A stretch of DNA of 64,000 nucleotides, from contig NZ_AUEG01000003.1 in the NCBI RefSeq assembly GCF_000425865.1, forward strand, positions 1 through 64,000, in the 5' to 3' direction. Source of the DNA: Lacticigenium naphthae DSM 19658 (GTDB lineage: Bacteria; Bacillota; Bacilli; Lactobacillales; Carnobacteriaceae_A). Below, one piece after another: positions 1 to 64,000 of this stretch. The notes beneath the pieces are model-generated. The model had not been told where the DNA came from. It made no database searches and saw nothing but the letters and a program-made list of their open reading frames with translations. How positions within the stretch are numbered: position 1 is the stretch's first letter; the number at the start of each line of letters is the position of its first letter. The translations under genes were made by a program, and so were the position numbers.

Positions 1-1
1 G

Positions 2-283
2 GTGAAGAGGTACATCAGAACAACGTTCCAAACCCTGAATAAATACCTTGATTCAATAGAGAACTCCTGTAAATATACCTTGTCCAACGGACATTTAGAG
101 GGCATTAACAATAAGATAAAAACAGTCAAACGAAGTGGCTATGGTTACCGTAATTTCAATCATTTAAGAGCACGTATTCTTATTAGCTTTAAATTAACTG
201 AGAAAACAGATAAAGAAAGTAGACCTTTAACGTTTATAGAAGAAAAAGAAATAGAAAAGCAACGAACAATGAAAAGCGCATAA
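2..283 (+). mobile_element. ISL3-type transposase, C-terminal part (cut by window edge)
   Basis: The 93 visible residues match the C-terminus of ISL3-family DDE transposases: a run around residues 27-50 with the pattern SNGHLEGINNKIKTVKR, then GYRNFNHLRARILI, which carries the last catalytic Glu (E33) followed by the typical N-K-K/R-x-x-R segment. The frame is open to the first base, so the gene begins outside the window and the GTG at position 2 is not a real start. The basic tail (EKEIEKQR) looks complete and ends in TAA. An intrinsic hairpin starts six bases after the stop. Whether the element is intact cannot be judged from this side only. Confidence 0.85.
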
Positions 284-616
284 AAAAAGGTAGAAAACAG
301 TTCTGTTTTCTACCTCGGGAAATACTGACCAACACCATTTGACATAGAACCATATTTTACGGAAAATTCGAATCAGCGGACGTAACAATAAGAAAAAAGC
401 GCCTAATATATACAAAATCAGCCCAAATATTTCAGGAGCACCTAATAAATTTCCCAAACTTCCGACAAAATACATCAATCCAATCAAAATATCGTTTACC
501 AAAGAAATAATCGAATAGTAATTTTCAAAATAGAATTTTATTCCCCTTGTTTTAATGATTACATCTTCATCATCACTCGGCCCTACTTCATGTGGCTTTT
601 TTTCTACTTTTGGCAT
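227..616 (-). CDS. YrhK-like membrane protein, 3' end possibly altered by the adjacent IS
   Basis: The 129-residue product has a charged N-terminus followed by a YrhK-type domain (about residues 28-85): two hydrophobic segments with GSLGNLLGAP between them and an RPLIRI end. YrhK-domain proteins are short membrane proteins of unknown function. A GGGGGAG ribosome site precedes the ATG at 616. The last ~30 residues are odd: they are encoded across a perfect intrinsic-terminator hairpin (289-314) and then run antisense into the transposase gene, giving a phenylalanine/tyrosine-rich tail. The simplest reading is that insertion of the IS replaced the original 3' end and stop codon. Residues beyond about 95 are probably not native. 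Confidence 0.6.
   Translation of the reverse strand: MPKVEKKPHEVGPSDDEDVIIKTRGIKFYFENYYSIISLVNDILIGLMYFVGSLGNLLGAPEIFGLILYILGAFFLLLRPLIRIFRKIWFYVKWCWSVFPEVENRTVFYLFLCAFHCSLLFYFFFFYKR
289..314 (-). terminator. Intrinsic terminator inside the YrhK-like reading frame
   Basis: A perfect 12-bp inverted repeat (GGTAGAAAACAG / CTGTTTTCTACC, 2-nt spacer) is followed on the minus strand by seven T. It has no T-run on the plus strand, so it should stop minus-strand transcripts, before any in-frame stop codon of the gene at 227-616. Confidence 0.75.
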
Positions 617-1134
617 TTCAACTCCCCCTCATGCCTTTTTCAATTTAGCAATCTATTTTTGTGATTCTTTCACAAAAACAATGGCGTTCCACTTATTGAA
701 AACAAAATGCCCCAAAAAATTAATGTAACCCTTTTTTGAATTTAATTTTCCAAAACCAGAATGATTTTGAGCTTGAACATCATCTTAAATAGCTTTGACT
801 GAAAAAAAATTTACTAGAGAGAAGTAGTTATTAAGACAGAAATACAACTGAGAAAATAGATTAGACTATCCAGCAAATACATCTTATTTTCTTCTAATCC
901 TTGAATGATTAGCCTGCTTGCTCTTGAGTAACCGATAAGAATTACTCCATCCGTCCCTACCAAAGTTAGCCTTAAAGAGATTATTCCTGCCCCATCAATA
1001 AAAAAAACAACCCTTCACGAAAAAGAAGTCCGCTTCACTATTCATCCATATTTTTGCACGTAAGCACTATGGGTAGAGTCTTTTTCTCTAGAATAGTCTC
1101 TCACTTTTTAAAATTCATGTTGATTACGGAATTC
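617..1134. other. Gene-free interval, no assignable feature
   Basis: About 500 bp of AT-rich sequence without a frame that has a ribosome site. Only a short imperfect inverted repeat (about 893-912) stands out. It may be decayed sequence next to the insertion element, but nothing recognisable remains. Confidence 0.4.
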
Positions 1135-2412
1135 TCATTGATTTTCAAATAAATCAAACAGTATTTTCCCATCTGTTGAAGTAGGGAAGCTTAGACCTAA
1201 TGCGTGTAGAAATGTAGGACCTTCATCAACTAAACGAGCTTGTTCAATTACCATTCCAGTATTAATTGTCGGTCCACTCATCATCAAAAATGTTTCATAA
1301 TTATCTTTTGTTGGACTATATCCATGAGTGGCCTTATACAATGAATTTTTCTCTTTGACAGTTTCCATGAATGGTTTGTTGTTTTCAGGAAGAAAATAAA
1401 AACCTCGTTTGGCTTCAATTAAAAAAGTGCAATCTGGATCAGCCCCGAGAGCATTTGCTTGCTCCTGGTTATAAATGACTTCGATGCAATCTGGATACAG
1501 TTGTAAAAGCTCAAAAATCGATTGATCAGATACCTCACCATTACTATAAATGTAGCACGAGCCTTCTGCGGGCTGTGCTATAACTTTCCATTTCTTTACA
1601 TGCCCATTTTTGTCTACTTCTATCCAGCCTTCTTGTCTGAACAACACATTTAATCGGATCGCCGTGTGTGTATCGATTTGATAATGATCACCAAATATAG
1701 CTAAAATTGTTTCATCAAAAATTCCTTGTTGTTTCATTGCACGTATAATTTGTCCAAGATGCTGATCCATTCGCTGAATAGCTGCCTTGGCTTGTTTAGA
1801 ATCCACACCATGATGGTGGCGCATGTAATCTAAATCAACAAAATGTATAGCCATTAAATCGGGATTTTTAGTTTTTATCGTATCGATGATTCCCGCAGTT
1901 AAAAATTCATCTAATTCCGGTTGCATTATCCCATTTCTCAATTTTCCGAATTTTTTATCTAGTTGATATACAAAAAAAGGACTTCCTGAGTAAAGAGAGA
2001 CCATAACTTGATTTTGCCAAGAACGATTAGGAAAAATTTCCGTTAGATTATAGTCGATGGATCGACTTTTTCCAGTGACTGGCCATAAAAAGCTGGCAAC
2101 ATTCCATCCATTCTCGTGTGCGATATCAAAAATTGTTGAACTTTGAATATCTTGAGCATACCAGAACCAATCTGGTGAGCTTTTACTCGGTTGTAATTTT
2201 GTATTGTGTGTGATTCCATGCTTATGTGGATAAAGTCCCGTCAAAATAGACGTATGACACATATAGGTTAGAGAAGGATAAACCGTTTCGACATTTTTAA
2301 CTAGTGCACTTTTTTTCAATAAATAGTTAAAATTCGGTAATGTTTTTGCATAGTCTAGATCTTTCGACCCAAATGCATCTAGTGAGATCATATACAATTT
2401 TTGTTTTCCCAT
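1135..2412 (-). CDS. Type I phosphodiesterase / nucleotide pyrophosphatase (alkaline phosphatase superfamily)
   Basis: The protein opens with LYMISLDAFGSKD, the first metal-binding Asp of the alkaline phosphatase fold, followed by YPSLTYMCHTSILTGLYPHKHGI, which contains the nucleophilic Thr and the PxKHGI signature of NPP-type phosphodiesterases. Later metal ligands are visible in MAIHFVDLDYMRHHHG, LAIFGDHYQ and the KATHGYSP segment near the C-terminus. No signal peptide is seen, so it is likely cytoplasmic. The substrate is unknown. The start was set at the ATG at 2412 because GGAGG lies 5 nt upstream; an in-frame ATG at 2424 overlaps that ribosome site. It lies downstream, on the same strand, of the structured RNA at 2505-2743, which could be its leader. 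Confidence 0.85.
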   Translation of the reverse strand: MGKQKLYMISLDAFGSKDLDYAKTLPNFNYLLKKSALVKNVETVYPSLTYMCHTSILTGLYPHKHGITHNTKLQPSKSSPDWFWYAQDIQSSTIFDIAHENGWNVASFLWPVTGKSRSIDYNLTEIFPNRSWQNQVMVSLYSGSPFFVYQLDKKFGKLRNGIMQPELDEFLTAGIIDTIKTKNPDLMAIHFVDLDYMRHHHGVDSKQAKAAIQRMDQHLGQIIRAMKQQGIFDETILAIFGDHYQIDTHTAIRLNVLFRQEGWIEVDKNGHVKKWKVIAQPAEGSCYIYSNGEVSDQSIFELLQLYPDCIEVIYNQEQANALGADPDCTFLIEAKRGFYFLPENNKPFMETVKEKNSLYKATHGYSPTKDNYETFLMMSGPTINTGMVIEQARLVDEGPTFLHALGLSFPTSTDGKILFDLFENQ

Positions 2413-2504
2413 AATATCCTCCATTTTACTTTACCTTATTATCCCATAGAACCAAATAATAGATAAAGAAATATGATTTTTCATCTATTATTCTTTTGTA
2501 AAAC

Positions 2505-2568
2505 AAAAAAAACAGACCTACTTGAGACAAAAACCAGTCATACTGGCTCAATCTCAAAGTAAGTCTGT
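2505..2568 (-). terminator. Long intrinsic terminator of the structured RNA
   Basis: The minus-strand stem ACAGACTTACTTTGAGA pairs with TCTCAAGTAGGTCTGT (2512-2568), with a smaller CCAGT/ACTGG hairpin in its loop, and is followed by eight T. Confidence 0.8.
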
Positions 2569-2743
2569 TGTTTTGCAAACATCTAAAATAGATGTGACGG
2601 GATCGTTCACAGCGATCTTACGTCCTCACCAGCATCCTGCTGTGTACTAAAGTACTGTGACCTGCATAAAACTATCTTGTCCACTTGTCGTCCGAAGACG
2701 AAATGATAAAATACCATCTGAACAAGAGTCAACTCATCGCATA
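2505..2743 (-). ncRNA. Unassigned structured RNA, about 240 nt, with own promoter and terminator
   Basis: On the minus strand a promoter (2750-2777) is followed by a stretch with many strong local stems and no reading frame. CTTGTTCA/TGGACAAG (2719-2726 with 2676-2683) closes a domain holding two hairpins, one with a C(UUCG)G tetraloop (2688-2701). Then come GTAC/GTAC (2644-2655), CAGC/GCTG (2630-2642), GACG..GATCG/CGATC..CGTC (2596-2624) and ACATCTA/TAGATGT (2579-2595). It ends in a long terminator (2505-2568). I compared it from memory with RNase P RNA, tmRNA, SRP RNA, 6S RNA, T-box and the common riboswitches and found no match. It may be a stand-alone sRNA or a cis leader of the phosphodiesterase gene that follows. 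Confidence 0.6.
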
Positions 2744-2749
2744 CCAAGT

Positions 2750-2777
2750 AGTATACCATGAATTTGACAAATTACAA
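2750..2777 (-). promoter_or_regulatory. Promoter of the structured RNA
   Basis: On the minus strand TTGTAA (2772-2777), a 16-bp spacer and a consensus TATACT (2750-2755) predict transcription from about 2743. The promoter sits immediately downstream of the SGNH hydrolase stop. Confidence 0.6.
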
Positions 2778-2783
2778 TAGTTT

Positions 2784-3422
2784 TTAATTTAAGTTACAGT
2801 TGTTTAACCATTCTTGAGCAATAAAAGAGTGACCAGCTAAGGTAGGATGAACTCCATCCTCTCCAGTAAGAAATTTAAATCCGTAAGAAAGCCCGGTTTT
2901 ATTCAATAAAGCATCTAACGGAATATAATCTGTTTGGTATTCTCTCGCCATTTTTCGAACAATTTGAATGCGTGGATCAAGATCTTTGCGCCAACTTGAA
3001 CGATCTTTTGGGTAGGCTAACACAAATGGGTCGATGAGGATCACTCTAGCATCTGTTCGCTGCAAAACTTGCTTCAATAAAAAACGATAGTCCGATTCGA
3101 AATTTTCAAACTCTGCTTCTGTCCCAAAAATATCTGAATCAATGTTATGCCAGGTGTCATTGATTCCAATCAGAATAGAAACGATATCGGGTTTAAGATT
3201 CAAGCAATCTACTTCCCATCGATCGACCAAGTCTCTAATTTTGTTCCCCCCGACACCTCTATTAATAAAAGAAAAATGATAATCTGGATACTTTCTAAAT
3301 AACTCACTGCCAACTAATAAAGGGTATCCTTTTCCTAAATCTAAATCATCAGAAATATTGCGCCCAGCTTCCGTTACGCTATCACCAATAAATAAAATCC
3401 GATCATTTCTCTTTAGTTTCAT
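2784..3422 (-). CDS. SGNH/GDSL-family hydrolase
   Basis: A 212-residue esterase-like protein with all four SGNH blocks: GDS at residues 13-15 (nucleophile S15), the Gly in NRGVGGNKI, GIND at 86-89 (Asn88), and DGVH at 189-192 (Asp189/His192). No signal peptide, so it is intracellular. Such enzymes deacylate or deacetylate sugars, lipids or thioesters; the substrate cannot be told from sequence. Its start (AAGGAGAG upstream of the ATG at 3422) overlaps the end of the upstream ROK kinase by 20 bp, so the two are translationally coupled. This suggests a role in removing acyl groups from a sugar that the kinase phosphorylates. Confidence 0.85.
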   Translation of the reverse strand: MKLKRNDRILFIGDSVTEAGRNISDDLDLGKGYPLLVGSELFRKYPDYHFSFINRGVGGNKIRDLVDRWEVDCLNLKPDIVSILIGINDTWHNIDSDIFGTEAEFENFESDYRFLLKQVLQRTDARVILIDPFVLAYPKDRSSWRKDLDPRIQIVRKMAREYQTDYIPLDALLNKTGLSYGFKFLTGEDGVHPTLAGHSFIAQEWLNNCNLN

Positions 3423-4296
3423 CGACTTTCTCTCCTTTTTGCTGGAAAAAATTGTACACTGCTCCTATCAAATTCGCATCATTTCTGTACTGACACAAAG
3501 CAACTTCTGGTTTAAAAGGAGCTATTTTTACTTTCTTTATAATTTTTTCTAGATAACCATCTAACTGATCTAATAAATCAGGTTTGTTCGATACTCCACC
3601 ACCGAGCAAAATCAATTCAGGATCAAAACTATATTGTAGATTATAAATTCCTATCGCTAAAGAATTGTAAAAAGTATCTACTTCTTTCTGGGCAATTTCA
3701 TCACCTGCTTCAGCCTGTTTAAAAACTTCCTCCCCTGTTAGAGTCGTCCCTTTTTGCTTGTTATATCTTTTAGCCATCCCTACAGCAGTGCCCAATTCAC
3801 TAAAGGTTTTTGTTCCGTTGATCAGCGTGAAGCCAAACTCCCCACCAAAGAGATGCTTACCGTGTTGTACTTCTCCATTTACGATTACGGAACCGCCAAT
3901 TCCAGTACCGATAACAATGAATAGAACATTTTGTAATCCTTTAGCTGCTCCTTTCCAGACTTCAGCCAAAGCAGCGCTGTTAGCATCATTTTCGATTGCA
4001 ACAGGAGCCTCAAAAATTTCTTCTAATTCATCATAAATTGGAAATTGATGTAAAAAAGGTACGGCACTTACTCCTTCAATCACTTTTTCTTTTTGATTGA
4101 CTGCACCTGGAGAACTTATGGCAACACCTTCAATGGGATAATCTATTGCAAGCTTGTCTTTTATTTCTAAAAATTCACGTTTCATGTTGTTCCATGTTTT
4201 AGGTGTTCTGAAGTTACCTTTTTTAACTAATCTATCTTTTTCCCAAATACCAAATTTTACCGAAGTTCCTCCAATATCAAATGCTAAAATCGCCAT
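3403..4296 (-). CDS. ROK-family sugar kinase
   Basis: The protein begins AILAFDIGGTSVKFGIW, the phosphate-1 motif of the ROK/ASKHA fold. It carries AIENDANSAALAE (catalytic Asp in END), VIGTGIGGSVIVNGEVQHGKHLFGGEFG and a C-terminal LLGGGVSN adenosine motif. The Cys-rich zinc site (CxCGxxGCxE) of most ROK glucokinases and repressors is absent, as in beta-glucoside kinases and some other ROK kinases, and no HTH domain is present. It should therefore be an ATP-dependent hexose or glucoside kinase. The start is placed at the ATG at 4296 (AAGGAG 7-9 nt upstream); an ATG 21 bp earlier lacks a ribosome site. Coupled to the SGNH hydrolase. Confidence 0.85.
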   Translation of the reverse strand: MAILAFDIGGTSVKFGIWEKDRLVKKGNFRTPKTWNNMKREFLEIKDKLAIDYPIEGVAISSPGAVNQKEKVIEGVSAVPFLHQFPIYDELEEIFEAPVAIENDANSAALAEVWKGAAKGLQNVLFIVIGTGIGGSVIVNGEVQHGKHLFGGEFGFTLINGTKTFSELGTAVGMAKRYNKQKGTTLTGEEVFKQAEAGDEIAQKEVDTFYNSLAIGIYNLQYSFDPELILLGGGVSNKPDLLDQLDGYLEKIIKKVKIAPFKPEVALCQYRNDANLIGAVYNFFQQKGEKVDETKEK

Positions 4297-4343
4297 TTTT
4301 TTACTCCTTGTTTTCATAGTTTAAATAACTACATACTTTAAAC

Positions 4344-4384
4344 AAAAGAGGGTTGAGGTATGATATCCCCCTCAATCCTCTTTT
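4344..4384 (-). terminator. Intrinsic terminator of the LLM-AKR-VOC operon
   Basis: AAAAGAGG(G/A)TTGAGG stem with its complement and T-runs on both sides, lying between the VOC gene stop (4414) and the ROK start. Confidence 0.75.
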
Positions 4385-4413
4385 GACAAATAGTAATGTA
4401 TCTATAATTCGAA

Positions 4414-4806
4414 CTAGCTTTCATATATTTCTATAGGTAGAAAATCTGGATCTTGAAAAAAAGTAAATCGCTTAGATGTATAAGGATCTACACGAATTGG
4501 CTCCACATCTATATTCAGTGAGTTTAATTTAGCAATTGTAGCTTTCAAATCTTTGACTTTAAAACATAAATGCCTTAATCCAGTTGCCTCTGGGTCGGTA
4601 ACCCTTTTAGGTGGATCGATAAAAGAGAATAATTCGATAGCCTGATTTCCCACCTTCAAGTCTAACTTAAACGATTTTTTTTCTTCTCTATACACTTCAT
4701 GTATAATAGGAAAACCCAATTTGTTTACATAAAAATTTTTAGATTTTTGATAATTTGAAGCGATAATGGCAACATGATGAATTTCATCAAACAAAGCTGT
4801 TGTCAT
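4414..4806 (-). CDS. VOC-family (glyoxalase I-like) protein
   Basis: A 130-residue protein with two beta-alpha-beta-beta-beta modules of the vicinal oxygen chelate fold. The four expected metal ligands are visible: His in IHHVAI, Glu in AIELFSF, His in LRHLCFKV and Glu in LPIEIYE. It resembles the small SMU1112c/GloA2-like VOC proteins of Firmicutes, which may be lactoylglutathione-lyase-like or bind other metabolites. It starts one base after the stop of the aldo/keto reductase, so the two are cotranscribed. The pairing with an aldehyde reductase is compatible with dicarbonyl/methylglyoxal handling, but this is inference. Confidence 0.85.
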   Translation of the reverse strand: MTTALFDEIHHVAIIASNYQKSKNFYVNKLGFPIIHEVYREEKKSFKLDLKVGNQAIELFSFIDPPKRVTDPEATGLRHLCFKVKDLKATIAKLNSLNIDVEPIRVDPYTSKRFTFFQDPDFLPIEIYES

Positions 4807-4807
4807 A

Positions 4808-5800
4808 TCAACTAGCTAAAATCTTTTCGATTTTATTCAATTCAGTCTGACTAAATTGAATATTTTTTAATGCCTCGACATTATCTTCTAACTGACTGAT
4901 TTTACTTACGCCAATCAATACACTAGTCATATTTCCATCACGTAATAGCCAAGCTATAGCCATTTGTGCAAGAGACTGATTTCGTTCTTTAGCAATTTCA
5001 TTTAATTTTCTCGTTTTATCTAATTGTTTATTAACATCTTCTACAGTTAAAAATGCACTTGATTCTCTAGCTGCACGTGAATCTTCATCTACTCCACCTA
5101 AATAACGGTCTGTCAACATTCCTTGAGCTAAAGGACTATACGCTATAGCACCTTTCTGATATTTATTTAATACATCCGTCAATCCATCTTCTACCCAACG
5201 ATTATACATACTATAGCTCGGTTGATGAATAACAAAAGGTGTCTTCATGTCATTAAATAGTTTGATGATTTCCTCTGTCTGTTCCGCATTATAGTTTGAT
5301 ACACCTACATACAGGGCTTTTCCCTGACGAACAAAGAGGTCTAATGCTTGAGCGGTCTCTTCCAAATTTGTATCTGGATCTGGTCTATGATGATAAAAAA
5401 TATCAACATAATCTAACCCCATTCGATTTAAACTTTGATCAAGACTAGCGGTCAAAGATTTTTTTGAACCATAATCTCCGTAAGGGCCTTCCCACATATA
5501 AAATCCAGCTTTAGAAGAAATAATCATTTCATCACGGTAAGGCAAAAAATCTTTTTTTAGAATTTTCCCGAAGTTTTCTTCAGCACTTCCTGCAGGTGGA
5601 CCATAATTATTGGCTAAATCAAAATGAGTTATCCCCAAATCGAATGCCCGTCTAACTACTTTTTGACTTTTTTCAAATAAGTCCACGTGGCCAAAATTAT
5701 GCCACATTCCTAACGATAGTGCTGGTAATTTCAACCCGCTATTTCCCACTCGATTGTAAATCATTTTATCATAACGGTCAGTTGATGCTTGGTAAACCAT
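4808..5800 (-). CDS. gpr: Aldo/keto reductase, YghZ (L-glyceraldehyde 3-phosphate reductase) type
   Basis: A full-length AKR barrel of about 330 residues that closely follows E. coli YghZ: MVYQASTDRY start, LPALSLGMWHNFGHVD, ITHFDLANNYGPPAGSAEENFG (catalytic Asp/Tyr), IISSKAGFYMWEGPYG (Lys), VDIFYHHRPD (His), and a C-terminal SVLIGVSKISQLEDNVEAL NADPH-binding segment. YghZ reduces L-glyceraldehyde 3-phosphate and methylglyoxal with NADPH. The start is the ATG at 5800, which has AAAGGAGG upstream; the longer frame to 5827 has none. It lies 47 bp downstream of the luciferase-like gene and abuts the VOC gene, forming a three-gene operon. Confidence 0.88.
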   Translation of the reverse strand: MVYQASTDRYDKMIYNRVGNSGLKLPALSLGMWHNFGHVDLFEKSQKVVRRAFDLGITHFDLANNYGPPAGSAEENFGKILKKDFLPYRDEMIISSKAGFYMWEGPYGDYGSKKSLTASLDQSLNRMGLDYVDIFYHHRPDPDTNLEETAQALDLFVRQGKALYVGVSNYNAEQTEEIIKLFNDMKTPFVIHQPSYSMYNRWVEDGLTDVLNKYQKGAIAYSPLAQGMLTDRYLGGVDEDSRAARESSAFLTVEDVNKQLDKTRKLNEIAKERNQSLAQMAIAWLLRDGNMTSVLIGVSKISQLEDNVEALKNIQFSQTELNKIEKILAS

Positions 5801-5847
5801 TTGATTTCCTCCTTTAAGATAGTTCAAAGTTTAAGTTTTTTACTAAT

Positions 5848-6759
5848 TTAATCCATAAGTTGTCCAATAGTGATCAATCCTCGATTTGATTTCTGAGGTT
5901 CGTGGATATTCAAAATTAGCAGAAATTCATCAACTTTGTATTTTTCTTCTAGCTCTTTTAATTGATTTAATACCTCTAGTGGTGTTCCTCTCACACTTTT
6001 TTCATCAACCAACGTTTCATCTATAGATGTATCACCATATTCACTAATGTCTAAAATTTCTTCAGGGTTTGGAAGTGAAGTAGCTGCATACCACTTAAGA
6101 AAACTTGCCCATTCATCTTCCGCTTTTTCATGCGAATCCTCTACAATAACAAAACAGGTGAACAATACTAAAGAATTTTTGTTTGGATGATAGTTTTTAA
6201 AAACCGTTCGGTAATGTTTAATTATTTCTAAAACCTCTTGTGGTTGCATATGGAATGTGTAAACAAATCCAACACCTTTTTCTCCAGCAATTTGAGCACT
6301 TTCCATAGTGGAACCCATGATAAATATTTCCGGCATAAATTTTGTTTGTTTTATTTTTTTGACTTCATTTTCAAATCCAGATTTAACCAAATTTTCTTCA
6401 TTCAATTGCATCGACCAGAAAATCAAATCCTGTGGTGCTTGAGCGTACCCTAAATTAAATCGACCATCATAAACTTGACCTAAAATAGAATAGGATTCAT
6501 TTATTTTCTCTGCATCATAGAAAGGATACAATACCGCTGGAGTCCCCAATTGAATATGCCTTGTATGTTTTACCAAGTGCGACAATATAAGTTCTGGTGT
6601 TCGCCCAACCAGTAACGTATTTCTTTTTTGATCAGAAAACCAATATCTATTAAATCCATATTTTTCTGCTAATTTGGCTGTTTCAATGCGATTATCTAAC
6701 AGCTTTCTATTGGATAACCATTTTGTGTTTGGCAAATAATCTAATATACCAAATTTCAA
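5848..6759 (-). CDS. LLM-class (luciferase-like) flavin-dependent oxidoreductase
   Basis: A protein of about 303 residues with a TIM-barrel bacterial luciferase-like fold: KFGILDYLPN at the start, KLAEKYGFNRYWFSDQ, HIQLGTPAVLYPFYDAEKI, DGRFNLGYAQAPQD, EIFIMGSTMESAQIAGEKG and a C-terminal PLEVLNQLKEL helix. Such enzymes use FMNH2 or F420; with no F420 pathway expected here, FMN is likely. It resembles the MsnO8-type group. The start is TTG at 6759, preceded by AAAGGGGGAGAG; the frame continues to 6819 but without a ribosome site. It is the first gene of an operon with the aldo/keto reductase and the VOC protein. Substrate unknown. Confidence 0.8.
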   Translation of the reverse strand: MKFGILDYLPNTKWLSNRKLLDNRIETAKLAEKYGFNRYWFSDQKRNTLLVGRTPELILSHLVKHTRHIQLGTPAVLYPFYDAEKINESYSILGQVYDGRFNLGYAQAPQDLIFWSMQLNEENLVKSGFENEVKKIKQTKFMPEIFIMGSTMESAQIAGEKGVGFVYTFHMQPQEVLEIIKHYRTVFKNYHPNKNSLVLFTCFVIVEDSHEKAEDEWASFLKWYAATSLPNPEEILDISEYGDTSIDETLVDEKSVRGTPLEVLNQLKELEEKYKVDEFLLILNIHEPQKSNRGLITIGQLMD

Positions 6760-7020
6760 AATTATCTCTCCCCCTTTGCAGTAGCGATTAGTAAAACGCC
6801 TACATTTATAATTATACACTACAAAAATTAGACTTTCATTATTATTTTCTTTTAAAATACAAAATGACGTATAAACTTCTTTTTGTTTTGTTAAGTATAC
6901 TATTGATCATCTGTTTTTCCATGGATTTCTAAAAAAACTACCCATTTTACATTAAAAATAAAATAAACCATTTAGTGAGAACTTCAATGACCCTGAAATA
7001 TTTACATCCAATTATAATCA

Positions 7021-7058
7021 AAAAAGCAGTTTGGACTCTTGGGTCCAAACTGCTTTTT
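7021..7058 (-). terminator. Terminator downstream of tRNA-Leu
   Basis: AAAAAGCAGTTTGGAC / GTCCAAACTGCTTTTT, a perfect 16-bp repeat with a 6-nt loop and T-runs in both directions. Confidence 0.85.
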
Positions 7059-7070
7059 CACTATTCATTA

Positions 7071-7155
7071 TGCGGCCGAGAGGACTTGAACCTCCACGGG
7101 GATATTTCCCCACTAGCCCCTCAAGCTAGCGCGTCTACCATTCCGCCACGACCGC
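7071..7155 (-). tRNA. tRNA-Leu (anticodon GAG)
   Basis: An 85-nt class II tRNA on the minus strand. GCGGTCG pairs with CGGCCGC in the acceptor stem; the anticodon stem CTAGC/GCTAG encloses the loop TTGAGGG, giving anticodon GAG (reads CUU/CUC). The long variable arm GTGGGGAAATATCCCCGT and the T-loop GTTCAAGTC are present. The 3' CCA is not encoded. It stands alone and is followed by its own terminator. Confidence 0.95.
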
Positions 7156-7233
7156 TGATCATCACAAAATTTATTGTATCAATTCCACTTTCACTTGTAA
7201 AGCTTTTTCTGACTCTCAAAACCAGATAAAGAG

Positions 7234-7273
7234 CCTATTCCAATCAGTCATCTCGCTAACTAATTGGAATAGG
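7234..7273 (-). terminator. Inverted repeat, probable terminator after the SprT-like gene
   Basis: CCTATTCCAAT and its exact complement (7234-7244 and 7263-7273), just beyond the stop of the SprT-like gene. The following T-run on the minus strand is weak. Confidence 0.5.
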
Positions 7274-7279
7274 TCCATA

Positions 7280-7732
7280 TTATTTAATCTGCAACTTCAA
7301 TTCTCCACTACACTTTCCACAAACATATTTTTGAACATTCATTTTTCGCAGTCTCTCATAAGTCGATCCACAATCTTGACATTGATACCGGTACTTTCCC
7401 TCTCTCTTAACTAAAGACGGGACATGCCTCGAACCACCCGTTTGTATCAAAAGTTTTTTGAAGTCAACATCACGGTGTAGATAACCTTTTCCCTCCAAAT
7501 GCAAGTGATAATGACAAAGTTCATGTTTAATCACTTTAATAAGCTCATTTAATCCATATATATCATAAACGAGGGGATTGAAATCTAGATCATGTGAATG
7601 TAAATGGTATCTTCCCCCGGTTGTTCGCAAACGCTTATTAAAAAAAGCTTCATGCAAAAATTCTTTTTTAAAATAATGAATAGAAGTGAATTCGACCAAA
7701 TTTTGTAATTCTCGATCATCCATGATTTTCAT
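7280..7732 (-). CDS. SprT-like zinc metalloprotein
   Basis: A 150-residue SprT/YdcK-like protein. The metal-binding helix carries HELCH (residues 70-74), a variant of HExxH followed by YHLHLEGKG. The C-terminal part is a zinc ribbon with CQDC and CGKC pairs. SprT-like domains occur in DNA-protein crosslink proteases (Spartan), but the short bacterial forms are uncharacterised. Its start overlaps the last 17 bp of tex, which indicates coupled translation, as is common in Firmicutes. ATG codons at 7732 and 7723 are both possible starts; neither has a strong ribosome site. Confidence 0.85.
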   Translation of the reverse strand: MKIMDDRELQNLVEFTSIHYFKKEFLHEAFFNKRLRTTGGRYHLHSHDLDFNPLVYDIYGLNELIKVIKHELCHYHLHLEGKGYLHRDVDFKKLLIQTGGSRHVPSLVKREGKYRYQCQDCGSTYERLRKMNVQKYVCGKCSGELKLQIK

Positions 7733-9920
7733 TAGGATTTATTCGTGTCAATGCGATCCTACCTTTGTGTAAATCGACTGAATCCACCCAAACTGTTACA
7801 ATATCTCCCACAGAAACTACCTTACTTGGATGCTTGATAAATGATTGGCTTAATTTGGAAATATGAACGAGTCCGTCTTGTTTTACACCTACATCAACGA
7901 AAGCCCCAAAATCTACTACGTTTCGAACCGTCCCTTCCAGTTGCATTCCCGTTTTCAGGTCTCCCATCGTTAATACATCTGTCCTCAGTAAGGGGGCCGG
8001 CATATCTTCCCGCATATCTCTCCCCGGTTTTATCAGTGCACTTACGCTATCTTTAATTGTTTCCGTCCCTATTTCTAGCTCTTTTTCTAATTCATTAAGA
8101 TAAAGTGACAACAATTTTTCTCTAGCTTCCTCAGTGCCTAACTCATTTTTATTTACCTTAGCCATTTTTAATATCTTTTCAGTTTCCTTATATGTTTCTG
8201 GATGAATACCCGTATTATCAAGCGGATTTTTTCCGCCAGGGATTCTCAGAAAACCAATTGACTGCTCATATGCTTTGGGTCCCAACCGTGCTACTTTTTT
8301 TAATTCCGTTCTTTTTTCGAAAGAGCCGTTTTCTTCTCTATACAATACTATATTTTGTGCAGTAGTCTTGTTTAATCCAGATATATGTTGTAATAGGGCT
8401 GAACTAGCAGTATTTACATTGACCCCCACCTGGTTGACCACTGTTTCAATAACAAAATCAAGCTGATCAGTTAACTTCTTTTGAGAAACATCGTGTTGGT
8501 ATTGTCCTACACCAATTGATTTCGGATCGATTTTCACTAATTCTGCCAAGGGATCTTGCAATCTCCGAGCAATACTGATAGCACTTCTTTCTTCAACCTG
8601 TAAATCTGGGAATTCCCGACGTGCTTCTGGGCTAGCAGAGTACACCGAAGCCCCGGCTTCATTTACAATCACGTAAGCTATTTTCTCATCCATATCTTTT
8701 AATGCATCTGCTACGAATGATTCGGATTCCCTACTAGCAGTACCATTCCCAATGGCCACAATATCCACTTGATGTTTACGCAATAGTTTCTGTAAGTCTT
8801 CTTTTGCGGATGCACGTTTGGAAGTAGGTGCAGGCGGATGCGGGTAAATCAAAGAAACATCTTGAAATTTACCGATTGCATCTATTACTGCTAATTTACA
8901 TCCTGTGCGATAAGCCGGATCAAATCCAAGTATTGTTTTGTTTTTTAATGGGGACTGTAACAGAAGATTTCTTAAATTATCTCCAAATAATTGAATGGCA
9001 TGATCTTCTGCTTTTTCAGTAAGCGTAGACCGTATTTCTCTTTCAATTGCTGGTCCAATAAAACGCTTATAACTGTCCCGTATGGCTTCTTTCACAAGCA
9101 TGGTTGCTTCATCATTAGTTGAATTGGATACTTCATTTTGAAAGATAAAGGAATGAATTTTTTCTTCATCTACTTCAATCGACAAAGAGAGAATCCCCTC
9201 TTTTTCGCCCCGATTTAAGGCAAGTATTCGATGCGACACAATTGAGCGTATCGGTTCACTATAAGAATAATACATTTCATAAACTTTCTTTTCGTCATCT
9301 TCTTCCGATTTGACAGTTGCAGCAAATTGTCCAGTCTTCTCAGTGAATGTACGTATCCATTCACGATATTCAGGTTTATCGGAAACGAACTCAGCAACAA
9401 TTTCATGGACACCTGCTAAAACTTCACCAGTTGTTAGTAACTCCTTTTCTACATCGATATATTTATTTGCTTCTAGTTCAATATTTCCTTTGGGAAAAGA
9501 TAGAATCCAATTCGCTAAAGGTTCTAATCCTTTTTCTTTAGCAATTGTTGCCTTTGTTCTCCTCTTTTGCTTATATGGCCTGTAAAGATCTTCCACTCTC
9601 TGCATTTTGGTAGCATCTTTAATTTTTTTAGCCAATTGTTCTGTAAGCTTCCCTTGTTCTTCGATATTTGCTAGTACATCTTCTTTTCTTTTTTCCAATT
9701 GGGATAGATAATGATACCGCTCTTCGATTTCTCTGATTTGAACTTCGTCAAGAGAACCTGTAACTTCTTTACGGTAACGAGCTATAAAAGGAACTGTATT
9801 CCCTGTTAATAATAAATCTAAAACTGTCTCAATCTGTTTTTTTGAAAAAGACTCCATCTCTTCATTTAAAAGATTTAATGTTTTGTATTCAATTTGACTT
9901 TCCACACTATTCATCTCCAT
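7716..9920 (-). CDS. tex: Tex-family RNA-binding transcription accessory protein
   Basis: A protein of about 730 residues with the full Tex architecture: N-terminal helical region with VPFIARYRKEVTG, a YqgF/RNase H-like domain (LGFDPAYRTGCKLAVID, about residue 330), paired helix-hairpin-helix motifs (NTASSALLQHISGLNKTTAQNIV and LGPKAYEQSIGFLRI), and a C-terminal S1 domain (about 645-725: GTVRNVVDFGAFVDVGVKQDGLVHIS). Tex binds nucleic acid and supports transcription and RNA turnover. The ATG at 9920 lacks a ribosome site; a GTG 15 bp downstream (9905) has GGAG 9 nt upstream and may be the true start. Monocistronic or coupled to the SprT-like gene. Confidence 0.93.
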   Translation of the reverse strand: MEMNSVESQIEYKTLNLLNEEMESFSKKQIETVLDLLLTGNTVPFIARYRKEVTGSLDEVQIREIEERYHYLSQLEKRKEDVLANIEEQGKLTEQLAKKIKDATKMQRVEDLYRPYKQKRRTKATIAKEKGLEPLANWILSFPKGNIELEANKYIDVEKELLTTGEVLAGVHEIVAEFVSDKPEYREWIRTFTEKTGQFAATVKSEEDDEKKVYEMYYSYSEPIRSIVSHRILALNRGEKEGILSLSIEVDEEKIHSFIFQNEVSNSTNDEATMLVKEAIRDSYKRFIGPAIEREIRSTLTEKAEDHAIQLFGDNLRNLLLQSPLKNKTILGFDPAYRTGCKLAVIDAIGKFQDVSLIYPHPPAPTSKRASAKEDLQKLLRKHQVDIVAIGNGTASRESESFVADALKDMDEKIAYVIVNEAGASVYSASPEARREFPDLQVEERSAISIARRLQDPLAELVKIDPKSIGVGQYQHDVSQKKLTDQLDFVIETVVNQVGVNVNTASSALLQHISGLNKTTAQNIVLYREENGSFEKRTELKKVARLGPKAYEQSIGFLRIPGGKNPLDNTGIHPETYKETEKILKMAKVNKNELGTEEAREKLLSLYLNELEKELEIGTETIKDSVSALIKPGRDMREDMPAPLLRTDVLTMGDLKTGMQLEGTVRNVVDFGAFVDVGVKQDGLVHISKLSQSFIKHPSKVVSVGDIVTVWVDSVDLHKGRIALTRINPNENHG

Positions 9921-9955
9921 TACAATTTTGAAATATAACTCTATACATTTTAAAA

Positions 9956-9991
9956 CTCACCTCTTTAGTTTAACAGAATCTAAAGAGATGA
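9956..9991 (-). terminator. Terminator after the metallophosphoesterase pair
   Basis: CTCA(C)CTCTTTAG and CTAAAGAG(A)TGAG form a 13-bp stem with one mismatch and an 11-nt loop, followed on the minus strand by TTTTAAAA. Confidence 0.65.
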
Positions 9992-10011
9992 GCTAACATT
10001 GACCTATTCTT

Positions 10012-10839
10012 TTAGAGTGAAATCACTACGAGTGTATTTTCTATCTGCTTTTTTGCATCTTTCAATTCCCAATGCCGTTGCAATCCTAGACAGGCTGCTA
10101 TATAAGTTACACCTTTATCGCGAAAAGTTTTTCTAAAATGGACGTGTCCCATGATACTATACTGAATGGAGCGAAACTCAGTATATAAACCTTCATATTC
10201 TTTGGCGCCTAGAAATGCATTGGCATAATCATACAACCGGTGTGGAAGAGGCATGACAAATTCTGAATGCGTGGCTACGTGAGTCATCAAAATTATTTTT
10301 TTGTCTTTTACCGAGTGCAGATCTTTCTTCAATTGAATGAGCATATCTGAACTGACTTTCCTATCGTTTTGCTCCCAGTCCACATGGTGACGATCATTCC
10401 ATGAAGCAAATTTATATTGCTTTTTTTGAAAGTCCTTTTCTGAGAACTTTTCATCATCAGCAAATCCATAATCGTACCACCCAGGATTCCCAACAAGTGC
10501 CCATTCATCATTTAAAATCCGGGGATTGCCTATTAATGACTCTTGTTGCTGAGAATAGAATTGATGGATCATTCGTGTTGATTTGCTCGATTCTTTCATT
10601 ACCCAATAATCATGATTCCCTGGAACAAAGTAAATAGGGATACCTGACAACTTCTGAACTTTTTCAAGGAAATCTTGAGTCATTTCATACTGGTTCGAGA
10701 CATCTCCAGCTATCAATAAAAATTCTACCTGCTTCTCTAAAATGATTTGGCTGAGTAATCGATCGTAAGTTTCTCCTTTTTTGAGAGCTTTTTGATTTCG
10801 ATCGATATGCAAATCAGATATGATACCTATAGCTGTCAT
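10012..10839 (-). CDS. Metallophosphoesterase (calcineurin-like)
   Basis: About 275 residues with the metal-binding blocks of the calcineurin superfamily: GIISDLHID (D-x-H), LLIAGDVSN (GD), YFVPGNHDYW (GNHD), LMTHVATH and SIMGHVHFRKT (GHxH). The substrate is unknown; related proteins hydrolyse phosphodiesters or phosphomonoesters. The start is placed at ATG 10839 because AAAGGGA lies 8 nt upstream. It follows the ApaH/PrpE-like phosphatase with an intergenic gap of about 23 bp, so the two phosphatases share a transcript. Confidence 0.85.
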   Translation of the reverse strand: MTAIGIISDLHIDRNQKALKKGETYDRLLSQIILEKQVEFLLIAGDVSNQYEMTQDFLEKVQKLSGIPIYFVPGNHDYWVMKESSKSTRMIHQFYSQQQESLIGNPRILNDEWALVGNPGWYDYGFADDEKFSEKDFQKKQYKFASWNDRHHVDWEQNDRKVSSDMLIQLKKDLHSVKDKKIILMTHVATHSEFVMPLPHRLYDYANAFLGAKEYEGLYTEFRSIQYSIMGHVHFRKTFRDKGVTYIAACLGLQRHWELKDAKKQIENTLVVISL

Positions 10840-10862
10840 GTCATAATCCCTTTCTAACATTA

Positions 10863-11585
10863 CTATTTTGGAATAGAAAAATGTTCCTTCATTCCCTCCT
10901 TGTCAAACACTACCCCATGTAGTGTGCCTCCATATACCGCTCCACCGTCTAATCCGATTTTCCCGTCTCCAGAATCCCAAATAGAAGTATCCTTTCGATT
11001 CTTATGAAGCATCGAAGTAACCGTATGACCAAATACAATAATCTTATCTGTATTATTAGGTTGATCAAAAAAACCTTCTCTGATCCAAACAAAATCTTGT
11101 TCATCAGAATCTTGCCAGTTTGACTTCATCAGATTGACTCCTGCGTGAACAAAAAGATAGTTTCCCCATTCATAATATAGAGGAAGTTCTTTTAAGAATG
11201 GTAAGAGTTTAGGATAATACGCTTTGATACTTTTAGCCCATCCTTCTGGATTATCATCTGCTTTATCCATTTCTTTCCCAGCTAAAAAAGTTTGAATTGT
11301 TTTTATTCCACCATTCAACAAATAATTTGCATAGTGTCTCTCAGGATTTTCCAAATAGTTTATCAGCATATCCTCATGATTTCCTTTTAGACAAATTGCC
11401 CCTTCAGTTTGAACTAAATTTTGAACTAATTCAAAACATTCTTTGGGATTTTCTCCACGATCACCTAAATCACCTAAGAACAGTAACTGTTGCGTTTGAG
11501 AGTTCCAATGTTCTAACAATTTTTTTACTAGAGTGATTTCTCCATGAATATCACCGACAACAAAAAATTCATTTTTCATTTTCAT
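10863..11585 (-). CDS. PPP-family phosphatase (PrpE/ApaH-like)
   Basis: 240 residues with the serine/threonine phosphatase signatures FVVGDIHGE, LLFLGDLGDRGENP and ICLKGNHEDM, then LFVHAGVN and VFGHTV for the remaining metal and phosphate ligands. It fits the bacterial PPP family that contains diadenosine tetraphosphatases (ApaH, PrpE) and PP1/PP2A-like protein phosphatases; sequence alone does not separate these. An AAAGGATGGG ribosome site precedes two possible ATG codons (11585, 11579). First gene of a two-phosphoesterase operon. Confidence 0.85.
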   Translation of the reverse strand: MKMKNEFFVVGDIHGEITLVKKLLEHWNSQTQQLLFLGDLGDRGENPKECFELVQNLVQTEGAICLKGNHEDMLINYLENPERHYANYLLNGGIKTIQTFLAGKEMDKADDNPEGWAKSIKAYYPKLLPFLKELPLYYEWGNYLFVHAGVNLMKSNWQDSDEQDFVWIREGFFDQPNNTDKIIVFGHTVTSMLHKNRKDTSIWDSGDGKIGLDGGAVYGGTLHGVVFDKEGMKEHFSIPK

Positions 11586-11845
11586 CCCATCCTTTTACCC
11601 AATTATACGCGTAAAATTGCGATGGGTAAAATATATCCTGTTTTTGAAGATTTTGTGTTTTTTGTATGAAGATAGATAACGGACTAGCTACTTCTTTCTA
11701 TAAAAGTTATAATTAAGAGATAGACACGTACTCTCTAGGAAGACATATTTACTCTTTTAGAAAAGTCTGAAACTTATTCTAGAAAGGATTATTTTTTCCA
11801 TTAGATTTGAATAAGAGTGTACATACTAAGAAAGGAATGAACAAT

Positions 11846-12700
11846 ATGAAAAAATGGATAGGTATATTAGTAGCACTTGCCGTTGTGGGCTTTATTGGTT
11901 ATAACATCTGGGCAGGAGGAACTACAGATGAAACTCCTACAGTTCGTACTGCACCAATTGAACGGGGGTCTATTTCAGAAATGGTTTCTGCGACAGGTAC
12001 GATCGAACCCAGCGAAAAACAAGAAATAGTTGGACAAGGCCTTGTATCTGAATTACCTGTTGAAGTGGGAGACACTGTCGAAGAAGGAGATTTACTCGTT
12101 TCTTATATGGATGGAACCACTCACGAAGCCGCTTTTGCCGGTACGATCGTTGAATTAAATATCACTGAAGAAACAATCGATTCAAGTGCACAAAAAGGTA
12201 CTCCCTCTCTAGTCTTAAGTAATTTAGAAGACCTAGAGGTCGCTCTTTCATTATCAAAATCTGACAGTGCGTTAGTCAAAGAAGGTCAAGAAGTTGCATT
12301 GACATATGGAAACAGTGAATATACTGGGACCGTAGACTTTGTTGCTCCAGTCGCTACACAAACACAATCACAGCTTGGTACTTCGAGTACATTAGCTACC
12401 CGCATTGTTTTTGATGAAACACCTGAAGAAATAGTTGCAGGGTTCGATATAGATGTTGATATACTAGTAAATTCTGCTGAAGACGTGCTTATTCTCCCAA
12501 TTGAAGCACTGCTTTATGACGATGAAAATCGCCCTTATGCTTTTGTAGTAGAAAATGAAACTGCAAAAAAAGTTGAACTGTCTATTGGTATCCAATCACC
12601 TAGTGGCATTGAAATTGTTGATGGCTTAGAAGAAAATGATGAAGTGATCCTTTCACCTACTGAGTCCATTGAAGACGGCTCAGCTGTTATAACCGAATAA
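11846..12700 (+). CDS. MacA-like membrane-fusion (adaptor) protein of an ABC exporter
   Basis: The 284-residue product has an N-terminal membrane anchor (WIGILVALAVVGFIGYNIW) and an HlyD/MacA layout: a barrel-sandwich hybrid half motif (RGSISEMVSATGTIEPSEKQEI, PVEVGDTVEEGDLLVSYMDG), a lipoyl-like second half around FAGTIVELN, a beta-barrel domain, and a C-terminal membrane-proximal domain (VEKxxxIGIQSPSGIEIVDGLEENDEVI). The long coiled-coil hairpin of Gram-negative MacA is reduced. The start is ATG 11846 with AAAGGA upstream. Followed by the ATPase (15 bp) and permease, giving a MacAB/YknXYZ-type export system, probably for antimicrobial peptides or other cell-envelope-active compounds. Confidence 0.88.
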   Translation: MKKWIGILVALAVVGFIGYNIWAGGTTDETPTVRTAPIERGSISEMVSATGTIEPSEKQEIVGQGLVSELPVEVGDTVEEGDLLVSYMDGTTHEAAFAGTIVELNITEETIDSSAQKGTPSLVLSNLEDLEVALSLSKSDSALVKEGQEVALTYGNSEYTGTVDFVAPVATQTQSQLGTSSTLATRIVFDETPEEIVAGFDIDVDILVNSAEDVLILPIEALLYDDENRPYAFVVENETAKKVELSIGIQSPSGIEIVDGLEENDEVILSPTESIEDGSAVITE

Positions 12701-12715
12701 GAAAGGAGCATTCAA

Positions 12716-13420
12716 ATGATTGAAATAAAAGATATTGTGAAAATTTATCGTACTGGATCGGAAACTTTAACTGCACTGGACCATGTGACATTGACGATTC
12801 AAGAAGGAGAATTCACTTCGATAATGGGGCCTAGTGGTTCGGGAAAATCCACTTTAATGAATATCCTAGGGTTACTTGACAGTTTCGATTCAGGTAAATA
12901 CTTTTTAAATGGAAAAGATGTATCTGATTTGACTGATGATGAGCGTGCAGCAATTCGCAATAAAGAGATTGGTTTTGTTTTTCAGTCATTTAATCTTATG
13001 CCCCGCATGAACGTACTAGAAAATGTTCAACTCCCATTAGTTTATGCTAAAGTTCCTATGAAAGAACGTAAAAGAAGAGCAGAAGAAGCATTAAAACGCG
13101 TAGGGCTTGAAAATAGAATGTACCATAAAACAAATGAAATATCCGGTGGACAAAAACAGCGTGTCGCGATCGCTCGCGCAATTGTCAATAATCCATCTGT
13201 ATTGATGGCCGATGAACCGACTGGGAATTTGGATTCAAAAACGACTTTGGATATCTTGCGCATTTTCCAACAGCTAAATGAAGAAGGAACTACTATTGTA
13301 ATGGTGACTCATGAATCCGAAATGTCAGCATACACGAAACGAATCATCTCGTTTCGTGATGGTATTCTCCAAAGTGACGAGCTACAAGAACCGAAAGTTC
13401 TTCCGAAAGGAGGAGTATAA
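12716..13420 (+). CDS. MacB/LolD-type ABC exporter ATP-binding protein
   Basis: A 234-residue nucleotide-binding protein: Walker [10 protein letters not shown] at 38-46, Q-loop FVFQSFNLMPRM, signature SGGQKQR at 143-149, Walker B VLMADEP at 162-168 followed by TGNLDS, and the switch histidine in MVTHES. This set is typical of the MacB/LolD/FtsE class (3.A.1.122-like). It sits between the adaptor (15 bp upstream) and the FtsX-like permease, which begins one base after its stop, so the three form one transporter. Confidence 0.93.
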   Translation: MIEIKDIVKIYRTGSETLTALDHVTLTIQEGEFTSIMGPSGSGKSTLMNILGLLDSFDSGKYFLNGKDVSDLTDDERAAIRNKEIGFVFQSFNLMPRMNVLENVQLPLVYAKVPMKERKRRAEEALKRVGLENRMYHKTNEISGGQKQRVAIARAIVNNPSVLMADEPTGNLDSKTTLDILRIFQQLNEEGTTIVMVTHESEMSAYTKRIISFRDGILQSDELQEPKVLPKGGV

Positions 13421-14644
13421 ATGTTTTTTAAAGAAAATTTGAAAATGGCTTTTGATAGTATCTTTGCTAATAAGATGCGTTCATTTCTAACTATGTTAGG
13501 TATCATCATAGGCATCACGGCAGTTATTGCTATACTCTCTGTCGGGAATGGTGCTGCTAATCAATTGACTCAAACATTTAGTGATTTAGGCTCCACTTCC
13601 ATTACGTTAAGTGCAGAAGATGAGACAGGATCCCAGGAAATGATTACAAACGAAGACATTCAACTTTTAAAGGAAACCATTCCTGAAATCGAATATATCT
13701 CTTCTGATAATCAGACTAGAAGTGAACTTTCTTCTGATTTTGAAACACGAACAGCCGTCGCCTGGTATGGAACACCTGATATCCAATTTACGAATCAATC
13801 AATGGATGCAACGGTTATTCATGGTCGTTATTTTAATCAAAATGAGTATGATGATATGAAAAATGTGACCGTGATTTCTGAAGATACTGCTCGCGCATTA
13901 TTCAATGATCGGACCGATGTGGTCGGTGAAATGATTCGTCTAGATGTAAACCGAGAGCAGTTGAATTTACAGATCGTTGGTGTCGTAGCAGGAGCCTTTG
14001 AAGATTTGCAAGGAACTTTTGATCTGAGCCAGATGCCGGTCATGCTTGCCGTTCCGCATACGACAATGTCACAATTATCATCTATTCCTTCAAACATCAA
14101 CAGTTTAACTATCCAGGTTGAGACAACTGACGATATTGAGCCTATCTCCAATCAAGCCGTTCGATTGCTAGAAATCAGGCACAATTCTGTGGGCGAAAAT
14201 AATTATACTGCTTACAATATGTTACAGGCTCTCGATCAGGTGAACAATGTATTAAGCCTGTTTATTAACTTTATTGCAGCGGTAGCAGCTATAGCCTTGC
14301 TTGTTGGTGGTATCGGAGTTATGAATATCATGCTCGTTTCTGTTACTGAACGGACCAGAGAAATAGGCACTCGGAAAGCTCTCGGAGCTACTACACGAAC
14401 CATCCTTGTCCAATTCTTAATGGAGTCTGTTATTCTTAGTTTAATAGGAGGCATTATTGGATTAATGTTTGGTATTCTTTTAGCTAATGGAATTGCTAGC
14501 GTCTTAGGTATAACTCCCGATATTACGCTAGGTGCTGTCGGACTTGTCATCCTGTTCTCTTCTGCAGTTGGTATTTTCTTTGGGATTTATCCTGCAAGAA
14601 AAGCAGCCAGACTTGATCCGATCGAATCTTTGCGTTATGAATAA
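13421..14644 (+). CDS. MacB/FtsX-type ABC exporter permease
   Basis: A 407-residue permease with the MacB topology: one N-terminal membrane helix (FLTMLGIIIGITAVIAILSVG), a large extracellular MacB periplasmic-core-like domain (about 50-270), and three C-terminal helices in an FtsX domain that contains GGIGVMNIMLVSVTERTREIGTRKALGA and ends PARKAARLDPIESLRYE. Its start directly follows the ATPase stop and AAAGGAGG lies within the end of the ATPase gene. It completes the adaptor-ATPase-permease exporter. No regulator is adjacent. Confidence 0.93.
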   Translation: MFFKENLKMAFDSIFANKMRSFLTMLGIIIGITAVIAILSVGNGAANQLTQTFSDLGSTSITLSAEDETGSQEMITNEDIQLLKETIPEIEYISSDNQTRSELSSDFETRTAVAWYGTPDIQFTNQSMDATVIHGRYFNQNEYDDMKNVTVISEDTARALFNDRTDVVGEMIRLDVNREQLNLQIVGVVAGAFEDLQGTFDLSQMPVMLAVPHTTMSQLSSIPSNINSLTIQVETTDDIEPISNQAVRLLEIRHNSVGENNYTAYNMLQALDQVNNVLSLFINFIAAVAAIALLVGGIGVMNIMLVSVTERTREIGTRKALGATTRTILVQFLMESVILSLIGGIIGLMFGILLANGIASVLGITPDITLGAVGLVILFSSAVGIFFGIYPARKAARLDPIESLRYE

Positions 14645-14729
14645 ATATATTCACTAAAAATCGAGCTCATAGTATCTAATTCATTTGATCCGCACTTTGA
14701 TTAGAGTAATTTATGCATCCTGATCAAAT

Positions 14730-14766
14730 AAAAAAGGCGCTGACTCTTAGAGAGTCGGCGCCTTTT
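14730..14766. terminator. Bidirectional terminator between the exporter and pbuG
   Basis: AAAAAGGCGC(T)GACTC / GAGTC(G)GCGCCTTTT, a strong GC-rich stem with A/T runs on both sides between convergent genes. Confidence 0.85.
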
Positions 14767-14773
14767 GATTGGT

Positions 14774-16237
14774 TTAGATCAAAGCCAGAATTGCAAAGTT
14801 AATGATAAATAGTGAAGCGGTGACCCAGACTACTGGGTGAACTTTTTTCGCTTTGCCTTTTACTGATTTCACAATAATGTAACTGATAAATCCAGCAGCA
14901 ATACCATACGAAATACTATAAGCTAAGCCCATAAAAACTGAAGCGAAAAATGCGGGAATAGCTTCTTCTAAATCATCCCAATTTATTTCTGTGAAAGAAG
15001 ATAACATCATTATACCAACGAGTATCAACGCTGGAGCTGTTGCTGCAGTTGGTACAACAGATACTATTGGAGAAAAGAGAGCCGTTAACATGAACATGCC
15101 CGCTGTAACTACACTAGTTAACCCAGTACGACCACCCATTCCGATCCCTGCAGCACTTTCTACATATGTTGTTACATTTGAAGTTCCAAATATAGCTCCT
15201 GTTGTTGTAGCAATAGCATCCGCAAACAATGCTTTATCCATTTTCGTTTTGATTCCTGTACTGTTATCCAATGCAGCTTCATCTTCAGCTGAAAAGATAC
15301 CTGTTTTTCTTCCTGTTCCGATAAATGTTCCAACTGTATCAAAAATGTCTGTTAAGCTGAATGCGAAAATAGTCATTAAGATCAATGGATACTGTGAAGG
15401 AGTACTGAGTAATGAACCAAATCCTTCAGATCCAAATGCAGCCCCAAATGTTGTGCCTAATTCTGAAATAGAAGATGACAAAGAATTAGCCGGATTAGAA
15501 AGAGCAGCCAAATTGGTAACGCCTAAAGGTATGCCCATCAAAGTCGTTGAAATGATCCCAATCAAAATAGCTCCTTTGACTTTTTTAATAACCAAGATGA
15601 TTGTTAGAGCTAGCCCAAGCAAAGCCAATAAAGCGACCGGATTTGTAAAGTTGACTAATGCCGGAATAATTCCACCATCAGTTACGATACTGCTTATGCC
15701 TCCTTCGAAATTTGAAGTGCTTGGGTCAAATGGTGTATTGTTAATGGCAACAATATTATTTGTTTCAGTTGTAAATTCTAAGAATCCTGCATTTTTTATT
15801 CCAATATAAGCAATGAATATCCCTATTCCACCTCCAATAGCATGTTGTAAGCTAGTTGGAATTGAACGGATCAACATTTTACGTACTTTTGTAACCGTGA
15901 TAATTATATTGATGATCCCACATAAAAAGACCATTGCTAGTGCTTCTTGCCAAGAAAATCCAAGAGCAAATACTACTGTATAGGTAAAGAAAGCATTTAA
16001 TCCCATTCCTGGAGCTTGAGCATAGGGGACATTCGCGAATAATCCCATGATTAAAGTTCCTACAACCGTAGCAATTATTGTTGATAAGAATACTGCTTGA
16101 GAAGGCATCCCTGTTAATGATAAAATAGCTGGGTTAACAAATATTATATACGACATTGCGAAAAACGTAGTCAGACCTGCCATAACTTCAGTTGCTACTG
16201 ATGTTCCATTTTCTTTCAATTGAAAGAACTTCTCCAT
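14774..16237 (-). CDS. pbuG: NCS2/AzgA-type guanine-hypoxanthine permease
   Basis: A 487-residue, roughly 12-14-helix membrane protein of the AzgA-like branch of the NCS2 family: VMAGLTTFFAMSYIIFVNP near the N-terminus, PYAQAPGMGLNAFFTY, IPTSLQHAIGGGIGIFIAYIG, FSLTDIFDTVGTFIGTG, and SAAGIGMGGRTGLTSV. PbuG/PbuO proteins import guanine, hypoxanthine and sometimes adenine by proton symport. A purine riboswitch of the guanine type with an intrinsic terminator lies in its leader (16308-16448), which supports a purine-base substrate and repression by guanine or hypoxanthine. Confidence 0.93.
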   Translation of the reverse strand: MEKFFQLKENGTSVATEVMAGLTTFFAMSYIIFVNPAILSLTGMPSQAVFLSTIIATVVGTLIMGLFANVPYAQAPGMGLNAFFTYTVVFALGFSWQEALAMVFLCGIINIIITVTKVRKMLIRSIPTSLQHAIGGGIGIFIAYIGIKNAGFLEFTTETNNIVAINNTPFDPSTSNFEGGISSIVTDGGIIPALVNFTNPVALLALLGLALTIILVIKKVKGAILIGIISTTLMGIPLGVTNLAALSNPANSLSSSISELGTTFGAAFGSEGFGSLLSTPSQYPLILMTIFAFSLTDIFDTVGTFIGTGRKTGIFSAEDEAALDNSTGIKTKMDKALFADAIATTTGAIFGTSNVTTYVESAAGIGMGGRTGLTSVVTAGMFMLTALFSPIVSVVPTAATAPALILVGIMMLSSFTEINWDDLEEAIPAFFASVFMGLAYSISYGIAAGFISYIIVKSVKGKAKKVHPVVWVTASLFIINFAILALI

Positions 16238-16307
16238 AAAAAATTCCCTACTCTCTTCAAATTTTTAGTGAAGATCTTTTATAATGAGCGGTGGGAATTT
16301 TAAGTAC

Positions 16308-16336
16308 AAAAAAAAGATGAACACTACCTGTTCATC
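16308..16336 (-). terminator. Riboswitch expression-platform terminator
   Basis: On the minus strand GATGAACA/TGTTCATC with a 5-nt loop and eight T, between the purine aptamer and the pbuG start. Guanine binding should favour this hairpin. Confidence 0.85.
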
Positions 16337-16383
16337 CGTAAAAAAACTATATAAATTGCAACACAAAAAATGCTGGTACAATT

Positions 16384-16448
16384 CTAATAGTCGGACATTT
16401 TACGGTGCCCGGTAGAGACTTAAAGCCCATATCGCTTAATTATATTAG
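16384..16448 (-). promoter_or_regulatory. Purine (guanine-class) riboswitch aptamer
   Basis: The minus strand contains P1 CTAATA/TATTAG, J1/2 TATAAT, P2 AAGC/GCTT with loop GATATGG, J2/3 GTCTCTACC, P3 with loop CCGTAAAA, and J3/1 GTCCGACTAT. These are the conserved blocks of the xpt-pbuX riboswitch. The specificity position in GACTAT is C (adenine riboswitches have U there), so guanine or hypoxanthine is the expected ligand. Confidence 0.95.
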
Positions 16449-16572
16449 ATGTATTCACTTGTAAACACACTATAACTTTTTCAATTTCAAGAATCAAGAG
16501 TATAAACATATTTTAATTAATTAAATACTTCTAATGTTCGTATTTAACATAATTTCAAAAAGGAGCTTTCCT

Positions 16573-17034
16573 ATGATCATTATTCCTGGAGGTAAACCAA
16601 AAATTTGGGATACTGACAAATCGCATGGTCCAGCGCTCGCAAGTCAAGCCTATACCGGTACGTTTCACTCACTATGTAAGCAATATGCTCTCCAGCAAGA
16701 TCAAACTGATTATCTGATTCTATCTCCTTACTACGGTTTTATCCATCCAGATAGTATTCTGCCACATACTTATAATGTGAGATTTACGCAAAATGGACCT
16801 ACTGCTGAAACTATTTCTTTAACGCTGTTAAAAAAACAATGGAGTTCGTTGAATGCATCAGAAAATGAACCTATAGTCGTTTTAGGCGGAAATAAGTTTA
16901 TTACTTTATTCAATTTGATTACTGACCACCCCTATTTATTTGAGTTTCCTTTAGTTGGACTCGGTGGAATTGGCTATATGCAAAAAGCTTTAAAGGAAGC
17001 ATTGATGACCCATACAATATTACAAAAAAAATAA
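16573..17034 (+). CDS. DUF6884-like protein of unknown function
   Basis: A 153-residue cytoplasmic protein. A segment reading DYLILSPYYGFIHPDSILPHTYNV is the kind of motif seen in DUF6884/YaaA-related proteins (sensing that a product is at hand and PY motif), followed by PIVVLGGNKFITLFNLI and GLGGIGYMQKAL. I do not recognise a catalytic activity. The start is ATG 16573, with AAGGAG 8 nt upstream. It is a single gene, divergent from pbuG, with its own terminator at 17033-17078. Confidence 0.6.
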   Translation: MIIIPGGKPKIWDTDKSHGPALASQAYTGTFHSLCKQYALQQDQTDYLILSPYYGFIHPDSILPHTYNVRFTQNGPTAETISLTLLKKQWSSLNASENEPIVVLGGNKFITLFNLITDHPYLFEFPLVGLGGIGYMQKALKEALMTHTILQKK

Positions 17035-17078
17035 TCCATCCGACCTTATGATTTGGTTGAATGGATTGCTCCTTTTTT
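17033..17078 (+). terminator. Intrinsic terminator after the DUF6884-like gene
   Basis: AATCCATCCGACC pairs with GGTTGAATGGATT with one mismatch, then CTCCTTTTTT. Confidence 0.7.
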
Positions 17079-17097
17079 ATATAGTAGTGCGACTAAA

Positions 17098-17898
17098 TCA
17101 AATACTTTTCTTTTTGTTTCGAATAAAAATCATAACTTCTACTCCTATAAAAAGTATGATCGATGCACTGACTGTAAAGACTATTACTGGATAGTCTCCG
17201 TTCCATCCTTCCTCACCTATGTGCTTTATCAATATACCTGTATATCCCCAAATAACAGCAGATAAATAAATAATATCCTTATTAATAAATGCTGTCGAAG
17301 CAGCAATCAAGAATCCAACAAGTAAGATAAGGACGGTCCAGATGACTTCTGATATCCCCCATCTTTGCCAGTCTATTTGAACTAAATAAGCTGTTACATT
17401 CGCAATGGTTGCCACAGTTATCCACCCAAAATATAAACTAAAGGGTAATTGAACTACTATCTTTTCTTTTATAGTTAATTTTTCTACCGGGATCAATCTT
17501 AGTATACTTATAAGTGAAACCAATAAAGAGCCCATTAATATCAATGAGAGCCACAGGATTTTGTAATGCCAGGTAAGAATCCAGAGTCCATTAACAATAG
17601 ACGAGAAAATAAATAAGTAACGAATCAGTTTTACTGTATTCATCCTTATAGCACTATTTGTTCGAGTAAAGTCTTTCCATTGGTAGAGGACAAAAGCGAA
17701 TAAAGTCAAATAGATAACTCCCCAAATTGAAAAAGTAATTCCAGCTGGTTCAAATAAATTTGGAAAAGATCCAGAAACTTCTCCTGTGCTCAAGCCATTA
17801 ATTGGTAATGCGTTAGCTAATCCATTCATCGTTATCATAAATAAAAACGCAACGGTCACACTAATTTTTTGACTTAGATTATTTTTCCAATCACTCAT
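17098..17898 (-). CDS. TspO/MBR-related tryptophan-rich membrane protein
   Basis: A 266-residue protein with about seven to eight membrane helices. The N-terminal half reads MNGLANALPINGLSTGEVSGSFPNLFEPAGITFSIWGVIYLTL, the hallmark of the longer TspO-like 'tryptophan-rich sensory' family found in Firmicutes. Many Trp residues line later helices (WKDF, LWILTWHYKILW, YFGWITVATIANVTAYLVQIDWQRWG). Function is unknown; short TspO proteins bind porphyrins. Single gene, convergent with the DUF6884-like gene and divergent from the chromate-transporter pair. Confidence 0.8.
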   Translation of the reverse strand: MSDWKNNLSQKISVTVAFLFMITMNGLANALPINGLSTGEVSGSFPNLFEPAGITFSIWGVIYLTLFAFVLYQWKDFTRTNSAIRMNTVKLIRYLFIFSSIVNGLWILTWHYKILWLSLILMGSLLVSLISILRLIPVEKLTIKEKIVVQLPFSLYFGWITVATIANVTAYLVQIDWQRWGISEVIWTVLILLVGFLIAASTAFINKDIIYLSAVIWGYTGILIKHIGEEGWNGDYPVIVFTVSASIILFIGVEVMIFIRNKKKSI

Positions 17899-18050
17899 TT
17901 TGACTACCCCTCTCTTATTTCTTAATTGTAGTATATCCGAAATTGAATTGTTTTGATATTTATACGCTATGAAGAGAGGAAATTAGAATTTTCACCAAAA
18001 ATAGTCTATACTAGTGAAGGAAAAAGAACTGTTTAACAAGGAGGAGCTAT

Positions 18051-18629
18051 ATGAAACAAGATAAGTCTATTTACTGGACTCTATTCACATCTACATTTTA
18101 CTTAAGTACATTTACTTTCGGCGGTGGTTATGTCATTGTCCCCTTAATGGAAAAAAGATTTGTAAATGAGTTAAAATGGATCGATGAAAATGAAATGTTA
18201 GATTTGATTGCTATTGGTCAATCTTCTCCTGGTCCGATCGCTGTAAATACTTCTATTTTAATTGGCTATAGAATGGCTGGAGTCTCTGGAGCTTTAGTAA
18301 CAGTTCTAGGAACTATTTTGCCCCCCCTAGTGATCATGAGTGTGGTTTCTTATGTATATTTAGCAGTTCGAGATAATATTATAGTAAATAACATTTTATT
18401 GGGTATGCAGGCAGGTGTCGCTGCTATTATTGTAAACGTAGTTGTTAATATGGCTCTACGAATCATCAAACAAAAAAAAATTATACCTGTTATTGTAATG
18501 GTCATTGCCCTGATTGCTGGTATTGGATTTGGCGTCAATATACTTCTTTTGTTACTGTTCGCTGGGATAATCGGAGCTATTACCACTGTGATCGAATCCT
18601 ATAAAAGTAAGAAGGGGGAACCTCAATGA
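18051..18629 (+). CDS. Chromate transporter, first half-subunit (short CHR family)
   Basis: A 192-residue, six-helix membrane protein with the CHR signature TFTFGGGYVIVPLMEKRFV and GQSSPGPIAVNTSILIGYRMAGVSGALV. In short-chain CHR systems two homologous half-length proteins form the transporter. AAGGAGGAG precedes the ATG. It overlaps the second half-gene by 4 bp (ATGA). These transporters export chromate or sulfate-like anions; in a bacterium of this kind the native substrate is uncertain. Confidence 0.9.
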   Translation: MKQDKSIYWTLFTSTFYLSTFTFGGGYVIVPLMEKRFVNELKWIDENEMLDLIAIGQSSPGPIAVNTSILIGYRMAGVSGALVTVLGTILPPLVIMSVVSYVYLAVRDNIIVNNILLGMQAGVAAIIVNVVVNMALRIIKQKKIIPVIVMVIALIAGIGFGVNILLLLLFAGIIGAITTVIESYKSKKGEPQ

Positions 18630-19189
18630 TTTTAGTCGATTTATTAATTAGTTTCTTCCAAGTTGGATTATTTAGTTTTGGAGGAGGTTATGCAGCACTT
18701 CCTCTGATACAAGAACAAATAATTTATAAAAGAGGTTGGATGACTGCTCAAGAATTTGTTGATGTTTTGACTCTTTCTGAAATGACTCCTGGTCCAATTG
18801 CGATTAATGCAGCTACTTTTGTGGGAAATCGAGTAGCGGGCATTCCTGGAGGAATTGTAGCTACAATCGGTGTTACTTTGCCTTCTGTTTTTATTGTGCT
18901 ATTGCTTGCTACGCTCTATTTTAAATTCCAGAATCTATCCCTTGTTCAAGGTGTCATCCAAGGCTTGCGACCAGCAGTTGTTGCTTTAATTGGATCAGCA
19001 GGGTTATCTATTTTTTTGACCGCCTTGTTTGGCGAAGGGAAATTTCCAATTGAATTTAGTCAAATCAATTGGATTTCAGTATTACTTTTCTCCATCAGTA
19101 TTGGATTACTTAGAAAAACAAGATTCGGTCCCATTCAAATCATGCTTTTTTCTGGCGTCGCAGGATTGCTCATCTACACGTTAATTTAA
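18626..19189 (+). CDS. Chromate transporter, second half-subunit (short CHR family)
   Basis: A 187-residue CHR protein homologous to its upstream neighbour: LFSFGGGYAALPLIQEQI, LSEMTPGPIAINAATFVGNRVAGIPGGI. The two proteins have opposite predicted orientation in known short CHR pairs and work as a heterodimer. Translationally coupled to the first half (ATGA overlap). Ends 0-2 bp before a terminator. Confidence 0.9.
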   Translation: MILVDLLISFFQVGLFSFGGGYAALPLIQEQIIYKRGWMTAQEFVDVLTLSEMTPGPIAINAATFVGNRVAGIPGGIVATIGVTLPSVFIVLLLATLYFKFQNLSLVQGVIQGLRPAVVALIGSAGLSIFLTALFGEGKFPIEFSQINWISVLLFSISIGLLRKTRFGPIQIMLFSGVAGLLIYTLI

Positions 19190-19219
19190 AAAGAGCTACA
19201 CGGTTTTTTAGCTCTTTTT
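19188..19219 (+). terminator. Terminator of the chromate-transporter pair
   Basis: AAAAAGAGCTA / TAGCTCTTTTT, beginning at the stop codon. Confidence 0.8.
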
Positions 19220-19230
19220 CCCATTTCATT

Positions 19231-19270
19231 AAAGTAGTGGCTGAGATCAATGATCTCAGCCACTACTTTT
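19231..19270 (-). terminator. Terminator of the rnfCD pair
   Basis: A perfect 18-19-bp stem AAAGTAGTGGCTGAGATCA / TGATCTCAGCCACTACTTT with flanking A/T runs, 10 bp beyond the rnfD stop; it can act in both directions. Confidence 0.85.
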
Positions 19271-19280
19271 TTTCCATCTA

Positions 19281-20279
19281 TTATTTAGCCTGTCTATCGT
19301 ACTTCACTTCTGGACGTTGTTGATGCCCATAAATTCTTGGCATTAATTTTTGATCAATATAAGGTGCTAATGCATTCATTATCAATATAGCAAAACCTAC
19401 TCCACCTGGAAAATTGAATGTGATTCTAAAGAATGCCGTCAACAACCCGGCTCCTATGGCAAAAGCGGTTTTTCCTTCAGGTGTTAATGAACCGGAGCTA
19501 TAATCTGTAGCCATGTAAGTCGCCGCAAAGAATAGTGTTCCTGTCAAGCCATGAGTCAACATAAAGTCCAAGTCGAACCCTGAGTAAAAACCAGTCGCTA
19601 CTATAGTCGTTACTATATACAATAGTGGGATTTTAGGATTGATCACACGTCTTAAAATCAAATAAATCATACCCATTAAAATAGCTAATTTACTCGTTTC
19701 CCCCACATTCCCACCTAAGTTGAAGCCCATAAACAATTCTCCAATAGAAGGAACCGTTGCAGCCACAGTTTTAACACCATTCCCAATAAATTCTAAAGGC
19801 GTTGCAGTAGAGATAGCATCCGTTCCTGGTAGTACCCAATCAGTGATCCAGGGTGAAAAAAATACTTTTAACATAACGCGGGCAGCTACAGCCGGATTGA
19901 AGTAGTTTTTACCAATCCCACCATTCATCTGTTTCACGATTACAATAGCAAAAATCGCTCCTATGACTACTGTCCACCAAGGTGCGGTCACTGGCAAGCT
20001 TAATCCTATTAAAGCACCTGTGACCATTGCACTTCTATCCTGAATGCGTATTTTTTGATAACTAAATTTTTGAAATAAGTACTCACTCAATACAGCTGTT
20101 GCCATACCCAATCCGACTAACAACAAGACTTTCCAGCCAAAGAAGTACGTTGCCGCAATAATTGGAGGAATGAGCGCAATGAGGACTTGTGTCATAACCC
20201 AAGACGAAGTCCTCTTTGTGCGAATGTGAGGAGATTGACTCTGAACAAGTTTTCCTTCTAGTTCCATTGTCTGTGTCAT
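19281..20279 (-). CDS. rnfD: RnfD/NqrB-like flavinylated membrane subunit
   Basis: A 332-residue protein with about ten membrane helices of the RnfD/NqrB fold: NGGIGKNYFNPAVAARVML, then DAISTATPLEF (residues 154-164), which matches the ApbE flavinylation pattern Dxx(S/T)xA(T/S); T160 is the predicted FMN-linked residue. The C-terminal ATYMATDYSSGSLTPEGKTAFAIGAGLLTAFFR block is also conserved. RnfD passes electrons from RnfC-side cofactors across or along the membrane. It lies 7 bp after rnfC. The other Rnf subunits (A, B, E, G) are not in this window. Confidence 0.88.
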   Translation of the reverse strand: MTQTMELEGKLVQSQSPHIRTKRTSSWVMTQVLIALIPPIIAATYFFGWKVLLLVGLGMATAVLSEYLFQKFSYQKIRIQDRSAMVTGALIGLSLPVTAPWWTVVIGAIFAIVIVKQMNGGIGKNYFNPAVAARVMLKVFFSPWITDWVLPGTDAISTATPLEFIGNGVKTVAATVPSIGELFMGFNLGGNVGETSKLAILMGMIYLILRRVINPKIPLLYIVTTIVATGFYSGFDLDFMLTHGLTGTLFFAATYMATDYSSGSLTPEGKTAFAIGAGLLTAFFRITFNFPGGVGFAILIMNALAPYIDQKLMPRIYGHQQRPEVKYDRQAK

Positions 20280-20286
20280 TTTTTAA

Positions 20287-21612
20287 TCACCCTGCCTTAT
20301 TTTGTTCAGCTTTTATTAAAGCTTTTGCACTTCGAATATTTTCTAGAAGGGAAATCTTGGATGGACAAATATAGGAACAATTTCCACATTCAATACAATC
20401 CATAGCTCCTAATTTCTTTGCCTTTTCAATATTTCCCCTTTCAAAGGCATCACTGATCAATATTGGTTGTAAACTTACTGGACAAACATTCACGCATTCA
20501 GAACACATAATACAGTCTGAACTATCCCCCACTTCAGCTTCTTCAGGGGTAAGTGCGGTAATTGAAGTTGTCCCTTTAATAATCGGTTCACTTCCATCCG
20601 CGAGAGTTTTGCCCATCATCGGTCCGCCGCTCAATAATTTTCCCGGAAGTGTATTAAATCCGCCACATTGCTCAATTAAAAATTCTACCGGCGTTCCAAT
20701 TCGCACGAGTAAATTTTTCGGTTCAACTACTGGTGTTCCGGATACCGAAACCACACGCTGGTATAAAGGTTCCCCAAAAGTGGTCGCACGATAAATTGCC
20801 AGCGTTGTCGAGGTATTCAACACGACGCAATGGACTGCTACCGGCAATTCTCCTGGGGGAACTTCTCTTCCTGTAATATTTTGAATAAGATTTTTTTCTG
20901 AGCCTTCTGGGTACCTTGTACGTAGAGAATGAATGCTAATATCAGCATATTCACTACTTGCAATTTCTAAGGCATCAATGGCCTCTGGTTTATTATCTTC
21001 TATACCAATTACGATACTTTTCAAGTGAGGGAACAAGTGACGCAGAACTTGAATTCCTTGTATGATTTCATCACTGGATTCTATCATCACACGGTGATCA
21101 GAAGTAGAATAGGATTCGCATTCTGCTCCATTTATGATCAACGTATCGATTGTACTGCCCGGTGGAGAATCTAATTTCACGGATGTAGGAAATGCGGCTC
21201 CTCCCATACCTACAATTCCAGCTTTTCTCACAGCATCTAAAATAAATTCTTTCGTTAATTTTTGATCAAAATTTATAATAGGCGCATCCTTTTCATCTTT
21301 TTGATTATTTTGTACCACTATACAATCGGCTAATCCATTGACTGTTTGTCTTTTTTCAATGGCAACCACCTCTCCAGAAACTGAGGAATGAATAGCAGCT
21401 GAGATTTTCCCAGCAGCTTCAGCAAGAACCGTTCCGATTTTTACTTTGTCTCCTACTTCTACCACAGGATTCGCAGGAGCGCCAATATGCATAGTTGTTG
21501 GAAAAACTAATATACGTGGGACTTCAGCTTCAACGATAGGTAAGTTTGCTGTTCTTTCTTTATTCTCATCTGGATGACTTCCACCTTGTTTCCCTTTAAA
21601 AGAAAAGCGCAT
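20287..21612 (-). CDS. rnfC: RnfC-like NADH-binding iron-sulfur subunit
   Basis: A 441-residue peripheral protein: N-terminal MHIGAPANPVVEVGDKVKIG barrel-sandwich segment, flavodoxin-like NADH/FMN domain (GIVGMGGAAFPTSVKL, INGAECESYSTSDHRVM, RYPEGSEKNLI), SLBB-like region, and two [4Fe-4S] motifs near the C-terminus (CIMCSECVNVCP and CIECGNCSYICP). The usual GAECEPYL reads GAECESYS here, a Pro-to-Ser change. The start is ATG 21612 (GAAAGG 9 nt upstream). It would take electrons from NADH and pass them to RnfD. Cotranscribed with rnfD only. Confidence 0.9.
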   Translation of the reverse strand: MRFSFKGKQGGSHPDENKERTANLPIVEAEVPRILVFPTTMHIGAPANPVVEVGDKVKIGTVLAEAAGKISAAIHSSVSGEVVAIEKRQTVNGLADCIVVQNNQKDEKDAPIINFDQKLTKEFILDAVRKAGIVGMGGAAFPTSVKLDSPPGSTIDTLIINGAECESYSTSDHRVMIESSDEIIQGIQVLRHLFPHLKSIVIGIEDNKPEAIDALEIASSEYADISIHSLRTRYPEGSEKNLIQNITGREVPPGELPVAVHCVVLNTSTTLAIYRATTFGEPLYQRVVSVSGTPVVEPKNLLVRIGTPVEFLIEQCGGFNTLPGKLLSGGPMMGKTLADGSEPIIKGTTSITALTPEEAEVGDSSDCIMCSECVNVCPVSLQPILISDAFERGNIEKAKKLGAMDCIECGNCSYICPSKISLLENIRSAKALIKAEQNKAG

Positions 21613-21770
21613 TTTATTCATCCTTTCTATCTGACTTGTTATGTAATTTTGAAGTACATTCGATTGCTTTTTTTCAACTGCTATATTATGGTAATTATAA
21701 CCAAATATTATTAAAAACTACAGCCATACAATTCAAATAATTCATTATCTAGTTTTCTAGGAGAATTCTT

Positions 21771-22481
21771 ATGATCAGTCTAACTTTTCAGGAAATGTTT
21801 TTGCGTCTATCTCTATCACTTGTTTTGGGTGGAGTGATCGGTTACGAAAGAGAGCTGAAAGGCCGTGATGCTGGTTTACGTACACACATATTAGTCACTA
21901 TGGGAGCGGCCATAGTGACCTTGACCCAGTTAGAAGCTACGAAGCAGCTTCTTGTTTATTCACTTGAAAACCCAGAAACAATTGGGATAGTTTCCACGGA
22001 TATCATGCGCATGACTTCTCAAATTGTCAGTGGTATCGGGTTCTTAGGAGCAGGAACCATTATCGTAAGTAACCGTTCTGTCATTGGATTGACGACAGCA
22101 GCATCTATTTGGACTGTTGCCGGTATTGGGATAGCCACTGGTATGGGATATTACTTCATAGCTATTACAGGCTGCTTGATTGTTCTGGTTGTTTTACGAT
22201 TAATTAAACAAGTTTTTCGTATCGATCGTATTAAAAAAATTGAAATTTGTTTTATACAACAAAATCAGACACAAGAATTGCTCACAAACTACTTTGCAAA
22301 TCAGAATATTCGTGTACTGCAAATTGAATACTTTTTGAATCTCAATTTGGAAGAACCACTTTCAAAGGATATATATACTTTGAATATTCCTGATAATTTA
22401 ACAACTGGCAAAGTCATTTCGGATATTGCGGATATTGACAATATTAAACAAGTCGCTACCCTACAGTCAGATGTAGCGTAA
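21771..22481 (+). CDS. MgtC/SapB-family membrane protein
   Basis: A 236-residue protein with four to five N-terminal membrane helices carrying the MgtC signature LGGVIGYERELKGRDAGLRTHILVTMGAAIVTL and IVSGIGFLGAGTII, and a soluble C-terminal ACT-like domain (about 155-236). MgtC proteins are linked to growth in low magnesium and to modulation of membrane ATPases; they are not transporters themselves. TAGGAG precedes the ATG. Divergent from rnfC; a strong terminator follows. Confidence 0.9.
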   Translation: MISLTFQEMFLRLSLSLVLGGVIGYERELKGRDAGLRTHILVTMGAAIVTLTQLEATKQLLVYSLENPETIGIVSTDIMRMTSQIVSGIGFLGAGTIIVSNRSVIGLTTAASIWTVAGIGIATGMGYYFIAITGCLIVLVVLRLIKQVFRIDRIKKIEICFIQQNQTQELLTNYFANQNIRVLQIEYFLNLNLEEPLSKDIYTLNIPDNLTTGKVISDIADIDNIKQVATLQSDVA

Positions 22482-22493
22482 ACTTCAGATACA

Positions 22494-22538
22494 AAAAGAC
22501 CACCCAAACACTGGATACATGTTTGGGCGGTCTTTTTG
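22494..22538. terminator. Bidirectional terminator between mgtC and yfhO
   Basis: AAAAAGACC(A)CCCAAACA / TGTTTGGG(C)GGTCTTTTT with flanking A/T runs between convergent genes. Confidence 0.85.
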
Positions 22539-22609
22539 TATTCATTAAGCTACATTACACTTTTTAGAGAGCTATTTAATTTGATATCATCTAAATAACC
22601 AAACTATTG

Positions 22610-25339
22610 TTAAAAGTCAGTTTCTTTTTTTCTTTTTGAAATCAGTTTGAAAGATAAAAGAAATACAAGGGTTCCTGAAGTTATTGCCAAACCCAAAAGT
22701 AATCCTGGGGTTCTATACGCTAAGGTCAACTGATTCTCTCCCTGCTGTAAGGGTATCCCGACAAATCCTTTGTTTATTTTTATCGTATCAACTTTTTCCC
22801 CATTTATTTTAGCAGTCCACCCTCTAGAATAAGGAATAGTCGTGATCAATAGTTCTTCGTTCAGACTATAAATATCCCCTTCTACAGTATTTCTGGAAAA
22901 ACGCAAATTATTAAGGGATCTATCGTTCTTATTTTTTACTGCTTTTTTAATTTCTTGCTGTGAGAAATCTGCGGCATAAAGCGATAAATTTTCTATAGAA
23001 TAATTCCCTGTTTCATCAAATTGAACCCGAATAGAATTTAATTGATCTTCGTTTTCTACCGTCCCTAGATTAAATAACATATTGTCACGCTTAAAATATG
23101 AACTGAAACTATAAACGTCTGATTGATAGACACTTTCATTTCTTGATCCCATACTAACCTTTAGTCGATATCCTTTACTTTGTCGAATGAAAGGCGACCA
23201 ATTAAATGGTTCGTAATTTAATCCATCGAATGAAAGATACACTTGTTTCCCAATTAACTCTTTTGCATCAAACTCGCTAACTAACTGAAATTGAGTTGCT
23301 TCATCCTGGATATCAAAATTCACTAACTTTTCTTTTGTTAAAAGATCTCCTTCACTTTCGTTTTGTAAACTAATTTGAAAAGGATAAATTTTTTCAGGCT
23401 TTACTCCACTATTGACAGGATCGTCTTCACTAACATTTCCTTTGAGTAGGTAATATTCTTTTTCAACAGGATTTAACTGATCGAATTTTTTTTCTGAAAT
23501 CAATTCAGCTGATGCATATGCAAAAGGAAAATTGTAGTTTGTTTCTGCTACGACCCATTCTCTATTTTTACTTTCACTCACAATATTATACCCGTCTGGA
23601 ATATACATGCTATTCTCTTTCTTTGCAAAGATGTACTCAACACCTAGGAAGTAATTAGCGATCGGTCGATCATCCAACCCGTTTCTCAACGGTTGGATAA
23701 TTTGGAAATCTTTCAATTTCAGAGAATAAGCGAACTCTGAGATACTTTGGTTTGTTAAAGATAAATAAGAATTCAAGCCTTTTTGATTTAAATAAATCAT
23801 CTGATTCTTGATGAAATTATCTTTTGAAGTAACACCTATTCGATAAAATTCGTCATTTTGAGGCAATTGTCTTTCTAGGCCATCAAAAGTTTCTTGATAA
23901 CTTTTTTCAACTTCCCCATAAGATAAAACTGATTTTGTCATATCTTTACCATATGGCAAATAGTAACTCCAAGCTGTTACCACGATATTCATTAGTATCA
24001 AACTATACAGTAACGAACGGAATTTTACTGTTTTTGATAAAAACGCTCCCCCTACATGTTGTCGGAATAAAATATAAATCCCCCATGCAAGAATAATTGG
24101 CAGAATATAATATAAATATCTTTCTTGAAGAAAAGCAGCAAATATATGGACCAGACTAAAAAAGATAAGAAACATAAAAGAAATTTTCACTGAATCTTTT
24201 TTTATCTCTCTAACTGAATCCAAGGTTATAGCTATCCCAATAGTTAAATAGAAAGGTATAGCAAACGAAAAACGATTATATGGCCCAGAGAATCCATTCA
24301 TTATCGAAGCAAACCAAGGAATGAGGGTCATGAACCCTAAAAAAAGAAGATTAGTTATCCAGATAAAGTGTATTCTTCTTTGCTTCCATAAAAAGGGAAT
24401 CACTATTAAACTCACTACAGGCAATCCGCCTACTAACCAAAAATATGTCCCTGGTGTTAAGAAGTTTACCAGTAGCGCTCCGTAGTAGTTCAGAGGATAA
24501 AACCATAAATTGATATCTACCCCCCCAGGACTTCTTGATGAAGTTAAAAAACCTATCACTACCGGAATGAATAAGACACTTGCCAATGATATTCCGATAA
24601 TATAGCTCTGTAGTGACTTACCAGTTAATGAAAGAAACTGTTTAACCGTTCTCTCTTCCTTAGGGAAACTCAAAAAACGAATGACTGCGTAGATAAATAA
24701 TAGTAGACTCATTTTATAAAAAAAATAAAAATTGCTTACTGCACTTAAGAATATAATAAACACAAAATATTTTGCTTTATCTTCTGTTACCAATTTTTCA
24801 AAACCAAATATGATAAGTGGGAAAAAAATCATTGGCAATATAAAAAAAGGATGCTTTAGGACGTTATGCAGGACAAAATGACTGAATGCATAGATAAGTG
24901 AAGTTAATACCATTGTTAGTTTTGTGAAATTTTTCCATTTTGCAAAAACTAAGAAACTTATACCTACAAAATAGACGCGCAATAGGATAAGTACGTGATA
25001 AGCTAATTCAGTTTGTCCAGAAGGAAATAGTAATCCCAAATAAACAAAAGGATCCCCAATTACGTAATAACCATAGGACAGAATAGTGTCACTTCCTAGC
25101 CCGATTGTCCAGTCCCACATTGGAAAACCTTCACCAGAAAAGAAAGATCTCAACTTGTTTAAATAATCTGAAAAAATAAGGTAATGTTGGGAGTACCCGT
25201 CTCCAGTCCAAATAAATGATTGCTTGGCTAAAACAAAATAACCAAATATCAAAATGGCTAGTCCAATAAAAAGCACTGTATAGGAAACAAAGGGTATGGT
25301 TGAAATATTTATCAAATGAGATTTCATTCTTTTTTTCAT
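22610..25339 (-). CDS. yfhO: YfhO-family GT-C glycosyltransferase (lipoteichoic acid glycosylation type)
   Basis: A 909-residue polytopic protein: about 12-13 N-terminal helices, the first followed by WTGDGYSQHYLIFSDYL with an Asp pair typical of GT-C active sites, an extracellular C-terminal region of about 330 residues ending in a jelly-roll-like segment (TTIPYSRGWTAKINGEKV, GIPLQQGENQLTLAYRTPGLLLG), and a last anchor helix. YfhO of Bacillus/Staphylococcus adds GlcNAc to lipoteichoic acid outside the cell from a C55-P-sugar. Immediately upstream lie a GtrA-family flippase and a CsbB-like transferase, so this is a complete three-component glycosylation operon. Confidence 0.88.
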   Translation of the reverse strand: MKKRMKSHLINISTIPFVSYTVLFIGLAILIFGYFVLAKQSFIWTGDGYSQHYLIFSDYLNKLRSFFSGEGFPMWDWTIGLGSDTILSYGYYVIGDPFVYLGLLFPSGQTELAYHVLILLRVYFVGISFLVFAKWKNFTKLTMVLTSLIYAFSHFVLHNVLKHPFFILPMIFFPLIIFGFEKLVTEDKAKYFVFIIFLSAVSNFYFFYKMSLLLFIYAVIRFLSFPKEERTVKQFLSLTGKSLQSYIIGISLASVLFIPVVIGFLTSSRSPGGVDINLWFYPLNYYGALLVNFLTPGTYFWLVGGLPVVSLIVIPFLWKQRRIHFIWITNLLFLGFMTLIPWFASIMNGFSGPYNRFSFAIPFYLTIGIAITLDSVREIKKDSVKISFMFLIFFSLVHIFAAFLQERYLYYILPIILAWGIYILFRQHVGGAFLSKTVKFRSLLYSLILMNIVVTAWSYYLPYGKDMTKSVLSYGEVEKSYQETFDGLERQLPQNDEFYRIGVTSKDNFIKNQMIYLNQKGLNSYLSLTNQSISEFAYSLKLKDFQIIQPLRNGLDDRPIANYFLGVEYIFAKKENSMYIPDGYNIVSESKNREWVVAETNYNFPFAYASAELISEKKFDQLNPVEKEYYLLKGNVSEDDPVNSGVKPEKIYPFQISLQNESEGDLLTKEKLVNFDIQDEATQFQLVSEFDAKELIGKQVYLSFDGLNYEPFNWSPFIRQSKGYRLKVSMGSRNESVYQSDVYSFSSYFKRDNMLFNLGTVENEDQLNSIRVQFDETGNYSIENLSLYAADFSQQEIKKAVKNKNDRSLNNLRFSRNTVEGDIYSLNEELLITTIPYSRGWTAKINGEKVDTIKINKGFVGIPLQQGENQLTLAYRTPGLLLGLAITSGTLVFLLSFKLISKRKKETDF

Positions 25340-25352
25340 TTATATAACACCC

Positions 25353-25769
25353 TTATTTCTTTTCTTTGAAAATAAAGAATTTACTAAAAAGATAATTAGA
25401 TACCACTACAACAAATTGGGTCAATACTTTGGAAAGATTGGTTCCGAGGTTTAATCCATCAACTAACAAAAACATACTGCCCATATCAAATAGACCAGAA
25501 ATGAGTCTAAAACCAAAGAAATAGAGGAATTCTGTTACTGTTTGTTTCAATGAAGTAGTCTGTGTTTTGAATACATATTTTTTGTTCGTTACATAAGCAA
25601 ATACGATAGAAATGAAAATGGCAATCGCATTTGCAAATAAATAAGGAAATGAGAGAATCGTTTCAAAAAGGTAAAATGTTCCAATATTCACCACGGTAGT
25701 GAGGATACCAAATAATCCGTAGTGAATAATTTCTTGAAATTTTTTATATATGCTCATTAATTTATTCAT
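25353..25769 (-). CDS. GtrA/GtcA-family lipid-linked-sugar flippase
   Basis: A 138-residue, four-helix protein of the GtrA family: IIHYGLFGILTTVVNIGTFYLF, AIAIFISIVFAYVTNKKYVFK and a C-terminal FVVVVSNYLFSKFFIFKEKK. GtrA/GtcA proteins are thought to flip undecaprenyl-phosphate-linked sugars. Its start overlaps the end of the glycosyltransferase gene by 8 bp and yfhO starts 13 bp after its stop, so the three are one operon. Confidence 0.92.
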   Translation of the reverse strand: MNKLMSIYKKFQEIIHYGLFGILTTVVNIGTFYLFETILSFPYLFANAIAIFISIVFAYVTNKKYVFKTQTTSLKQTVTEFLYFFGFRLISGLFDMGSMFLLVDGLNLGTNLSKVLTQFVVVVSNYLFSKFFIFKEKK

Positions 25770-26715
25770 GATGAACTTCCTTTTTGGTTTTTATATGTTT
25801 TTCACGGATGAAATAGGCTGGGCGTCCCTTCGTTTCAATAAATACTCTTCCAAGATATTCCCCCATGACTCCTAACGAAATAAGTTGAATTCCACCCAGA
25901 AAAAGAATAGCTGCTAATAGTGTTGGATATCCAGCTGAGTTGCTCCCAAAAAGTATAGTTTTGCCTATTTCATAAGCTAAAAACAAAAAAGATATAAGCG
26001 AAGTAAAAAACCCAATGTAAGACCACATCCTCAGCGGCACAGTACTATATGAAGTAATGCCATTTATAGCTAATTTGAATAATTCGGAAAAATCAAATTT
26101 TGTTTCTCCAGCAAATCGTGGCTCTTCTTTATAGCTGATTTCTTTTTTATGAAACCCGATCCAACCATACATCCCCTTCATGTAACGCTCATTTTCTCTT
26201 AATTCACGCAAAGCCATAACACATTTCCTATCTAATAACCGAAAATCTCCTGCACTGGGATAAACTTGTTCACTTGTTATCTTTTGTACGAATTTATAGT
26301 AGGTTTTTGAGAAGAAATTTTTAACCCCATCTTCATCTTCTTTCTTTTCTCTCACAGCATATACATCTTCATATCCCTGTTCCCAGTATTTAATCATTTC
26401 TTCAATAATCTCAGGTGGATGCTGTAAATCTGCATCAAGTATGATGACTGCTTCATCGCTAGCATAATCTAGACCTGCTAGCATAGCTGTTTCTTTTCCA
26501 AAGTTTCTTGAGAGATCTAGATAAGAGACTCTTGGATGATTTTCAGCTTTCTCTTGTAGCAATTCTAAGGTATTGTCTGTACTCCCATCATTAATAAACA
26601 AATAGGTAAACATGTAACCAGAAATATTATGCGTTACTTCGTCTAAGCGATCGACTAGTTTATCAAGCGACTCTGCTTCATTATAAGCAGGAATAATTAT
26701 TGTAATTCCTTTCAT
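25762..26715 (-). CDS. csbB: CsbB-like family 2 glycosyltransferase (polyprenyl-phosphate sugar synthase)
   Basis: A 317-residue GT-A enzyme: GITIIIPAYNEAESLDKLV, FINDGSTDNT, VIILDADLQHPPEII (DxD-like metal site), and SAGDFRLLDRKC, followed by two C-terminal membrane helices (MWSYIGFFTSLISFLFLAYEI, LAAILFLGGIQLISLGVMGEYLGRVF). This is the DPM1/CsbB/GtrB architecture, which loads a sugar (GlcNAc or glucose) onto undecaprenyl phosphate on the cytoplasmic side. With the GtrA flippase and YfhO it forms the wall-polymer glycosylation pathway. The sugar is not determined by the sequence. Confidence 0.9.
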   Translation of the reverse strand: MKGITIIIPAYNEAESLDKLVDRLDEVTHNISGYMFTYLFINDGSTDNTLELLQEKAENHPRVSYLDLSRNFGKETAMLAGLDYASDEAVIILDADLQHPPEIIEEMIKYWEQGYEDVYAVREKKEDEDGVKNFFSKTYYKFVQKITSEQVYPSAGDFRLLDRKCVMALRELRENERYMKGMYGWIGFHKKEISYKEEPRFAGETKFDFSELFKLAINGITSYSTVPLRMWSYIGFFTSLISFLFLAYEIGKTILFGSNSAGYPTLLAAILFLGGIQLISLGVMGEYLGRVFIETKGRPAYFIREKHIKTKKEVHHE

Positions 26716-26740
26716 ATCTTTTGTCCTCCACTCTTGCTTC

Positions 26741-27772
26741 CTATTCGATCATTCCTCTTTTGTAAGAATGATTATACGGTTCGTATGATTTTTCATTCAG
26801 CACAATTGCTGCTTCATTAACCCAATTTGGATTTCTTAAAAGCGGTCGACCTAAAGCTAAAAAATCGGCTTGCTCATCTTCTATGATAAAACTCGCCAGT
26901 TGAGGATCACCCAATTTCCCTACTGTAGCAACGGGAATACCTATTTCTTTTTTGAAGAGAGTAGCCCATTTTGTTTGATATCCTGGATAAACTTTAGTCG
27001 GCTTAACATTGCATAACCCACCACTTGAGACATGCAATACGTCAATTCCTAATTCTTTTAACCATGCAACGATTTGTCTGAACTCTTCTTCAGTCGTACT
27101 ATTTTCAACATAATCCGTTCCTGAGATCCTTACCCATACACTTTTAGAAAAAGACTGTTTCACTTCTTCCACAACTTCTTTTAATAAACAAAAACGATCA
27201 GCTAAAGAATTCTGTCCGTAGCCATCATCTCTTTTATTTGTGACAGGCGATAGAAATTGATTTAGTAAATATCCGTGAGCAGCATGAATTTCAACCATAT
27301 CAAAATTAGCTTTTTCTGCTCTTTCTGCAGCTTTTTTAAATTTTTGAACTGTCTCTTTTATTTCATCGTAGTTTAATTTTTGCGGAGTTTGATACTCTTC
27401 ACTAAAAGCTATGGCACTTGGTGCATAGCTGACTGGTTCATCTTGTGCTTTTCTTCCAGCATGAGCCAACTGTATTCCAATCTTACTTCCTAAGTCGTGT
27501 ACATGCTCAACCAATTCTTTTAGATTAGGAATTTGATCATCATTCCAGATACCCACATCGTTTTTCGTGATACGACCTTCTTTGGTTACCGCACTGGCTT
27601 CCACAATGATTAGTCCCACACCCCCCAGAGCTCGAGCGCCATAATGAGTAAAATGAAACGGAGTGACGATCCCATCTTCTTTCTCAACTTCGTACATGCA
27701 CATCGGCGCCATTACAATTCTATTTTTTAATGATAATTTTTCTGATTCATATGATTGGAACATCTTTAACAA
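26741..27772 (-). CDS. namA: NADPH dehydrogenase NamA / Old Yellow Enzyme (YqjM type)
   Basis: A protein of about 343 residues of the OYE family, thermophilic-like/YqjM branch: LKNRIVMAPMCMYEVEKEDG (with the Cys that tunes FMN), IGIQLAHAGRKA, DMVEIHAAHGYLLNQFLSPVTNKRDDGYG (catalytic His pair and FMN contacts), VRISGTDY and FLALGRPLLRNPNW. It reduces activated C=C bonds with NADPH, probably in detoxification of electrophiles. The start is TTG 27772, 8 nt after GGAGG; the frame extends 24 bp further to another TTG without a ribosome site. Single gene. Confidence 0.9.
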   Translation of the reverse strand: MLKMFQSYESEKLSLKNRIVMAPMCMYEVEKEDGIVTPFHFTHYGARALGGVGLIIVEASAVTKEGRITKNDVGIWNDDQIPNLKELVEHVHDLGSKIGIQLAHAGRKAQDEPVSYAPSAIAFSEEYQTPQKLNYDEIKETVQKFKKAAERAEKANFDMVEIHAAHGYLLNQFLSPVTNKRDDGYGQNSLADRFCLLKEVVEEVKQSFSKSVWVRISGTDYVENSTTEEEFRQIVAWLKELGIDVLHVSSGGLCNVKPTKVYPGYQTKWATLFKKEIGIPVATVGKLGDPQLASFIIEDEQADFLALGRPLLRNPNWVNEAAIVLNEKSYEPYNHSYKRGMIE

Positions 27773-27923
27773 TTTTTTTTCCTCCTTAGTTGACAAACTA
27801 TATTTTAACTAATCTCTTTAAAAAAAGAAATGAAAGCATCTTTTCTAATATCATTTCCTTTTCTGATGTTCAAGAAAAACAGCATACTATATTGGGCACT
27901 CTATCCTCATAAAGGAGGGCAGC

Positions 27924-28010
27924 ATGATTGCCAATTTTTTATTCAAAATAATTTACTCTTACGGTTTTTCGAATGGGAACGACTTCATTTTTTTGCGTTG
28001 GATGGAATAA
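27924..28010 (+). CDS. Possible 28-residue small protein
   Basis: A short frame begins 7-8 nt after a near-perfect AAAGGAGGG ribosome site and encodes MIANFLFKIIYSYGF followed by a polar stretch and RWME. The N-terminus is hydrophobic, as in small membrane peptides. I recognise no family, and no antisense RNA or dedicated terminator is evident apart from a weak AATCT/AGATT hairpin with a T-run about 28 bp downstream. Chance occurrence is possible. Confidence 0.25.
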   Translation: MIANFLFKIIYSYGFSNGNDFIFLRWME

Positions 28011-28613
28011 CAAGTAGGAGCGTTTTATAAAAAGCAATCTGAGAATGAGCGCAAAGATTTTTTTATTCTTGACATTCTATGTCTATCATTCAAGAATCAC
28101 TCTTAAGTTCTTTCACAAGAAAATGAATCTCCGTTTGCTCCTTCACAATAAAATCGATTTATTCAAAAACTCGAACGCTTTTTCTACTATATCCTGTTAT
28201 TCTTTAATGCCGACTTTTTGAATCTTCTCCCCCTTATCCTACTCTTCCACCTAGAAAAACATTTCTTCTGATTGTGAACGGGTACTTCTCCTCATCTCGA
28301 AGACTTCTTGTATACTACCCCTCGTTCAAACTTGTAGAAGAATGACTGCGTTGTCTATTCTATTATCTAACAGAATGGACTTGTACATATTTAGCATTTT
28401 TAAAACCGTTTACATTAATATAATGCCTTAATCCTGCTCAATTATTTGAAAAAATCACAATTATACTATAAAATAATTTATAGTCTCAAAATCTATAAAC
28501 TCATTTGTTAAAGATAGACTTCAAGTAATTATTATCATTTTACCATTTAACAACTACTTTACGAGTGAGTTTCTTCTCTTTTGAGAACTAAATTATTCTG
28601 AGGAGGAATACCC
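28011..28613. promoter_or_regulatory. Long leader of the PTS gene with cre-like site and inverted repeat
   Basis: About 600 bp without a convincing gene. A cre-like sequence TGTAAACGGTTTTA (minus strand, 28401-28414; one mismatch to TGWAANCGNTNWCA) and a perfect operator-like repeat ACTATAAA-N4-TTTATAGT (28465-28484) lie upstream of the PTS permease. AT-rich -10-like hexamers overlap the repeat. CcpA control is plausible; the specific regulator is unknown. Confidence 0.45.
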
Positions 28614-30245
28614 ATGAAAAACAAGATAATGGATACTCTACAAGGTCTCGGTAGAACATTCATGCTGCCTATTGCCTTACTTCCGGCTGCAGGTCTTATG
28701 TTAGGTATCGGAGCATCTTTTACTGGAGATTCATTTATTAGTTTATATAACCTCGAAGGCATCCTCGGGGAAGGAACCATTCTCAACGGATTCTTAGCAA
28801 TTTTGAGAGACTCCGGTGATGTTATTTTTGGAAACTTGCCTTTATTCTTTGCAATTGCTGTTGCATTGGGTATGGCGAAAGCTGCAAAAGAGGTTGCTGC
28901 TCTAGCATCTGCAGTTGGTTATTTGATGATGTATGCATCAATGACAAGTACGATTGCTAACTTTAGAGACATTGATCAATTAAATCAAACTGCTGGTTTA
29001 GTTGGATCTGTTCTTGGCTTTGATAACACCTTGAATATGGGCGTTTTTGGTGGGATCATCATCGGCTTGATTGTAGCAGCTTTACACAATCGTTTTTACA
29101 AAGTCGAATTCCCAGATGCTCTCTCATTCTTCGCGGGCACTCGCTTCGTTCCTATCATTTCTGCTTTCGTTGCCGTATTAGTCGGTATCGTAATGTCTTT
29201 CATTTGGCCTTTTGCCGGATCTGCAATTGCATGGTTAGGCGAAGCCGTTGCTGATTTAGGCTATTTCGGTACATTCTTGTATGGTTATATTTATCGTATT
29301 TTGATTCCATTAGGACTTCATCATGTTTTCTATCTCCCATTCTGGCAAACTGCTTTGGGTGGTACTGCTGAAGTTGGTGGCCAAGTGGTTGAAGGAGCAC
29401 AAAATATTTTATTCGCTCAATTAGCCGCCGGACAACCAATCGATCCGGAAGCTGCTCGTTTCTTTGCTGGTATGTTCCCGTTCATGATTTTCGGTTTCCC
29501 AGCAGCTGCATTTGCAATGTACCAAGCTGCAAAACCAGAACGTAAAAAAGATGTGAAAGGCTTAATGTTCTCAGCTTCTCTAACTTCGATTTTTACAGGG
29601 ATCACGGAGCCAATTGAGTTCTCATTCTTATTTGCCTCCCCATTTCTATATTTCGGGGTACATGGTGTTCTAGCCGCCTTCTCCTTCATGCTCATGCATA
29701 TATTGGAAGTTGGTGTGGGCGTAACCTTCTCTGGTGGACTACTTGACTTTGTCTTGTATGGTATCTTACCTGGTCAGGAAATGACCAACTGGATTCCAGT
29801 AGTCGTTGTCGGGTTAATTTACGGAGTTGTTTATTATTTAGTATTCCGTTTCTTCATTCACAAATTTGATTTGAAAACTCCTGGTCGTGAAGAAGGAGAC
29901 CAAGAGGCAAAAATGTATACAAAAGCTGACTACAAAGCTAAACAACATGGAAAATCAGGAGACGGATCTGAACCTATTCAAGATGAAATGTCTCAAGATA
30001 TCGTAACTGGATTAGGCGGACCAGACAATCTAAATACTGTCGACAACTGTGCAACGCGTTTACGTGTTAATGTTAAAGATAGTACCAAAATTGATGAAAG
30101 TTTATTGAAATCAACTGGTGCTGCTGGTGTGACAAGCAGCGGTAACAATGTTCAAGTAATTTATGGGCCAAAAGTTTCAAACATTAAACAGAATCTTGAT
30201 GAATACCTTTCATCCGTGGGTAAAACTCCTTCAAACGATGAATAA
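28614..30245 (+). CDS. PTS EIICB, glucose/maltose class
   Basis: A 543-residue enzyme II. Residues 1-430 form the EIIC membrane domain of the glucose superfamily (GRTFMLPIALLPAAGLMLGIG, GITEPIEFSFLFASPFLYFGVH with the sugar-binding GITEPIEF motif). A linker of about 40 polar residues leads to an EIIB domain (about 455-540) with the phosphorylated Cys in NCATRLRVNV. No EIIA domain is fused, so EIIA must be supplied elsewhere. The GGxxE-type insert (GLHHVFYLPFWQTALGG) resembles MalT/PtsG transporters; maltose, glucose or a related glucoside is expected. GAGGAGG precedes the ATG; a cre-like site lies 200 bp upstream. Confidence 0.9.
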   Translation: MKNKIMDTLQGLGRTFMLPIALLPAAGLMLGIGASFTGDSFISLYNLEGILGEGTILNGFLAILRDSGDVIFGNLPLFFAIAVALGMAKAAKEVAALASAVGYLMMYASMTSTIANFRDIDQLNQTAGLVGSVLGFDNTLNMGVFGGIIIGLIVAALHNRFYKVEFPDALSFFAGTRFVPIISAFVAVLVGIVMSFIWPFAGSAIAWLGEAVADLGYFGTFLYGYIYRILIPLGLHHVFYLPFWQTALGGTAEVGGQVVEGAQNILFAQLAAGQPIDPEAARFFAGMFPFMIFGFPAAAFAMYQAAKPERKKDVKGLMFSASLTSIFTGITEPIEFSFLFASPFLYFGVHGVLAAFSFMLMHILEVGVGVTFSGGLLDFVLYGILPGQEMTNWIPVVVVGLIYGVVYYLVFRFFIHKFDLKTPGREEGDQEAKMYTKADYKAKQHGKSGDGSEPIQDEMSQDIVTGLGGPDNLNTVDNCATRLRVNVKDSTKIDESLLKSTGAAGVTSSGNNVQVIYGPKVSNIKQNLDEYLSSVGKTPSNDE

Positions 30246-30303
30246 AATAATAAAACAAGACGCGTATTCCATAATTGGAATACGCGTCTTGTTTTATTAT
30301 TTT
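30246..30303. terminator. Bidirectional terminator between the PTS gene and guaA
   Basis: An unusually long, nearly perfect stem of about 26 bp around GACGCGTATTCC / GGAATACGCGTC with A/T arms. It begins right after the PTS stop and reaches the guaA stop codon. Confidence 0.9.
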
Positions 30304-31858
30304 ATTCCCACTCGATTGTTGAAGGTGGCTTGGAAGTTATATCGTAAACCACACGATTAATATGGCCAACTTCATTCACCAAACGCGTAGAAATTTTTTC
30401 TAATACAGGGTATGGAATGCGTGCCCAATCGGATGTCATTCCATCAATTGAAGTCACCGCACGAATTCCAATTGTGTAATCATAGGTTCTTCCATCACCC
30501 ATTACCCCCACACTTTTAAATCCTGGTAGGACAGTAAAATATTGCCAGATTTCTTTATCTAATCCAGCATTTGCTATTTCTTCTCTCAAAATTGCGTCAC
30601 TTTCACGAACGATCTCTAATTTTTCTTCAGTAACTTCTCCTAAGACACGAATTGCTAGCCCTGGTCCTGGGAATGGTTGCCGCCAAACTAGTTCACTCGG
30701 CATACCTAATTCTTCTCCTAACAGTCGGACTTCATCTTTGAATAGCGTATTCATAGGTTCAATAAGCTGGAAATCCATTTCTTCAGGTAGTCCACCCACG
30801 TTGTGATGTGATTTAATTGTTTGAGCAGTAGCCGTTCCACTTTCAATTACGTCTGTGTACAATGTTCCTTGCGCTAAATATTCTACACCATCTAGTTTAA
30901 TAGCTTCTTCTGCAAATATTTCAATAAACTCATGTCCGATTATTTTTCTCTTCTCTTCGGGGTCACTTACACCCTTTAGTTTAGACATAAATCTCTCTTT
31001 TGCATCCACTCTGATAATGTTCAAGCCGAATTTTCCGATCAGGCTCTCCATTACCTGATCCCCTTCGTCCTTGCGCAAGAGACCGTGATCAACAAAGATA
31101 CAAACAAGCTGATCTTGAATCGATTTCTGTAAGAGGACCCCTGTCACACTGGAATCAACTCCACCTGACAGTCCTAACAATACTTTTTTGTCGCCGACTT
31201 TATTTTTTATCTCCTCTACCTGCGCATCAATAAAATTACTCATGTTCCAATCTCCTAAAAATCCGCAAATAGAATAAGCAAAGTTTTTAAGTAACTGATC
31301 TCCATGTATAGAATGACGAACTTCAGGATGAAATTGTACGCCATAAAGCTTTTTTTCTTTATTTTCCATAGCTGCAATTGGACAATGAGGATTGGTTGCC
31401 GTGATCTCGAATCCCTCAGGAAGTCCTGTTACGTAATCCCCATGACTCATCCAGACACTTTCAGTGCTTTCCATATCCTTAAATAATGCTTGATCAACCT
31501 CTTGAATGGCGATTTCTGATTTTCCGTACTCTCTTTTCCCAGCTAGCTCAACTACTCCGTTGAATTCTTTTGCAATCAGCTGCATCCCATAACAAATACC
31601 TAAAATCGGAATACCCAAGTTGAAAATTTCCGGATCAATAGCAAAGGCACCCGCATCATAAACACTCATTGGACCACCTGAAAAAATGATTCCCTTTACA
31701 TTGATTTCTTTTAATTCATCAGCACTTATTGTATGTGCATAGAGTTTTGAGTAAATGCCAAATTCTCTCATTCTTCTGGTGATCAGTTGATTGTATTGAC
31801 TTCCAAAATCTAATACAACCATTGTTTCTAAAGCTTCCAATCCTTTTTCTGCTTGCAC
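30302..31858 (-). CDS. guaA: GMP synthase (glutamine-hydrolysing)
   Basis: A 518-residue two-domain enzyme: class I glutamine amidotransferase ([16 protein letters not shown], nucleophile Cys in LGICYGMQ, His/Glu in GVQFHPEV), then an ATP-pyrophosphatase domain with [13 protein letters not shown] and the dimerisation domain ending KPPSTIEWE. It converts XMP to GMP. The start is GTG 31858, with AGGAG 8 nt upstream; the frame extends 9 bp further to another GTG overlapping that site. It follows coaA by 17 bp and is probably cotranscribed with it. Confidence 0.96.
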
Positions 31859-31875
31859 GTAAGTCACTCCTAAGA

Positions 31876-32799
31876 TTAATATTTTTTTAATAAAATTTGA
31901 TCAATAAAATGGTTTTGCGTTTTATGAATGATCATATTTGCACGGAAACGAGTTGGAAGAATATATTCTTCCAGGTTTTTCAAGTTTATTTTTTTCCATA
32001 CATTTCGTGCCATATCAAATGCCTCTTCCCGGCTTCCGATTGCATATTTGTAGTAATAGTTTTCTGGATCAGTAAAAGCAGTCTGTAAAAGTATCCCAAA
32101 TCTTTGCAGATACCATTTTTCAATTCTCTGCGGCTCTGCATCCACATAAATAGAGAAATCAAAGAAGTCACTCACATAAATCTTTTCGCTTGACGGAAGT
32201 TGCAACACATTGATACCTTCCACTATTAAAATGTCTGGTTGATGAGTTTCCTCAAAAGAACCTGAAATAATATCATAGTGTTCATGCGAATAAACAGGGA
32301 TTTGAACATCTTTACGTCCATTCTTCATATCACTAAGAAAATGAACTAAACGATCCATATCGTAGCTCTCTGGAAAACCTTTCCGATCCATGATCCCTCG
32401 ACGTTTCAACTCTTTATTTGGATATAAAAACCCATCAGTCGTCACGAGTTCCACCCGCTTATTTTTATATGCTCGAGACATTAATATCTGCAACAAGCGT
32501 GCAATCGTACTTTTCCCAACGGCTACACTCCCTGCAACCCCTATTATATAGGGATCATTTTTCAAAGGTTGATCCAATAATTTTTTCTTTTCCTGCTGAT
32601 GTTTTGCGTAATGATTTATATATGTATGCATAACTTGTAAAATAGGCATATATATTTCTTTGACATCTTTCATGGAAAGACGATCATTAAGGGACCGTAA
32701 AGCATCTAATTCCGCATCTGACAAACTGATTCCCCTATCTACAGGCATTCTTTTCCATTCGTCACGATCGATTATATAAAAAGTATCTGATTCTTTCAT
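31876..32799 (-). CDS. coaA: Type I pantothenate kinase
   Basis: A 307-residue P-loop kinase with Walker [13 protein letters not shown] at 87-98, [27 protein letters not shown] and the R-N-Y type C-terminus of bacterial CoaA ([27 protein letters not shown]). It phosphorylates pantothenate in the first step of CoA synthesis and is normally feedback-inhibited by CoA. First gene of a two-gene unit with guaA; divergent from the mevalonate operon, with about 190 bp of shared promoter region. Confidence 0.96.
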
Positions 32800-32989
32800 T
32801 TTTCACCATCCTTGTGGAGTTCATTTTTGATAAGTTTGGTTTTTAACATTGTAACAAATAATAGCATACTTTTATTCAGAAAAAAGAAACTATCTTTCAA
32901 TTCTTTTTATTTTCATCAATTCTTTAGTGAATCTTAATTTTTATTTGTTATTTTGTAAGAAGAATGACATTCACAGAAGGGAACCGCTT

Positions 32990-33934
32990 ATGGAGAAAAA
33001 TAAACCTACAGCTTTGGGAAAAGCACACGGGAAAATCATTTTAATTGGCGAACATTCAGTAGTATACGAAAAACCCGCCATTGCTATTCCGTTTAAAGCT
33101 ACAACCGTTTCAATAAAAATAGTCTATGTTCCCGGAGAAGTCTCTATCAAAAGTGATTATTTTACCGGTGTGTTGACTCATGTTCCTATTGAACTTGAAA
33201 ATATTAAACAACTTATCATAAAAACATGTCAACTGATTCAATTACCTCTTGCTAATTTCCAGTTAGATGTAAGCAGCTCTATTCCCTTTGAAAGAGGGAT
33301 GGGTTCAAGTGCAGCCATCGCAGTAGCTACAGTTCGTGCTTTATACGCTTACTGTGATATTCCATTAACAAAAGAAGTCTTACTTGAATTAGTTGATTTT
33401 TCAGAGACTATCGCGCACGGTAATCCTAGTGGGCTAGATGCTCGAATCACTAGTTTCGATGAACCTCTCTACTATCAAAAAAACCGACCTTTTGTTCCCT
33501 TTGATTTTGTTTTAGACGCCGTCTTGATCGTCGCAGACACGGGAATAAAAGGTCAAACAAAAGAAGCGGTCAAAGCAGTAGCTAAACTGTGTGTTGAAGA
33601 TCCCAAAACCACCGCTGAAATAATGAACAAGCTTGAGAATTTGACGATTGGCACAAAAAAAGCTTTGCTTGAAAACAACCCTGCTCTTGTGGGATCGTAT
33701 TTAACAGGAGCTCACAGACTATTAGCCGATTTGACCGTAAGTTCCCAAAAACTTGATCAATTGGTGACCGTTGCACTTGCTTCAGGATCTATAGGAGCAA
33801 AATTGACTGGTGGTGGCCGAGGTGGTTGTATGATTGCTTTAGCTCATGATTTCCAGCAAGCAGAGAAAATTTCTAGCAAACTTGTTAAAGCTGGTGCCAC
33901 TCAAACATGGATTCATTCATTAGGAGCTGAATAA
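32990..33934 (+). CDS. mvk: Mevalonate kinase
   Basis: A 314-residue GHMP kinase: ALGKAHGKIILIGEHSVVYEKPAIAIPF at the N-terminus (KxxLxGEH), the ATP loop FERGMGSSAAIAVATVRAL, NPSGLDARI with the catalytic Asp, and the C-terminal GAKLTGGGRGGCMIALA. It phosphorylates mevalonate at O5. The start is ATG 32990 after AGAAGGGAA; the frame extends to 32927 without ribosome-site support. First gene of the mevalonate operon mvk-mvaD-mvaK2-fni. Confidence 0.95.
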   Translation: MEKNKPTALGKAHGKIILIGEHSVVYEKPAIAIPFKATTVSIKIVYVPGEVSIKSDYFTGVLTHVPIELENIKQLIIKTCQLIQLPLANFQLDVSSSIPFERGMGSSAAIAVATVRALYAYCDIPLTKEVLLELVDFSETIAHGNPSGLDARITSFDEPLYYQKNRPFVPFDFVLDAVLIVADTGIKGQTKEAVKAVAKLCVEDPKTTAEIMNKLENLTIGTKKALLENNPALVGSYLTGAHRLLADLTVSSQKLDQLVTVALASGSIGAKLTGGGRGGCMIALAHDFQQAEKISSKLVKAGATQTWIHSLGAE

Positions 33935-33935
33935 T

Positions 33936-34931
33936 TTGATAACAATAAAAACTGTGCGCGCGCATACAAATATTGCCTTAATAAAGTATTGGGGGAAAAA
34001 AGATGAAGAATTGATTATTCCTATGAATAGTTCTCTTTCTTTAACTCTGGATGCTTTTTATACAGATACGAGTGTATCTTTTAGCTCTACATATGAAAAA
34101 GATACTTTTTACCTTAACGGAATAGAACAAGATGAAAAGGCTTTTGAGAAATTGAAACCCGTTATTCAGCAAATACGTGAGTGGAGCAATGTAACCTCCC
34201 CCCTCTTGATAGAAAGTTACAACCATGTTCCGACGGCAGCAGGTCTTGCTTCGTCTGCTTCAGGAATGGCAGCTCTAGCTGGGGCTGCAAGTCTCGCAGC
34301 TGGGCTTACGTTGACCCAAACAGAACTCTCTCGTTTGGCAAGACTCGGTTCTGGTTCTGCAACACGCAGTATTTTTGGTGGATTTGCTGAATGGCAAAAA
34401 GGCACGAGTGACAAAGATTCTTATGCTATTCCAATTGCCGAGGCAGATTGGGATATTGGGATGATTTTCCTCATTTTAAATAAGAACAAGAAAAAAATTT
34501 CAAGTAGAGAAGCCATGCAACGGGCAGTCAATACGTCTCCTTATTACTCTGGGTGGCTAGAATCAACTGCGGAGGATATTGAAGAAATGAAACTAGCGCT
34601 TGCTGAAAAAAACTTTACCCGCGTAGGTGAATTGACAGAAGCAAGTGCTCTAAAAATGCATGCTTTAAATTTTTCTGCCAGCCCTCCTTTCACTTACTGG
34701 GAACCAGAAACGTTACAAGCCATGAAAAAGGTTGAATCTTTAAGAGAAAAAGGGTTTTCCTGCTTTTACACAATGGATGCTGGACCCAATGTGAAAGTGT
34801 TATGTAGATTAAGTGAAGCCGAAGCTTTGATAAACGAACTCAAACAATCATTTAATGAATATACAATAGTTTTATCCAAACCTGGACGAGGAATCGAAGA
34901 AATTTCTTCTCCTAACAAGGAGGTAACCTAA
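33936..34931 (+). CDS. mvaD: Diphosphomevalonate decarboxylase
   Basis: A 331-residue GHMP protein: VRAHTNIALIKYWGKKDEELIIPMNSSLSLTLD, the loop PTAAGLASSASGMAALAGAAS, SGSATRSIFGGFAEW and YTMDAGPNVKVL (catalytic Asp in DAGPN). It makes isopentenyl diphosphate from mevalonate diphosphate with ATP. It starts at TTG 33936, one base after the mvk stop; the AGGAG ribosome site lies inside the end of mvk. Second gene of the operon. Confidence 0.95.
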   Translation: MITIKTVRAHTNIALIKYWGKKDEELIIPMNSSLSLTLDAFYTDTSVSFSSTYEKDTFYLNGIEQDEKAFEKLKPVIQQIREWSNVTSPLLIESYNHVPTAAGLASSASGMAALAGAASLAAGLTLTQTELSRLARLGSGSATRSIFGGFAEWQKGTSDKDSYAIPIAEADWDIGMIFLILNKNKKKISSREAMQRAVNTSPYYSGWLESTAEDIEEMKLALAEKNFTRVGELTEASALKMHALNFSASPPFTYWEPETLQAMKKVESLREKGFSCFYTMDAGPNVKVLCRLSEAEALINELKQSFNEYTIVLSKPGRGIEEISSPNKEVT

Positions 34932-34932
34932 T

Positions 34933-36018
34933 TTGGACACAGTAACTGCATCCGCTCCAGGAAAACTATACATTGCTGGAGAATACGCAGTAGTCGAACC
35001 TGGCTACCCTGCTATTCTTGTAGCAGTCGACCAATTTATCACGGTACGTATCACCCCTGCCCAAGACGAAGGGAGTATTCGTTCCTTTCAATATGGAAAT
35101 TACCCAGTCACATGGAAAAGAGAAAATGGTGAGATCGTTTTGGACAAACGGGAAAATCCATTTCACTATATATTTGCAGCACTTTCTGTAACTGAAGCAT
35201 ATATGAAGGAAACCACTCAGGATCTCTCTTTATATCATTTGACAGTGAAAAGTGAACTAGATAGTGCACAAGGACTAAAATACGGACTTGGCTCGAGTGC
35301 TGCCGTTACCGTCGCAACTATCCGCGCCTTACTTAAATACTATAATCAAAAAGAAAATAATCAATTAGTATTTAAACTAGCCGCCCTGGCTCATATTCAA
35401 CTTGGAAGTAATGGATCATTTGGAGATATTGCTGCTAGTACTTATACAGGGTGGATAGCCTATACTAGCTTTGATAGACGCCGACTCAGCGAAAAACTCC
35501 AAACCCAATCTGTTTATTCTCTAGTTCAGGAATCCTGGCCCTTATTCTCAGTTGAAAGATTGATTCCACCTGACAATTTGAGATTGATCATCGGATGGAC
35601 CGGATCGCCAGCTTCTACTACAAAGTTAGTTGATAAAGTAAAAGAACAAAAAACGACTAACCAAAACTTTTATCACCAATTTTTAAATGAGAGCAGACAG
35701 TGTGTACAAGAAATGATTAGAGGTTTCCACGAAAATAATCTTTCTATAATACAGGAACAAATCCACCTCAATCGTCACCTCCTGCAACAAATGAGTAATG
35801 ATACGAATGTATTGATCGAAACGAATCGTTTGCACTCTCTTTGTGAAATTGCTGAAATATACGGCGGAGCAGCTAAATCCTCGGGAGCTGGTGGCGGAGA
35901 TTGTGGAATTGCCATATTCCATCGTCACGATGCTTTAATGGAACTGTTAGCTGATTGGGAAAAAAATAATATTGCTATTTTACCTTTACAAGTTTATACA
36001 GCTGAAAAATCTGTTTGA
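34933..36018 (+). CDS. mvaK2: Phosphomevalonate kinase
   Basis: A 361-residue GHMP kinase: ASAPGKLYIAGEYAVVEPGYPAILVAVDQ, the loop KYGLGSSAAVTVATIRAL, GSNGSFGDIAASTYTGWIAY and the C-terminal KSSGAGGGDCGIAIF. It converts phosphomevalonate to the diphosphate. The start is TTG 34933 with AAGGAGG 8 nt upstream, one base after the mvaD stop. Third gene of the operon. Confidence 0.95.
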   Translation: MDTVTASAPGKLYIAGEYAVVEPGYPAILVAVDQFITVRITPAQDEGSIRSFQYGNYPVTWKRENGEIVLDKRENPFHYIFAALSVTEAYMKETTQDLSLYHLTVKSELDSAQGLKYGLGSSAAVTVATIRALLKYYNQKENNQLVFKLAALAHIQLGSNGSFGDIAASTYTGWIAYTSFDRRRLSEKLQTQSVYSLVQESWPLFSVERLIPPDNLRLIIGWTGSPASTTKLVDKVKEQKTTNQNFYHQFLNESRQCVQEMIRGFHENNLSIIQEQIHLNRHLLQQMSNDTNVLIETNRLHSLCEIAEIYGGAAKSSGAGGGDCGIAIFHRHDALMELLADWEKNNIAILPLQVYTAEKSV

Positions 36019-36041
36019 CTACTATTTTAGGAGTGATATCT

Positions 36042-37106
36042 CTGAAAACTACGAATAGAAAAAATGAACATGTCTCCTTGTCCGAAAAATTTTATAGTGA
36101 GAAAAGCCAATCTTCTTTTGAGGATTTTTCCTTTGTTCACCACTCTTTTCCTGCACATAATGAATCCGATGCATCCTTAAATACAGCTATTGAAACGTTG
36201 ACTTTTGATTCGCCATTTTTTATCAATGCAATGACCGGTGGCAGTAAATGGACTGAAAAAGTCAATGGTAAGTTGGCTACTGTAGCAAGGGAAACTGGAT
36301 TAGCGATGGCTACAGGTTCTATCAGTGCCGCTTTAAAAGATCCTGAAGTAGCAAACAGTTATAAAATTGCCCGTAAACAAAATCCTAATGGCTTACTATT
36401 TGCTAATTTAGGTGCCGGTCATTCAATTGAAAATGCAAAAAGAGCGATCGATTTAATTCAAGCCGATGCTCTGCAAATTCACATTAATGCTCCTCAAGAA
36501 TTAGTTATGCCCGAAGGCGATAGAGATTTTAGTAATTGGTTAGAAAACATTGCCCAAATTAAACAACAGGCTGGTGTGCCCATTATTGCAAAAGAAGTTG
36601 GATTTGGAATGAGTAGAGAAACGATCCAATTGCTTATCCAAGCTGGGATCTCTATCGTAGATGTCAGTGGAACAGGTGGCACGAATTTTGCGCAAATAGA
36701 GAACTACCGACGCAAAGTTGATAAATTAGATGCTCTAGAGAGTTGGGGCCAGTCTACACCCATTTCATTGTTAGAAGCTCAATCATCCCTAGACAAGATC
36801 TCACTTATTTCATCTGGAGGAATACGCTCTGCAGGATCAGTCGTAAAATCTCTGGCTTTGGGAGCAAAATTAGTTGGCGTATCCAGTCACTTTCTCCATT
36901 TAATATTGCAGGAAGACGAAGATGCCGCCATTTCAGAAATTGAACGGTGGAAAAAGGAAATCAGAAAAACAATGACGCTTCTTAGCGCATCTCGTATCTC
37001 AGAGTTACAAGAAACTGATATGATAATTGGGGGGAAAACAAAGGAATGGTGTGAAGCTAGAAACATTGACTACCGCCAATTTGCTAATCGTTTTTCCCTA
37101 AAATAA
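36042..37106 (+). CDS. fni: Type 2 isopentenyl-diphosphate isomerase (likely CTG start)
   Basis: A protein of about 354 residues of the FMN-dependent IDI-2 family: NRKNEHVSLSEKFY at the N-terminus, FFINAMTGGS, TGSISAALKDPE, FANLGAGHS, LQIHINAPQELVMPEGDRDF, IAKEVGFGMS and VDVSGTGGTNFAQIE. It interconverts IPP and DMAPP using reduced FMN. The open frame goes back to TTG 36015, but the only ribosome site (TAGGAG, 36028-36033) is 8 nt before CTG 36042, which fits the family N-terminus; a GTG at 36033 overlaps the ribosome site. I therefore propose a CTG start. Last gene of the mevalonate operon; terminator at 37115. Confidence 0.9.
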   Translation: MKTTNRKNEHVSLSEKFYSEKSQSSFEDFSFVHHSFPAHNESDASLNTAIETLTFDSPFFINAMTGGSKWTEKVNGKLATVARETGLAMATGSISAALKDPEVANSYKIARKQNPNGLLFANLGAGHSIENAKRAIDLIQADALQIHINAPQELVMPEGDRDFSNWLENIAQIKQQAGVPIIAKEVGFGMSRETIQLLIQAGISIVDVSGTGGTNFAQIENYRRKVDKLDALESWGQSTPISLLEAQSSLDKISLISSGGIRSAGSVVKSLALGAKLVGVSSHFLHLILQEDEDAAISEIERWKKEIRKTMTLLSASRISELQETDMIIGGKTKEWCEARNIDYRQFANRFSLK

Positions 37107-37114
37107 TACAAAAC

Positions 37115-37159
37115 GACCCTATAAGGAGTCTCTATTATTACGAGACTCCTTATAGGGTC
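37115..37159. terminator. Bidirectional terminator between fni and the thioesterase gene
   Basis: A perfect 18-bp stem GACCCTATAAGGAGTCTC / GAGACTCCTTATAGGGTC with A/T flanks between convergent genes. Confidence 0.85.
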
Positions 37160-37184
37160 AAATTATTTTCTCAAAGCATTTTTC

Positions 37185-37736
37185 CTATTCATCGTCCATC
37201 CAGGGTGTTGTTAGGGAAACAGCTTGGTTAAACTCAGTATAGAATGATTTATCTTCTGAGCGTTTTGCTTTCCTTTTTTCATATCCACTACACACCATTT
37301 TTTCTTCTGCAGTCTGGGGAATAACTAAAGGAAGTTTTTCTCCCTCTCCATACCCGGCTACGCGAACAAATGTCAAAAAGCTTGTCGCTGCTAAATAGCG
37401 TTCACCGGTATCCAGATCTTCTCCCATTACTTTTGCAAAAACTTCCATAGATTGTGAACCCACTCCAGATACGAAGGTTTCTACACAAACAGAATGATTA
37501 GAATAAATGGGATGCAAGAAATCTAATTTATCCATTGACGCTGTAACAATTTCGCCTCTCCCATGCCGAGCAGCAGATATCGATGCTGTATCATCTATAA
37601 AACTCATCAGTTTTCCACCAAAAAGAGTTTTATGGTGATTCAAGTCATACGGAAAAACACGATGTGTTTGAATGACTTTAGATTCTTTACATAATTTTTT
37701 ATTCCGTATCAATCTCTTCACTTCTTTCCTTATCAC
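37185..37736 (-). CDS. Acyl-CoA thioesterase, hotdog fold (YkhA type)
   Basis: A single-hotdog thioesterase of about 180 residues: VFPYDLNHHKTLFGGKLMSFIDDTASISAARHGRGEIVTASMDKLDFLHPIYSNHSV is the classical YciA/YkhA acyl-CoA hydrolase block with the catalytic Asp in FIDD. It hydrolyses acyl-CoA esters; specificity unknown. The start is uncertain: GTG 37736 and a GTG 15 bp downstream (AAGGA upstream) are both possible. It lies 18-33 bp after pdp and is probably cotranscribed with it. Confidence 0.88.
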   Translation of the reverse strand: MIRKEVKRLIRNKKLCKESKVIQTHRVFPYDLNHHKTLFGGKLMSFIDDTASISAARHGRGEIVTASMDKLDFLHPIYSNHSVCVETFVSGVGSQSMEVFAKVMGEDLDTGERYLAATSFLTFVRVAGYGEGEKLPLVIPQTAEEKMVCSGYEKRKAKRSEDKSFYTEFNQAVSLTTPWMDDE

Positions 37737-37754
37737 TTTTTCTTTTTTATCTCG

Positions 37755-39059
37755 TTAGGCTGTAGTAATAACTTCATGAATAAGCGTTAGCGGTTCAGCT
37801 GACTCAGCAATTGTGATGTTGTTTACTATTTTTTGTTCTACCTCTTGAACGTTTTTATGATTACTATGGATCATTGCCAACGTATCGCCTGATTTCACAC
37901 TGTCCCCAACTTTTTTCATCAATACGATCCCCACTGCCAAATCGATTTCACTCTCTTTTGTTTCACGACCAGCTCCAAGCATCATAGAAGCAATTCCCAA
38001 TTCATCCGCAACAATTTCAGCAACTTTCCCAGATTGAGTTGCTTTTACAGGGATTTGGTATTCAGCTTGTGCCATAATTTCTGGATGATCGACCACTTCC
38101 GGATCCCCACCTTGTGCAGCTAGAAATACTTTGAATTTTTCCAAGGCTTTTCCATTGCGAATATTCTCTTCAAGTAAGACACGTGCTTCTTCTAAGTCTT
38201 CTCCTATACCAGCTAGATGAGCCATTTGACTACCCAGAACTAGACAAAGTTCCGTTAAGTCTTCTGGACCATTGCCTTTGAGAGTATCAATGGCTTCTTT
38301 TACTTCAAGAGCGTTCCCGATTGCATAACCTAAGGGCTGGCTCATATCTGAAATAACAGCCATCGTTTGACGACCTACTTGGTTTCCGATTCTAACCATA
38401 GCGGTTGCTAGTTCTCTGGCATCTTCTATATTTTTCATAAATGCTCCTGCACCTATTTTAACATCTAAAACAATAGCATCAGCACCTGAAGCAATTTTTT
38501 TGCTCATAATTGAACTAGCGATCAATGGAATCGATTCAACTGTAGATGTCACATCGCGTAAAGCATATAATTTTTTGTCAGCAGGTGTTAGATTACCTGT
38601 CTGTCCTACAACAGCAGCCTTATTTTCATTAACTAATCGAATAAAGTCTTTTTGATCGATCTCAACATTGAAACCAGGGACAGCTTCTAATTTATCGATC
38701 GTTCCTCCTGTATGCCCAAGACCACGACCGCTCATTTTAGCAACGGGTACCCCCAAACTTGCTACTAGTGGTGCGAGAACCAGTGTTGTTGTATCTCCAA
38801 CACCTCCAGTAGAATGTTTATCCACCTTGACTCCTTCGATTGCTGATAAATCGATTTGATCGCCTGATTCGACCATAGCCATCGTTAAAGCTGATCTTTC
38901 TCCATCTGTCATGTCATTGAAGTAAATAGCCATCAAAAATGCACTCACCTGATAATCTGGAATGGAGTCATTTGTATAGCCTTCAACGATCCATCTGATT
39001 TCTTTTTCAGTCAACGATTGATTGTGCTGTTTTTTTGCAATTAAATCTGTCATACGCAT
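37755..39059 (-). CDS. pdp: Pyrimidine-nucleoside phosphorylase
   Basis: A 434-residue enzyme of the thymidine phosphorylase family: [58 protein letters not shown] (phosphate and base site), [25 protein letters not shown], and a C-terminal PYNP barrel (about 345-430). It cleaves uridine, thymidine and deoxyuridine to base plus (deoxy)ribose 1-phosphate. AAAGGAGG lies 9 nt before the ATG. Upstream are a cre-like site and a 12-bp palindrome. No deoC or cdd is adjacent; rpiA, a pentose-phosphate enzyme, lies about 3 kb away. Confidence 0.95.
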
Positions 39060-39076
39060 ACCTTTTTTCCTCCTTT

Positions 39077-39130
39077 AAACAATTGTTTTCATTCTTATCT
39101 TATCATATTTTGTTATGAAAACCGTTTCCA
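39077..39130 (-). promoter_or_regulatory. cre-like site and palindrome upstream of pdp
   Basis: AAACAATTGTTT (39077-39088) is a perfect 12-bp palindrome just before the pdp ribosome site. TGAAAACCGTTTCCA (39116-39130) resembles a catabolite-responsive element with a displaced left arm. Both lie between the divergent pdp and kbl genes. Confidence 0.35.
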
Positions 39131-39239
39131 TTTAAATATATTCTCACAATTCTCTCATAGAATCCCTTTTCTCTGTTTAGACTATAAGATTTATAAAATC
39201 AATGGTAAAATGAAAGAAATACTAAAAGGAGGATTTTGT

Positions 39240-40433
39240 ATGACAAGCAAAAAATTAGATGCATTCCTATCGAAAAACTTGAAAGAGTTACGTGAACAAG
39301 GTCTGTATAATGAAATCGATGTAATAGAAGGTCCCAATGGTCCGATCATTACGATTGAAGGCAAAGAACTGATTAATATGTCTTCAAACAATTATTTGGG
39401 CTTTGCAAATGATGAACGTCTAAAAGAAAAAGCAAATGAAGCTACCAACCGATACGGTGTGGGTGCTGGAGCTGTGCGCACTATTAATGGAACACAAACG
39501 ATTCATGAGGAATTAGAAGAAAAGTTGGCCCAATTCAAACACACTGAAGCAGCGGTAGCTTTTCAATCTGGTTTCAACTGTAATATGGGAGCTATCTCGG
39601 CAGTCATGAATAAAAATGATGCCATATTATCAGATGAATTAAATCATGCTTCCATTATTGATGGTTGCCGTTTATCCGGTGCTAAGGTCATTAGAATAAA
39701 CCATCAAGACATGGATGACTTACGTACAAAAGCAAAAGAAGCTACTGAAAGTGGTCAATATGAAAAAATCATGTACATCACAGACGGCGTCTTTTCAATG
39801 GATGGGGACGTTGCAAAGTTACCTGAAATTGTAGAAATTGCTGAAGAATTTGATTTGATCACCTATGTTGATGACGCACACGGTTCTGGCGTAATGGGCA
39901 AAGGTGCTGGAACAGTCAAACATTTTGATTTATCAGACAAAGTTGATTTCCAAATGGGAACATTATCCAAAGCTGTAGGTGTTGTCGGAGGATACGTTGC
40001 CGGCAAAAAAGAATTAATAGATTGGCTAAAGGTACGTGCGCGTCCATTCTTGTTTTCAACATCCCTCACTCCTGGAGCTGCAGCGGCCTGTAAAGAAGCA
40101 CTTGAAATCATGATGAACAGCACGAAGGAAAATGAAACATTATGGGAAAATAGTGACTATCTGAAAAAAGGATTAAAAGAGTTAGGTTTTGATATTGGCC
40201 ATTCTCAAACTCCTATCACTCCTTGTATCATAGGAGACGAGAATTTGACACAAAAATTCTCGAAAAGATTAAAAGAAGAGGGAGTCTACGCGAAGTCTAT
40301 TGTTTTCCCGACTGTTCCTAGAGGTACAGGACGAGTAAGAAATATGCCTTCCGCTGCGCATACGATTGAAATGTTGGATACTGTATTAGAAGTATATAAA
40401 AAAGTAGGAAAAGAATTAGCTGTCATAAAATAA
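39240..40433 (+). CDS. kbl: 2-amino-3-ketobutyrate CoA ligase (glycine C-acetyltransferase)
   Basis: A 397-residue fold-type I PLP enzyme of the alpha-oxoamine synthase family: [61 protein letters not shown], and the PLP lysine in [17 protein letters not shown]. It cleaves 2-amino-3-ketobutyrate with CoA to glycine and acetyl-CoA. The start is ATG 39240 after AAAGGAGG. It is followed about 106 bp later by tdh, the enzyme producing its substrate; together they degrade threonine. Confidence 0.93.
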
Positions 40434-40539
40434 ATGAACAATAGTTGGCAGAGAAAGAGACTCCATGAATTCTCTTCTTTGTATTTTTCATGACGCTAAG
40501 GAATAGTCGCTTCTTAAAATAAAATTCGGAGGATTTTTT

Positions 40540-41523
40540 GTGAAAAAAATATTGATTACTGGTGCTTTAGGACAAATTGGTTCAGAGCTTACCTTAGAGT
40601 TACGTAATAAGTATGGAAAAGAAAATGTTGTTGCTACTGATATAAGAAAACCAGAAGATTCAATAGTTGTGAACAATGGGATTTTCGAGATCCTAGATGT
40701 GACAGATGCTAACCGAATGAAAGAGCTTGTAGAAACATACAAAGTAGATACACTCATTCATCTGGCTGCCTTACTTTCTGCTGTTGCAGAGGAAAAACCT
40801 CAACTAGCATGGAACCTAAATATGGGCGGATTGTTGAACGCTTTGGAAATTGCCAGAGAATTTGATTTGAAGTTTTTCACGCCTAGTTCAATCGGTGCTT
40901 TTGGACCTGAGACACCAAAAGATCAGACTCCTCAACTGACGATTCAACGTCCAACGACAATGTACGGTGTTACAAAAGTAAGTGGAGAGTTATTAGGTGA
41001 CTATTATCATCACAAATTTGGAGTAGACACCCGCAGCGTCCGTTTCCCAGGTCTCATTTCATACGAAACTCTTCCTGGTGGCGGCACGACTGATTATGCT
41101 GTAGATATTTATTATGAAGCATTACGTCATAAATCCTATACTTCTTTTATTGGTAAAGGAACTTATATGGATATGATGTATATGCCCGATGCCGTCGAGC
41201 TAATTATTCAACTGATGGAAGCACCCAGTGAGCAACTGACTCAGCGTAATGCTTATAATGTCAGCGCCATGAGTGTTTCTCCAGAAGACTTTGAAAAAGC
41301 GATTCAAAAACATATTCCTGAATTTATTTTAGAATATGATGTAGATCCAGTCAGACAAGGCATAGCAGATTCTTGGCCAAATGCCATCGATACGAGTGTC
41401 GCCCAAAGAGAATGGAATTTCTCTCCTTCTTATAATTTAGAAAAAATGACTGACGATATGTTGACTCAGTTAAATAAAAAAGGAATTTCAGAGAATATTA
41501 AAAGCGGGACAAATCAGCAGTGA
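40540..41523 (+). CDS. tdh: L-threonine 3-dehydrogenase, SDR (epimerase-like) type
   Basis: A 327-residue extended [23 protein letters not shown] (NAD-binding Gly motif at 8-14), [50 protein letters not shown], and the catalytic Tyr/Lys in [14 protein letters not shown], with the [27 protein letters not shown] block that marks the GalE-like threonine dehydrogenases rather than the zinc MDR type. It oxidises threonine to 2-amino-3-ketobutyrate with NAD. GTG start at 40540 after GGAGG. Works with Kbl. Confidence 0.93.
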
Positions 41524-41530
41524 ACACTAT

Positions 41531-41570
41531 AAAAAAAGCGCAGAAGAGATTTTCTTTTCTGCGTTTTTTT
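41531..41570. terminator. Bidirectional terminator between tdh and rpiA
   Basis: CGCAGAA(G)A..T(T)TTCTGCG stem with long A and T runs on both sides. Confidence 0.85.
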
Positions 41571-41572
41571 GT

Positions 41573-42250
41573 TCACCTATTCACTTCTTTAATCACTGGG
41601 CCCTCATTTGTCCCTACAATCACTTTTGTTACACAATCTAAAAACAAACCATGCTCGACCACACCAGTCAATGAATCTAACCAAGCAGCTAATCCTCTTG
41701 GATCCTCAATTGTTTCCAAATGCAAATCGATTATAAAATTGCCTGAATCGGTTAAATATTTTCCCTCATTTTCGTCTTTTCTAAAAGTAGGATTCATCCC
41801 CTTGGTTTCGAAGAGACGATACAATTGACCAGCCCCAAATTTGACTATTTCAACGGGTAATGGAAATGCACCCAATTTTGTGACAAGCTTACTATCATCC
41901 ACGATCCAAATCACTTCTTTAGATAGGTTAGCTACCATTTTTTCAAATAAATGTGCTCCTCCGCCCCCTTTGATGCCTTGGAAATCAGCTGATATCTCAT
42001 CTGCTCCATCGATCGTTAAATCGATAGACTCTACTTCATCGATGTCTTTTAAAGGTATGCCCAGTTCTTTTGCATGGTCAGAAGTGCGATATGAAGTTGT
42101 TACTCCAACAATAGATAGTCCTTCTTCTTTTACCCTTTTTCCGATCGCTTCGACCATATAATATGCAGTCGAGCCCGTTCCCAATCCGACTACCATACCG
42201 TCCTCAACAAATTCAGCTGCTTTGTATCCTACCATTTTTTTCAGTTCCAC
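41573..42250 (-). CDS. rpiA: Ribose-5-phosphate isomerase A
   Basis: A 225-residue Rpi[32 protein letters not shown] (phosphate loop), [31 protein letters not shown] (DGADE with catalytic Asp/Glu and KGGGGA), and [16 protein letters not shown]. It interconverts ribose 5-phosphate and ribulose 5-phosphate. Single gene, convergent with tdh. Start at ATG 42250, preceded by an AGAGAGGAAGATGAGAAG stretch. Confidence 0.96.
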
Positions 42251-42336
42251 TTCTCATCTTCCTCTCTTCTCTCTTTTGTCCTCTCCAGTTTATCATATTC
42301 AGAACGAAAGATAGCCTATCAATTACAATTTAGAAT

Positions 42337-42364
42337 TAAAAAAAGACACCTGTAAAAGATGTCT
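42337..42364 (-). terminator. Terminator of the pot operon
   Basis: Minus-strand AGACATCT/AGGTGTCT hairpin with a 5-nt loop followed by seven T, 10 bp after the potD stop. Confidence 0.75.
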
Positions 42365-42373
42365 TCGATCACT

Positions 42374-43441
42374 TTATTGCATTTTGAATTCTAAGAATAA
42401 ATCATTATATATCCCTAAATATTTCGGTCCTAAATCTTCATATACTTCCAAATTACCTATTTTCTCTTCTCCAGGATAGAATTGTTCATCCGCAATCGTT
42501 TCTTCTGGAAGAAGTTCCATTGCTGATTGATTGGGAGTAGAGTATCCAATATAGTCTGCATTTTGAGCCGCTATTTCTGGATCTAACATAAAGTTAATAA
42601 ACGCATATGCTGCATCTATATTTTGAGCAGTCTGGGGAATTACAAAATTGTCAAACCATAAGTTCGATCCTTCTTCTGGAAGAATGTATTTGATCGCTTC
42701 ATTTTCCCACATCATGTCGGCTGCTTCACCAGAGAATGTGACAGCGATAGCTGCTTCTTCTTGAATCATATACATTTTAATTTCATCGGCCACTACTGCT
42801 TTAACATTGTCTGCAAGGGCATTGAGATCTTTAGTAGCTACCGCTAATTCTGCATCTGAAGTAGAATTCAAAGAATAGCCATTTTTTTGTAGTGCCAAAC
42901 CAATGACTTCTCTTGCTCCATCGATCAGCAGGATACTTTCTTCGTATTGAGGGTCCCACAAATCTGCCCAAGTATTCATTTCATCTCCATCAACTAAATT
43001 TTCATTGTAAACAATTCCTAACGTACCCCAGAAATAAGGAATGGAATACTGATTGTCCGGATCAAAAGGCTGATCTAAAAATTTAGGAACTAAGTGATCT
43101 AATCCTTCAATTTTCGAATGATCTATTTCTATCAATAGTTCTTCATCCCGCATCCTCTCGACCATGTACTCACTTGGAACAGCTAAATCATAAGCCGTTC
43201 CCCCCTGTTGAACTTTAGTATACATTGCTTCATTAGAATCAAAGGTTTCATAAACAACATGATACCCTGTTTCCTCTTCAAATTGAGTAAGCAGATCCGG
43301 GTCTATATAATCCCCCCAATTATATAGATTGAGTGTATTGTTGCCTGTAATTCCTTGAGAACGATCTAATTGAATGGAACCGATATATAATCCAACAACA
43401 GCGAGTAAGACGACAATGAGTAACCCAGTTAATTTTTTCAT
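42374..43441 (-). CDS. potD: Spermidine/putrescine-binding protein PotD, membrane-anchored
   Basis: A 355-residue extracellular binding protein of the PotD/PotF family: LNLYNWGDYIDPDLLTQFEEETG, YDLAVPSEYMVERM, YSIPYFWGTLGIVYNE, WADLWDPQYEESILLIDGAREVIGLAL, and LWFDNFVIPQTAQNIDAAYAFINFMLDPE. The N-terminus is hydrophobic (LTGLLIVVLLAVVGLYIGSI) but has no Cys lipobox, so the protein is probably held by an uncleaved anchor rather than a lipid. Overlaps potC by 4 bp. Last gene of potABCD. Confidence 0.93.
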   Translation of the reverse strand: MKKLTGLLIVVLLAVVGLYIGSIQLDRSQGITGNNTLNLYNWGDYIDPDLLTQFEEETGYHVVYETFDSNEAMYTKVQQGGTAYDLAVPSEYMVERMRDEELLIEIDHSKIEGLDHLVPKFLDQPFDPDNQYSIPYFWGTLGIVYNENLVDGDEMNTWADLWDPQYEESILLIDGAREVIGLALQKNGYSLNSTSDAELAVATKDLNALADNVKAVVADEIKMYMIQEEAAIAVTFSGEAADMMWENEAIKYILPEEGSNLWFDNFVIPQTAQNIDAAYAFINFMLDPEIAAQNADYIGYSTPNQSAMELLPEETIADEQFYPGEEKIGNLEVYEDLGPKYLGIYNDLFLEFKMQ

Positions 43442-44265
43442 CGCGTTGACACCACCCGTGCTTGATTTTTAGTCAGCAATTTTTTTGATTGTTGATTTCG
43501 TTGAATAAAATAATAACCGATCACTAAGAATAAGGCAACCAAGAATAAGAGTGTACTCAATGCATTGATTTCTAAGCTGACTCCTTGCCTTGCTCTGGAG
43601 TAGATTTCAACAGATAATGTTGAAAATCCATTACCTGTGACAAAGAAGGTCACTGCAAAATCATCAAGAGAATATGTGAAAGCCATGAAAAATCCCGCTA
43701 AAATACCAGGAGTAATGCTAGGTAAGATGATTTTCGTTAGTACTTGCCACGAATTCGCGCCCAAATCTCTAGCAGCTGTAATCATCGCATCATTCATTTC
43801 TTGTAATTTTGGCAGTACCATTAAGACAACGATGGGGATACTAAAAGCGATATGAGAAAGAAGAACCGAAAGAAACCCCAGACGAAACCCGACAACTGTG
43901 AATAGAATCAGAAAACTTGCACCAATAATTACATCTGGAGAAACTAACAAGATATTATTCATGCTCAGCAAAGCTTGTTGGGCTTTATATTTTCTTACAA
44001 AGTAAATTCCAATTGCCCCTAATGTTCCAATCGTCGTCGCGAATAATGAAGACAAGAGCGCTATACGTAAGGTATCCAGTGCAATTCGAATAAGGCGTGT
44101 GTCTTCAAAAACAGCACCATAGTGTTCCCAAGTGAACCCTGTAAACTCATTCATCGTCCCACCCTCATTAAAAGAGTAGAAAATCAAATACAAGATTGGG
44201 GCATAGAGCAAGAAAAACACTAAAAGCAAGTACAAGTTGCTAAGTTTAAGTGACTTTTTTTTCAT
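43438..44265 (-). CDS. potC: Spermidine/putrescine ABC permease PotC
   Basis: A 275-residue, six-helix permease of the PotC type: LLVFFLLYAPILYLIFYSFNEGG at the N-terminus and the EAA motif MITAARDLGANSWQVLTKIILPSITPGILAG, which contacts PotA. Its start overlaps the potB stop and its stop overlaps the potD start, both as ATGA, so translation of the operon is coupled throughout. Confidence 0.95.
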   Translation of the reverse strand: MKKKSLKLSNLYLLLVFFLLYAPILYLIFYSFNEGGTMNEFTGFTWEHYGAVFEDTRLIRIALDTLRIALLSSLFATTIGTLGAIGIYFVRKYKAQQALLSMNNILLVSPDVIIGASFLILFTVVGFRLGFLSVLLSHIAFSIPIVVLMVLPKLQEMNDAMITAARDLGANSWQVLTKIILPSITPGILAGFFMAFTYSLDDFAVTFFVTGNGFSTLSVEIYSRARQGVSLEINALSTLLFLVALFLVIGYYFIQRNQQSKKLLTKNQARVVSTR

Positions 44266-45074
44266 TCTTTATGCCTCCCTTTCTTTTTTTCTCTCGTGAT
44301 ACGCATTGTAATAAACATAGCTACGATTAGAACTACACCTATCGTAGAACCCATTCCCCAGTTTTGAGTCACTAAGAAATGCTGTTCAATAGCAGTTCCC
44401 AAGGTTATCACCCGATTCCCTCCGATTAATCGTGTCAACATAAAGAGAGAGAGAGAAGGAATAAAGACTGCCTGGACGCCACTTCTTACCCCACTCATTG
44501 ATAAAGGGAATATAATTCTCCTAAATGTTTCCCATTGATTTGCACCGAGATCTTTACTCGCACTAATGTAGGAAGGAGAGATTTCGTCAATTGCATTAAA
44601 AATGGGTAAAATCATAAAAGGAATTTCTATATACGTAGCTACAAAAAGAAAACTAAGATTTGTAAAGAGTAATTGTTGTCTCCCTATTCCAACAAATGCT
44701 AGAAATTCATTTATACTTCCGTCCTGACTTAATAAACCGATAAACGCATATGCCTTTAAAAGTATATTGATCCAAGTCGGTAGTATTAACAGCAGCAACC
44801 ATAATTGTTTATTTTTTGCCTGTGTTAAAAAATAGGCTGTTGGATAGCTAATTAAAAATGTGAATACAGTAATCAATAAAGCAAAAACAATCGAATTCAG
44901 TGTCATACTTAAATAGGTGCTCGAAGTAAAATAAGTAATAAAGTTTTCAAGAGTAAACTCCCCTTGAATATTAAAAAATGATTGATACACAATCAAGGCC
45001 ATCGGGATAAAAACAAAAAATCCAAGCCATAGCGTATAGGGGATAAAAAAATATTTTCTTGCCTGTCTGTTCAT
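44262..45074 (-). CDS. potB: Spermidine/putrescine ABC permease PotB
   Basis: A 270-residue, six-helix permease of the PotB type: FFIPYTLWLGFFVFIPMALIVYQSFF and the EAA motif YISASKDLGANQWETFRRIIFPLSMSGVRSG. The start codon overlaps the stop of potA (TAATG) and the gene overlaps potC by 4 bp. Confidence 0.95.
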   Translation of the reverse strand: MNRQARKYFFIPYTLWLGFFVFIPMALIVYQSFFNIQGEFTLENFITYFTSSTYLSMTLNSIVFALLITVFTFLISYPTAYFLTQAKNKQLWLLLLILPTWINILLKAYAFIGLLSQDGSINEFLAFVGIGRQQLLFTNLSFLFVATYIEIPFMILPIFNAIDEISPSYISASKDLGANQWETFRRIIFPLSMSGVRSGVQAVFIPSLSLFMLTRLIGGNRVITLGTAIEQHFLVTQNWGMGSTIGVVLIVAMFITMRITREKKKGRHKE

Positions 45075-46171
45075 TACCGATTCCCCTCTTCTGTATACGC
45101 CTCTATCCGTTCATCGAATTCTTTCTCCGTTTCGCCGATTCTCATAATGTGCATATCATAAGATTCAAATTGCAAGGCAACCTGCTTACCTACTTCTGCT
45201 TTATGCGTAGAGTGGACCATCCATTCATTGCCTTCTGCATCGTAAGCAATAATTTCATAGTGAACACCTCTAAACAATTGGGTATCTATTTTAACATTGA
45301 TGCACCCTTTATTTTCGGGAACAAGAACCAAATCTTCTGGACGAATAGCTACATCCACCACTTCTTCAGGCTTCATTCCTCCATCAACACATTCAAAGAC
45401 ATTTCCACCAAATGCTACACGATAGTCTTCTACCATTTGTCCTTTCAATATATTGCTTTCTCCAATAAAGTCGGCTACATACCGATTAATTGGTTCGTCA
45501 TAGATATCGACTGGGGTCCCACTTTGAACAATTTCTCCTGCTTTCATAACAAAAATTTCGTCACTCATTGCCAGTGCTTCTTCTTGGTCATGGGTGACAT
45601 ATATAAAAGTAATCCCCAAGCGTTGTTGTAATTCCCGAAGTTCATATTGCATATCTGTACGTAATTTTAAATCAAGTGCAGAAAGAGGCTCATCCAGAAG
45701 AAGAACATCCGGTTCATTAATCAAAGCTCGAGCAATGGCAACACGTTGTCTCTGGCCACCGGACATTTCAACTATTTCGCGTGTTTCATAATTTTCTAAC
45801 TGTACCATTCTCAAAGCTTCTTTTACTTTTTCCTTCACTTTGTTTTTATCCATTTTCTTGATTTTTAATCCAAACGCTACATTTTCGAAAACATTCATAT
45901 GTGGAAAAAGTGCATAATCTTGAAACACAGTATTGATTTTGCGTTTATTTGGGGGTAAATTTTCAGCACTTTTTTGATTTAATTTAACTTCACCTTGAGT
46001 AGTATCAGTAAAACCCGCAATAATATTTAAAATAGTGGACTTTCCACAGCCAGAAGGTCCGAGTAAAGTATAGAACAATCCTTTTTCAATAGAAAAATTA
46101 ATATTTTTTAAGACAGTTTCTTCGCCATATTTTTTTGTCACTTCTTTAAACTCAATAATTGCTTGACTCAT
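45074..46171 (-). CDS. potA: Spermidine/putrescine ABC ATPase PotA
   Basis: A 365-residue ATPase: Walker [12 protein letters not shown] (about residue 38), [14 protein letters not shown], signature [15 protein letters not shown], Walker [13 protein letters not shown], switch THDQEEAL, and a C-terminal TOBE regulatory domain (about 270-350). It energises polyamine import by PotBC. The start is ATG 46171 with AAGGAG 8 nt upstream; a GTG 9 bp earlier is less likely. It follows the XRE-cupin regulator by 15 bp. Confidence 0.95.
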
Positions 46172-46186
46172 GTATGACACTCCTTT

Positions 46187-46726
46187 TTATAAATACGAAT
46201 GGGTGACAACCAACAATATTTTGCTTTTTTTATCAACACTATTTCTTAATTGATGTTCTTGATTCGCTTGAAAATAAAAAGTATTCCCCGTTTCGACTTT
46301 CCATTTTTCAGTTCCTAAAACTACTTCTATCGCCCCTTGAAGAACATAGCCAAAACTTTCCGATCGAGAAGGTGGGTACTTTTTCATAGAGCCTTGTTCA
46401 TTTAATTCAATTAAAACAGGTTCCATTTCTTTTTCTGCTGATTCAGGTATTAGCCATTGAATCTGATAACCGCGTTCGTTATCTTCGAAAAACAACGCAT
46501 CCTTCGCTTCATAGACTATCCGTTGCTTTTTGTCTTCTTCAAAAAATTCTCCTGGTGTTGTGCCTAATACTTCGAGGACATCAAAAAAAACTTCCATCGA
46601 AGGAACACTGATATCTCTTTCCATTTGAGAGATAAAACCCTTAGTTACATCTGTACGTTCCGCTAATTCTTCCTGTGTTAAATTGTTTTTCAAACGCAAA
46701 TTTTTTATACGTGCTCCGATTTTCAT
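46187..46726 (-). CDS. XRE-cupin transcriptional regulator of the pot operon
   Basis: A 179-residue two-domain regulator: an N-terminal HTH (residues 1-60, LRLKNNLTQEELAERTDVTKGFISQMERDISVPSMEVF) and a C-terminal cupin (about 105-178, SESFGYVLQGAIEVVLGTEKWKVETGNTFYFQANQEHQLRN). This PuuR-like arrangement binds small ligands in the cupin and is often found at the head of polyamine-transport operons. It is the first gene here, so it probably autoregulates and controls potABCD in response to polyamine. Confidence 0.92.
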   Translation of the reverse strand: MKIGARIKNLRLKNNLTQEELAERTDVTKGFISQMERDISVPSMEVFFDVLEVLGTTPGEFFEEDKKQRIVYEAKDALFFEDNERGYQIQWLIPESAEKEMEPVLIELNEQGSMKKYPPSRSESFGYVLQGAIEVVLGTEKWKVETGNTFYFQANQEHQLRNSVDKKSKILLVVTHSYL

Positions 46727-46819
46727 AAAATCTCCTTCAACACTCCATTTGTTTACATATACTAATTAATAAGTTTAGTATAACAATTTAATTATACGGT
46801 TTTTCACCATATTTGCAAT

Positions 46820-46867
46820 AAAAAAACGAAACAAAATGAATGGTTCATTCATTTTGTTTCGTTTTTT
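46820..46867 (-). terminator. Terminator after murB
   Basis: A perfect 20+ bp stem AAAAACGAAACAAAATGAATG / CATTCATTTTGTTTCGTTTTT, 65 bp beyond the murB stop and upstream of the XRE-pot promoter region. Confidence 0.85.
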
Positions 46868-46931
46868 GTTCACACTACCATTGGATGTTAAAATGAATAA
46901 CAGCTTTAAAAACATTACCAACTCTCATCGT

Positions 46932-47840
46932 CTAGCTTAGTTCTTCCCCAATGATTTTTACTTCTGTTTCCAATTGCACTTGATTATTTTCCCAAATAAC
47001 TTTTTTGATATGAGCGATCAAATTCACATAATCTGTAGCCGTTGCAGCATTGACATTCACAATAAACCCTGCATGTTTGGTAGAGACTTGCGCCCCTCCC
47101 CAAGTAAATCCTTGTAAACCTGCCTCTTGAATCAGTTTACCGGTGAAATAGCCTGTGGGTCTTTTGAACACACTCCCACAAGAAGGATATTCTAACGGCT
47201 GTTTAGCTGTTCTCAACTCCGTTAACTCATCCATTTTTTCTTTCATTTCGTTTTCGTTACCTTCCTCCAACTCAAAAGTAACTTCTAAAACTATATCGTT
47301 TGATTCTTGCAAAATACTATGTCGATAATCAAAATCGAGATCTTTGTTTTTCAACTGTTTTACTTCGCCTTCACGCGTTATTACTTCTATTGTTTTAATG
47401 ACCGATTGAACTTCTCCACCATAAGCACCTGCGTTCATATAGACAGCTCCACCGACACTTCCGGGAATACCACAGGCAAATTCTAATCCCGTTAAATGGG
47501 AATCTAAAGCGCGTTTGGAAACCTCGATCAGTGCAGCTCCAGCTTGCGCAACGATTTTCCCTTCTTCTACTTTAATTTGATCCATTTCCGTCAAGATAAT
47601 GACGACACCGCGAATTCCACCATCTCTTACTATTAGGTTACTCGCATTGCCCAATACAGTTAGCGGATAATCTTCTGCATGAATCCACCGGACGATTTCA
47701 TTTATTTCTTCTTTGGAACGAGGAAATACTAAAGCATCTGCGGGCCCACCCGTTTCCGTGTAAGTATACAAAGACAATGGTTCGTCTATTTTGATCAATG
47801 AATCTGGAAATTGTTTTTTCATTTTTTCACTATTTATCAT
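46932..47840 (-). CDS. murB: UDP-N-acetylenolpyruvoylglucosamine reductase
   Basis: A 302-residue FAD enzyme of the MurB type II family: YTYTETGGPADALVFPRSKEEI, TVLGNASNLIVRDGGIRGVVI (FAD-binding), ACGIPGSVGGAVYMNAGAYGGE, and the catalytic Ser/Glu in YPSCGSVFKRP and the C-terminal VKIIGEE. It reduces UDP-GlcNAc-enolpyruvate to UDP-MurNAc for peptidoglycan. An AGGGGAA ribosome site precedes the ATG. Single gene. Confidence 0.96.
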   Translation of the reverse strand: MINSEKMKKQFPDSLIKIDEPLSLYTYTETGGPADALVFPRSKEEINEIVRWIHAEDYPLTVLGNASNLIVRDGGIRGVVIILTEMDQIKVEEGKIVAQAGAALIEVSKRALDSHLTGLEFACGIPGSVGGAVYMNAGAYGGEVQSVIKTIEVITREGEVKQLKNKDLDFDYRHSILQESNDIVLEVTFELEEGNENEMKEKMDELTELRTAKQPLEYPSCGSVFKRPTGYFTGKLIQEAGLQGFTWGGAQVSTKHAGFIVNVNAATATDYVNLIAHIKKVIWENNQVQLETEVKIIGEELS

Positions 47841-47984
47841 TACAATGCGTTCCCCTCAATGATTCCTTTTATATTATCTGATTTCTGCAGTGTTTTCTCC
47901 CTCAAATCATACCGAAACTCACACTGTTTGGCAAATTCCACACCCAATCGTAAGAATTTGTTCATAAAATAACGCTCAAATGCA

Positions 47985-49349
47985 TCAACGTATCTCAACT
48001 ACATGCGGTTGAGTGAACAAACTGATACTCCAACCTAAAAGTAACCCTACTGATGCGGGGACGATCCACCCCATGCCTACTTCAAAAAGAGGGATCCACT
48101 CATTAAACCATTCAATAACAATTTGGACCAATGGGATTTGTTGCAGAACCTCCGGGGAAGCTTTCAAAAAATCGACTATACTGATAGGTAAAGTAAATAT
48201 GGTCGTCAACAAATAAACGATCTGTCTATTTTTAAATAGCGGAGAAACAATGGCAAGGACGATGAGCGTAATCGCTAATGGATACAAAAACATTAATACA
48301 GGAATAGATAGCGCTATAATATTATTTAGTCCGATATTGGCTACAAGAAAAGAAATCCCTCCAAATAGAACGACGTATGTTTTATACGAAAAAGACTGGG
48401 GGAACATTTCTCTAAAAATTTCTGCACAGGCAGTAATTAACCCTATAGCTGTTTTTAGACACGCCAATGTTACGGTCATGGCTAGCAGGAAACTTCCAAA
48501 GCCTCCAAAGTAATAATATGAAATCTGCGCCAATGCAACGCCCCCATTATCTGCGATTCCTAAAGCATTTACACTCATCGCTCCTATGAAAGCCAACACT
48601 GCATAAATGACGGCCATCAATAAAATACTAATAAATCCTGATTTTATAGTGTCCTTAGCTATTTCTGTAGGTTTAGTAATGCCTAAATCTTTTATGGCAC
48701 GGACAACAATAATACCAAATGCTAAGGCAGCCAAAGCATCCATTGTATTGTAGCCTTCAAAAAATCCTCTCATAAACGCTTGACCACTATACTCTGATGA
48801 TACAGCAACATTTTCAACACTACCCATTGGATTCAAAAAAGCGGCAATCACTAGGATACTAAGAAATACCAAAAATAAGGGGTTCAAAACTTTTCCAATA
48901 TAAACCATTATCTTTGAGGGATTGAGCGAAAAGAATAAGGCAATCAAATAAAACAAGAAGGAAAAAATGCCTAATGCAAGAAGTTGATTAGAATCTGAAA
49001 TACTCGAAGAAAGACCGACTTCATAAGATACGGTACTTAAACGAGGTAAAGCGAAAAAAGGACCAATGGTTAGATACAATAATACCGTCAACATATAACC
49101 GTATAAGGGATGAACCCGACTAGCCATTTCAAACAGTCCACTACTTTTGGATACGCCAATAGCAATGACACCTAAAAAAGGCAACCCGACACCGGTAACT
49201 AAGAATCCCCAAATAGCTGGCGTGACATTTTCACCGGCTAATTGACCCATGAAAACGGGGAAAATCAAATTCCCTGCTCCGAAGAAAAGACCAAATAACA
49301 TTGATCCTACAGTTAGATATGACGTCAATGACAGTTTCTTTTCAAGCAT
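47985..49349 (-). CDS. brnQ: Branched-chain amino acid permease (LIVCS family)
   Basis: A 454-residue, 12-helix transporter: SYLTVGSMLFGLFFGAGNLIFPVFMGQLAGEN is the BrnQ signature, followed by GPFFALPRLSTVSYEVGL and FFEGYNTMDALAALAFGIIVVRAIK. It imports leucine, isoleucine and valine with Na+ or H+. AGAAGGA precedes the ATG. I looked for a T-box leader in the roughly 170 bp upstream and saw none. Confidence 0.94.
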   Translation of the reverse strand: MLEKKLSLTSYLTVGSMLFGLFFGAGNLIFPVFMGQLAGENVTPAIWGFLVTGVGLPFLGVIAIGVSKSSGLFEMASRVHPLYGYMLTVLLYLTIGPFFALPRLSTVSYEVGLSSSISDSNQLLALGIFSFLFYLIALFFSLNPSKIMVYIGKVLNPLFLVFLSILVIAAFLNPMGSVENVAVSSEYSGQAFMRGFFEGYNTMDALAALAFGIIVVRAIKDLGITKPTEIAKDTIKSGFISILLMAVIYAVLAFIGAMSVNALGIADNGGVALAQISYYYFGGFGSFLLAMTVTLACLKTAIGLITACAEIFREMFPQSFSYKTYVVLFGGISFLVANIGLNNIIALSIPVLMFLYPLAITLIVLAIVSPLFKNRQIVYLLTTIFTLPISIVDFLKASPEVLQQIPLVQIVIEWFNEWIPLFEVGMGWIVPASVGLLLGWSISLFTQPHVVEIR

Positions 49350-49513
49350 AATAAATCAGTCCTTCTCATTGTTTTTATATATATTTCTCATCATTATTCA
49401 TCATTTCATCACTATTTTCAAGGGCTTTTCACAGTTTCCCTCCGATAAAACGTTTTCCCTTTCAAGCTGTAACAAACTTTTGAAATTAAAGCCTTTTCAT
49501 TTGAACCCTTTTC

Positions 49514-49542
49514 TTGCGCTCAATCACTGAATCCTTTATACT
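49514..49542 (+). promoter_or_regulatory. Promoter of the Mn2+ riboswitch-ATPase transcript
   Basis: TTGCGC (49514-49519), a 17-bp spacer and consensus TATACT (49537-49542) predict a start at about 49549, 14 nt before the aptamer. Confidence 0.75.
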
Positions 49543-49562
49543 GAGTGTAATAAATTAAATAG

Positions 49563-49656
49563 TGCATCGAGGGAGTAACTGACAGCAATTGCTGTGACAT
49601 AGCCACCATCCGTAGTTTTTCACTACTGGTTATGTCTGAAATAGTGAGACTTGTGC
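49563..49656 (+). promoter_or_regulatory. yybP-ykoY (Mn2+) riboswitch aptamer
   Basis: The layout matches the family: P1 GCAT(C)GAG with CTTGTGC, the conserved GGGAGTA just inside P1, a P2 hairpin AGCAATTGCT, the loop side GACATAGCCACC facing ACTGGTTATGTC, a CGTAG..CTAC hairpin, and closing GTGAGACTT. Its position before a P-type ATPase repeats the S. pneumoniae mgtA and L. lactis yoaB arrangement. Mn2+ binding should prevent the overlapping terminator. Confidence 0.82.
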
Positions 49657-49693
49657 AGATTGTTTAAACACAGTCAGCATAAGTCTTTTTTTT
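49647..49693 (+). terminator. Riboswitch terminator overlapping aptamer P1
   Basis: AGACTT(G)TGC (49647-49656) pairs with GCA(T)AAGTCT and is followed by eight T. Its 5' arm is the 3' strand of aptamer P1, so ligand-bound aptamer and terminator are mutually exclusive: an ON switch. Confidence 0.85.
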
Positions 49694-49772
49694 ACTAATT
49701 CGAGTGGTTCAGTTGATCGATAATTATTTGTTGAATTTTGATAGTAGAGAAATATAGAGAGGATGTTACACA

Positions 49773-52421
49773 GTGAAAGAATACCAAAAAGAGGTTTCGA
49801 CAATTTTCCAGGAGTTGGATACTTCTAAAAAGGGATTAACTAATGAAGAAGTTAAAAGGCGACAAGAAAGTGATGGATTAAATGAACTAAAACAAAAAGA
49901 GAGCACTTCTACATTAAAACTTTTTTTAAATGTGTTTAAGGATCCGATGGTTATTGTTTTACTAATCGTTGCTGTTATTCAAATAATACTAGGAGAAGCA
50001 ATTGAATCACTCATAATTTTCACTGTTTTGATTATCAATGCCATATTAAGCGTGGTTCAAACAAAGAAAGCGGAGTCTTCACTCAATTCTCTGCGCGATA
50101 TGTCTGCTCCTAGTGCGACCGTTATTCGAAATGGAGAAACAATCTCAGTAGATGCAAAGCAGCTTGTTAAAGGGGATATTGTCGTATTGGAAGCCGGCGA
50201 CTACATTCCAGCAGACGGCCGGCTGTTCGACACAGGATCATTGCAGGTTGAAGAAGGAATGCTCACTGGGGAATCTGTTGCTTCCCAAAAAGATGAAGCA
50301 CTCCTTGACGGAGAAGTCCCTCTAGGAGACAGGAAAAATATGGTCTTCAGTGGAACACTGGTCACTTACGGTCGTGGGCATTTCATTGTAACCGGAATTG
50401 CTACTGAAACAGAAATGGGTAAAGTTGCCAAGTTGATCGATGACGCAGTTGCTAAACAAACTCCACTTCAAAAGAAATTGGATGTATTTAGTAAACAACT
50501 GGGTATCGGCATTTTGCTCTTATCCGTACTGATTTTTATAATCCAAGCGGTTCGAATCTTTACCGGAGACACGGTCAATCTTCAAACTGAATTGTTAAAT
50601 GCCTTTATGTTTGCTGTGGCTGTAGCTGTGGCAGCTATTCCAGAAGCCCTGCAGTCGATTGTGACCATCGTCTTATCCGTTGGGACAAGCAAGATGGCTA
50701 AAAAGCATGCGATCATTCGTAAATTACCGGCTGTTGAAACATTAGGCTCCACCAGCGTTATTTGTACGGACAAAACAGGTACGCTTACCCAAAACAAAAT
50801 GACCGTTGTTGATTATTATTTAGCCAATGGACAAACAGGAGATTTTAGTAATTCACCTTCTGATTGGTCAGTTGATGAAAGAAGATTGATTCAAATCGGT
50901 GTGTTGGCAAATGACTCTTCTATTACTGAAGATGGCGAAGAAAGTGGCGATCCTACCGAAGTGGCCATGATCGCTTACAGCAACAAAATGAATAAACCGT
51001 ATACAGAAATTAGGAAAGAAAACCCTAGAAAAGCTGAATTGCCCTTCGACTCAGATAGGAAATTGATGTCCACTGTGCATAAAATCGAGGGCGAGACTTT
51101 ATTATTAACTAAAGGTGGACCAGATATTATATTTGATCGTTGCTCGCAAATTCTAATCGATGGCGAAGTCAAAGAAATGACAGAGAAACATTTAGAACAA
51201 TTAAAAGAACAAAATGAAACTTTTTCAGATCAAGCTCTGCGCGTGTTAGCTTTTGCATATAAACCATTGCCTGATTTCTCTAATGAAGATGAACTAGAGT
51301 TTGATGCAGAGAATGGACTCATCTTTGCAGGTTTAATGGCTATGATCGATCCTCCTCGCGAAGCTGTTTATGGTGCTATTGAGGAAGCAAAAGCAGCCGG
51401 GATCAAAACAGTTATGATAACAGGTGATCATAAAACGACTGCACGTGCGATTGCCAAGGACTTGAAGATATTCGAAGATGGCGACCTGTCATTTACAGGG
51501 CAAGAACTTGATGAATTAAGTGATACAGAATTATTTGAAAAATTGGAACATATTTCTGTTTATGCTCGCGTAACACCGGAAAATAAAATCAGAATAGTCA
51601 AAGCTTGGCAAGAAAAAGGTAAAGTTTCCGCTATGACTGGCGACGGAGTAAACGATGCCCCAGCTCTTAAACAAGCCGACATTGGTATTGCTATGGGAAG
51701 CGGAACAGATGTTGCCAAAGATGCTGCTGCAATGGTCTTAACAGATGATAACTTTGTATCGATCATCAGTGCTGTTGAAGTTGGTAGAAATGTCTACAAT
51801 AATATAAAAAAGGCTATTGCCTATCTCTTCTCAGGTAATTTAGGTGCTGTCATTGCAATCATATTTGCTTTAGTAGTCAACTGGGTAAGCCCATTCACAG
51901 CACTTCAACTTCTCTTTATAAACTTAGTCAATGATTCTATTCCCGCTATCGCGCTCGGAATGGAACCAGGCGAACCAAATATTATGGAACAAAAGCCTCG
52001 TGACCCAAATGAAGGGATATTCTCAGGTGGGACTTTAGTCTCCGTAATATTTAGAGGAACAATAATTGGTATTGCCGTAATTATTTCTCAATATATCGGA
52101 CTTTCCTATTCGGATGAAATGAGTATTGCAATGGCCTTTACAACTCTTATCTTGTCTCGTACTTTGCAGGTATTCCCCGCACGTTCGAATAGTCAGACTT
52201 CTATTGGAGCAGGGTTCTTCAAAAATAAATATGTAATAATGGCGTTTGTTACCTGTATGGGACTTTACGGTATTACTGTATTACCCGGAGTCCGTAGTAT
52301 CTTTAGTATCCCAAGCGACTTTGGATGGGATCAATGGTTGATTGCTGCCGGATTAGCTTTAGGTGCAGTTGTACTGATTGAACTTAGAAAAGTTGTCTTC
52401 CCTCCAAAAACTAACAAATAG
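49773..52421 (+). CDS. P-type ATPase (Ca2+/Mn2+ type IIA, riboswitch-controlled)
   Basis: An 882-residue P2-type ATPase: N-terminal cation-ATPase domain, LTGES in the actuator domain, AVAAIPEALQSIVTIVL in M4, ICTDKTGTLTQNKM with phosphorylated Asp333, KGGPDIIFDRC nucleotide-binding segment, MITGDHKTTARAIA, MTGDGVNDAPALKQADIGIAMG, and M5-M6 with INLVNDSIPAIALGMEPGEP. The PEAL variant of the usual PEGL and the riboswitch leader match the YoaB/MgtA group of lactic acid bacteria, implicated in Mn2+ (and Ca2+) efflux. GTG start at 49773 after AGAGAGGA. Induction by excess Mn2+ is expected. Confidence 0.92.
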   Translation: MKEYQKEVSTIFQELDTSKKGLTNEEVKRRQESDGLNELKQKESTSTLKLFLNVFKDPMVIVLLIVAVIQIILGEAIESLIIFTVLIINAILSVVQTKKAESSLNSLRDMSAPSATVIRNGETISVDAKQLVKGDIVVLEAGDYIPADGRLFDTGSLQVEEGMLTGESVASQKDEALLDGEVPLGDRKNMVFSGTLVTYGRGHFIVTGIATETEMGKVAKLIDDAVAKQTPLQKKLDVFSKQLGIGILLLSVLIFIIQAVRIFTGDTVNLQTELLNAFMFAVAVAVAAIPEALQSIVTIVLSVGTSKMAKKHAIIRKLPAVETLGSTSVICTDKTGTLTQNKMTVVDYYLANGQTGDFSNSPSDWSVDERRLIQIGVLANDSSITEDGEESGDPTEVAMIAYSNKMNKPYTEIRKENPRKAELPFDSDRKLMSTVHKIEGETLLLTKGGPDIIFDRCSQILIDGEVKEMTEKHLEQLKEQNETFSDQALRVLAFAYKPLPDFSNEDELEFDAENGLIFAGLMAMIDPPREAVYGAIEEAKAAGIKTVMITGDHKTTARAIAKDLKIFEDGDLSFTGQELDELSDTELFEKLEHISVYARVTPENKIRIVKAWQEKGKVSAMTGDGVNDAPALKQADIGIAMGSGTDVAKDAAAMVLTDDNFVSIISAVEVGRNVYNNIKKAIAYLFSGNLGAVIAIIFALVVNWVSPFTALQLLFINLVNDSIPAIALGMEPGEPNIMEQKPRDPNEGIFSGGTLVSVIFRGTIIGIAVIISQYIGLSYSDEMSIAMAFTTLILSRTLQVFPARSNSQTSIGAGFFKNKYVIMAFVTCMGLYGITVLPGVRSIFSIPSDFGWDQWLIAAGLALGAVVLIELRKVVFPPKTNK

Positions 52422-52454
52422 ACTGCATCAAGTAATAATCAAATTTGAGGAGAG

Positions 52455-52609
52455 TGGGACAAAAAACGTTCAGACCCGAATAGAGCTCCGCATACTCTAT
52501 CCGTAAGCCACTAAAGTGTCAACGGATACAACAACTGGAGCGAACACTCTTCGATAGTCATAGACTATCGAAGAGTGTTCGTGAAGTGGATGTCGGGTCT
52601 GTTTTTTGG
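52455..52609 (+). repeat. Multi-stem inverted-repeat element downstream of the ATPase gene
   Basis: An outer stem CAGACCCGA/TCGGGTCTG (52471-52479 with 52593-52601) with AAAAAA and TTTTTT flanks encloses TATCCGT/ACGGATA (with a CACT/AGTG inner stem) and a perfect 19-bp hairpin (52541-52581, core CACTCTTCGATAGTC). GTGGGAC precedes it. Such GTGGGACAAAA-type elements recur in Enterococcus-related genomes (recalled, not checked). It could be a small non-autonomous repeat or a structured terminator/RNA. No reading frame. Confidence 0.5.
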
Positions 52610-52645
52610 AGCACGTTTTAGAAAGTAACGTTTGGAAAATAATTA

Positions 52646-52671
52646 GAGGCTGGGACTTTTGTCCCAGCCTC
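52646..52671 (+). terminator. GC-rich hairpin before the exonuclease gene
   Basis: A perfect 11-bp stem GAGGCTGGGAC / GTCCCAGCCTC with a TTTT loop; only a short pyrimidine run follows. It may end the ATPase transcript. Confidence 0.55.
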
Positions 52672-52771
52672 CTTTCCTACGTTTAGTCAAGTCAAAAGAT
52701 TAGGATATTACTTTTTTTTTCAATCAATTCTTGTTATAATTGTAAACAGAATGTACGTTCGGAGGGATGAC

Positions 52772-53305
52772 ATGGATTTTGTAGCGATAGATTTTGAAAC
52801 GGCAAATAGAGAACGACATAGTGCCTGTTCCCTAGCATTAACCATTGTGAAGAATAGTGAAATTGTAGGTGAATATTATTCATTAATAAAACCGCCCACT
52901 TTTTTTGACAGACAAAATATTCGGATACACGGAATACAAGAAGAAGACGTCCAGTTTTCACCTATTTTTCCTGAAGTATGGCAAGATATTCGTGAATATT
53001 TCACTCCCAATCAATTGATTGTAGCGCATAACCTACCTTTCGATAGAGGCGTTTTAAATAAAACTCTAGCCTATTATGATATAGAAACTCCTCACTTCCA
53101 AACACTTTGTTCTGTACAAGCAAGCAGAAAATTATTAAAAGAATTGCCTAATCATAAATTAAATACTGTCTCTTCCCATCTGAACATTCCGCTCAAGAGA
53201 CACCACCATGCTTTAGATGATAGTTTAGCAAGCGCTGGGATCATTCTTCGTTTAGAAGAGCAATATGGAACTACACCATTCAGACCATTGATTAAATTTT
53301 ACTAA
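52772..53305 (+). CDS. DEDDh 3'-5' exonuclease (DnaQ-like)
   Basis: A 177-residue exonuclease domain protein with all five DEDDh residues: D and E in VAIDFETAN, D in VAHNLPFDRGVL, and H..D in HHALDDSLASA. It resembles the small stand-alone DnaQ-like proteins of Firmicutes rather than the PolC exonuclease domain. Likely roles are RNA or DNA end trimming. The start is ATG 52772, with CGGAGGGA upstream. Single gene with its own terminator. Confidence 0.88.
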   Translation: MDFVAIDFETANRERHSACSLALTIVKNSEIVGEYYSLIKPPTFFDRQNIRIHGIQEEDVQFSPIFPEVWQDIREYFTPNQLIVAHNLPFDRGVLNKTLAYYDIETPHFQTLCSVQASRKLLKELPNHKLNTVSSHLNIPLKRHHHALDDSLASAGIILRLEEQYGTTPFRPLIKFY

Positions 53306-53322
53306 GATTTAAATTAGATAAT

Positions 53323-53369
53323 ATACATAAACGAGTTGGTTTCACAACCTTCGTTTGTGTATTTTTTTT
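53323..53369 (+). terminator. Terminator of the exonuclease gene
   Basis: ATACA(T)AAACGA(G)TTG / CAAC(CT)TCGTTT(G)TGTAT stem with TTTTTTTT. Confidence 0.75.
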
Positions 53370-53496
53370 ATTTTTATGTATAAAATACACAAATGACTTT
53401 TTCCTTTTTTTGTATTTCCAAGACAAATATATAGTAAAACAAGAGATTTTTTGGGTGCAAATGCTGGTTTGATTTTTAAATTAAAGATGTAACCGT

Positions 53497-53525
53497 TTGT
53501 ATAGTTATTGTTTGCAGTGTATAAA
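53497..53525 (+). promoter_or_regulatory. Promoter of the glnPQ-type operon
   Basis: TTGTAT, a 17-bp spacer and TATAAA (53520-53525), about 50 bp before the substrate-binding/permease gene. Confidence 0.55.
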
Positions 53526-53575
53526 AATTTGCTGTATCATTTTAAGAGAATACTAATCTTAAGGAGGAACAACTG

Positions 53576-55030
53576 ATGAAAATCAAAAAAGAAAAGGTGT
53601 TCCCGTTTATAATTGCATTTATTTTTTCTCTTTTTATAAGCGGTGCATTCTCACAAACGGTTCAAGCCGAAAAAGGAGATGAAAATGATCCCTATTTGAT
53701 TACTACAGATGTTACCTATGCTCCTTTCGAGTTTCAGAATGATGAAGGCGAATATATAGGTATCGATGTAGAAATTTTGGCTGCTATTGCTGAAGATCAA
53801 GGGTTTTATTACGAATTGCGTCCGATGAACTTTAGTGCTGGGTTGCAAGCTTTAGAATCAAATCAAGTAGACGGTATGATTGCCGCAATGAGTATCACAC
53901 CAGAAAGAGAAGAATCATTTGATTTTTCAAATCCCTACTTCGAAGCTGGTCCGGTATTAGCCGTACGTGAAGATAATGAAGAAATTACTTCCTATGACGA
54001 TTTAGATGGTAAAACACTGGCTGTAAAAGTAGGTACGACCGGAGCTCAATTAGCAAATAAATTAGCTGAAGATTATGATATATCTATCAACCAATTTGAA
54101 GATTCAGCAACAATGTACGAAGACGTTGCCGCTGGACATTCAGATGGAACCATCGATGATTATCCCGTAATGGCGTTTGCCATTCAAAACGGATTATCTT
54201 TGAAGTTCCCAACTGACCCTGAACCAGGAGATGTTTATGGTTTTGCTGTAAACAAAGGTAGAAATCCAGAATTACTTGAAATGTTTAATGCTGGTTTAGC
54301 AACTATTTATGAGAATGGAACACATGAACAAATTACAAGTCAATACCTAGGCGAAGATACAGAAGTAGCCGAAGAAACGGGATTTTTTGGACTGTTAGCG
54401 GATGTGTTCCCTGATTTAATGAACGGTTTATGGCGTACACTCGTACTCACTTTTGTTGCATTTGCTATTTCCCTAGTAGCAGGTACTGTTATCGGATTGT
54501 TTAGCGCTACTCCAAGTAGAGTTCTAAATATTATTTCAGATATTTATGTAACTGTGTTGCGTGGAATACCGCTAATTGTTTTAGCATTCTTTATGTATTT
54601 CTCTGTACCTCAACTGTTCAACATTCAAATCAACGCGTTTACAGCAGGAATAGTCACGTTGAGTTTGAATACGACTGCTTATATAGCCGAACAAGTACGT
54701 GGCGGGATAGCGGCTGTTCCTGTAGGGCAACTTGAAGCTGCCCGAAGTTTAGGACTCCCTTATGCTGTGTCGATGCGGAAAGTTGTTTTACCTCAGGCAA
54801 TAAAAATCATGATCCCGTCGTTGATAAACCAATTTGTCATCACACTGAAAGATACGTCTATCTTATCAATAATTGGCATAGTTGAGCTAACTCAATCTGG
54901 AAGAATCATCATAGCGAGAACATACGAATCTGGGGCAATGTGGATCATTGTCGGAGCCATATATCTCACGATCATTACTCTCTTAACCAAAGTTTCTGCA
55001 ACCGTTGAAAGGAGAATCTCAAATGACTAA
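53576..55030 (+). CDS. glnP: Amino acid ABC transporter, substrate-binding domain fused to permease (GlnP type)
   Basis: A 484-residue fusion: Sec signal ([25 protein letters not shown]), a family 3 solute-binding domain (about 35-265: [63 protein letters not shown]), and a His/Glu/Gln-type permease (about 285-480: [26 protein letters not shown] with EAA loop [25 protein letters not shown]). One binding domain is present, whereas L. lactis GlnP has two. It imports glutamine, glutamate, asparagine or a similar amino acid. Overlaps the ATPase gene by 8 bp. Confidence 0.93.
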
Positions 55031-55754
55031 GTTAAAAACTATCAATTTAAAAAAGAACTTTGGGGATTTAGAAGTTCTCAAAGATATCAGCACAGAAATT
55101 TATGAGGGTGAAGTGGTTGTGATCGTAGGACCTTCAGGCTCAGGAAAAAGTACATTTCTCCGCTGTATGAATCTTTTAGAAGAGGTGACTGCTGGAAAAG
55201 TTATCATAGATGACATTGACTTGACCGATCCTTCTCAAGATATCAATGCAGTTCGAGAAAATATTGGTATGGTTTTTCAACAATTCAATTTATTTCCTCA
55301 TTTAACTTCGAAAGAAAATATAATGATGGCACCAAAGTATTTACAAGATGTACCGGATGATGAAATTGAAGCTCGGGCTGATCGCCTATTGGAAACAGTC
55401 GGCATGGAAGACAAGGCCGATGCTTATCCTCGTGCTTTGTCTGGTGGACAAAAACAGCGTGTGGCTATCGCTCGAGCGTTGGCAATGGAGCCGGATATCA
55501 TGTTGTTCGATGAACCTACAAGTGCATTAGACCCTGAGATGGTCGGGGATGTTTTAGAAGTCATGCAGAAGTTAGCCAAAGAAGGAATGACTATGGTCGT
55601 CGTCACCCACGAGATGGGATTTGCAAAAGAGGTCGCTGATCGTGTAATCTTCATGGACGAAGGCTATATCGTGGAAGAAGGAACCCCCGAGCAAGTATTC
55701 AACAACCCTCAAAATAAACGAACAAAAGACTTCTTGGATAAAGTATTGATTTGA
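55023..55754 (+). CDS. glnQ: Amino acid ABC transporter ATPase (GlnQ type)
   Basis: A 243-residue ATPase: Walker [25 protein letters not shown], signature [19 protein letters not shown], Walker [16 protein letters not shown] and [23 protein letters not shown], a motif typical of polar amino acid importers. The start is ATG 55023 after AAAGGAGA, inside the end of glnP, so the two proteins are coupled. A terminator follows. Confidence 0.95.
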
Positions 55755-55762
55755 TAACAAGT

Positions 55763-55798
55763 AGAAAAGGAATTGCGATCATTCGCAATTCCTTTTCT
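55763..55798. terminator. Bidirectional terminator between glnQ and the GNAT gene
   Basis: AGAAAAGGAATTGCGA / TCGCAATTCCTTTTCT stem, short loop, flanking A/T runs between convergent genes. Confidence 0.85.
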
Positions 55799-56322
55799 TA
55801 TTTTACTATTAACGCCATCATTATAGTATCTACATAATCAGTTTTTACTTTAACTCTTTTTTTTAAGTGACCTTCTTGTTCAAATCCTGCTTTTTCATAT
55901 AAATGTAGAGCCCTTTTATTCGGTTCTTGAACCTCAACCTCTAAACGTACTAGATCACTTTCATTACTAGACCAATGTATTGCTTCTTCTACTAACGCAC
56001 TGCCTAAACCGAATCCCCAATATTCTTGATCCACAACAATACCCAGCTCACCTACATGCTTCATTTCTTCTCTGTCTTGCGCACGTATCGTGACGAGACC
56101 GATAATGTCATTCTGACTAAGGGAGATAAGCAATAAATCGTTTTTTGAATGTAAAAACTGCTCAATAAACCGAACTTCTTGTTCGACAGTTATCTCTTCA
56201 TCTAATGATGGAAAGATCACAAAAGAAGATTGTTCGCTCATTTTTTGGATAAAGATCAACAATTCTTTAGCATCACTCTTATCAGCTTCTTTAATCCTTA
56301 TTTCAATTTCTTCTTTAGTCAT
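55798..56322 (-). CDS. GNAT-family N-acetyltransferase
   Basis: A 174-residue GNAT protein: IRIKEADKSDAKELLIFI start, LGIVVDQEYWGFGLGSALVEEAIHW (acetyl-CoA pyrophosphate loop in a diverged QxxGxG/A form, YWGFGLGSAL), and VQEPNKRALHLYEKAGFEQEGHLKKRVK. It resembles the RimJ/SpeG-like subset, but the acceptor is unknown. The start is ATG 56322 after AAGGAAGAG; it overlaps the tsaE stop by 8 bp. Last gene of the ung-pta-tsaE-GNAT run. Confidence 0.88.
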   Translation of the reverse strand: MTKEEIEIRIKEADKSDAKELLIFIQKMSEQSSFVIFPSLDEEITVEQEVRFIEQFLHSKNDLLLISLSQNDIIGLVTIRAQDREEMKHVGELGIVVDQEYWGFGLGSALVEEAIHWSSNESDLVRLEVEVQEPNKRALHLYEKAGFEQEGHLKKRVKVKTDYVDTIMMALIVK

Positions 56323-56803
56323 TGCTCTCTTCCTTAATAAACTGTTGATAAAATCCACTTAATCGGTCTTCAAGTTCTTCCGTATTTCCTTCAATAGACA
56401 GCACGCGCATATTTGTATCCATATTGAACTTTTCAAACCGAATAGAAATATATTTTTCTGGTAATTCTGATTCAATCAAAGATGCCCATTCAATAACACT
56501 GACACCGTCTCCATCAAAATATTCTTCTAAGCCGAGTTCTTCAGCTCCTTCTTCATCAATTCGATAAACATCCATATGGTATAAAGGCAACCGCCCTCCT
56601 AGGTATTCTCTAATAATAGTATACGTAGGACTCTTGATTATCCGCGTAATACCTAAACCAGAAGCCAATCCTTTTGTGAAAGTAGTTTTACCCATCCCTA
56701 AGTCACCTTCTAGCAAAATAACATCTCCTGCTTTTAGATACAAACTTAAATGATAGGCTATTTCTTTTGTTTCCTTTTCATTCTTTACCGTGATTTTTTT
56801 CAT
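56315..56803 (-). CDS. tsaE: tRNA threonylcarbamoyladenosine biosynthesis ATPase TsaE
   Basis: A 162-residue P-loop protein: GDVILLEGDLGMGKTTFTKGLASGLG (Walker A at 33-41), IKSPTYTIIREYLGGRLPLYHMDVYRI and VIEWASLIESELP. TsaE works with TsaB and TsaD to complete t6A37 on ANN-decoding tRNAs. The start is ATG 56803 (ATGGAG 6 nt upstream); the frame continues to 56863 but without a ribosome site. Coupled to the downstream acetyltransferase. Confidence 0.94.
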   Translation of the reverse strand: MKKITVKNEKETKEIAYHLSLYLKAGDVILLEGDLGMGKTTFTKGLASGLGITRIIKSPTYTIIREYLGGRLPLYHMDVYRIDEEGAEELGLEEYFDGDGVSVIEWASLIESELPEKYISIRFEKFNMDTNMRVLSIEGNTEELEDRLSGFYQQFIKEESND

Positions 56804-56931
56804 AAGAAACTCCATTTCTATGTTGATACACAGTTTTTCCATAAAAAAGGACTCGTTTTCCAAAAGTTTTGTTTAACTTTAGAAAAAGAGCCCTCTTCAT
56901 GTAACCTTCAAACGTTATAAAAAAATTTGAA

Positions 56932-57918
56932 TTATTCGTCTTCCATTATTGCTTGATTAGCGGTAATGACGGCTGTTTTATAGACGTCTTCTTCTACAGA
57001 ACCACGTGACAAATCAGAAACAGGTTTGTTTAGACCCTGTAAAATTGGCCCTACCGCTTCAAAACCACCGAAACGTTGTGCAATTTTGTAACCGATATTT
57101 CCTGATTGTAATTCAGGGAAAACAAATACTGTAGCTTCTCCAGCAACTTTAGAGCCTGGAACTTTTTGTTCAGCAACTGTTTTAACAAAAGCAGCATCGA
57201 ATTGTAACTCTCCATCAAAGTCAAATTGAGGTGCCAGTTCTTGCGCAATTTTTGTTGCCTCGGCAACTTTATCCACTTCTGGTGAACTCGCTGATCCTTT
57301 TGAAGAAAAGCTAAGCAATGCAACTTTCGGTTCTATACCAAACATTTTTGCTGTTTTTGCACTTTCAACAGCAATTTCAGCTAATTCTTGTGCGTTTGGA
57401 TTCACATTGATTGCACAATCTGAGAAAAGATATTTCTCTTGTCCACGACCACGCAACATGATAAACGCACCACTTGTACGACTTACACCCGGACGGGTTT
57501 TAATGATCTGTAATGCTGGACGAACTGTATCTCCCGTTGAATGAACAGCTCCACTCACAAGACCGTCGGCTTTATCCATGTACACGAGCATTGTACCGAA
57601 ATAATTTTCATCTAAAAGTAACTCACGTGCTTTTTCTTCGGTAGCTTTTCCTTTACGTCGTTCAACAAAAGAATTGACCATTTCATCAAATGCATCATAT
57701 GTTTTTGGATCAATAATTTCAATTCCACTTAAATCAAATCCGTGTTCTTTTGCTGATTGTTTTACTTCTACGTCATTCCCTATTAAGATTGGCACCAATA
57801 ATTTCTCAGCTTTCAAGCGTACAGCTGCTCCCAATATTCTTTGATCCAACGCTTCTGGAAAAACAATCTTTATATTCTTACCATCAATTTTTTCTTTTAA
57901 ACTTTCAAATAATTCCAC
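56932..57918 (-). CDS. pta: Phosphate acetyltransferase
   Basis: A 328-residue short-type Pta: IKIVFPEALDQRILGAAVRL, DGLVSGAVHSTGDTVRPALQIIKT, INVNPNAQELAEIAVESAKTAKMFG, LSFSSKGSASSPEVDKVAEAT, and the C-terminal GFEAVGPILQGLNKPVSDLSRG. It interconverts acetyl-CoA and acetyl phosphate; acetate kinase is not in the window. GTG start at 57918 after GGAGGGA. The acetyl-CoA from threonine degradation could enter here. Confidence 0.96.
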   Translation of the reverse strand: MELFESLKEKIDGKNIKIVFPEALDQRILGAAVRLKAEKLLVPILIGNDVEVKQSAKEHGFDLSGIEIIDPKTYDAFDEMVNSFVERRKGKATEEKARELLLDENYFGTMLVYMDKADGLVSGAVHSTGDTVRPALQIIKTRPGVSRTSGAFIMLRGRGQEKYLFSDCAINVNPNAQELAEIAVESAKTAKMFGIEPKVALLSFSSKGSASSPEVDKVAEATKIAQELAPQFDFDGELQFDAAFVKTVAEQKVPGSKVAGEATVFVFPELQSGNIGYKIAQRFGGFEAVGPILQGLNKPVSDLSRGSVEEDVYKTAVITANQAIMEDE

Positions 57919-58035
57919 AGTATTCCCTCCATTTTTTTATTCTTTCCTTTATTATCATAGCAATTATTTGTGCAAATGAACAGAAGAAAGTCTATTTATA
58001 ACGGTTTTATTATAGAACGATAAGTTTATATTAGT

Positions 58036-58698
58036 TTACCATTCAATTGGTTTGTTTCCCTTATCTACGAGAAAATCATTTGTACGAGAAAAGGGTCTAG
58101 AACCAAAAAATCCACGATAAGCAGATAATGGACTTGGATGAGGAGCTCTAATAACCAGTTGTTTCTTCTCGTCAATCAATTGGACTTTTTGCTGGGCAGC
58201 TTTTCCCCATAATATAAATACAACTCCCTTTTTTTCTTCATTGAGTAGTCTAATCACTTCATCAGTCAGGACTTCCCAGCCTTTATTCTTATGAGAATGA
58301 GCATTCCCTTTTCTTACAGTGAGAACTGTATTGAGTAGTAAAACACCTTGTTTTGCCCATGGTTCAAGATTACCATCACCTGGATGAGTTATTTGACAAT
58401 CTTTTTCAAGTTCTTTGTAAATATTTTTCAGAGAAGGTGGTAAAGCAGTTTTACTCGGTACTGAAAAACTTAACCCCATTGCTTGACCTGGCTGATGATA
58501 GGGATCTTGACCTAAAATTACTACTTTTACGGATGAAAAGGAAGTAAGTTCGAAAGCTTTCCAGACATTATCTTTTCTCGGATAGATCGTTTCTTGTTGA
58601 TACTCTTTTTCTATATACTTCCAAAAACTTCTTTCTCTTAACTTTTCAATTGTTGGCTGCAGTCGTTCTTGCCAATCTCTAGGTAAATTAGTAAACAT
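58036..58698 (-). CDS. ung: Uracil-DNA glycosylase, family 1
   Basis: A 220-residue [21 protein letters not shown] (water-activating motif at 63-68, with D65), [32 protein letters not shown], and [21 protein letters not shown] (H187, DNA intercalation loop). It removes uracil from DNA. AGAAAGGA precedes the ATG. First gene of the minus-strand run towards pta and tsaE; divergent from the HAD phosphatase. Confidence 0.96.
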
Positions 58699-58800
58699 AG
58701 CAGATCCTTTCTTATTCTCTCTAAAATCATTTTACCCTATCCTTTCTTTTTTTCCAAAACATGGTAGACTATTCATGATAGATAACGAAGGAGGATCAGT

Positions 58801-59706
58801 ATGATTAAATTAATTGCTTCAGATATGGACGGAACTTTGCTCGATGAACAAAGAAAACTCTCTCCAATTACAATTGAAGCCGTAAAAATTGCACAGCAAA
58901 AAGGAATCCAATTCGTTGTTGCAACAGGACGCGCCTATTCACAAGCAAAATATGTTCTAGATCAAGCGGGGATCAGTTGTCCTCTTATTACATTGAATGG
59001 TGCTCAACTATTTAATGAAGAAGGAGAACTACAATTTAGTCACCCAATAGACAAACAATTGACTCACGATTTATTAACTAACTTTCAATCCAATCAACTT
59101 TCAAGTGAATTGATGACTTCAAAAGGAATTTTTATTGAAAACAAGGAAAGATGGATCACGAAAAGGACGCAGTCCATTTATGAAAATGATCCTTCTATCC
59201 ATTCATTTGAAGAAGCTACTACTGTAGTTGAAAAAATGGCTATAGATATGGAGCTCACTTTTGTTTCGAATTTCCGTTCAATATTATCAGATGTGTCTAT
59301 TGATATATTGAAAGTATACGGTGAAAGTGAAGAAGGACCTCAAATTTTAAATCCGATCAAAGACAAATTATTCTTATGGGATAAACCCTTGCATATTACT
59401 TCTTCGGAATTAAATAATATTGAGATCAACCACTCCTCTGCCCAAAAAGGTATCGCGCTTAAAAGATTTGCACACTCACTAAATATTGATGCGAGTCAGA
59501 CCATGAGCATTGGTGATAATTTAAATGACTTATCTATGTTAAAATGGGCTCAGTATAGCTTTGCTTTAGAAAATGGTATGCCTGAAACGAAAGAAATTGC
59601 TCGGTTTTTAACTACTACCAATCATGACCATGGTGTGGCAAAGGCCATCCACAAAATTTTAAATAATGAATTACAAGAATTACCTGTTAAAATAGTTGTT
59701 CAATAA
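58801..59706 (+). CDS. Cof-type HAD-IIB phosphatase
   Basis: A 301-residue HAD hydrolase: motif I IASDMDGTLLDEQRKL, motif II VVATGRAYSQAKYVL, a C2B cap domain (about 85-205), and motif III/IV Lys then SIGDNLNDLSML. Cof/YidA-type enzymes dephosphorylate sugar phosphates, PLP or flavin precursors. AAGGAGGA precedes the ATG. It lies 20 bp before the pyridoxal kinase gene; a pyridoxal-phosphate phosphatase role would fit but is only inference. Confidence 0.88.
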   Translation: MIKLIASDMDGTLLDEQRKLSPITIEAVKIAQQKGIQFVVATGRAYSQAKYVLDQAGISCPLITLNGAQLFNEEGELQFSHPIDKQLTHDLLTNFQSNQLSSELMTSKGIFIENKERWITKRTQSIYENDPSIHSFEEATTVVEKMAIDMELTFVSNFRSILSDVSIDILKVYGESEEGPQILNPIKDKLFLWDKPLHITSSELNNIEINHSSAQKGIALKRFAHSLNIDASQTMSIGDNLNDLSMLKWAQYSFALENGMPETKEIARFLTTTNHDHGVAKAIHKILNNELQELPVKIVVQ

Positions 59707-59726
59707 AACTAGGAGGAATGTAGATT

Positions 59727-60551
59727 ATGACAGTACCAAAAATAACATTGACTATTGCCGGTAACGATGCTAGCGGTGGTGCTGGAATAGCCGCCGATTT
59801 AAAAACTTTTGCAGAGTTTGGAACATATGGAATTGCTGCGCTTACGACTATTGCGACAATGGATCCTGATAATAACTGGAGACACGGCGTCACGGCTATC
59901 GATGCGCAAGTAGTTGCAGATCAATTAAAAACCGCTACAGCAGGGCCTAAAATTTCTGCATTGAAAACCGGTATGCTACCAAATGTAGCGGTCATTAATG
60001 TAATTGCAGATTCCATTAAACAAAATAATTTAGAAAATATCGTCATTGATCCTGTTATGGTATGTAAAGGGGAAGATGAAGTTCTTAACCCTGAAAATGC
60101 CGATGCATTAAGGGATGTTTTAACCCCCTTAGCAACCGTGGTTACTCCAAATCTTTTTGAGGCGGGACAATTATCTGGGTTGGGAATTATCCACGACTTA
60201 GAGACAATGAAGAATGCTGCCAAAGCAATATTTGATTTAGGAGCTAAAAATGTCGTAATCAAAGGTGGAAAAGGTTTAATAGGAGCAAAAGCTATAGACT
60301 TATTCTACGATGGCACTGAATTTACTGTTCTTGAAACGGAAAAAATCGAACCCGCTTATAACCATGGTGCAGGATGTACTTTTGCAGCAGCGGTCACTGC
60401 AGGTTTAGCCAAAGGTTTAAGCCCTAAAGAAGCCGTTGTGAAGGCAAAAGACTTTGTCACAGAAGCAATCAGTAGTGGTTTCCAATATAATCAATTTGTT
60501 GGACCTGTATTCCATAGCGGATACCGCTTGAATAGACAAGACTCTATTTAA
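59727..60551 (+). CDS. pdxK: Pyridoxine/pyridoxal kinase (ThiD-like PdxK)
   Basis: A 274-residue ribokinase-fold protein: ITLTIAGNDASGGAGIAADLKTFAEFGTYGIAALTTI, VIDPVMVCKGEDEVLNP, VTPNLFEAGQLSGL, VVIKGGKGL and the anion hole YNHGAGCTFAAAVTAGLAKG with the catalytic-site Cys/Gly. This is the Gram-positive PdxK that resembles ThiD and phosphorylates B6 vitamers; HMP kinase activity is possible. AGGAGGAATG ribosome site. Cotranscribed with the HAD phosphatase. Confidence 0.9.
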   Translation: MTVPKITLTIAGNDASGGAGIAADLKTFAEFGTYGIAALTTIATMDPDNNWRHGVTAIDAQVVADQLKTATAGPKISALKTGMLPNVAVINVIADSIKQNNLENIVIDPVMVCKGEDEVLNPENADALRDVLTPLATVVTPNLFEAGQLSGLGIIHDLETMKNAAKAIFDLGAKNVVIKGGKGLIGAKAIDLFYDGTEFTVLETEKIEPAYNHGAGCTFAAAVTAGLAKGLSPKEAVVKAKDFVTEAISSGFQYNQFVGPVFHSGYRLNRQDSI

Positions 60552-60573
60552 ATTTACGAGGTTACACATTAGC

Positions 60574-60610
60574 TTTCTTATTCGTTGATAATTATAGACG
60601 AATAAGAAAG
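60574..60610 (+). promoter_or_regulatory. Hairpin overlapping the yvrJ ribosome-binding site
   Basis: A perfect 13-bp repeat CTTTCTTATTCGT / ACGAATAAGAAAG (60573-60585, 60598-60610) with a 12-nt loop. Its 3' arm contains the first half of the AAAGGAG ribosome site of the next gene. No T-run follows, so it is not a terminator; it may limit translation. Confidence 0.55.
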
Positions 60611-60620
60611 GAGCTCAACT

Positions 60621-60782
60621 ATGGAATATAGTCCTCAATTTTTTTCAATGATAGTAGAATTGATCGGCAATGTAGGTTTTCCAATCATTGTCTCATTCTT
60701 TTTACTTCATCGTATGGAAGCAAAATTGGATGACATGGTTAAAGTTTTACAACAACTAGCCCAAGCCATTCAAAGTCACTAG
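60621..60782 (+). CDS. YvrJ-family small membrane protein
   Basis: A 53-residue protein that is easily missed: an N-terminal hydrophobic helix (MIVELIGNVGFPIIVSFFLLHRM) followed by a short amphipathic C-terminus with KLDDMVKVLQQLAQAI. The pattern GFPI-V--F-LLHRxExKLD is the YvrJ family signature. Function unknown. AGAAAGGAG lies 7 nt before the ATG and is partly enclosed in a hairpin. A strong terminator follows, so it ends the pdxK transcript or is its own unit. Confidence 0.85.
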   Translation: MEYSPQFFSMIVELIGNVGFPIIVSFFLLHRMEAKLDDMVKVLQQLAQAIQSH

Positions 60783-60797
60783 TTTAGTTCTATAGTG

Positions 60798-60838
60798 AAA
60801 AAGTAGTTTCTTAACTTTGTTAAGGAGCTACTTTTTTT
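60798..60838 (+). terminator. Terminator after yvrJ
   Basis: AAAAAGTAG(T)TTCTTAAC / GTTAAGGA(G)CTACTTTTT stem with a TTT loop and seven T. Confidence 0.85.
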
Positions 60839-60919
60839 GTAAAAAGCTCTTATATCCAGTTTTAATAAATTTTGATATAATATAGACAAACAGATGGGCT
60901 ATTTAAAGGAGGTGGGAAA

Positions 60920-61498
60920 ATGATTCGTGTCTTTATGAAACAGGAGTTTGTTTCTATGCGCAATAGAATTATTGTTAAGGATTCTTGTGGTGACGATCTT
61001 TTTCTGATCGTAGGCAAATGGGGCCGAATTGGCGACTCCCTTTCTCTTTACAATATGCACGGAGAACTTTTATTCGAGGCAAAACAAACGATTTTATCTT
61101 TATTTCCCAAATTTGAATTATTTGAAAAAAATAAAAAGGTTGGTACATTGGTCAAACGTCCTTCTCTGAGAGCTCCTTATTTCACTGTTCATCCTATGCA
61201 TTGGTTGATAACAGGAAATTTTGAAGAACAACAGTATACAATCAGAGACAAAGCCAAAGTCATTACTCGAGTAGAAAAAACTTACTCTTATGTTGGCGAT
61301 TTTTATTCCTTAGAAATAATTGATGAAGAGTATGCACCCATTAGCTGTATACTTGCAGTAATCATCGATCATTATTCAATTAATCGGTTGACAAACTTTA
61401 TGAGAAGTCCTGTTAAAGGCTACACACTCAATGTTTATCAATCGTTCTCAAATTTCATCTCTTCTAAACGCAATACAAAAAAACATACTTCAAACTAA
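60920..61498 (+). CDS. LURP-one-related (tubby-like) protein, YxjI type
   Basis: A 192-residue protein of the LURP-one/YxjI fold: IIVKDSCGDDLFLIVGKWGRIGDSLSLYNMHGELLFEAKQTILSLFPKFELF, ITGNFEEQQYTIRDKAKVITRVEKTYSYVGDFYSLEI and IIDHYSIN. The repeated beta-strand modules resemble tubby/scramblase C-terminal domains that bind phospholipid or sit at membranes; the bacterial role is unknown. AAAGGAGGTGG ribosome site, single gene with its own terminator. Confidence 0.8.
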   Translation: MIRVFMKQEFVSMRNRIIVKDSCGDDLFLIVGKWGRIGDSLSLYNMHGELLFEAKQTILSLFPKFELFEKNKKVGTLVKRPSLRAPYFTVHPMHWLITGNFEEQQYTIRDKAKVITRVEKTYSYVGDFYSLEIIDEEYAPISCILAVIIDHYSINRLTNFMRSPVKGYTLNVYQSFSNFISSKRNTKKHTSN

Positions 61499-61502
61499 TG
61501 AA

Positions 61503-61563
61503 AAAAAAGTGGCTCCCAAAAAATCGGACTAAATAGTCTCATTATTTTGGGAGCCACTTTTTT
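61503..61563. terminator. Bidirectional terminator between the LURP-one and GNAT genes
   Basis: AAAAAAGTGGCTCCCAAAA / TTTTGGGAGCCACTTTTTT stem with a GACT/AGTC hairpin in the loop. Confidence 0.9.
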
Positions 61564-61577
61564 AGCGCGGTGGATTC

Positions 61578-62144
61578 TCACTGTATTTTTTTTATCATAT
61601 GATCATACTGATGATTTTCGATAGTACGTTCATCTAATTTACTAAATCCGTTTTTTAAATAAACCGATTTGGCATGGGTATTTTCTTCCTCACAGTTTAG
61701 CGATAAAATAGTATAGCCGTTGCGTTGCGTTTGTGTTTCTGCATCTTGCAACAGAGCAGAAGCTATTCCTTTTCCTCTGTGCTGTTTTTTGGTAATGATC
61801 GAGTCTATATACCATTCGTTCTTATATGCTTCTGAATCGGTATATATACTGAAATTATCTGCCACGTTTCTCTTCTTTGCTATATTTTTTAGTGGTTCAT
61901 CAATTATATTTTCTTCGCTCCCCGAGTAGCTATAGTAAACACCTGCAATATTTCCATCGACAATATAGACTCTAGCTCGATCATAGCTAAACCGATAAAG
62001 CGGATCCTCCATTGCTTGCAAAATCAATTCTTTTAGTTCCTCTTCTTGTATTATTTGAAAAATCGATAACTCCATATCTCTTAAAATAACAAACACCAGT
62101 TCCACTAGTAGTTTATTTTCTTCTTTTTTTGCCCATCGGATCAA
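61578..62144 (-). CDS. GNAT-family N-acetyltransferase, coupled to uvrC
   Basis: A 188-residue GNAT: an N-terminal helical segment, YVDGNIAGVYYSYSG, WYIDSIITKKQHRGKGIASALLQDAETQTQR (acetyl-CoA loop QHRGKGIA) and LNCEEENTHAKSVYLKNGFSKLDE. Acceptor unknown. It starts at TTG 62144 (AGAGGAG 4 nt upstream), overlapping the uvrC stop by 4 bp, so it is translated after uvrC. Confidence 0.88.
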   Translation of the reverse strand: MIRWAKKEENKLLVELVFVILRDMELSIFQIIQEEELKELILQAMEDPLYRFSYDRARVYIVDGNIAGVYYSYSGSEENIIDEPLKNIAKKRNVADNFSIYTDSEAYKNEWYIDSIITKKQHRGKGIASALLQDAETQTQRNGYTILSLNCEEENTHAKSVYLKNGFSKLDERTIENHQYDHMIKKIQ

Positions 62145-63931
62145 TTTTCTCCTCTGTCCTCTCTCAAAACATTCTTTATTCTCTCTACTACAGTCTTTGG
62201 AATCCCTAAAGCATGGATTTCCTCATTATCTGCTTCTTTGATTCTTTTCAACGACTTAAAGTGTCTTAAAATTTTCGTTCGTGTTTTTGGACCTACTCCT
62301 TCAATAGAATCAAGTTGAGATGAGAAACTATTTTTGCTCCGCACTTTTCTATGAAAGGTGATTGCAAATCGATGGACTTCTTCTTGGATACGCTGGACCA
62401 AGTGAAAGGCCTGACTGCGTGGATCCAAATAGACTTGAGCATAGTTCTCCCCAAAAATCAAAGCGGCAGTTCTGTGCTTCGTATCTTTAACCATTCCAGC
62501 AACGGGAATAAAGAGATTCAACTCATTTTCTAACACATCTATGGCTGCGTTGACTTGTATTTTACCGCCATCCATCAGAATCAAATCAGGAAGTGGCCGT
62601 TGTTCTTTTAATAAGCGAGAATATCTTCTGCGGATAACTTCTCTTGTAGTTGCTGCTTCATTACTACCCACTACAGTTTTGATCTTATACTTACGATAAT
62701 TTGTCTTATCGGGTTTTCCATCTTTGAAGGACACCATCGCAGACACCGGATTCGTTCCCTGTATATTAGAATGATCAAATGCTTCGATCCTCTCAATATA
62801 AGGTAATCCCATAGCTTCTGACAATTCACCTATAGCCCCTACTGTTTTTTTCTCATCCACCTCCATCAAACGAAACTTTTCATTTAATGTAATTTCACTA
62901 TTTTTTTCTGCTAACTCCAATAAATCTTTCTTGTTTCCTCGCTTAGGTACGCGAACTTTCACATCGAGCGTTTCTGACAAAAGTTCAGTATCCAACTCTT
63001 CGGGTACCAGTATTTCTTTCGGTTTGATTATATTCTTGTTATCATAATATTGTAAAATATAGCTCATCAATTCTTCTTGTGGAGTACCATAACAAGGGAA
63101 TATAGAGGCTTCTCTCTTAATTAAAGTTGCTTGACGTATGAAGAAGACTTGAATAGAAATCCAGCCTTTATTCATATAAAAATTGAAGATATCTCTGGGT
63201 GTGAAATCTCTGGACACAATGGTTTGTTTTTCTACTGTTTGTTCGATGTAAGAAATTTGGTTTCGAAGTTCTGCAGCTCTCTCATACTCCATGTTTTCTG
63301 AGGCTTCCTGCATCTTTTTCACTATTTCTTCTTTAATTTCTTTCACGTTTCCGTTCAGAAATCTTTTGATTTTCTTTATCTGCTGATCGTATTCTTCTCT
63401 GGTTACCTCATGATCACACGGCCCAATGCATTGCCCAATATGATAATATAAACATGCTCTTTTTTGTTTACCATTACATTTTCTTAACGGATATATTTTT
63501 TGAATAAGCTGTTGGGTTTCTGTCGCTGCATAGACATTTGGGTAAGGGCCAAAATAGAGCCCTCCATCTTGCGTGACTTCAGAAGTTATGATTAACTGAG
63601 GATCTTTTTCTTTAGTGATTTTTAAATAGGGATAATTTGTTCCCTGTTTTAATTTTATATTGTATTTGGGTTGATGCTTTTTTATCAATGTGATTTCAAG
63701 CAACAACGCTTCCTTGTCTGTTCCCGTTACAATTGTTTCAAAATCAATGATTTCTTGGACAAGCAAAGCTGTTTTCCCTTCGTGTTTCCCTCTAAAATAA
63801 GACCGTACGCGGTTTTTCAAATTCTTTGCTTTCCCTATATATATAATTTCGGCATTTCGATTTTTCATGATATAACATCCTGGCATTTCAGGAAGCAAAT
63901 TAAGTTTTTGTTCAATATGTTCACTTGGCAT
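62141..63931 (-). CDS. uvrC: Excinuclease ABC subunit C
   Basis: A 596-residue UvrC: GIY-YIG nuclease domain at 14-92 (GCYIMKNRNAEIIYIGKAKNLKNRVRSYF), a Cys cluster CNGKQKRACLYYHIGQCIGPC, the UVR domain binding UvrB (about 200-236), the C-terminal RNase H-like endonuclease (IERIEAFDHSNIQG, RYKIKTV, LILMDGGKIQVNAA) and helix-hairpin-helix (SIEGVGPKTRTKILRHFKSLKRI). It makes both incisions in nucleotide excision repair. GAGGTGAAATAG precedes the ATG. Confidence 0.97.
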   Translation of the reverse strand: MPSEHIEQKLNLLPEMPGCYIMKNRNAEIIYIGKAKNLKNRVRSYFRGKHEGKTALLVQEIIDFETIVTGTDKEALLLEITLIKKHQPKYNIKLKQGTNYPYLKITKEKDPQLIITSEVTQDGGLYFGPYPNVYAATETQQLIQKIYPLRKCNGKQKRACLYYHIGQCIGPCDHEVTREEYDQQIKKIKRFLNGNVKEIKEEIVKKMQEASENMEYERAAELRNQISYIEQTVEKQTIVSRDFTPRDIFNFYMNKGWISIQVFFIRQATLIKREASIFPCYGTPQEELMSYILQYYDNKNIIKPKEILVPEELDTELLSETLDVKVRVPKRGNKKDLLELAEKNSEITLNEKFRLMEVDEKKTVGAIGELSEAMGLPYIERIEAFDHSNIQGTNPVSAMVSFKDGKPDKTNYRKYKIKTVVGSNEAATTREVIRRRYSRLLKEQRPLPDLILMDGGKIQVNAAIDVLENELNLFIPVAGMVKDTKHRTAALIFGENYAQVYLDPRSQAFHLVQRIQEEVHRFAITFHRKVRSKNSFSSQLDSIEGVGPKTRTKILRHFKSLKRIKEADNEEIHALGIPKTVVERIKNVLREDRGEN

Positions 63932-63967
63932 CTATTTCACCTCTTATTGGCCAATTTCATTGTTTAA

Positions 63968-63997
63968 AAAGAACAGTGGAGATTTCCACTGTTCTTT
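63968..63997 (-). terminator. Terminator of a gene beyond the right edge
   Basis: GAACAGTGGA / TCCACTGTTC hairpin with T-runs on both sides, upstream of uvrC on the minus strand; it probably ends a minus-strand gene outside the window. Confidence 0.75.
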
Positions 63998-64000
63998 CGC

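Follow-up and report, generated by a model that had tools for sequence, protein, structure and literature searches.

In group A Streptococcus, the RNA MarS is stable and transcribed on its own, and its deletion lowers mga and Mga-dependent products; in vitro, MarS shifts the 5' region of mga in a gel, and an 88-CC-89 change abolishes the shift (PMC5613026). The same text already describes its conservation throughout lactic acid bacteria (PMC5613026). Srn046, the counterpart in Streptococcus agalactiae, is a separate transcript of about 200 nt, confirmed by Northern blot, with a level that drops in late stationary phase and in acid (PMC4448216). Three further papers equate the S. pneumoniae asd RNA with srf-17 (PMC6212727), list the S. 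pyogenes asd RNA among intergenic RNAs (PMC6431027) and place the asd motif among the RNAs of Lactobacillales (PMC2864571).

The window, that is, the whole 64,000-nt stretch of Lacticigenium naphthae DSM 19658 DNA analysed here, carries on its minus strand a locus that the initial annotation had described as an unassigned RNA that did not fit the common families. The Rfam search proposed there as a check removed this novelty: positions 2602..2741 (minus strand) match RF02840 (Ref68/Lacto-3, of type sRNA gene in Rfam) over the full model, 1-124, scoring 44.7 bits where the gathering score is 44 (E 1.7e-8 for a 481-base stretch). Because the margin is small, 0.7 bit above gathering, we carried out an independent test with R1, a full-length model made from the aligned RNAs of 17 loci of the window's own family, with the window left out. 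R1 also found the RNA, at 2574..2741 (minus strand), with 66.9 bits and an E-value of 4.6e-12, the E-values of our own models being roughly calibrated. When R1 was given 55 sources, consisting of earlier RF02840 or RF03066 finds and the window, it matched the 53 that form set A3, leaving L083 and L091 without a match, and 48 of the 55 were matched at E < 0.01. The window shares with other RF02840 members the 5' end UGCGAUGAGUUGA, the loop AGGAU of helix P5 and the loop CUGUGAA of helix P6.

In the same stretch, RF01732 (asd; gathering score 84 bits) gave no match up to E 10, and RF03066 (COG3610-DE) reached 26.5 bits (E 0.0087), below its gathering score of 73.5; we therefore file the window's RNA under Ref68 and the superfamily proposed below, and not under RF01732 or RF03066. 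Matches to bglG-cis-reg and psm_mec in the terminator half of the RNA, with 25.0 and 19.5 bits, respectively, were far under gathering and were discarded.

Predicted transcript and its boundaries

The whole predicted transcript occupies 2505..2742 on the minus strand, and its length of about 238 nt agrees with the approximately 240 nt annotated initially. The boundary of 2755 given there did not hold, as that position belongs to the -10 box; the RNA would be expected to start at A2742, judging from the -10 box and from the A that precedes the conserved 5' motif in 62 of 68 loci. The TATACT promoter annotated for the minus strand is indeed present at 2750..2755, with TG in front of it and a weak -35 element, TTGTAA (2777-2772, minus strand; 4/6 consensus), 16 nt upstream. 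This is a consensus match that alone proves nothing, because a promoter scan of about 700 bases returned five promoter-like sites, against 2.9 ± 1.7 in shuffles. Relative to the 5' motif, the homologues are A-rich between -46 and -41 and show a run of T/A from -14 to -8.

At the opposite end, we recovered the long terminator with eight T as annotated: the intrinsic terminator, at 2505..2568 (minus strand), consists of a 57-nt hairpin (2568-2512, -31.6 kcal/mol) and a run of eight T ending at 2505; a simple terminator scan listed none. Likewise, the RNA stretch is overlapped by no ORF of at least 60 aa, in line with the reported lack of a reading frame.

The fold of 2505-2755 has an energy of -82.3 kcal/mol, compared with -60.2 ± 4.3 kcal/mol in shuffles (z -5.15), and none of the 200 shuffles was as good. 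That the RNA stretch goes beyond chance is indicated by its homologues across the order, which share its architecture together with many compensatory changes. Judged from sequence comparison, this is very probably a genuine small regulatory RNA with a transcript of its own, belonging to a family that is already catalogued.

Architecture and covariation

Among the folds listed, comparison of 68 homologues shows a common plan, in which an unpaired 5' end (UGCGAYGRGBYGA) leads into a variable P1, then into a four-way core closed by P2 and finally into the terminator; the core inside P2 is made up of P3 (with P4 and P5), P6 and P7. The complete plan was present in the unforced best folds of 29 of the 68 and among the sampled folds of a further 25, and it was absent in 14, many without P4; sampled folds with a different P2 were seen for L063, L064, L074, L079 and L087. 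In one set of folds P2 was forced from strands named by eye, and these folds were used solely for trimming the sequences of A1 and A2.

In the window, all on the minus strand, the conserved unpaired 5' end UGCGAUGAGUUGA lies at 2729..2741, the sole occurrence of this motif in the 64,000 nt, and is followed at 2675..2727 by the variable P1, which folds here into the three-way stem with a UUCG hairpin that the initial annotation had listed among its strong local stems. The closing helix P2 is formed by a 5' strand, UUUUAUGCA, at 2663..2671 and a 3' strand, UUGCAAAA, at 2571..2578; over 81 sequences, 91.0% of its cells are paired, and both-side changes occur in all four modelled pairs. Enclosed by P2 are the 5' strand of P3 (approximately 2657..2662), the P4 hairpin GUACUUUAGUAC (2644..2655) and the P5 hairpin CAGC-AGGAU-GCUG (2630..2642), with its conserved GGA loop, 99.1% of cells paired and A146 in 81/81 sequences. 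They are followed by the P6 stem-loop (2596..2624), with the loop CUGUGAA and its GUG in 81/81, and by the P7 hairpin ACAUCUA-UUU-UAGAUGU (2579..2595), with 86.2% of cells paired and both-side changes in 7/7 pairs. P6, which probably corresponds to the part of MarS that binds mRNA, pairs less well over the alignment set, with 71.9-95.0% of cells paired depending on the sub-helix.

The Ref68/Lacto-3 model and the window have in common the 5' end, P1, P3, P5 and P6. The Rfam match stops in P6 and covers neither P7 nor the strand that closes P2 nor the terminator, and P4 of the window is an insertion with respect to the Rfam consensus. Both P2 and P7, which extend beyond the Rfam match, covary strongly.

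The covariance analysis that had been suggested for homologous regions bore out the structure, with compensatory changes present in the homologues. In alignment A4, which comprises 81 sequences (52 of them also in the alignment behind a second model, R2) and which was fitted to the structure and hence leans towards it, 88.8% of cells were paired, as compared with 51.3% in shuffles and at most 40.9% with slid partners, and the covariation score was 0.863, where shuffles gave 0.215 and slid structures no more than 0.105. None of 500 shuffles reached the value of A4 for the measures other than the count of pairs changed on both sides, which did not separate A4 from shuffles (42 versus 40.0; reached by 40/500). 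When all column pairs of A4 were ranked, pairs of the structure held 40 of the top 42 places. At the 5' end, 9 of the 13 positions are conserved in at least 98%, with G9, G12 and A13 in 81/81 sequences.

Range across genomes and the relation of three Rfam families

RF02840 matched 223 of 395 Lactobacillales genomes, 118 of them over the cut-off, and R2 matched 169 of 256, approximately two thirds, with one match each. In a class-wide sample of 299 genomes, whose share outside the order is unstated, R2 produced 23 matches, 22 of which were in Lactobacillales; the sole match outside the order (G485, E 7.8e-4) has the 5' motif and lacks the UGUGRA loop, and is probably due to chance. Among 14 named control genomes, RF02840 matched Lactococcus lactis alone, under the cut-off. 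A strict pattern search yielded 37 named contigs, of which 36 were from Lactobacillaceae and one was from a Wenzhouxiangella bin, a match that we took for chance. Not every part of the order has the RNA, since no genome of families f7 or f8 was among the matches of RF02840 (395 genomes) or R2 (256 genomes).

In the window's own GTDB family, RF02840 found 19 of 27 genomes at E ≤ 0.001, with only the window's genome over the cut-off (1/27), whereas R2, in which the window is the only own-family sequence, found 21 genomes, 20 of them with 65-102 bits and one more, G017, at E 1.3e-4; the full architecture gives a better search model than RF02840. At locus L203 (G027:C34:1500-2400) we observed P5- and P6-like loops, with the conserved 5' end absent; this locus may be a member that has degenerated or undergone rearrangement.

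A permissive Rfam scan of 17 chosen homologous loci identified five that matched two of RF02840, RF03066 and RF01732, each at E < 0.01. These were L095 (asd 122.5 bits, Ref68 32.4), L101 (COG3610-DE 113.1, Ref68 31.5), L073 (asd 53.4, Ref68 41.1), L110 (COG3610-DE 43.2, asd 34.7) and L008 (COG3610-DE 39.4, Ref68 34.0), with L097 next in line (asd E 7.2e-6, Ref68 E 0.03). In the whole genomes G006 and G014, the COG3610-DE matches coincide with Ref68 loci. R1 likewise crossed the family borders, scoring 63.0 bits for the COG3610-DE locus L101 against 66.9 for the window, 28.2 bits (E 7.4e-4) for the asd-type locus L095 and 27-30 bits for L097-L100. Since homologous loci match all three of them, RF02840, RF03066 and RF01732 appear to be one RNA; the scan showed no Rfam clan for these families.

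MarS/asd RNAs (RF01732, Streptococcus) have the 5' end UGCGAUGAGUCGA, the GGA loop of P5 and a P6 loop with UGUGAAC, and the loci of genus g12, taken as Streptococcus from the RF01732 match of L095, were picked up with models built on the window's family as well as with models built on the superfamily; they differ from the window in their shorter P5, and a target, mga, has been demonstrated in group A Streptococcus. COG3610-DE RNAs (RF03066) have the 5' end GACGAGUCGA and the same P5 and P6 loops; RF03066 was over its cut-off in 8 of 198 genomes, all from genus g17 of family f9.

It is likely that Ref68/Lacto-3, COG3610-DE and asd/MarS are one ancient, single-copy core RNA specific to Lactobacillales, with a four-way scaffold, three nearly invariant unpaired elements and an original partner common to the order, the part played by MarS in the virulence of group A Streptococcus being a local elaboration. 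The RNA family itself was already known; what is probably new here is its complete architecture and the probable unity of the three Rfam families. In the literature searched by the names Ref68, Lacto-3 and COG3610-DE, we found no paper on the RNA under any of them and none tying Ref68 or COG3610-DE to MarS. If the three families are one RNA, the MarS findings in a pathogen could be read together with those on sRNAs of enterococci and lactobacilli, and the ancestral function would be open to search outside the pathogen, including by exchange of homologues.

Two other RNAs have general properties in common with the one described here: raiA RNA/ModT (RF03072) is a stable, widely conserved structured RNA (PMC11706538), and 6S RNA (RF00013) is a single-copy regulatory RNA. 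Up to E 10 the window had no match to RF03072, nor did 40 Lactobacillales genomes contain one, although its 14 controls were equally silent and this result does not prove absence; the window's genome contains a separate 6S gene (G000:C1:153763-153949); a relative of raiA/ModT or of 6S RNA was rejected on this lack of a match and on the separate gene, respectively. A sub-threshold match to the enterococcal sRNA EF0820_EF0821 was observed in L068 (559-895, minus strand; 75 bits versus 442, E 1.3e-16), perhaps representing a diverged relative.

Neighbouring genes and mode of action

The RNA is flanked upstream by a GDSL/SGNH hydrolase gene (2784..3422, minus strand), also upstream in 18 of 19 own-family loci, and downstream by a type I phosphodiesterase gene (1135..2424, minus strand), which lies outside the RNA unit and follows it in 3 of 68 loci. 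The initial annotation offered either a free sRNA or an attenuating leader. The former is consistent with the RNA having its own predicted promoter and terminator and with the separate transcription of the RNA in relatives, whereas the latter does not accord with the variety of downstream genes. Stretches similar to the SGNH and ROK genes of the window occur upstream in L053, and a stretch similar to its phosphodiesterase gene occurs downstream in L054, both loci from family f2, which suggests an old arrangement that this family and the window have in common.

A leader of the phosphodiesterase gene, acting by attenuation at the terminator, would fit the location of both on the same strand, the distance of about 84 nt from the terminator to the GGAGG ribosome site of the gene (close to the 85 nt annotated), the recurrence of the gene downstream in the three loci mentioned and an early prediction of the asd RNA as cis-regulatory, cited in PMC5613026. 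However, among 65 of the 68 loci, those with a mechanically called ORF of at least 70 aa on the fetched stretch, the first downstream ORFs fall into 43 clusters, with 42/65 on the strand of the RNA and 23/65 on the opposite strand, which argues against attenuation; the fetched stretches span 1.7 to 5.2 kb, so some neighbours may have been missed. The downstream gene varies even among own-family loci, and MarS is transcribed apart from its neighbours (PMC5613026). We rejected an attenuator of the phosphodiesterase gene on synteny, and consider a leader extremely improbable. Hardly better is the chance that translation begins at the first base, on a leaderless mini-ORF at the 5' end, AUG CGA UGA (2742-2734, minus strand), through which the RNA would engage ribosomes. 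Of the 68 loci, 62 have A and 4 have G just before UGCGA, which would place a start codon at the very 5' end, but the UGA is lost where position 6 is C (9/81), and the start sites are inferred rather than mapped. A coding role in general was rejected, there being no ORF of at least 60 aa and the AUG inside the 5' motif not being conserved (UGCGACGGG in L061, L065 and L094).

We consider it reasonably likely that the window's RNA is a free trans-acting sRNA, the genome's single copy of a Lactobacillales-wide RNA that bears three Rfam names, and that it pairs with mRNAs mainly via its P6 loop. Of what this explanation comprises, the homology, the architecture, the single copy, the order-wide range and the unlinked downstream genes were obtained here. 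Trans pairing via the conserved P6 loop, the mode that its counterpart MarS probably uses, is the most probable one for the window. In the GAACC of the P6 loop of genus g12, the CC is located at 85-104, counting from the base just ahead of the motif, in 14/14 loci, and exactly at 88 in L201, suggesting that the tested binding site of MarS is the P6 loop, a mapping made by homologue instead of on the strain's own MarS and dependent on the assumed first base. RNA polymerase would start at A2742, from a putatively strong promoter, and stop at the terminator; the 5' end would stay unpaired, and the scaffold closed by P2 would present the GGA loop of P5 and the UGUGRA loop of P6. The P6 loop would then pair with target mRNAs, as the place of the 88-CC-89 mutation in MarS suggests, and this pairing would change their translation or stability. 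Nevertheless, conservation does not extend to the CC of the MarS site: P6 of the window reads GAACG instead of GAACC and many sequences have UGUGGA, and the loops are more constant than lineage-specific pairing with mRNAs would demand. It also counts against this explanation that the window exceeds the RF02840 gathering score by only 0.7 bit and that, of the 27 own-family genomes, the window's is alone in passing it. A search of the window's own genome for targets of the 5' end (CAACTCATCGCA, at most one mismatch) returned six places, including the gene itself, versus two for the reversed control, which gave nothing to build on.

Loops that stay constant while the stems vary may instead have a fixed partner to serve, either a protein or an RNA. 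It is conceivable, although we regard it as the less probable course of events, that the 5' end and the loops of P5 and P6 fold into a tertiary core to which a protein or some other fixed partner binds, so that the RNA would be a scaffold or sponge and the pairing with mga a late streptococcal addition; we know of no protein partner of the RNA. The loops are nearly invariant while all the stems vary, and bases of the P5 and P6 loops (A4 columns 143, 147, 182 and 187) covary without pairing, a hint that their role is a tertiary one or involves a protein. The column pairs 143/187 and 147/187, joining the P5 with the P6 loop, rank 41st and 45th and are among the strongest signals outside the helices, but these signals do not correspond to base pairs and follow lineages. 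Similarly, position 11, in the 5' end, is complementary to position 144, in the P5 loop, in 81/81 sequences (72 C-G, 5 U-G and 4 U-A); however, a pseudoknot between the 5' end and P5 hardly exceeds shuffles in covariation, with 0.165 (reached by 8/500 shuffles) against 0.134, and a version slid by -3 gives 0.161. The third pair of this pseudoknot is missing in 38/81 sequences and the first pair in 11/81, and the pseudoknot was rejected, having no support beyond one lineage.

Elsewhere in the window, the frame at its very start (2-283, plus strand) has a translation that we take to resemble the C-terminal part of a transposase, and a purine riboswitch aptamer was found at 16368-16467 (minus strand), with 62.6 bits.
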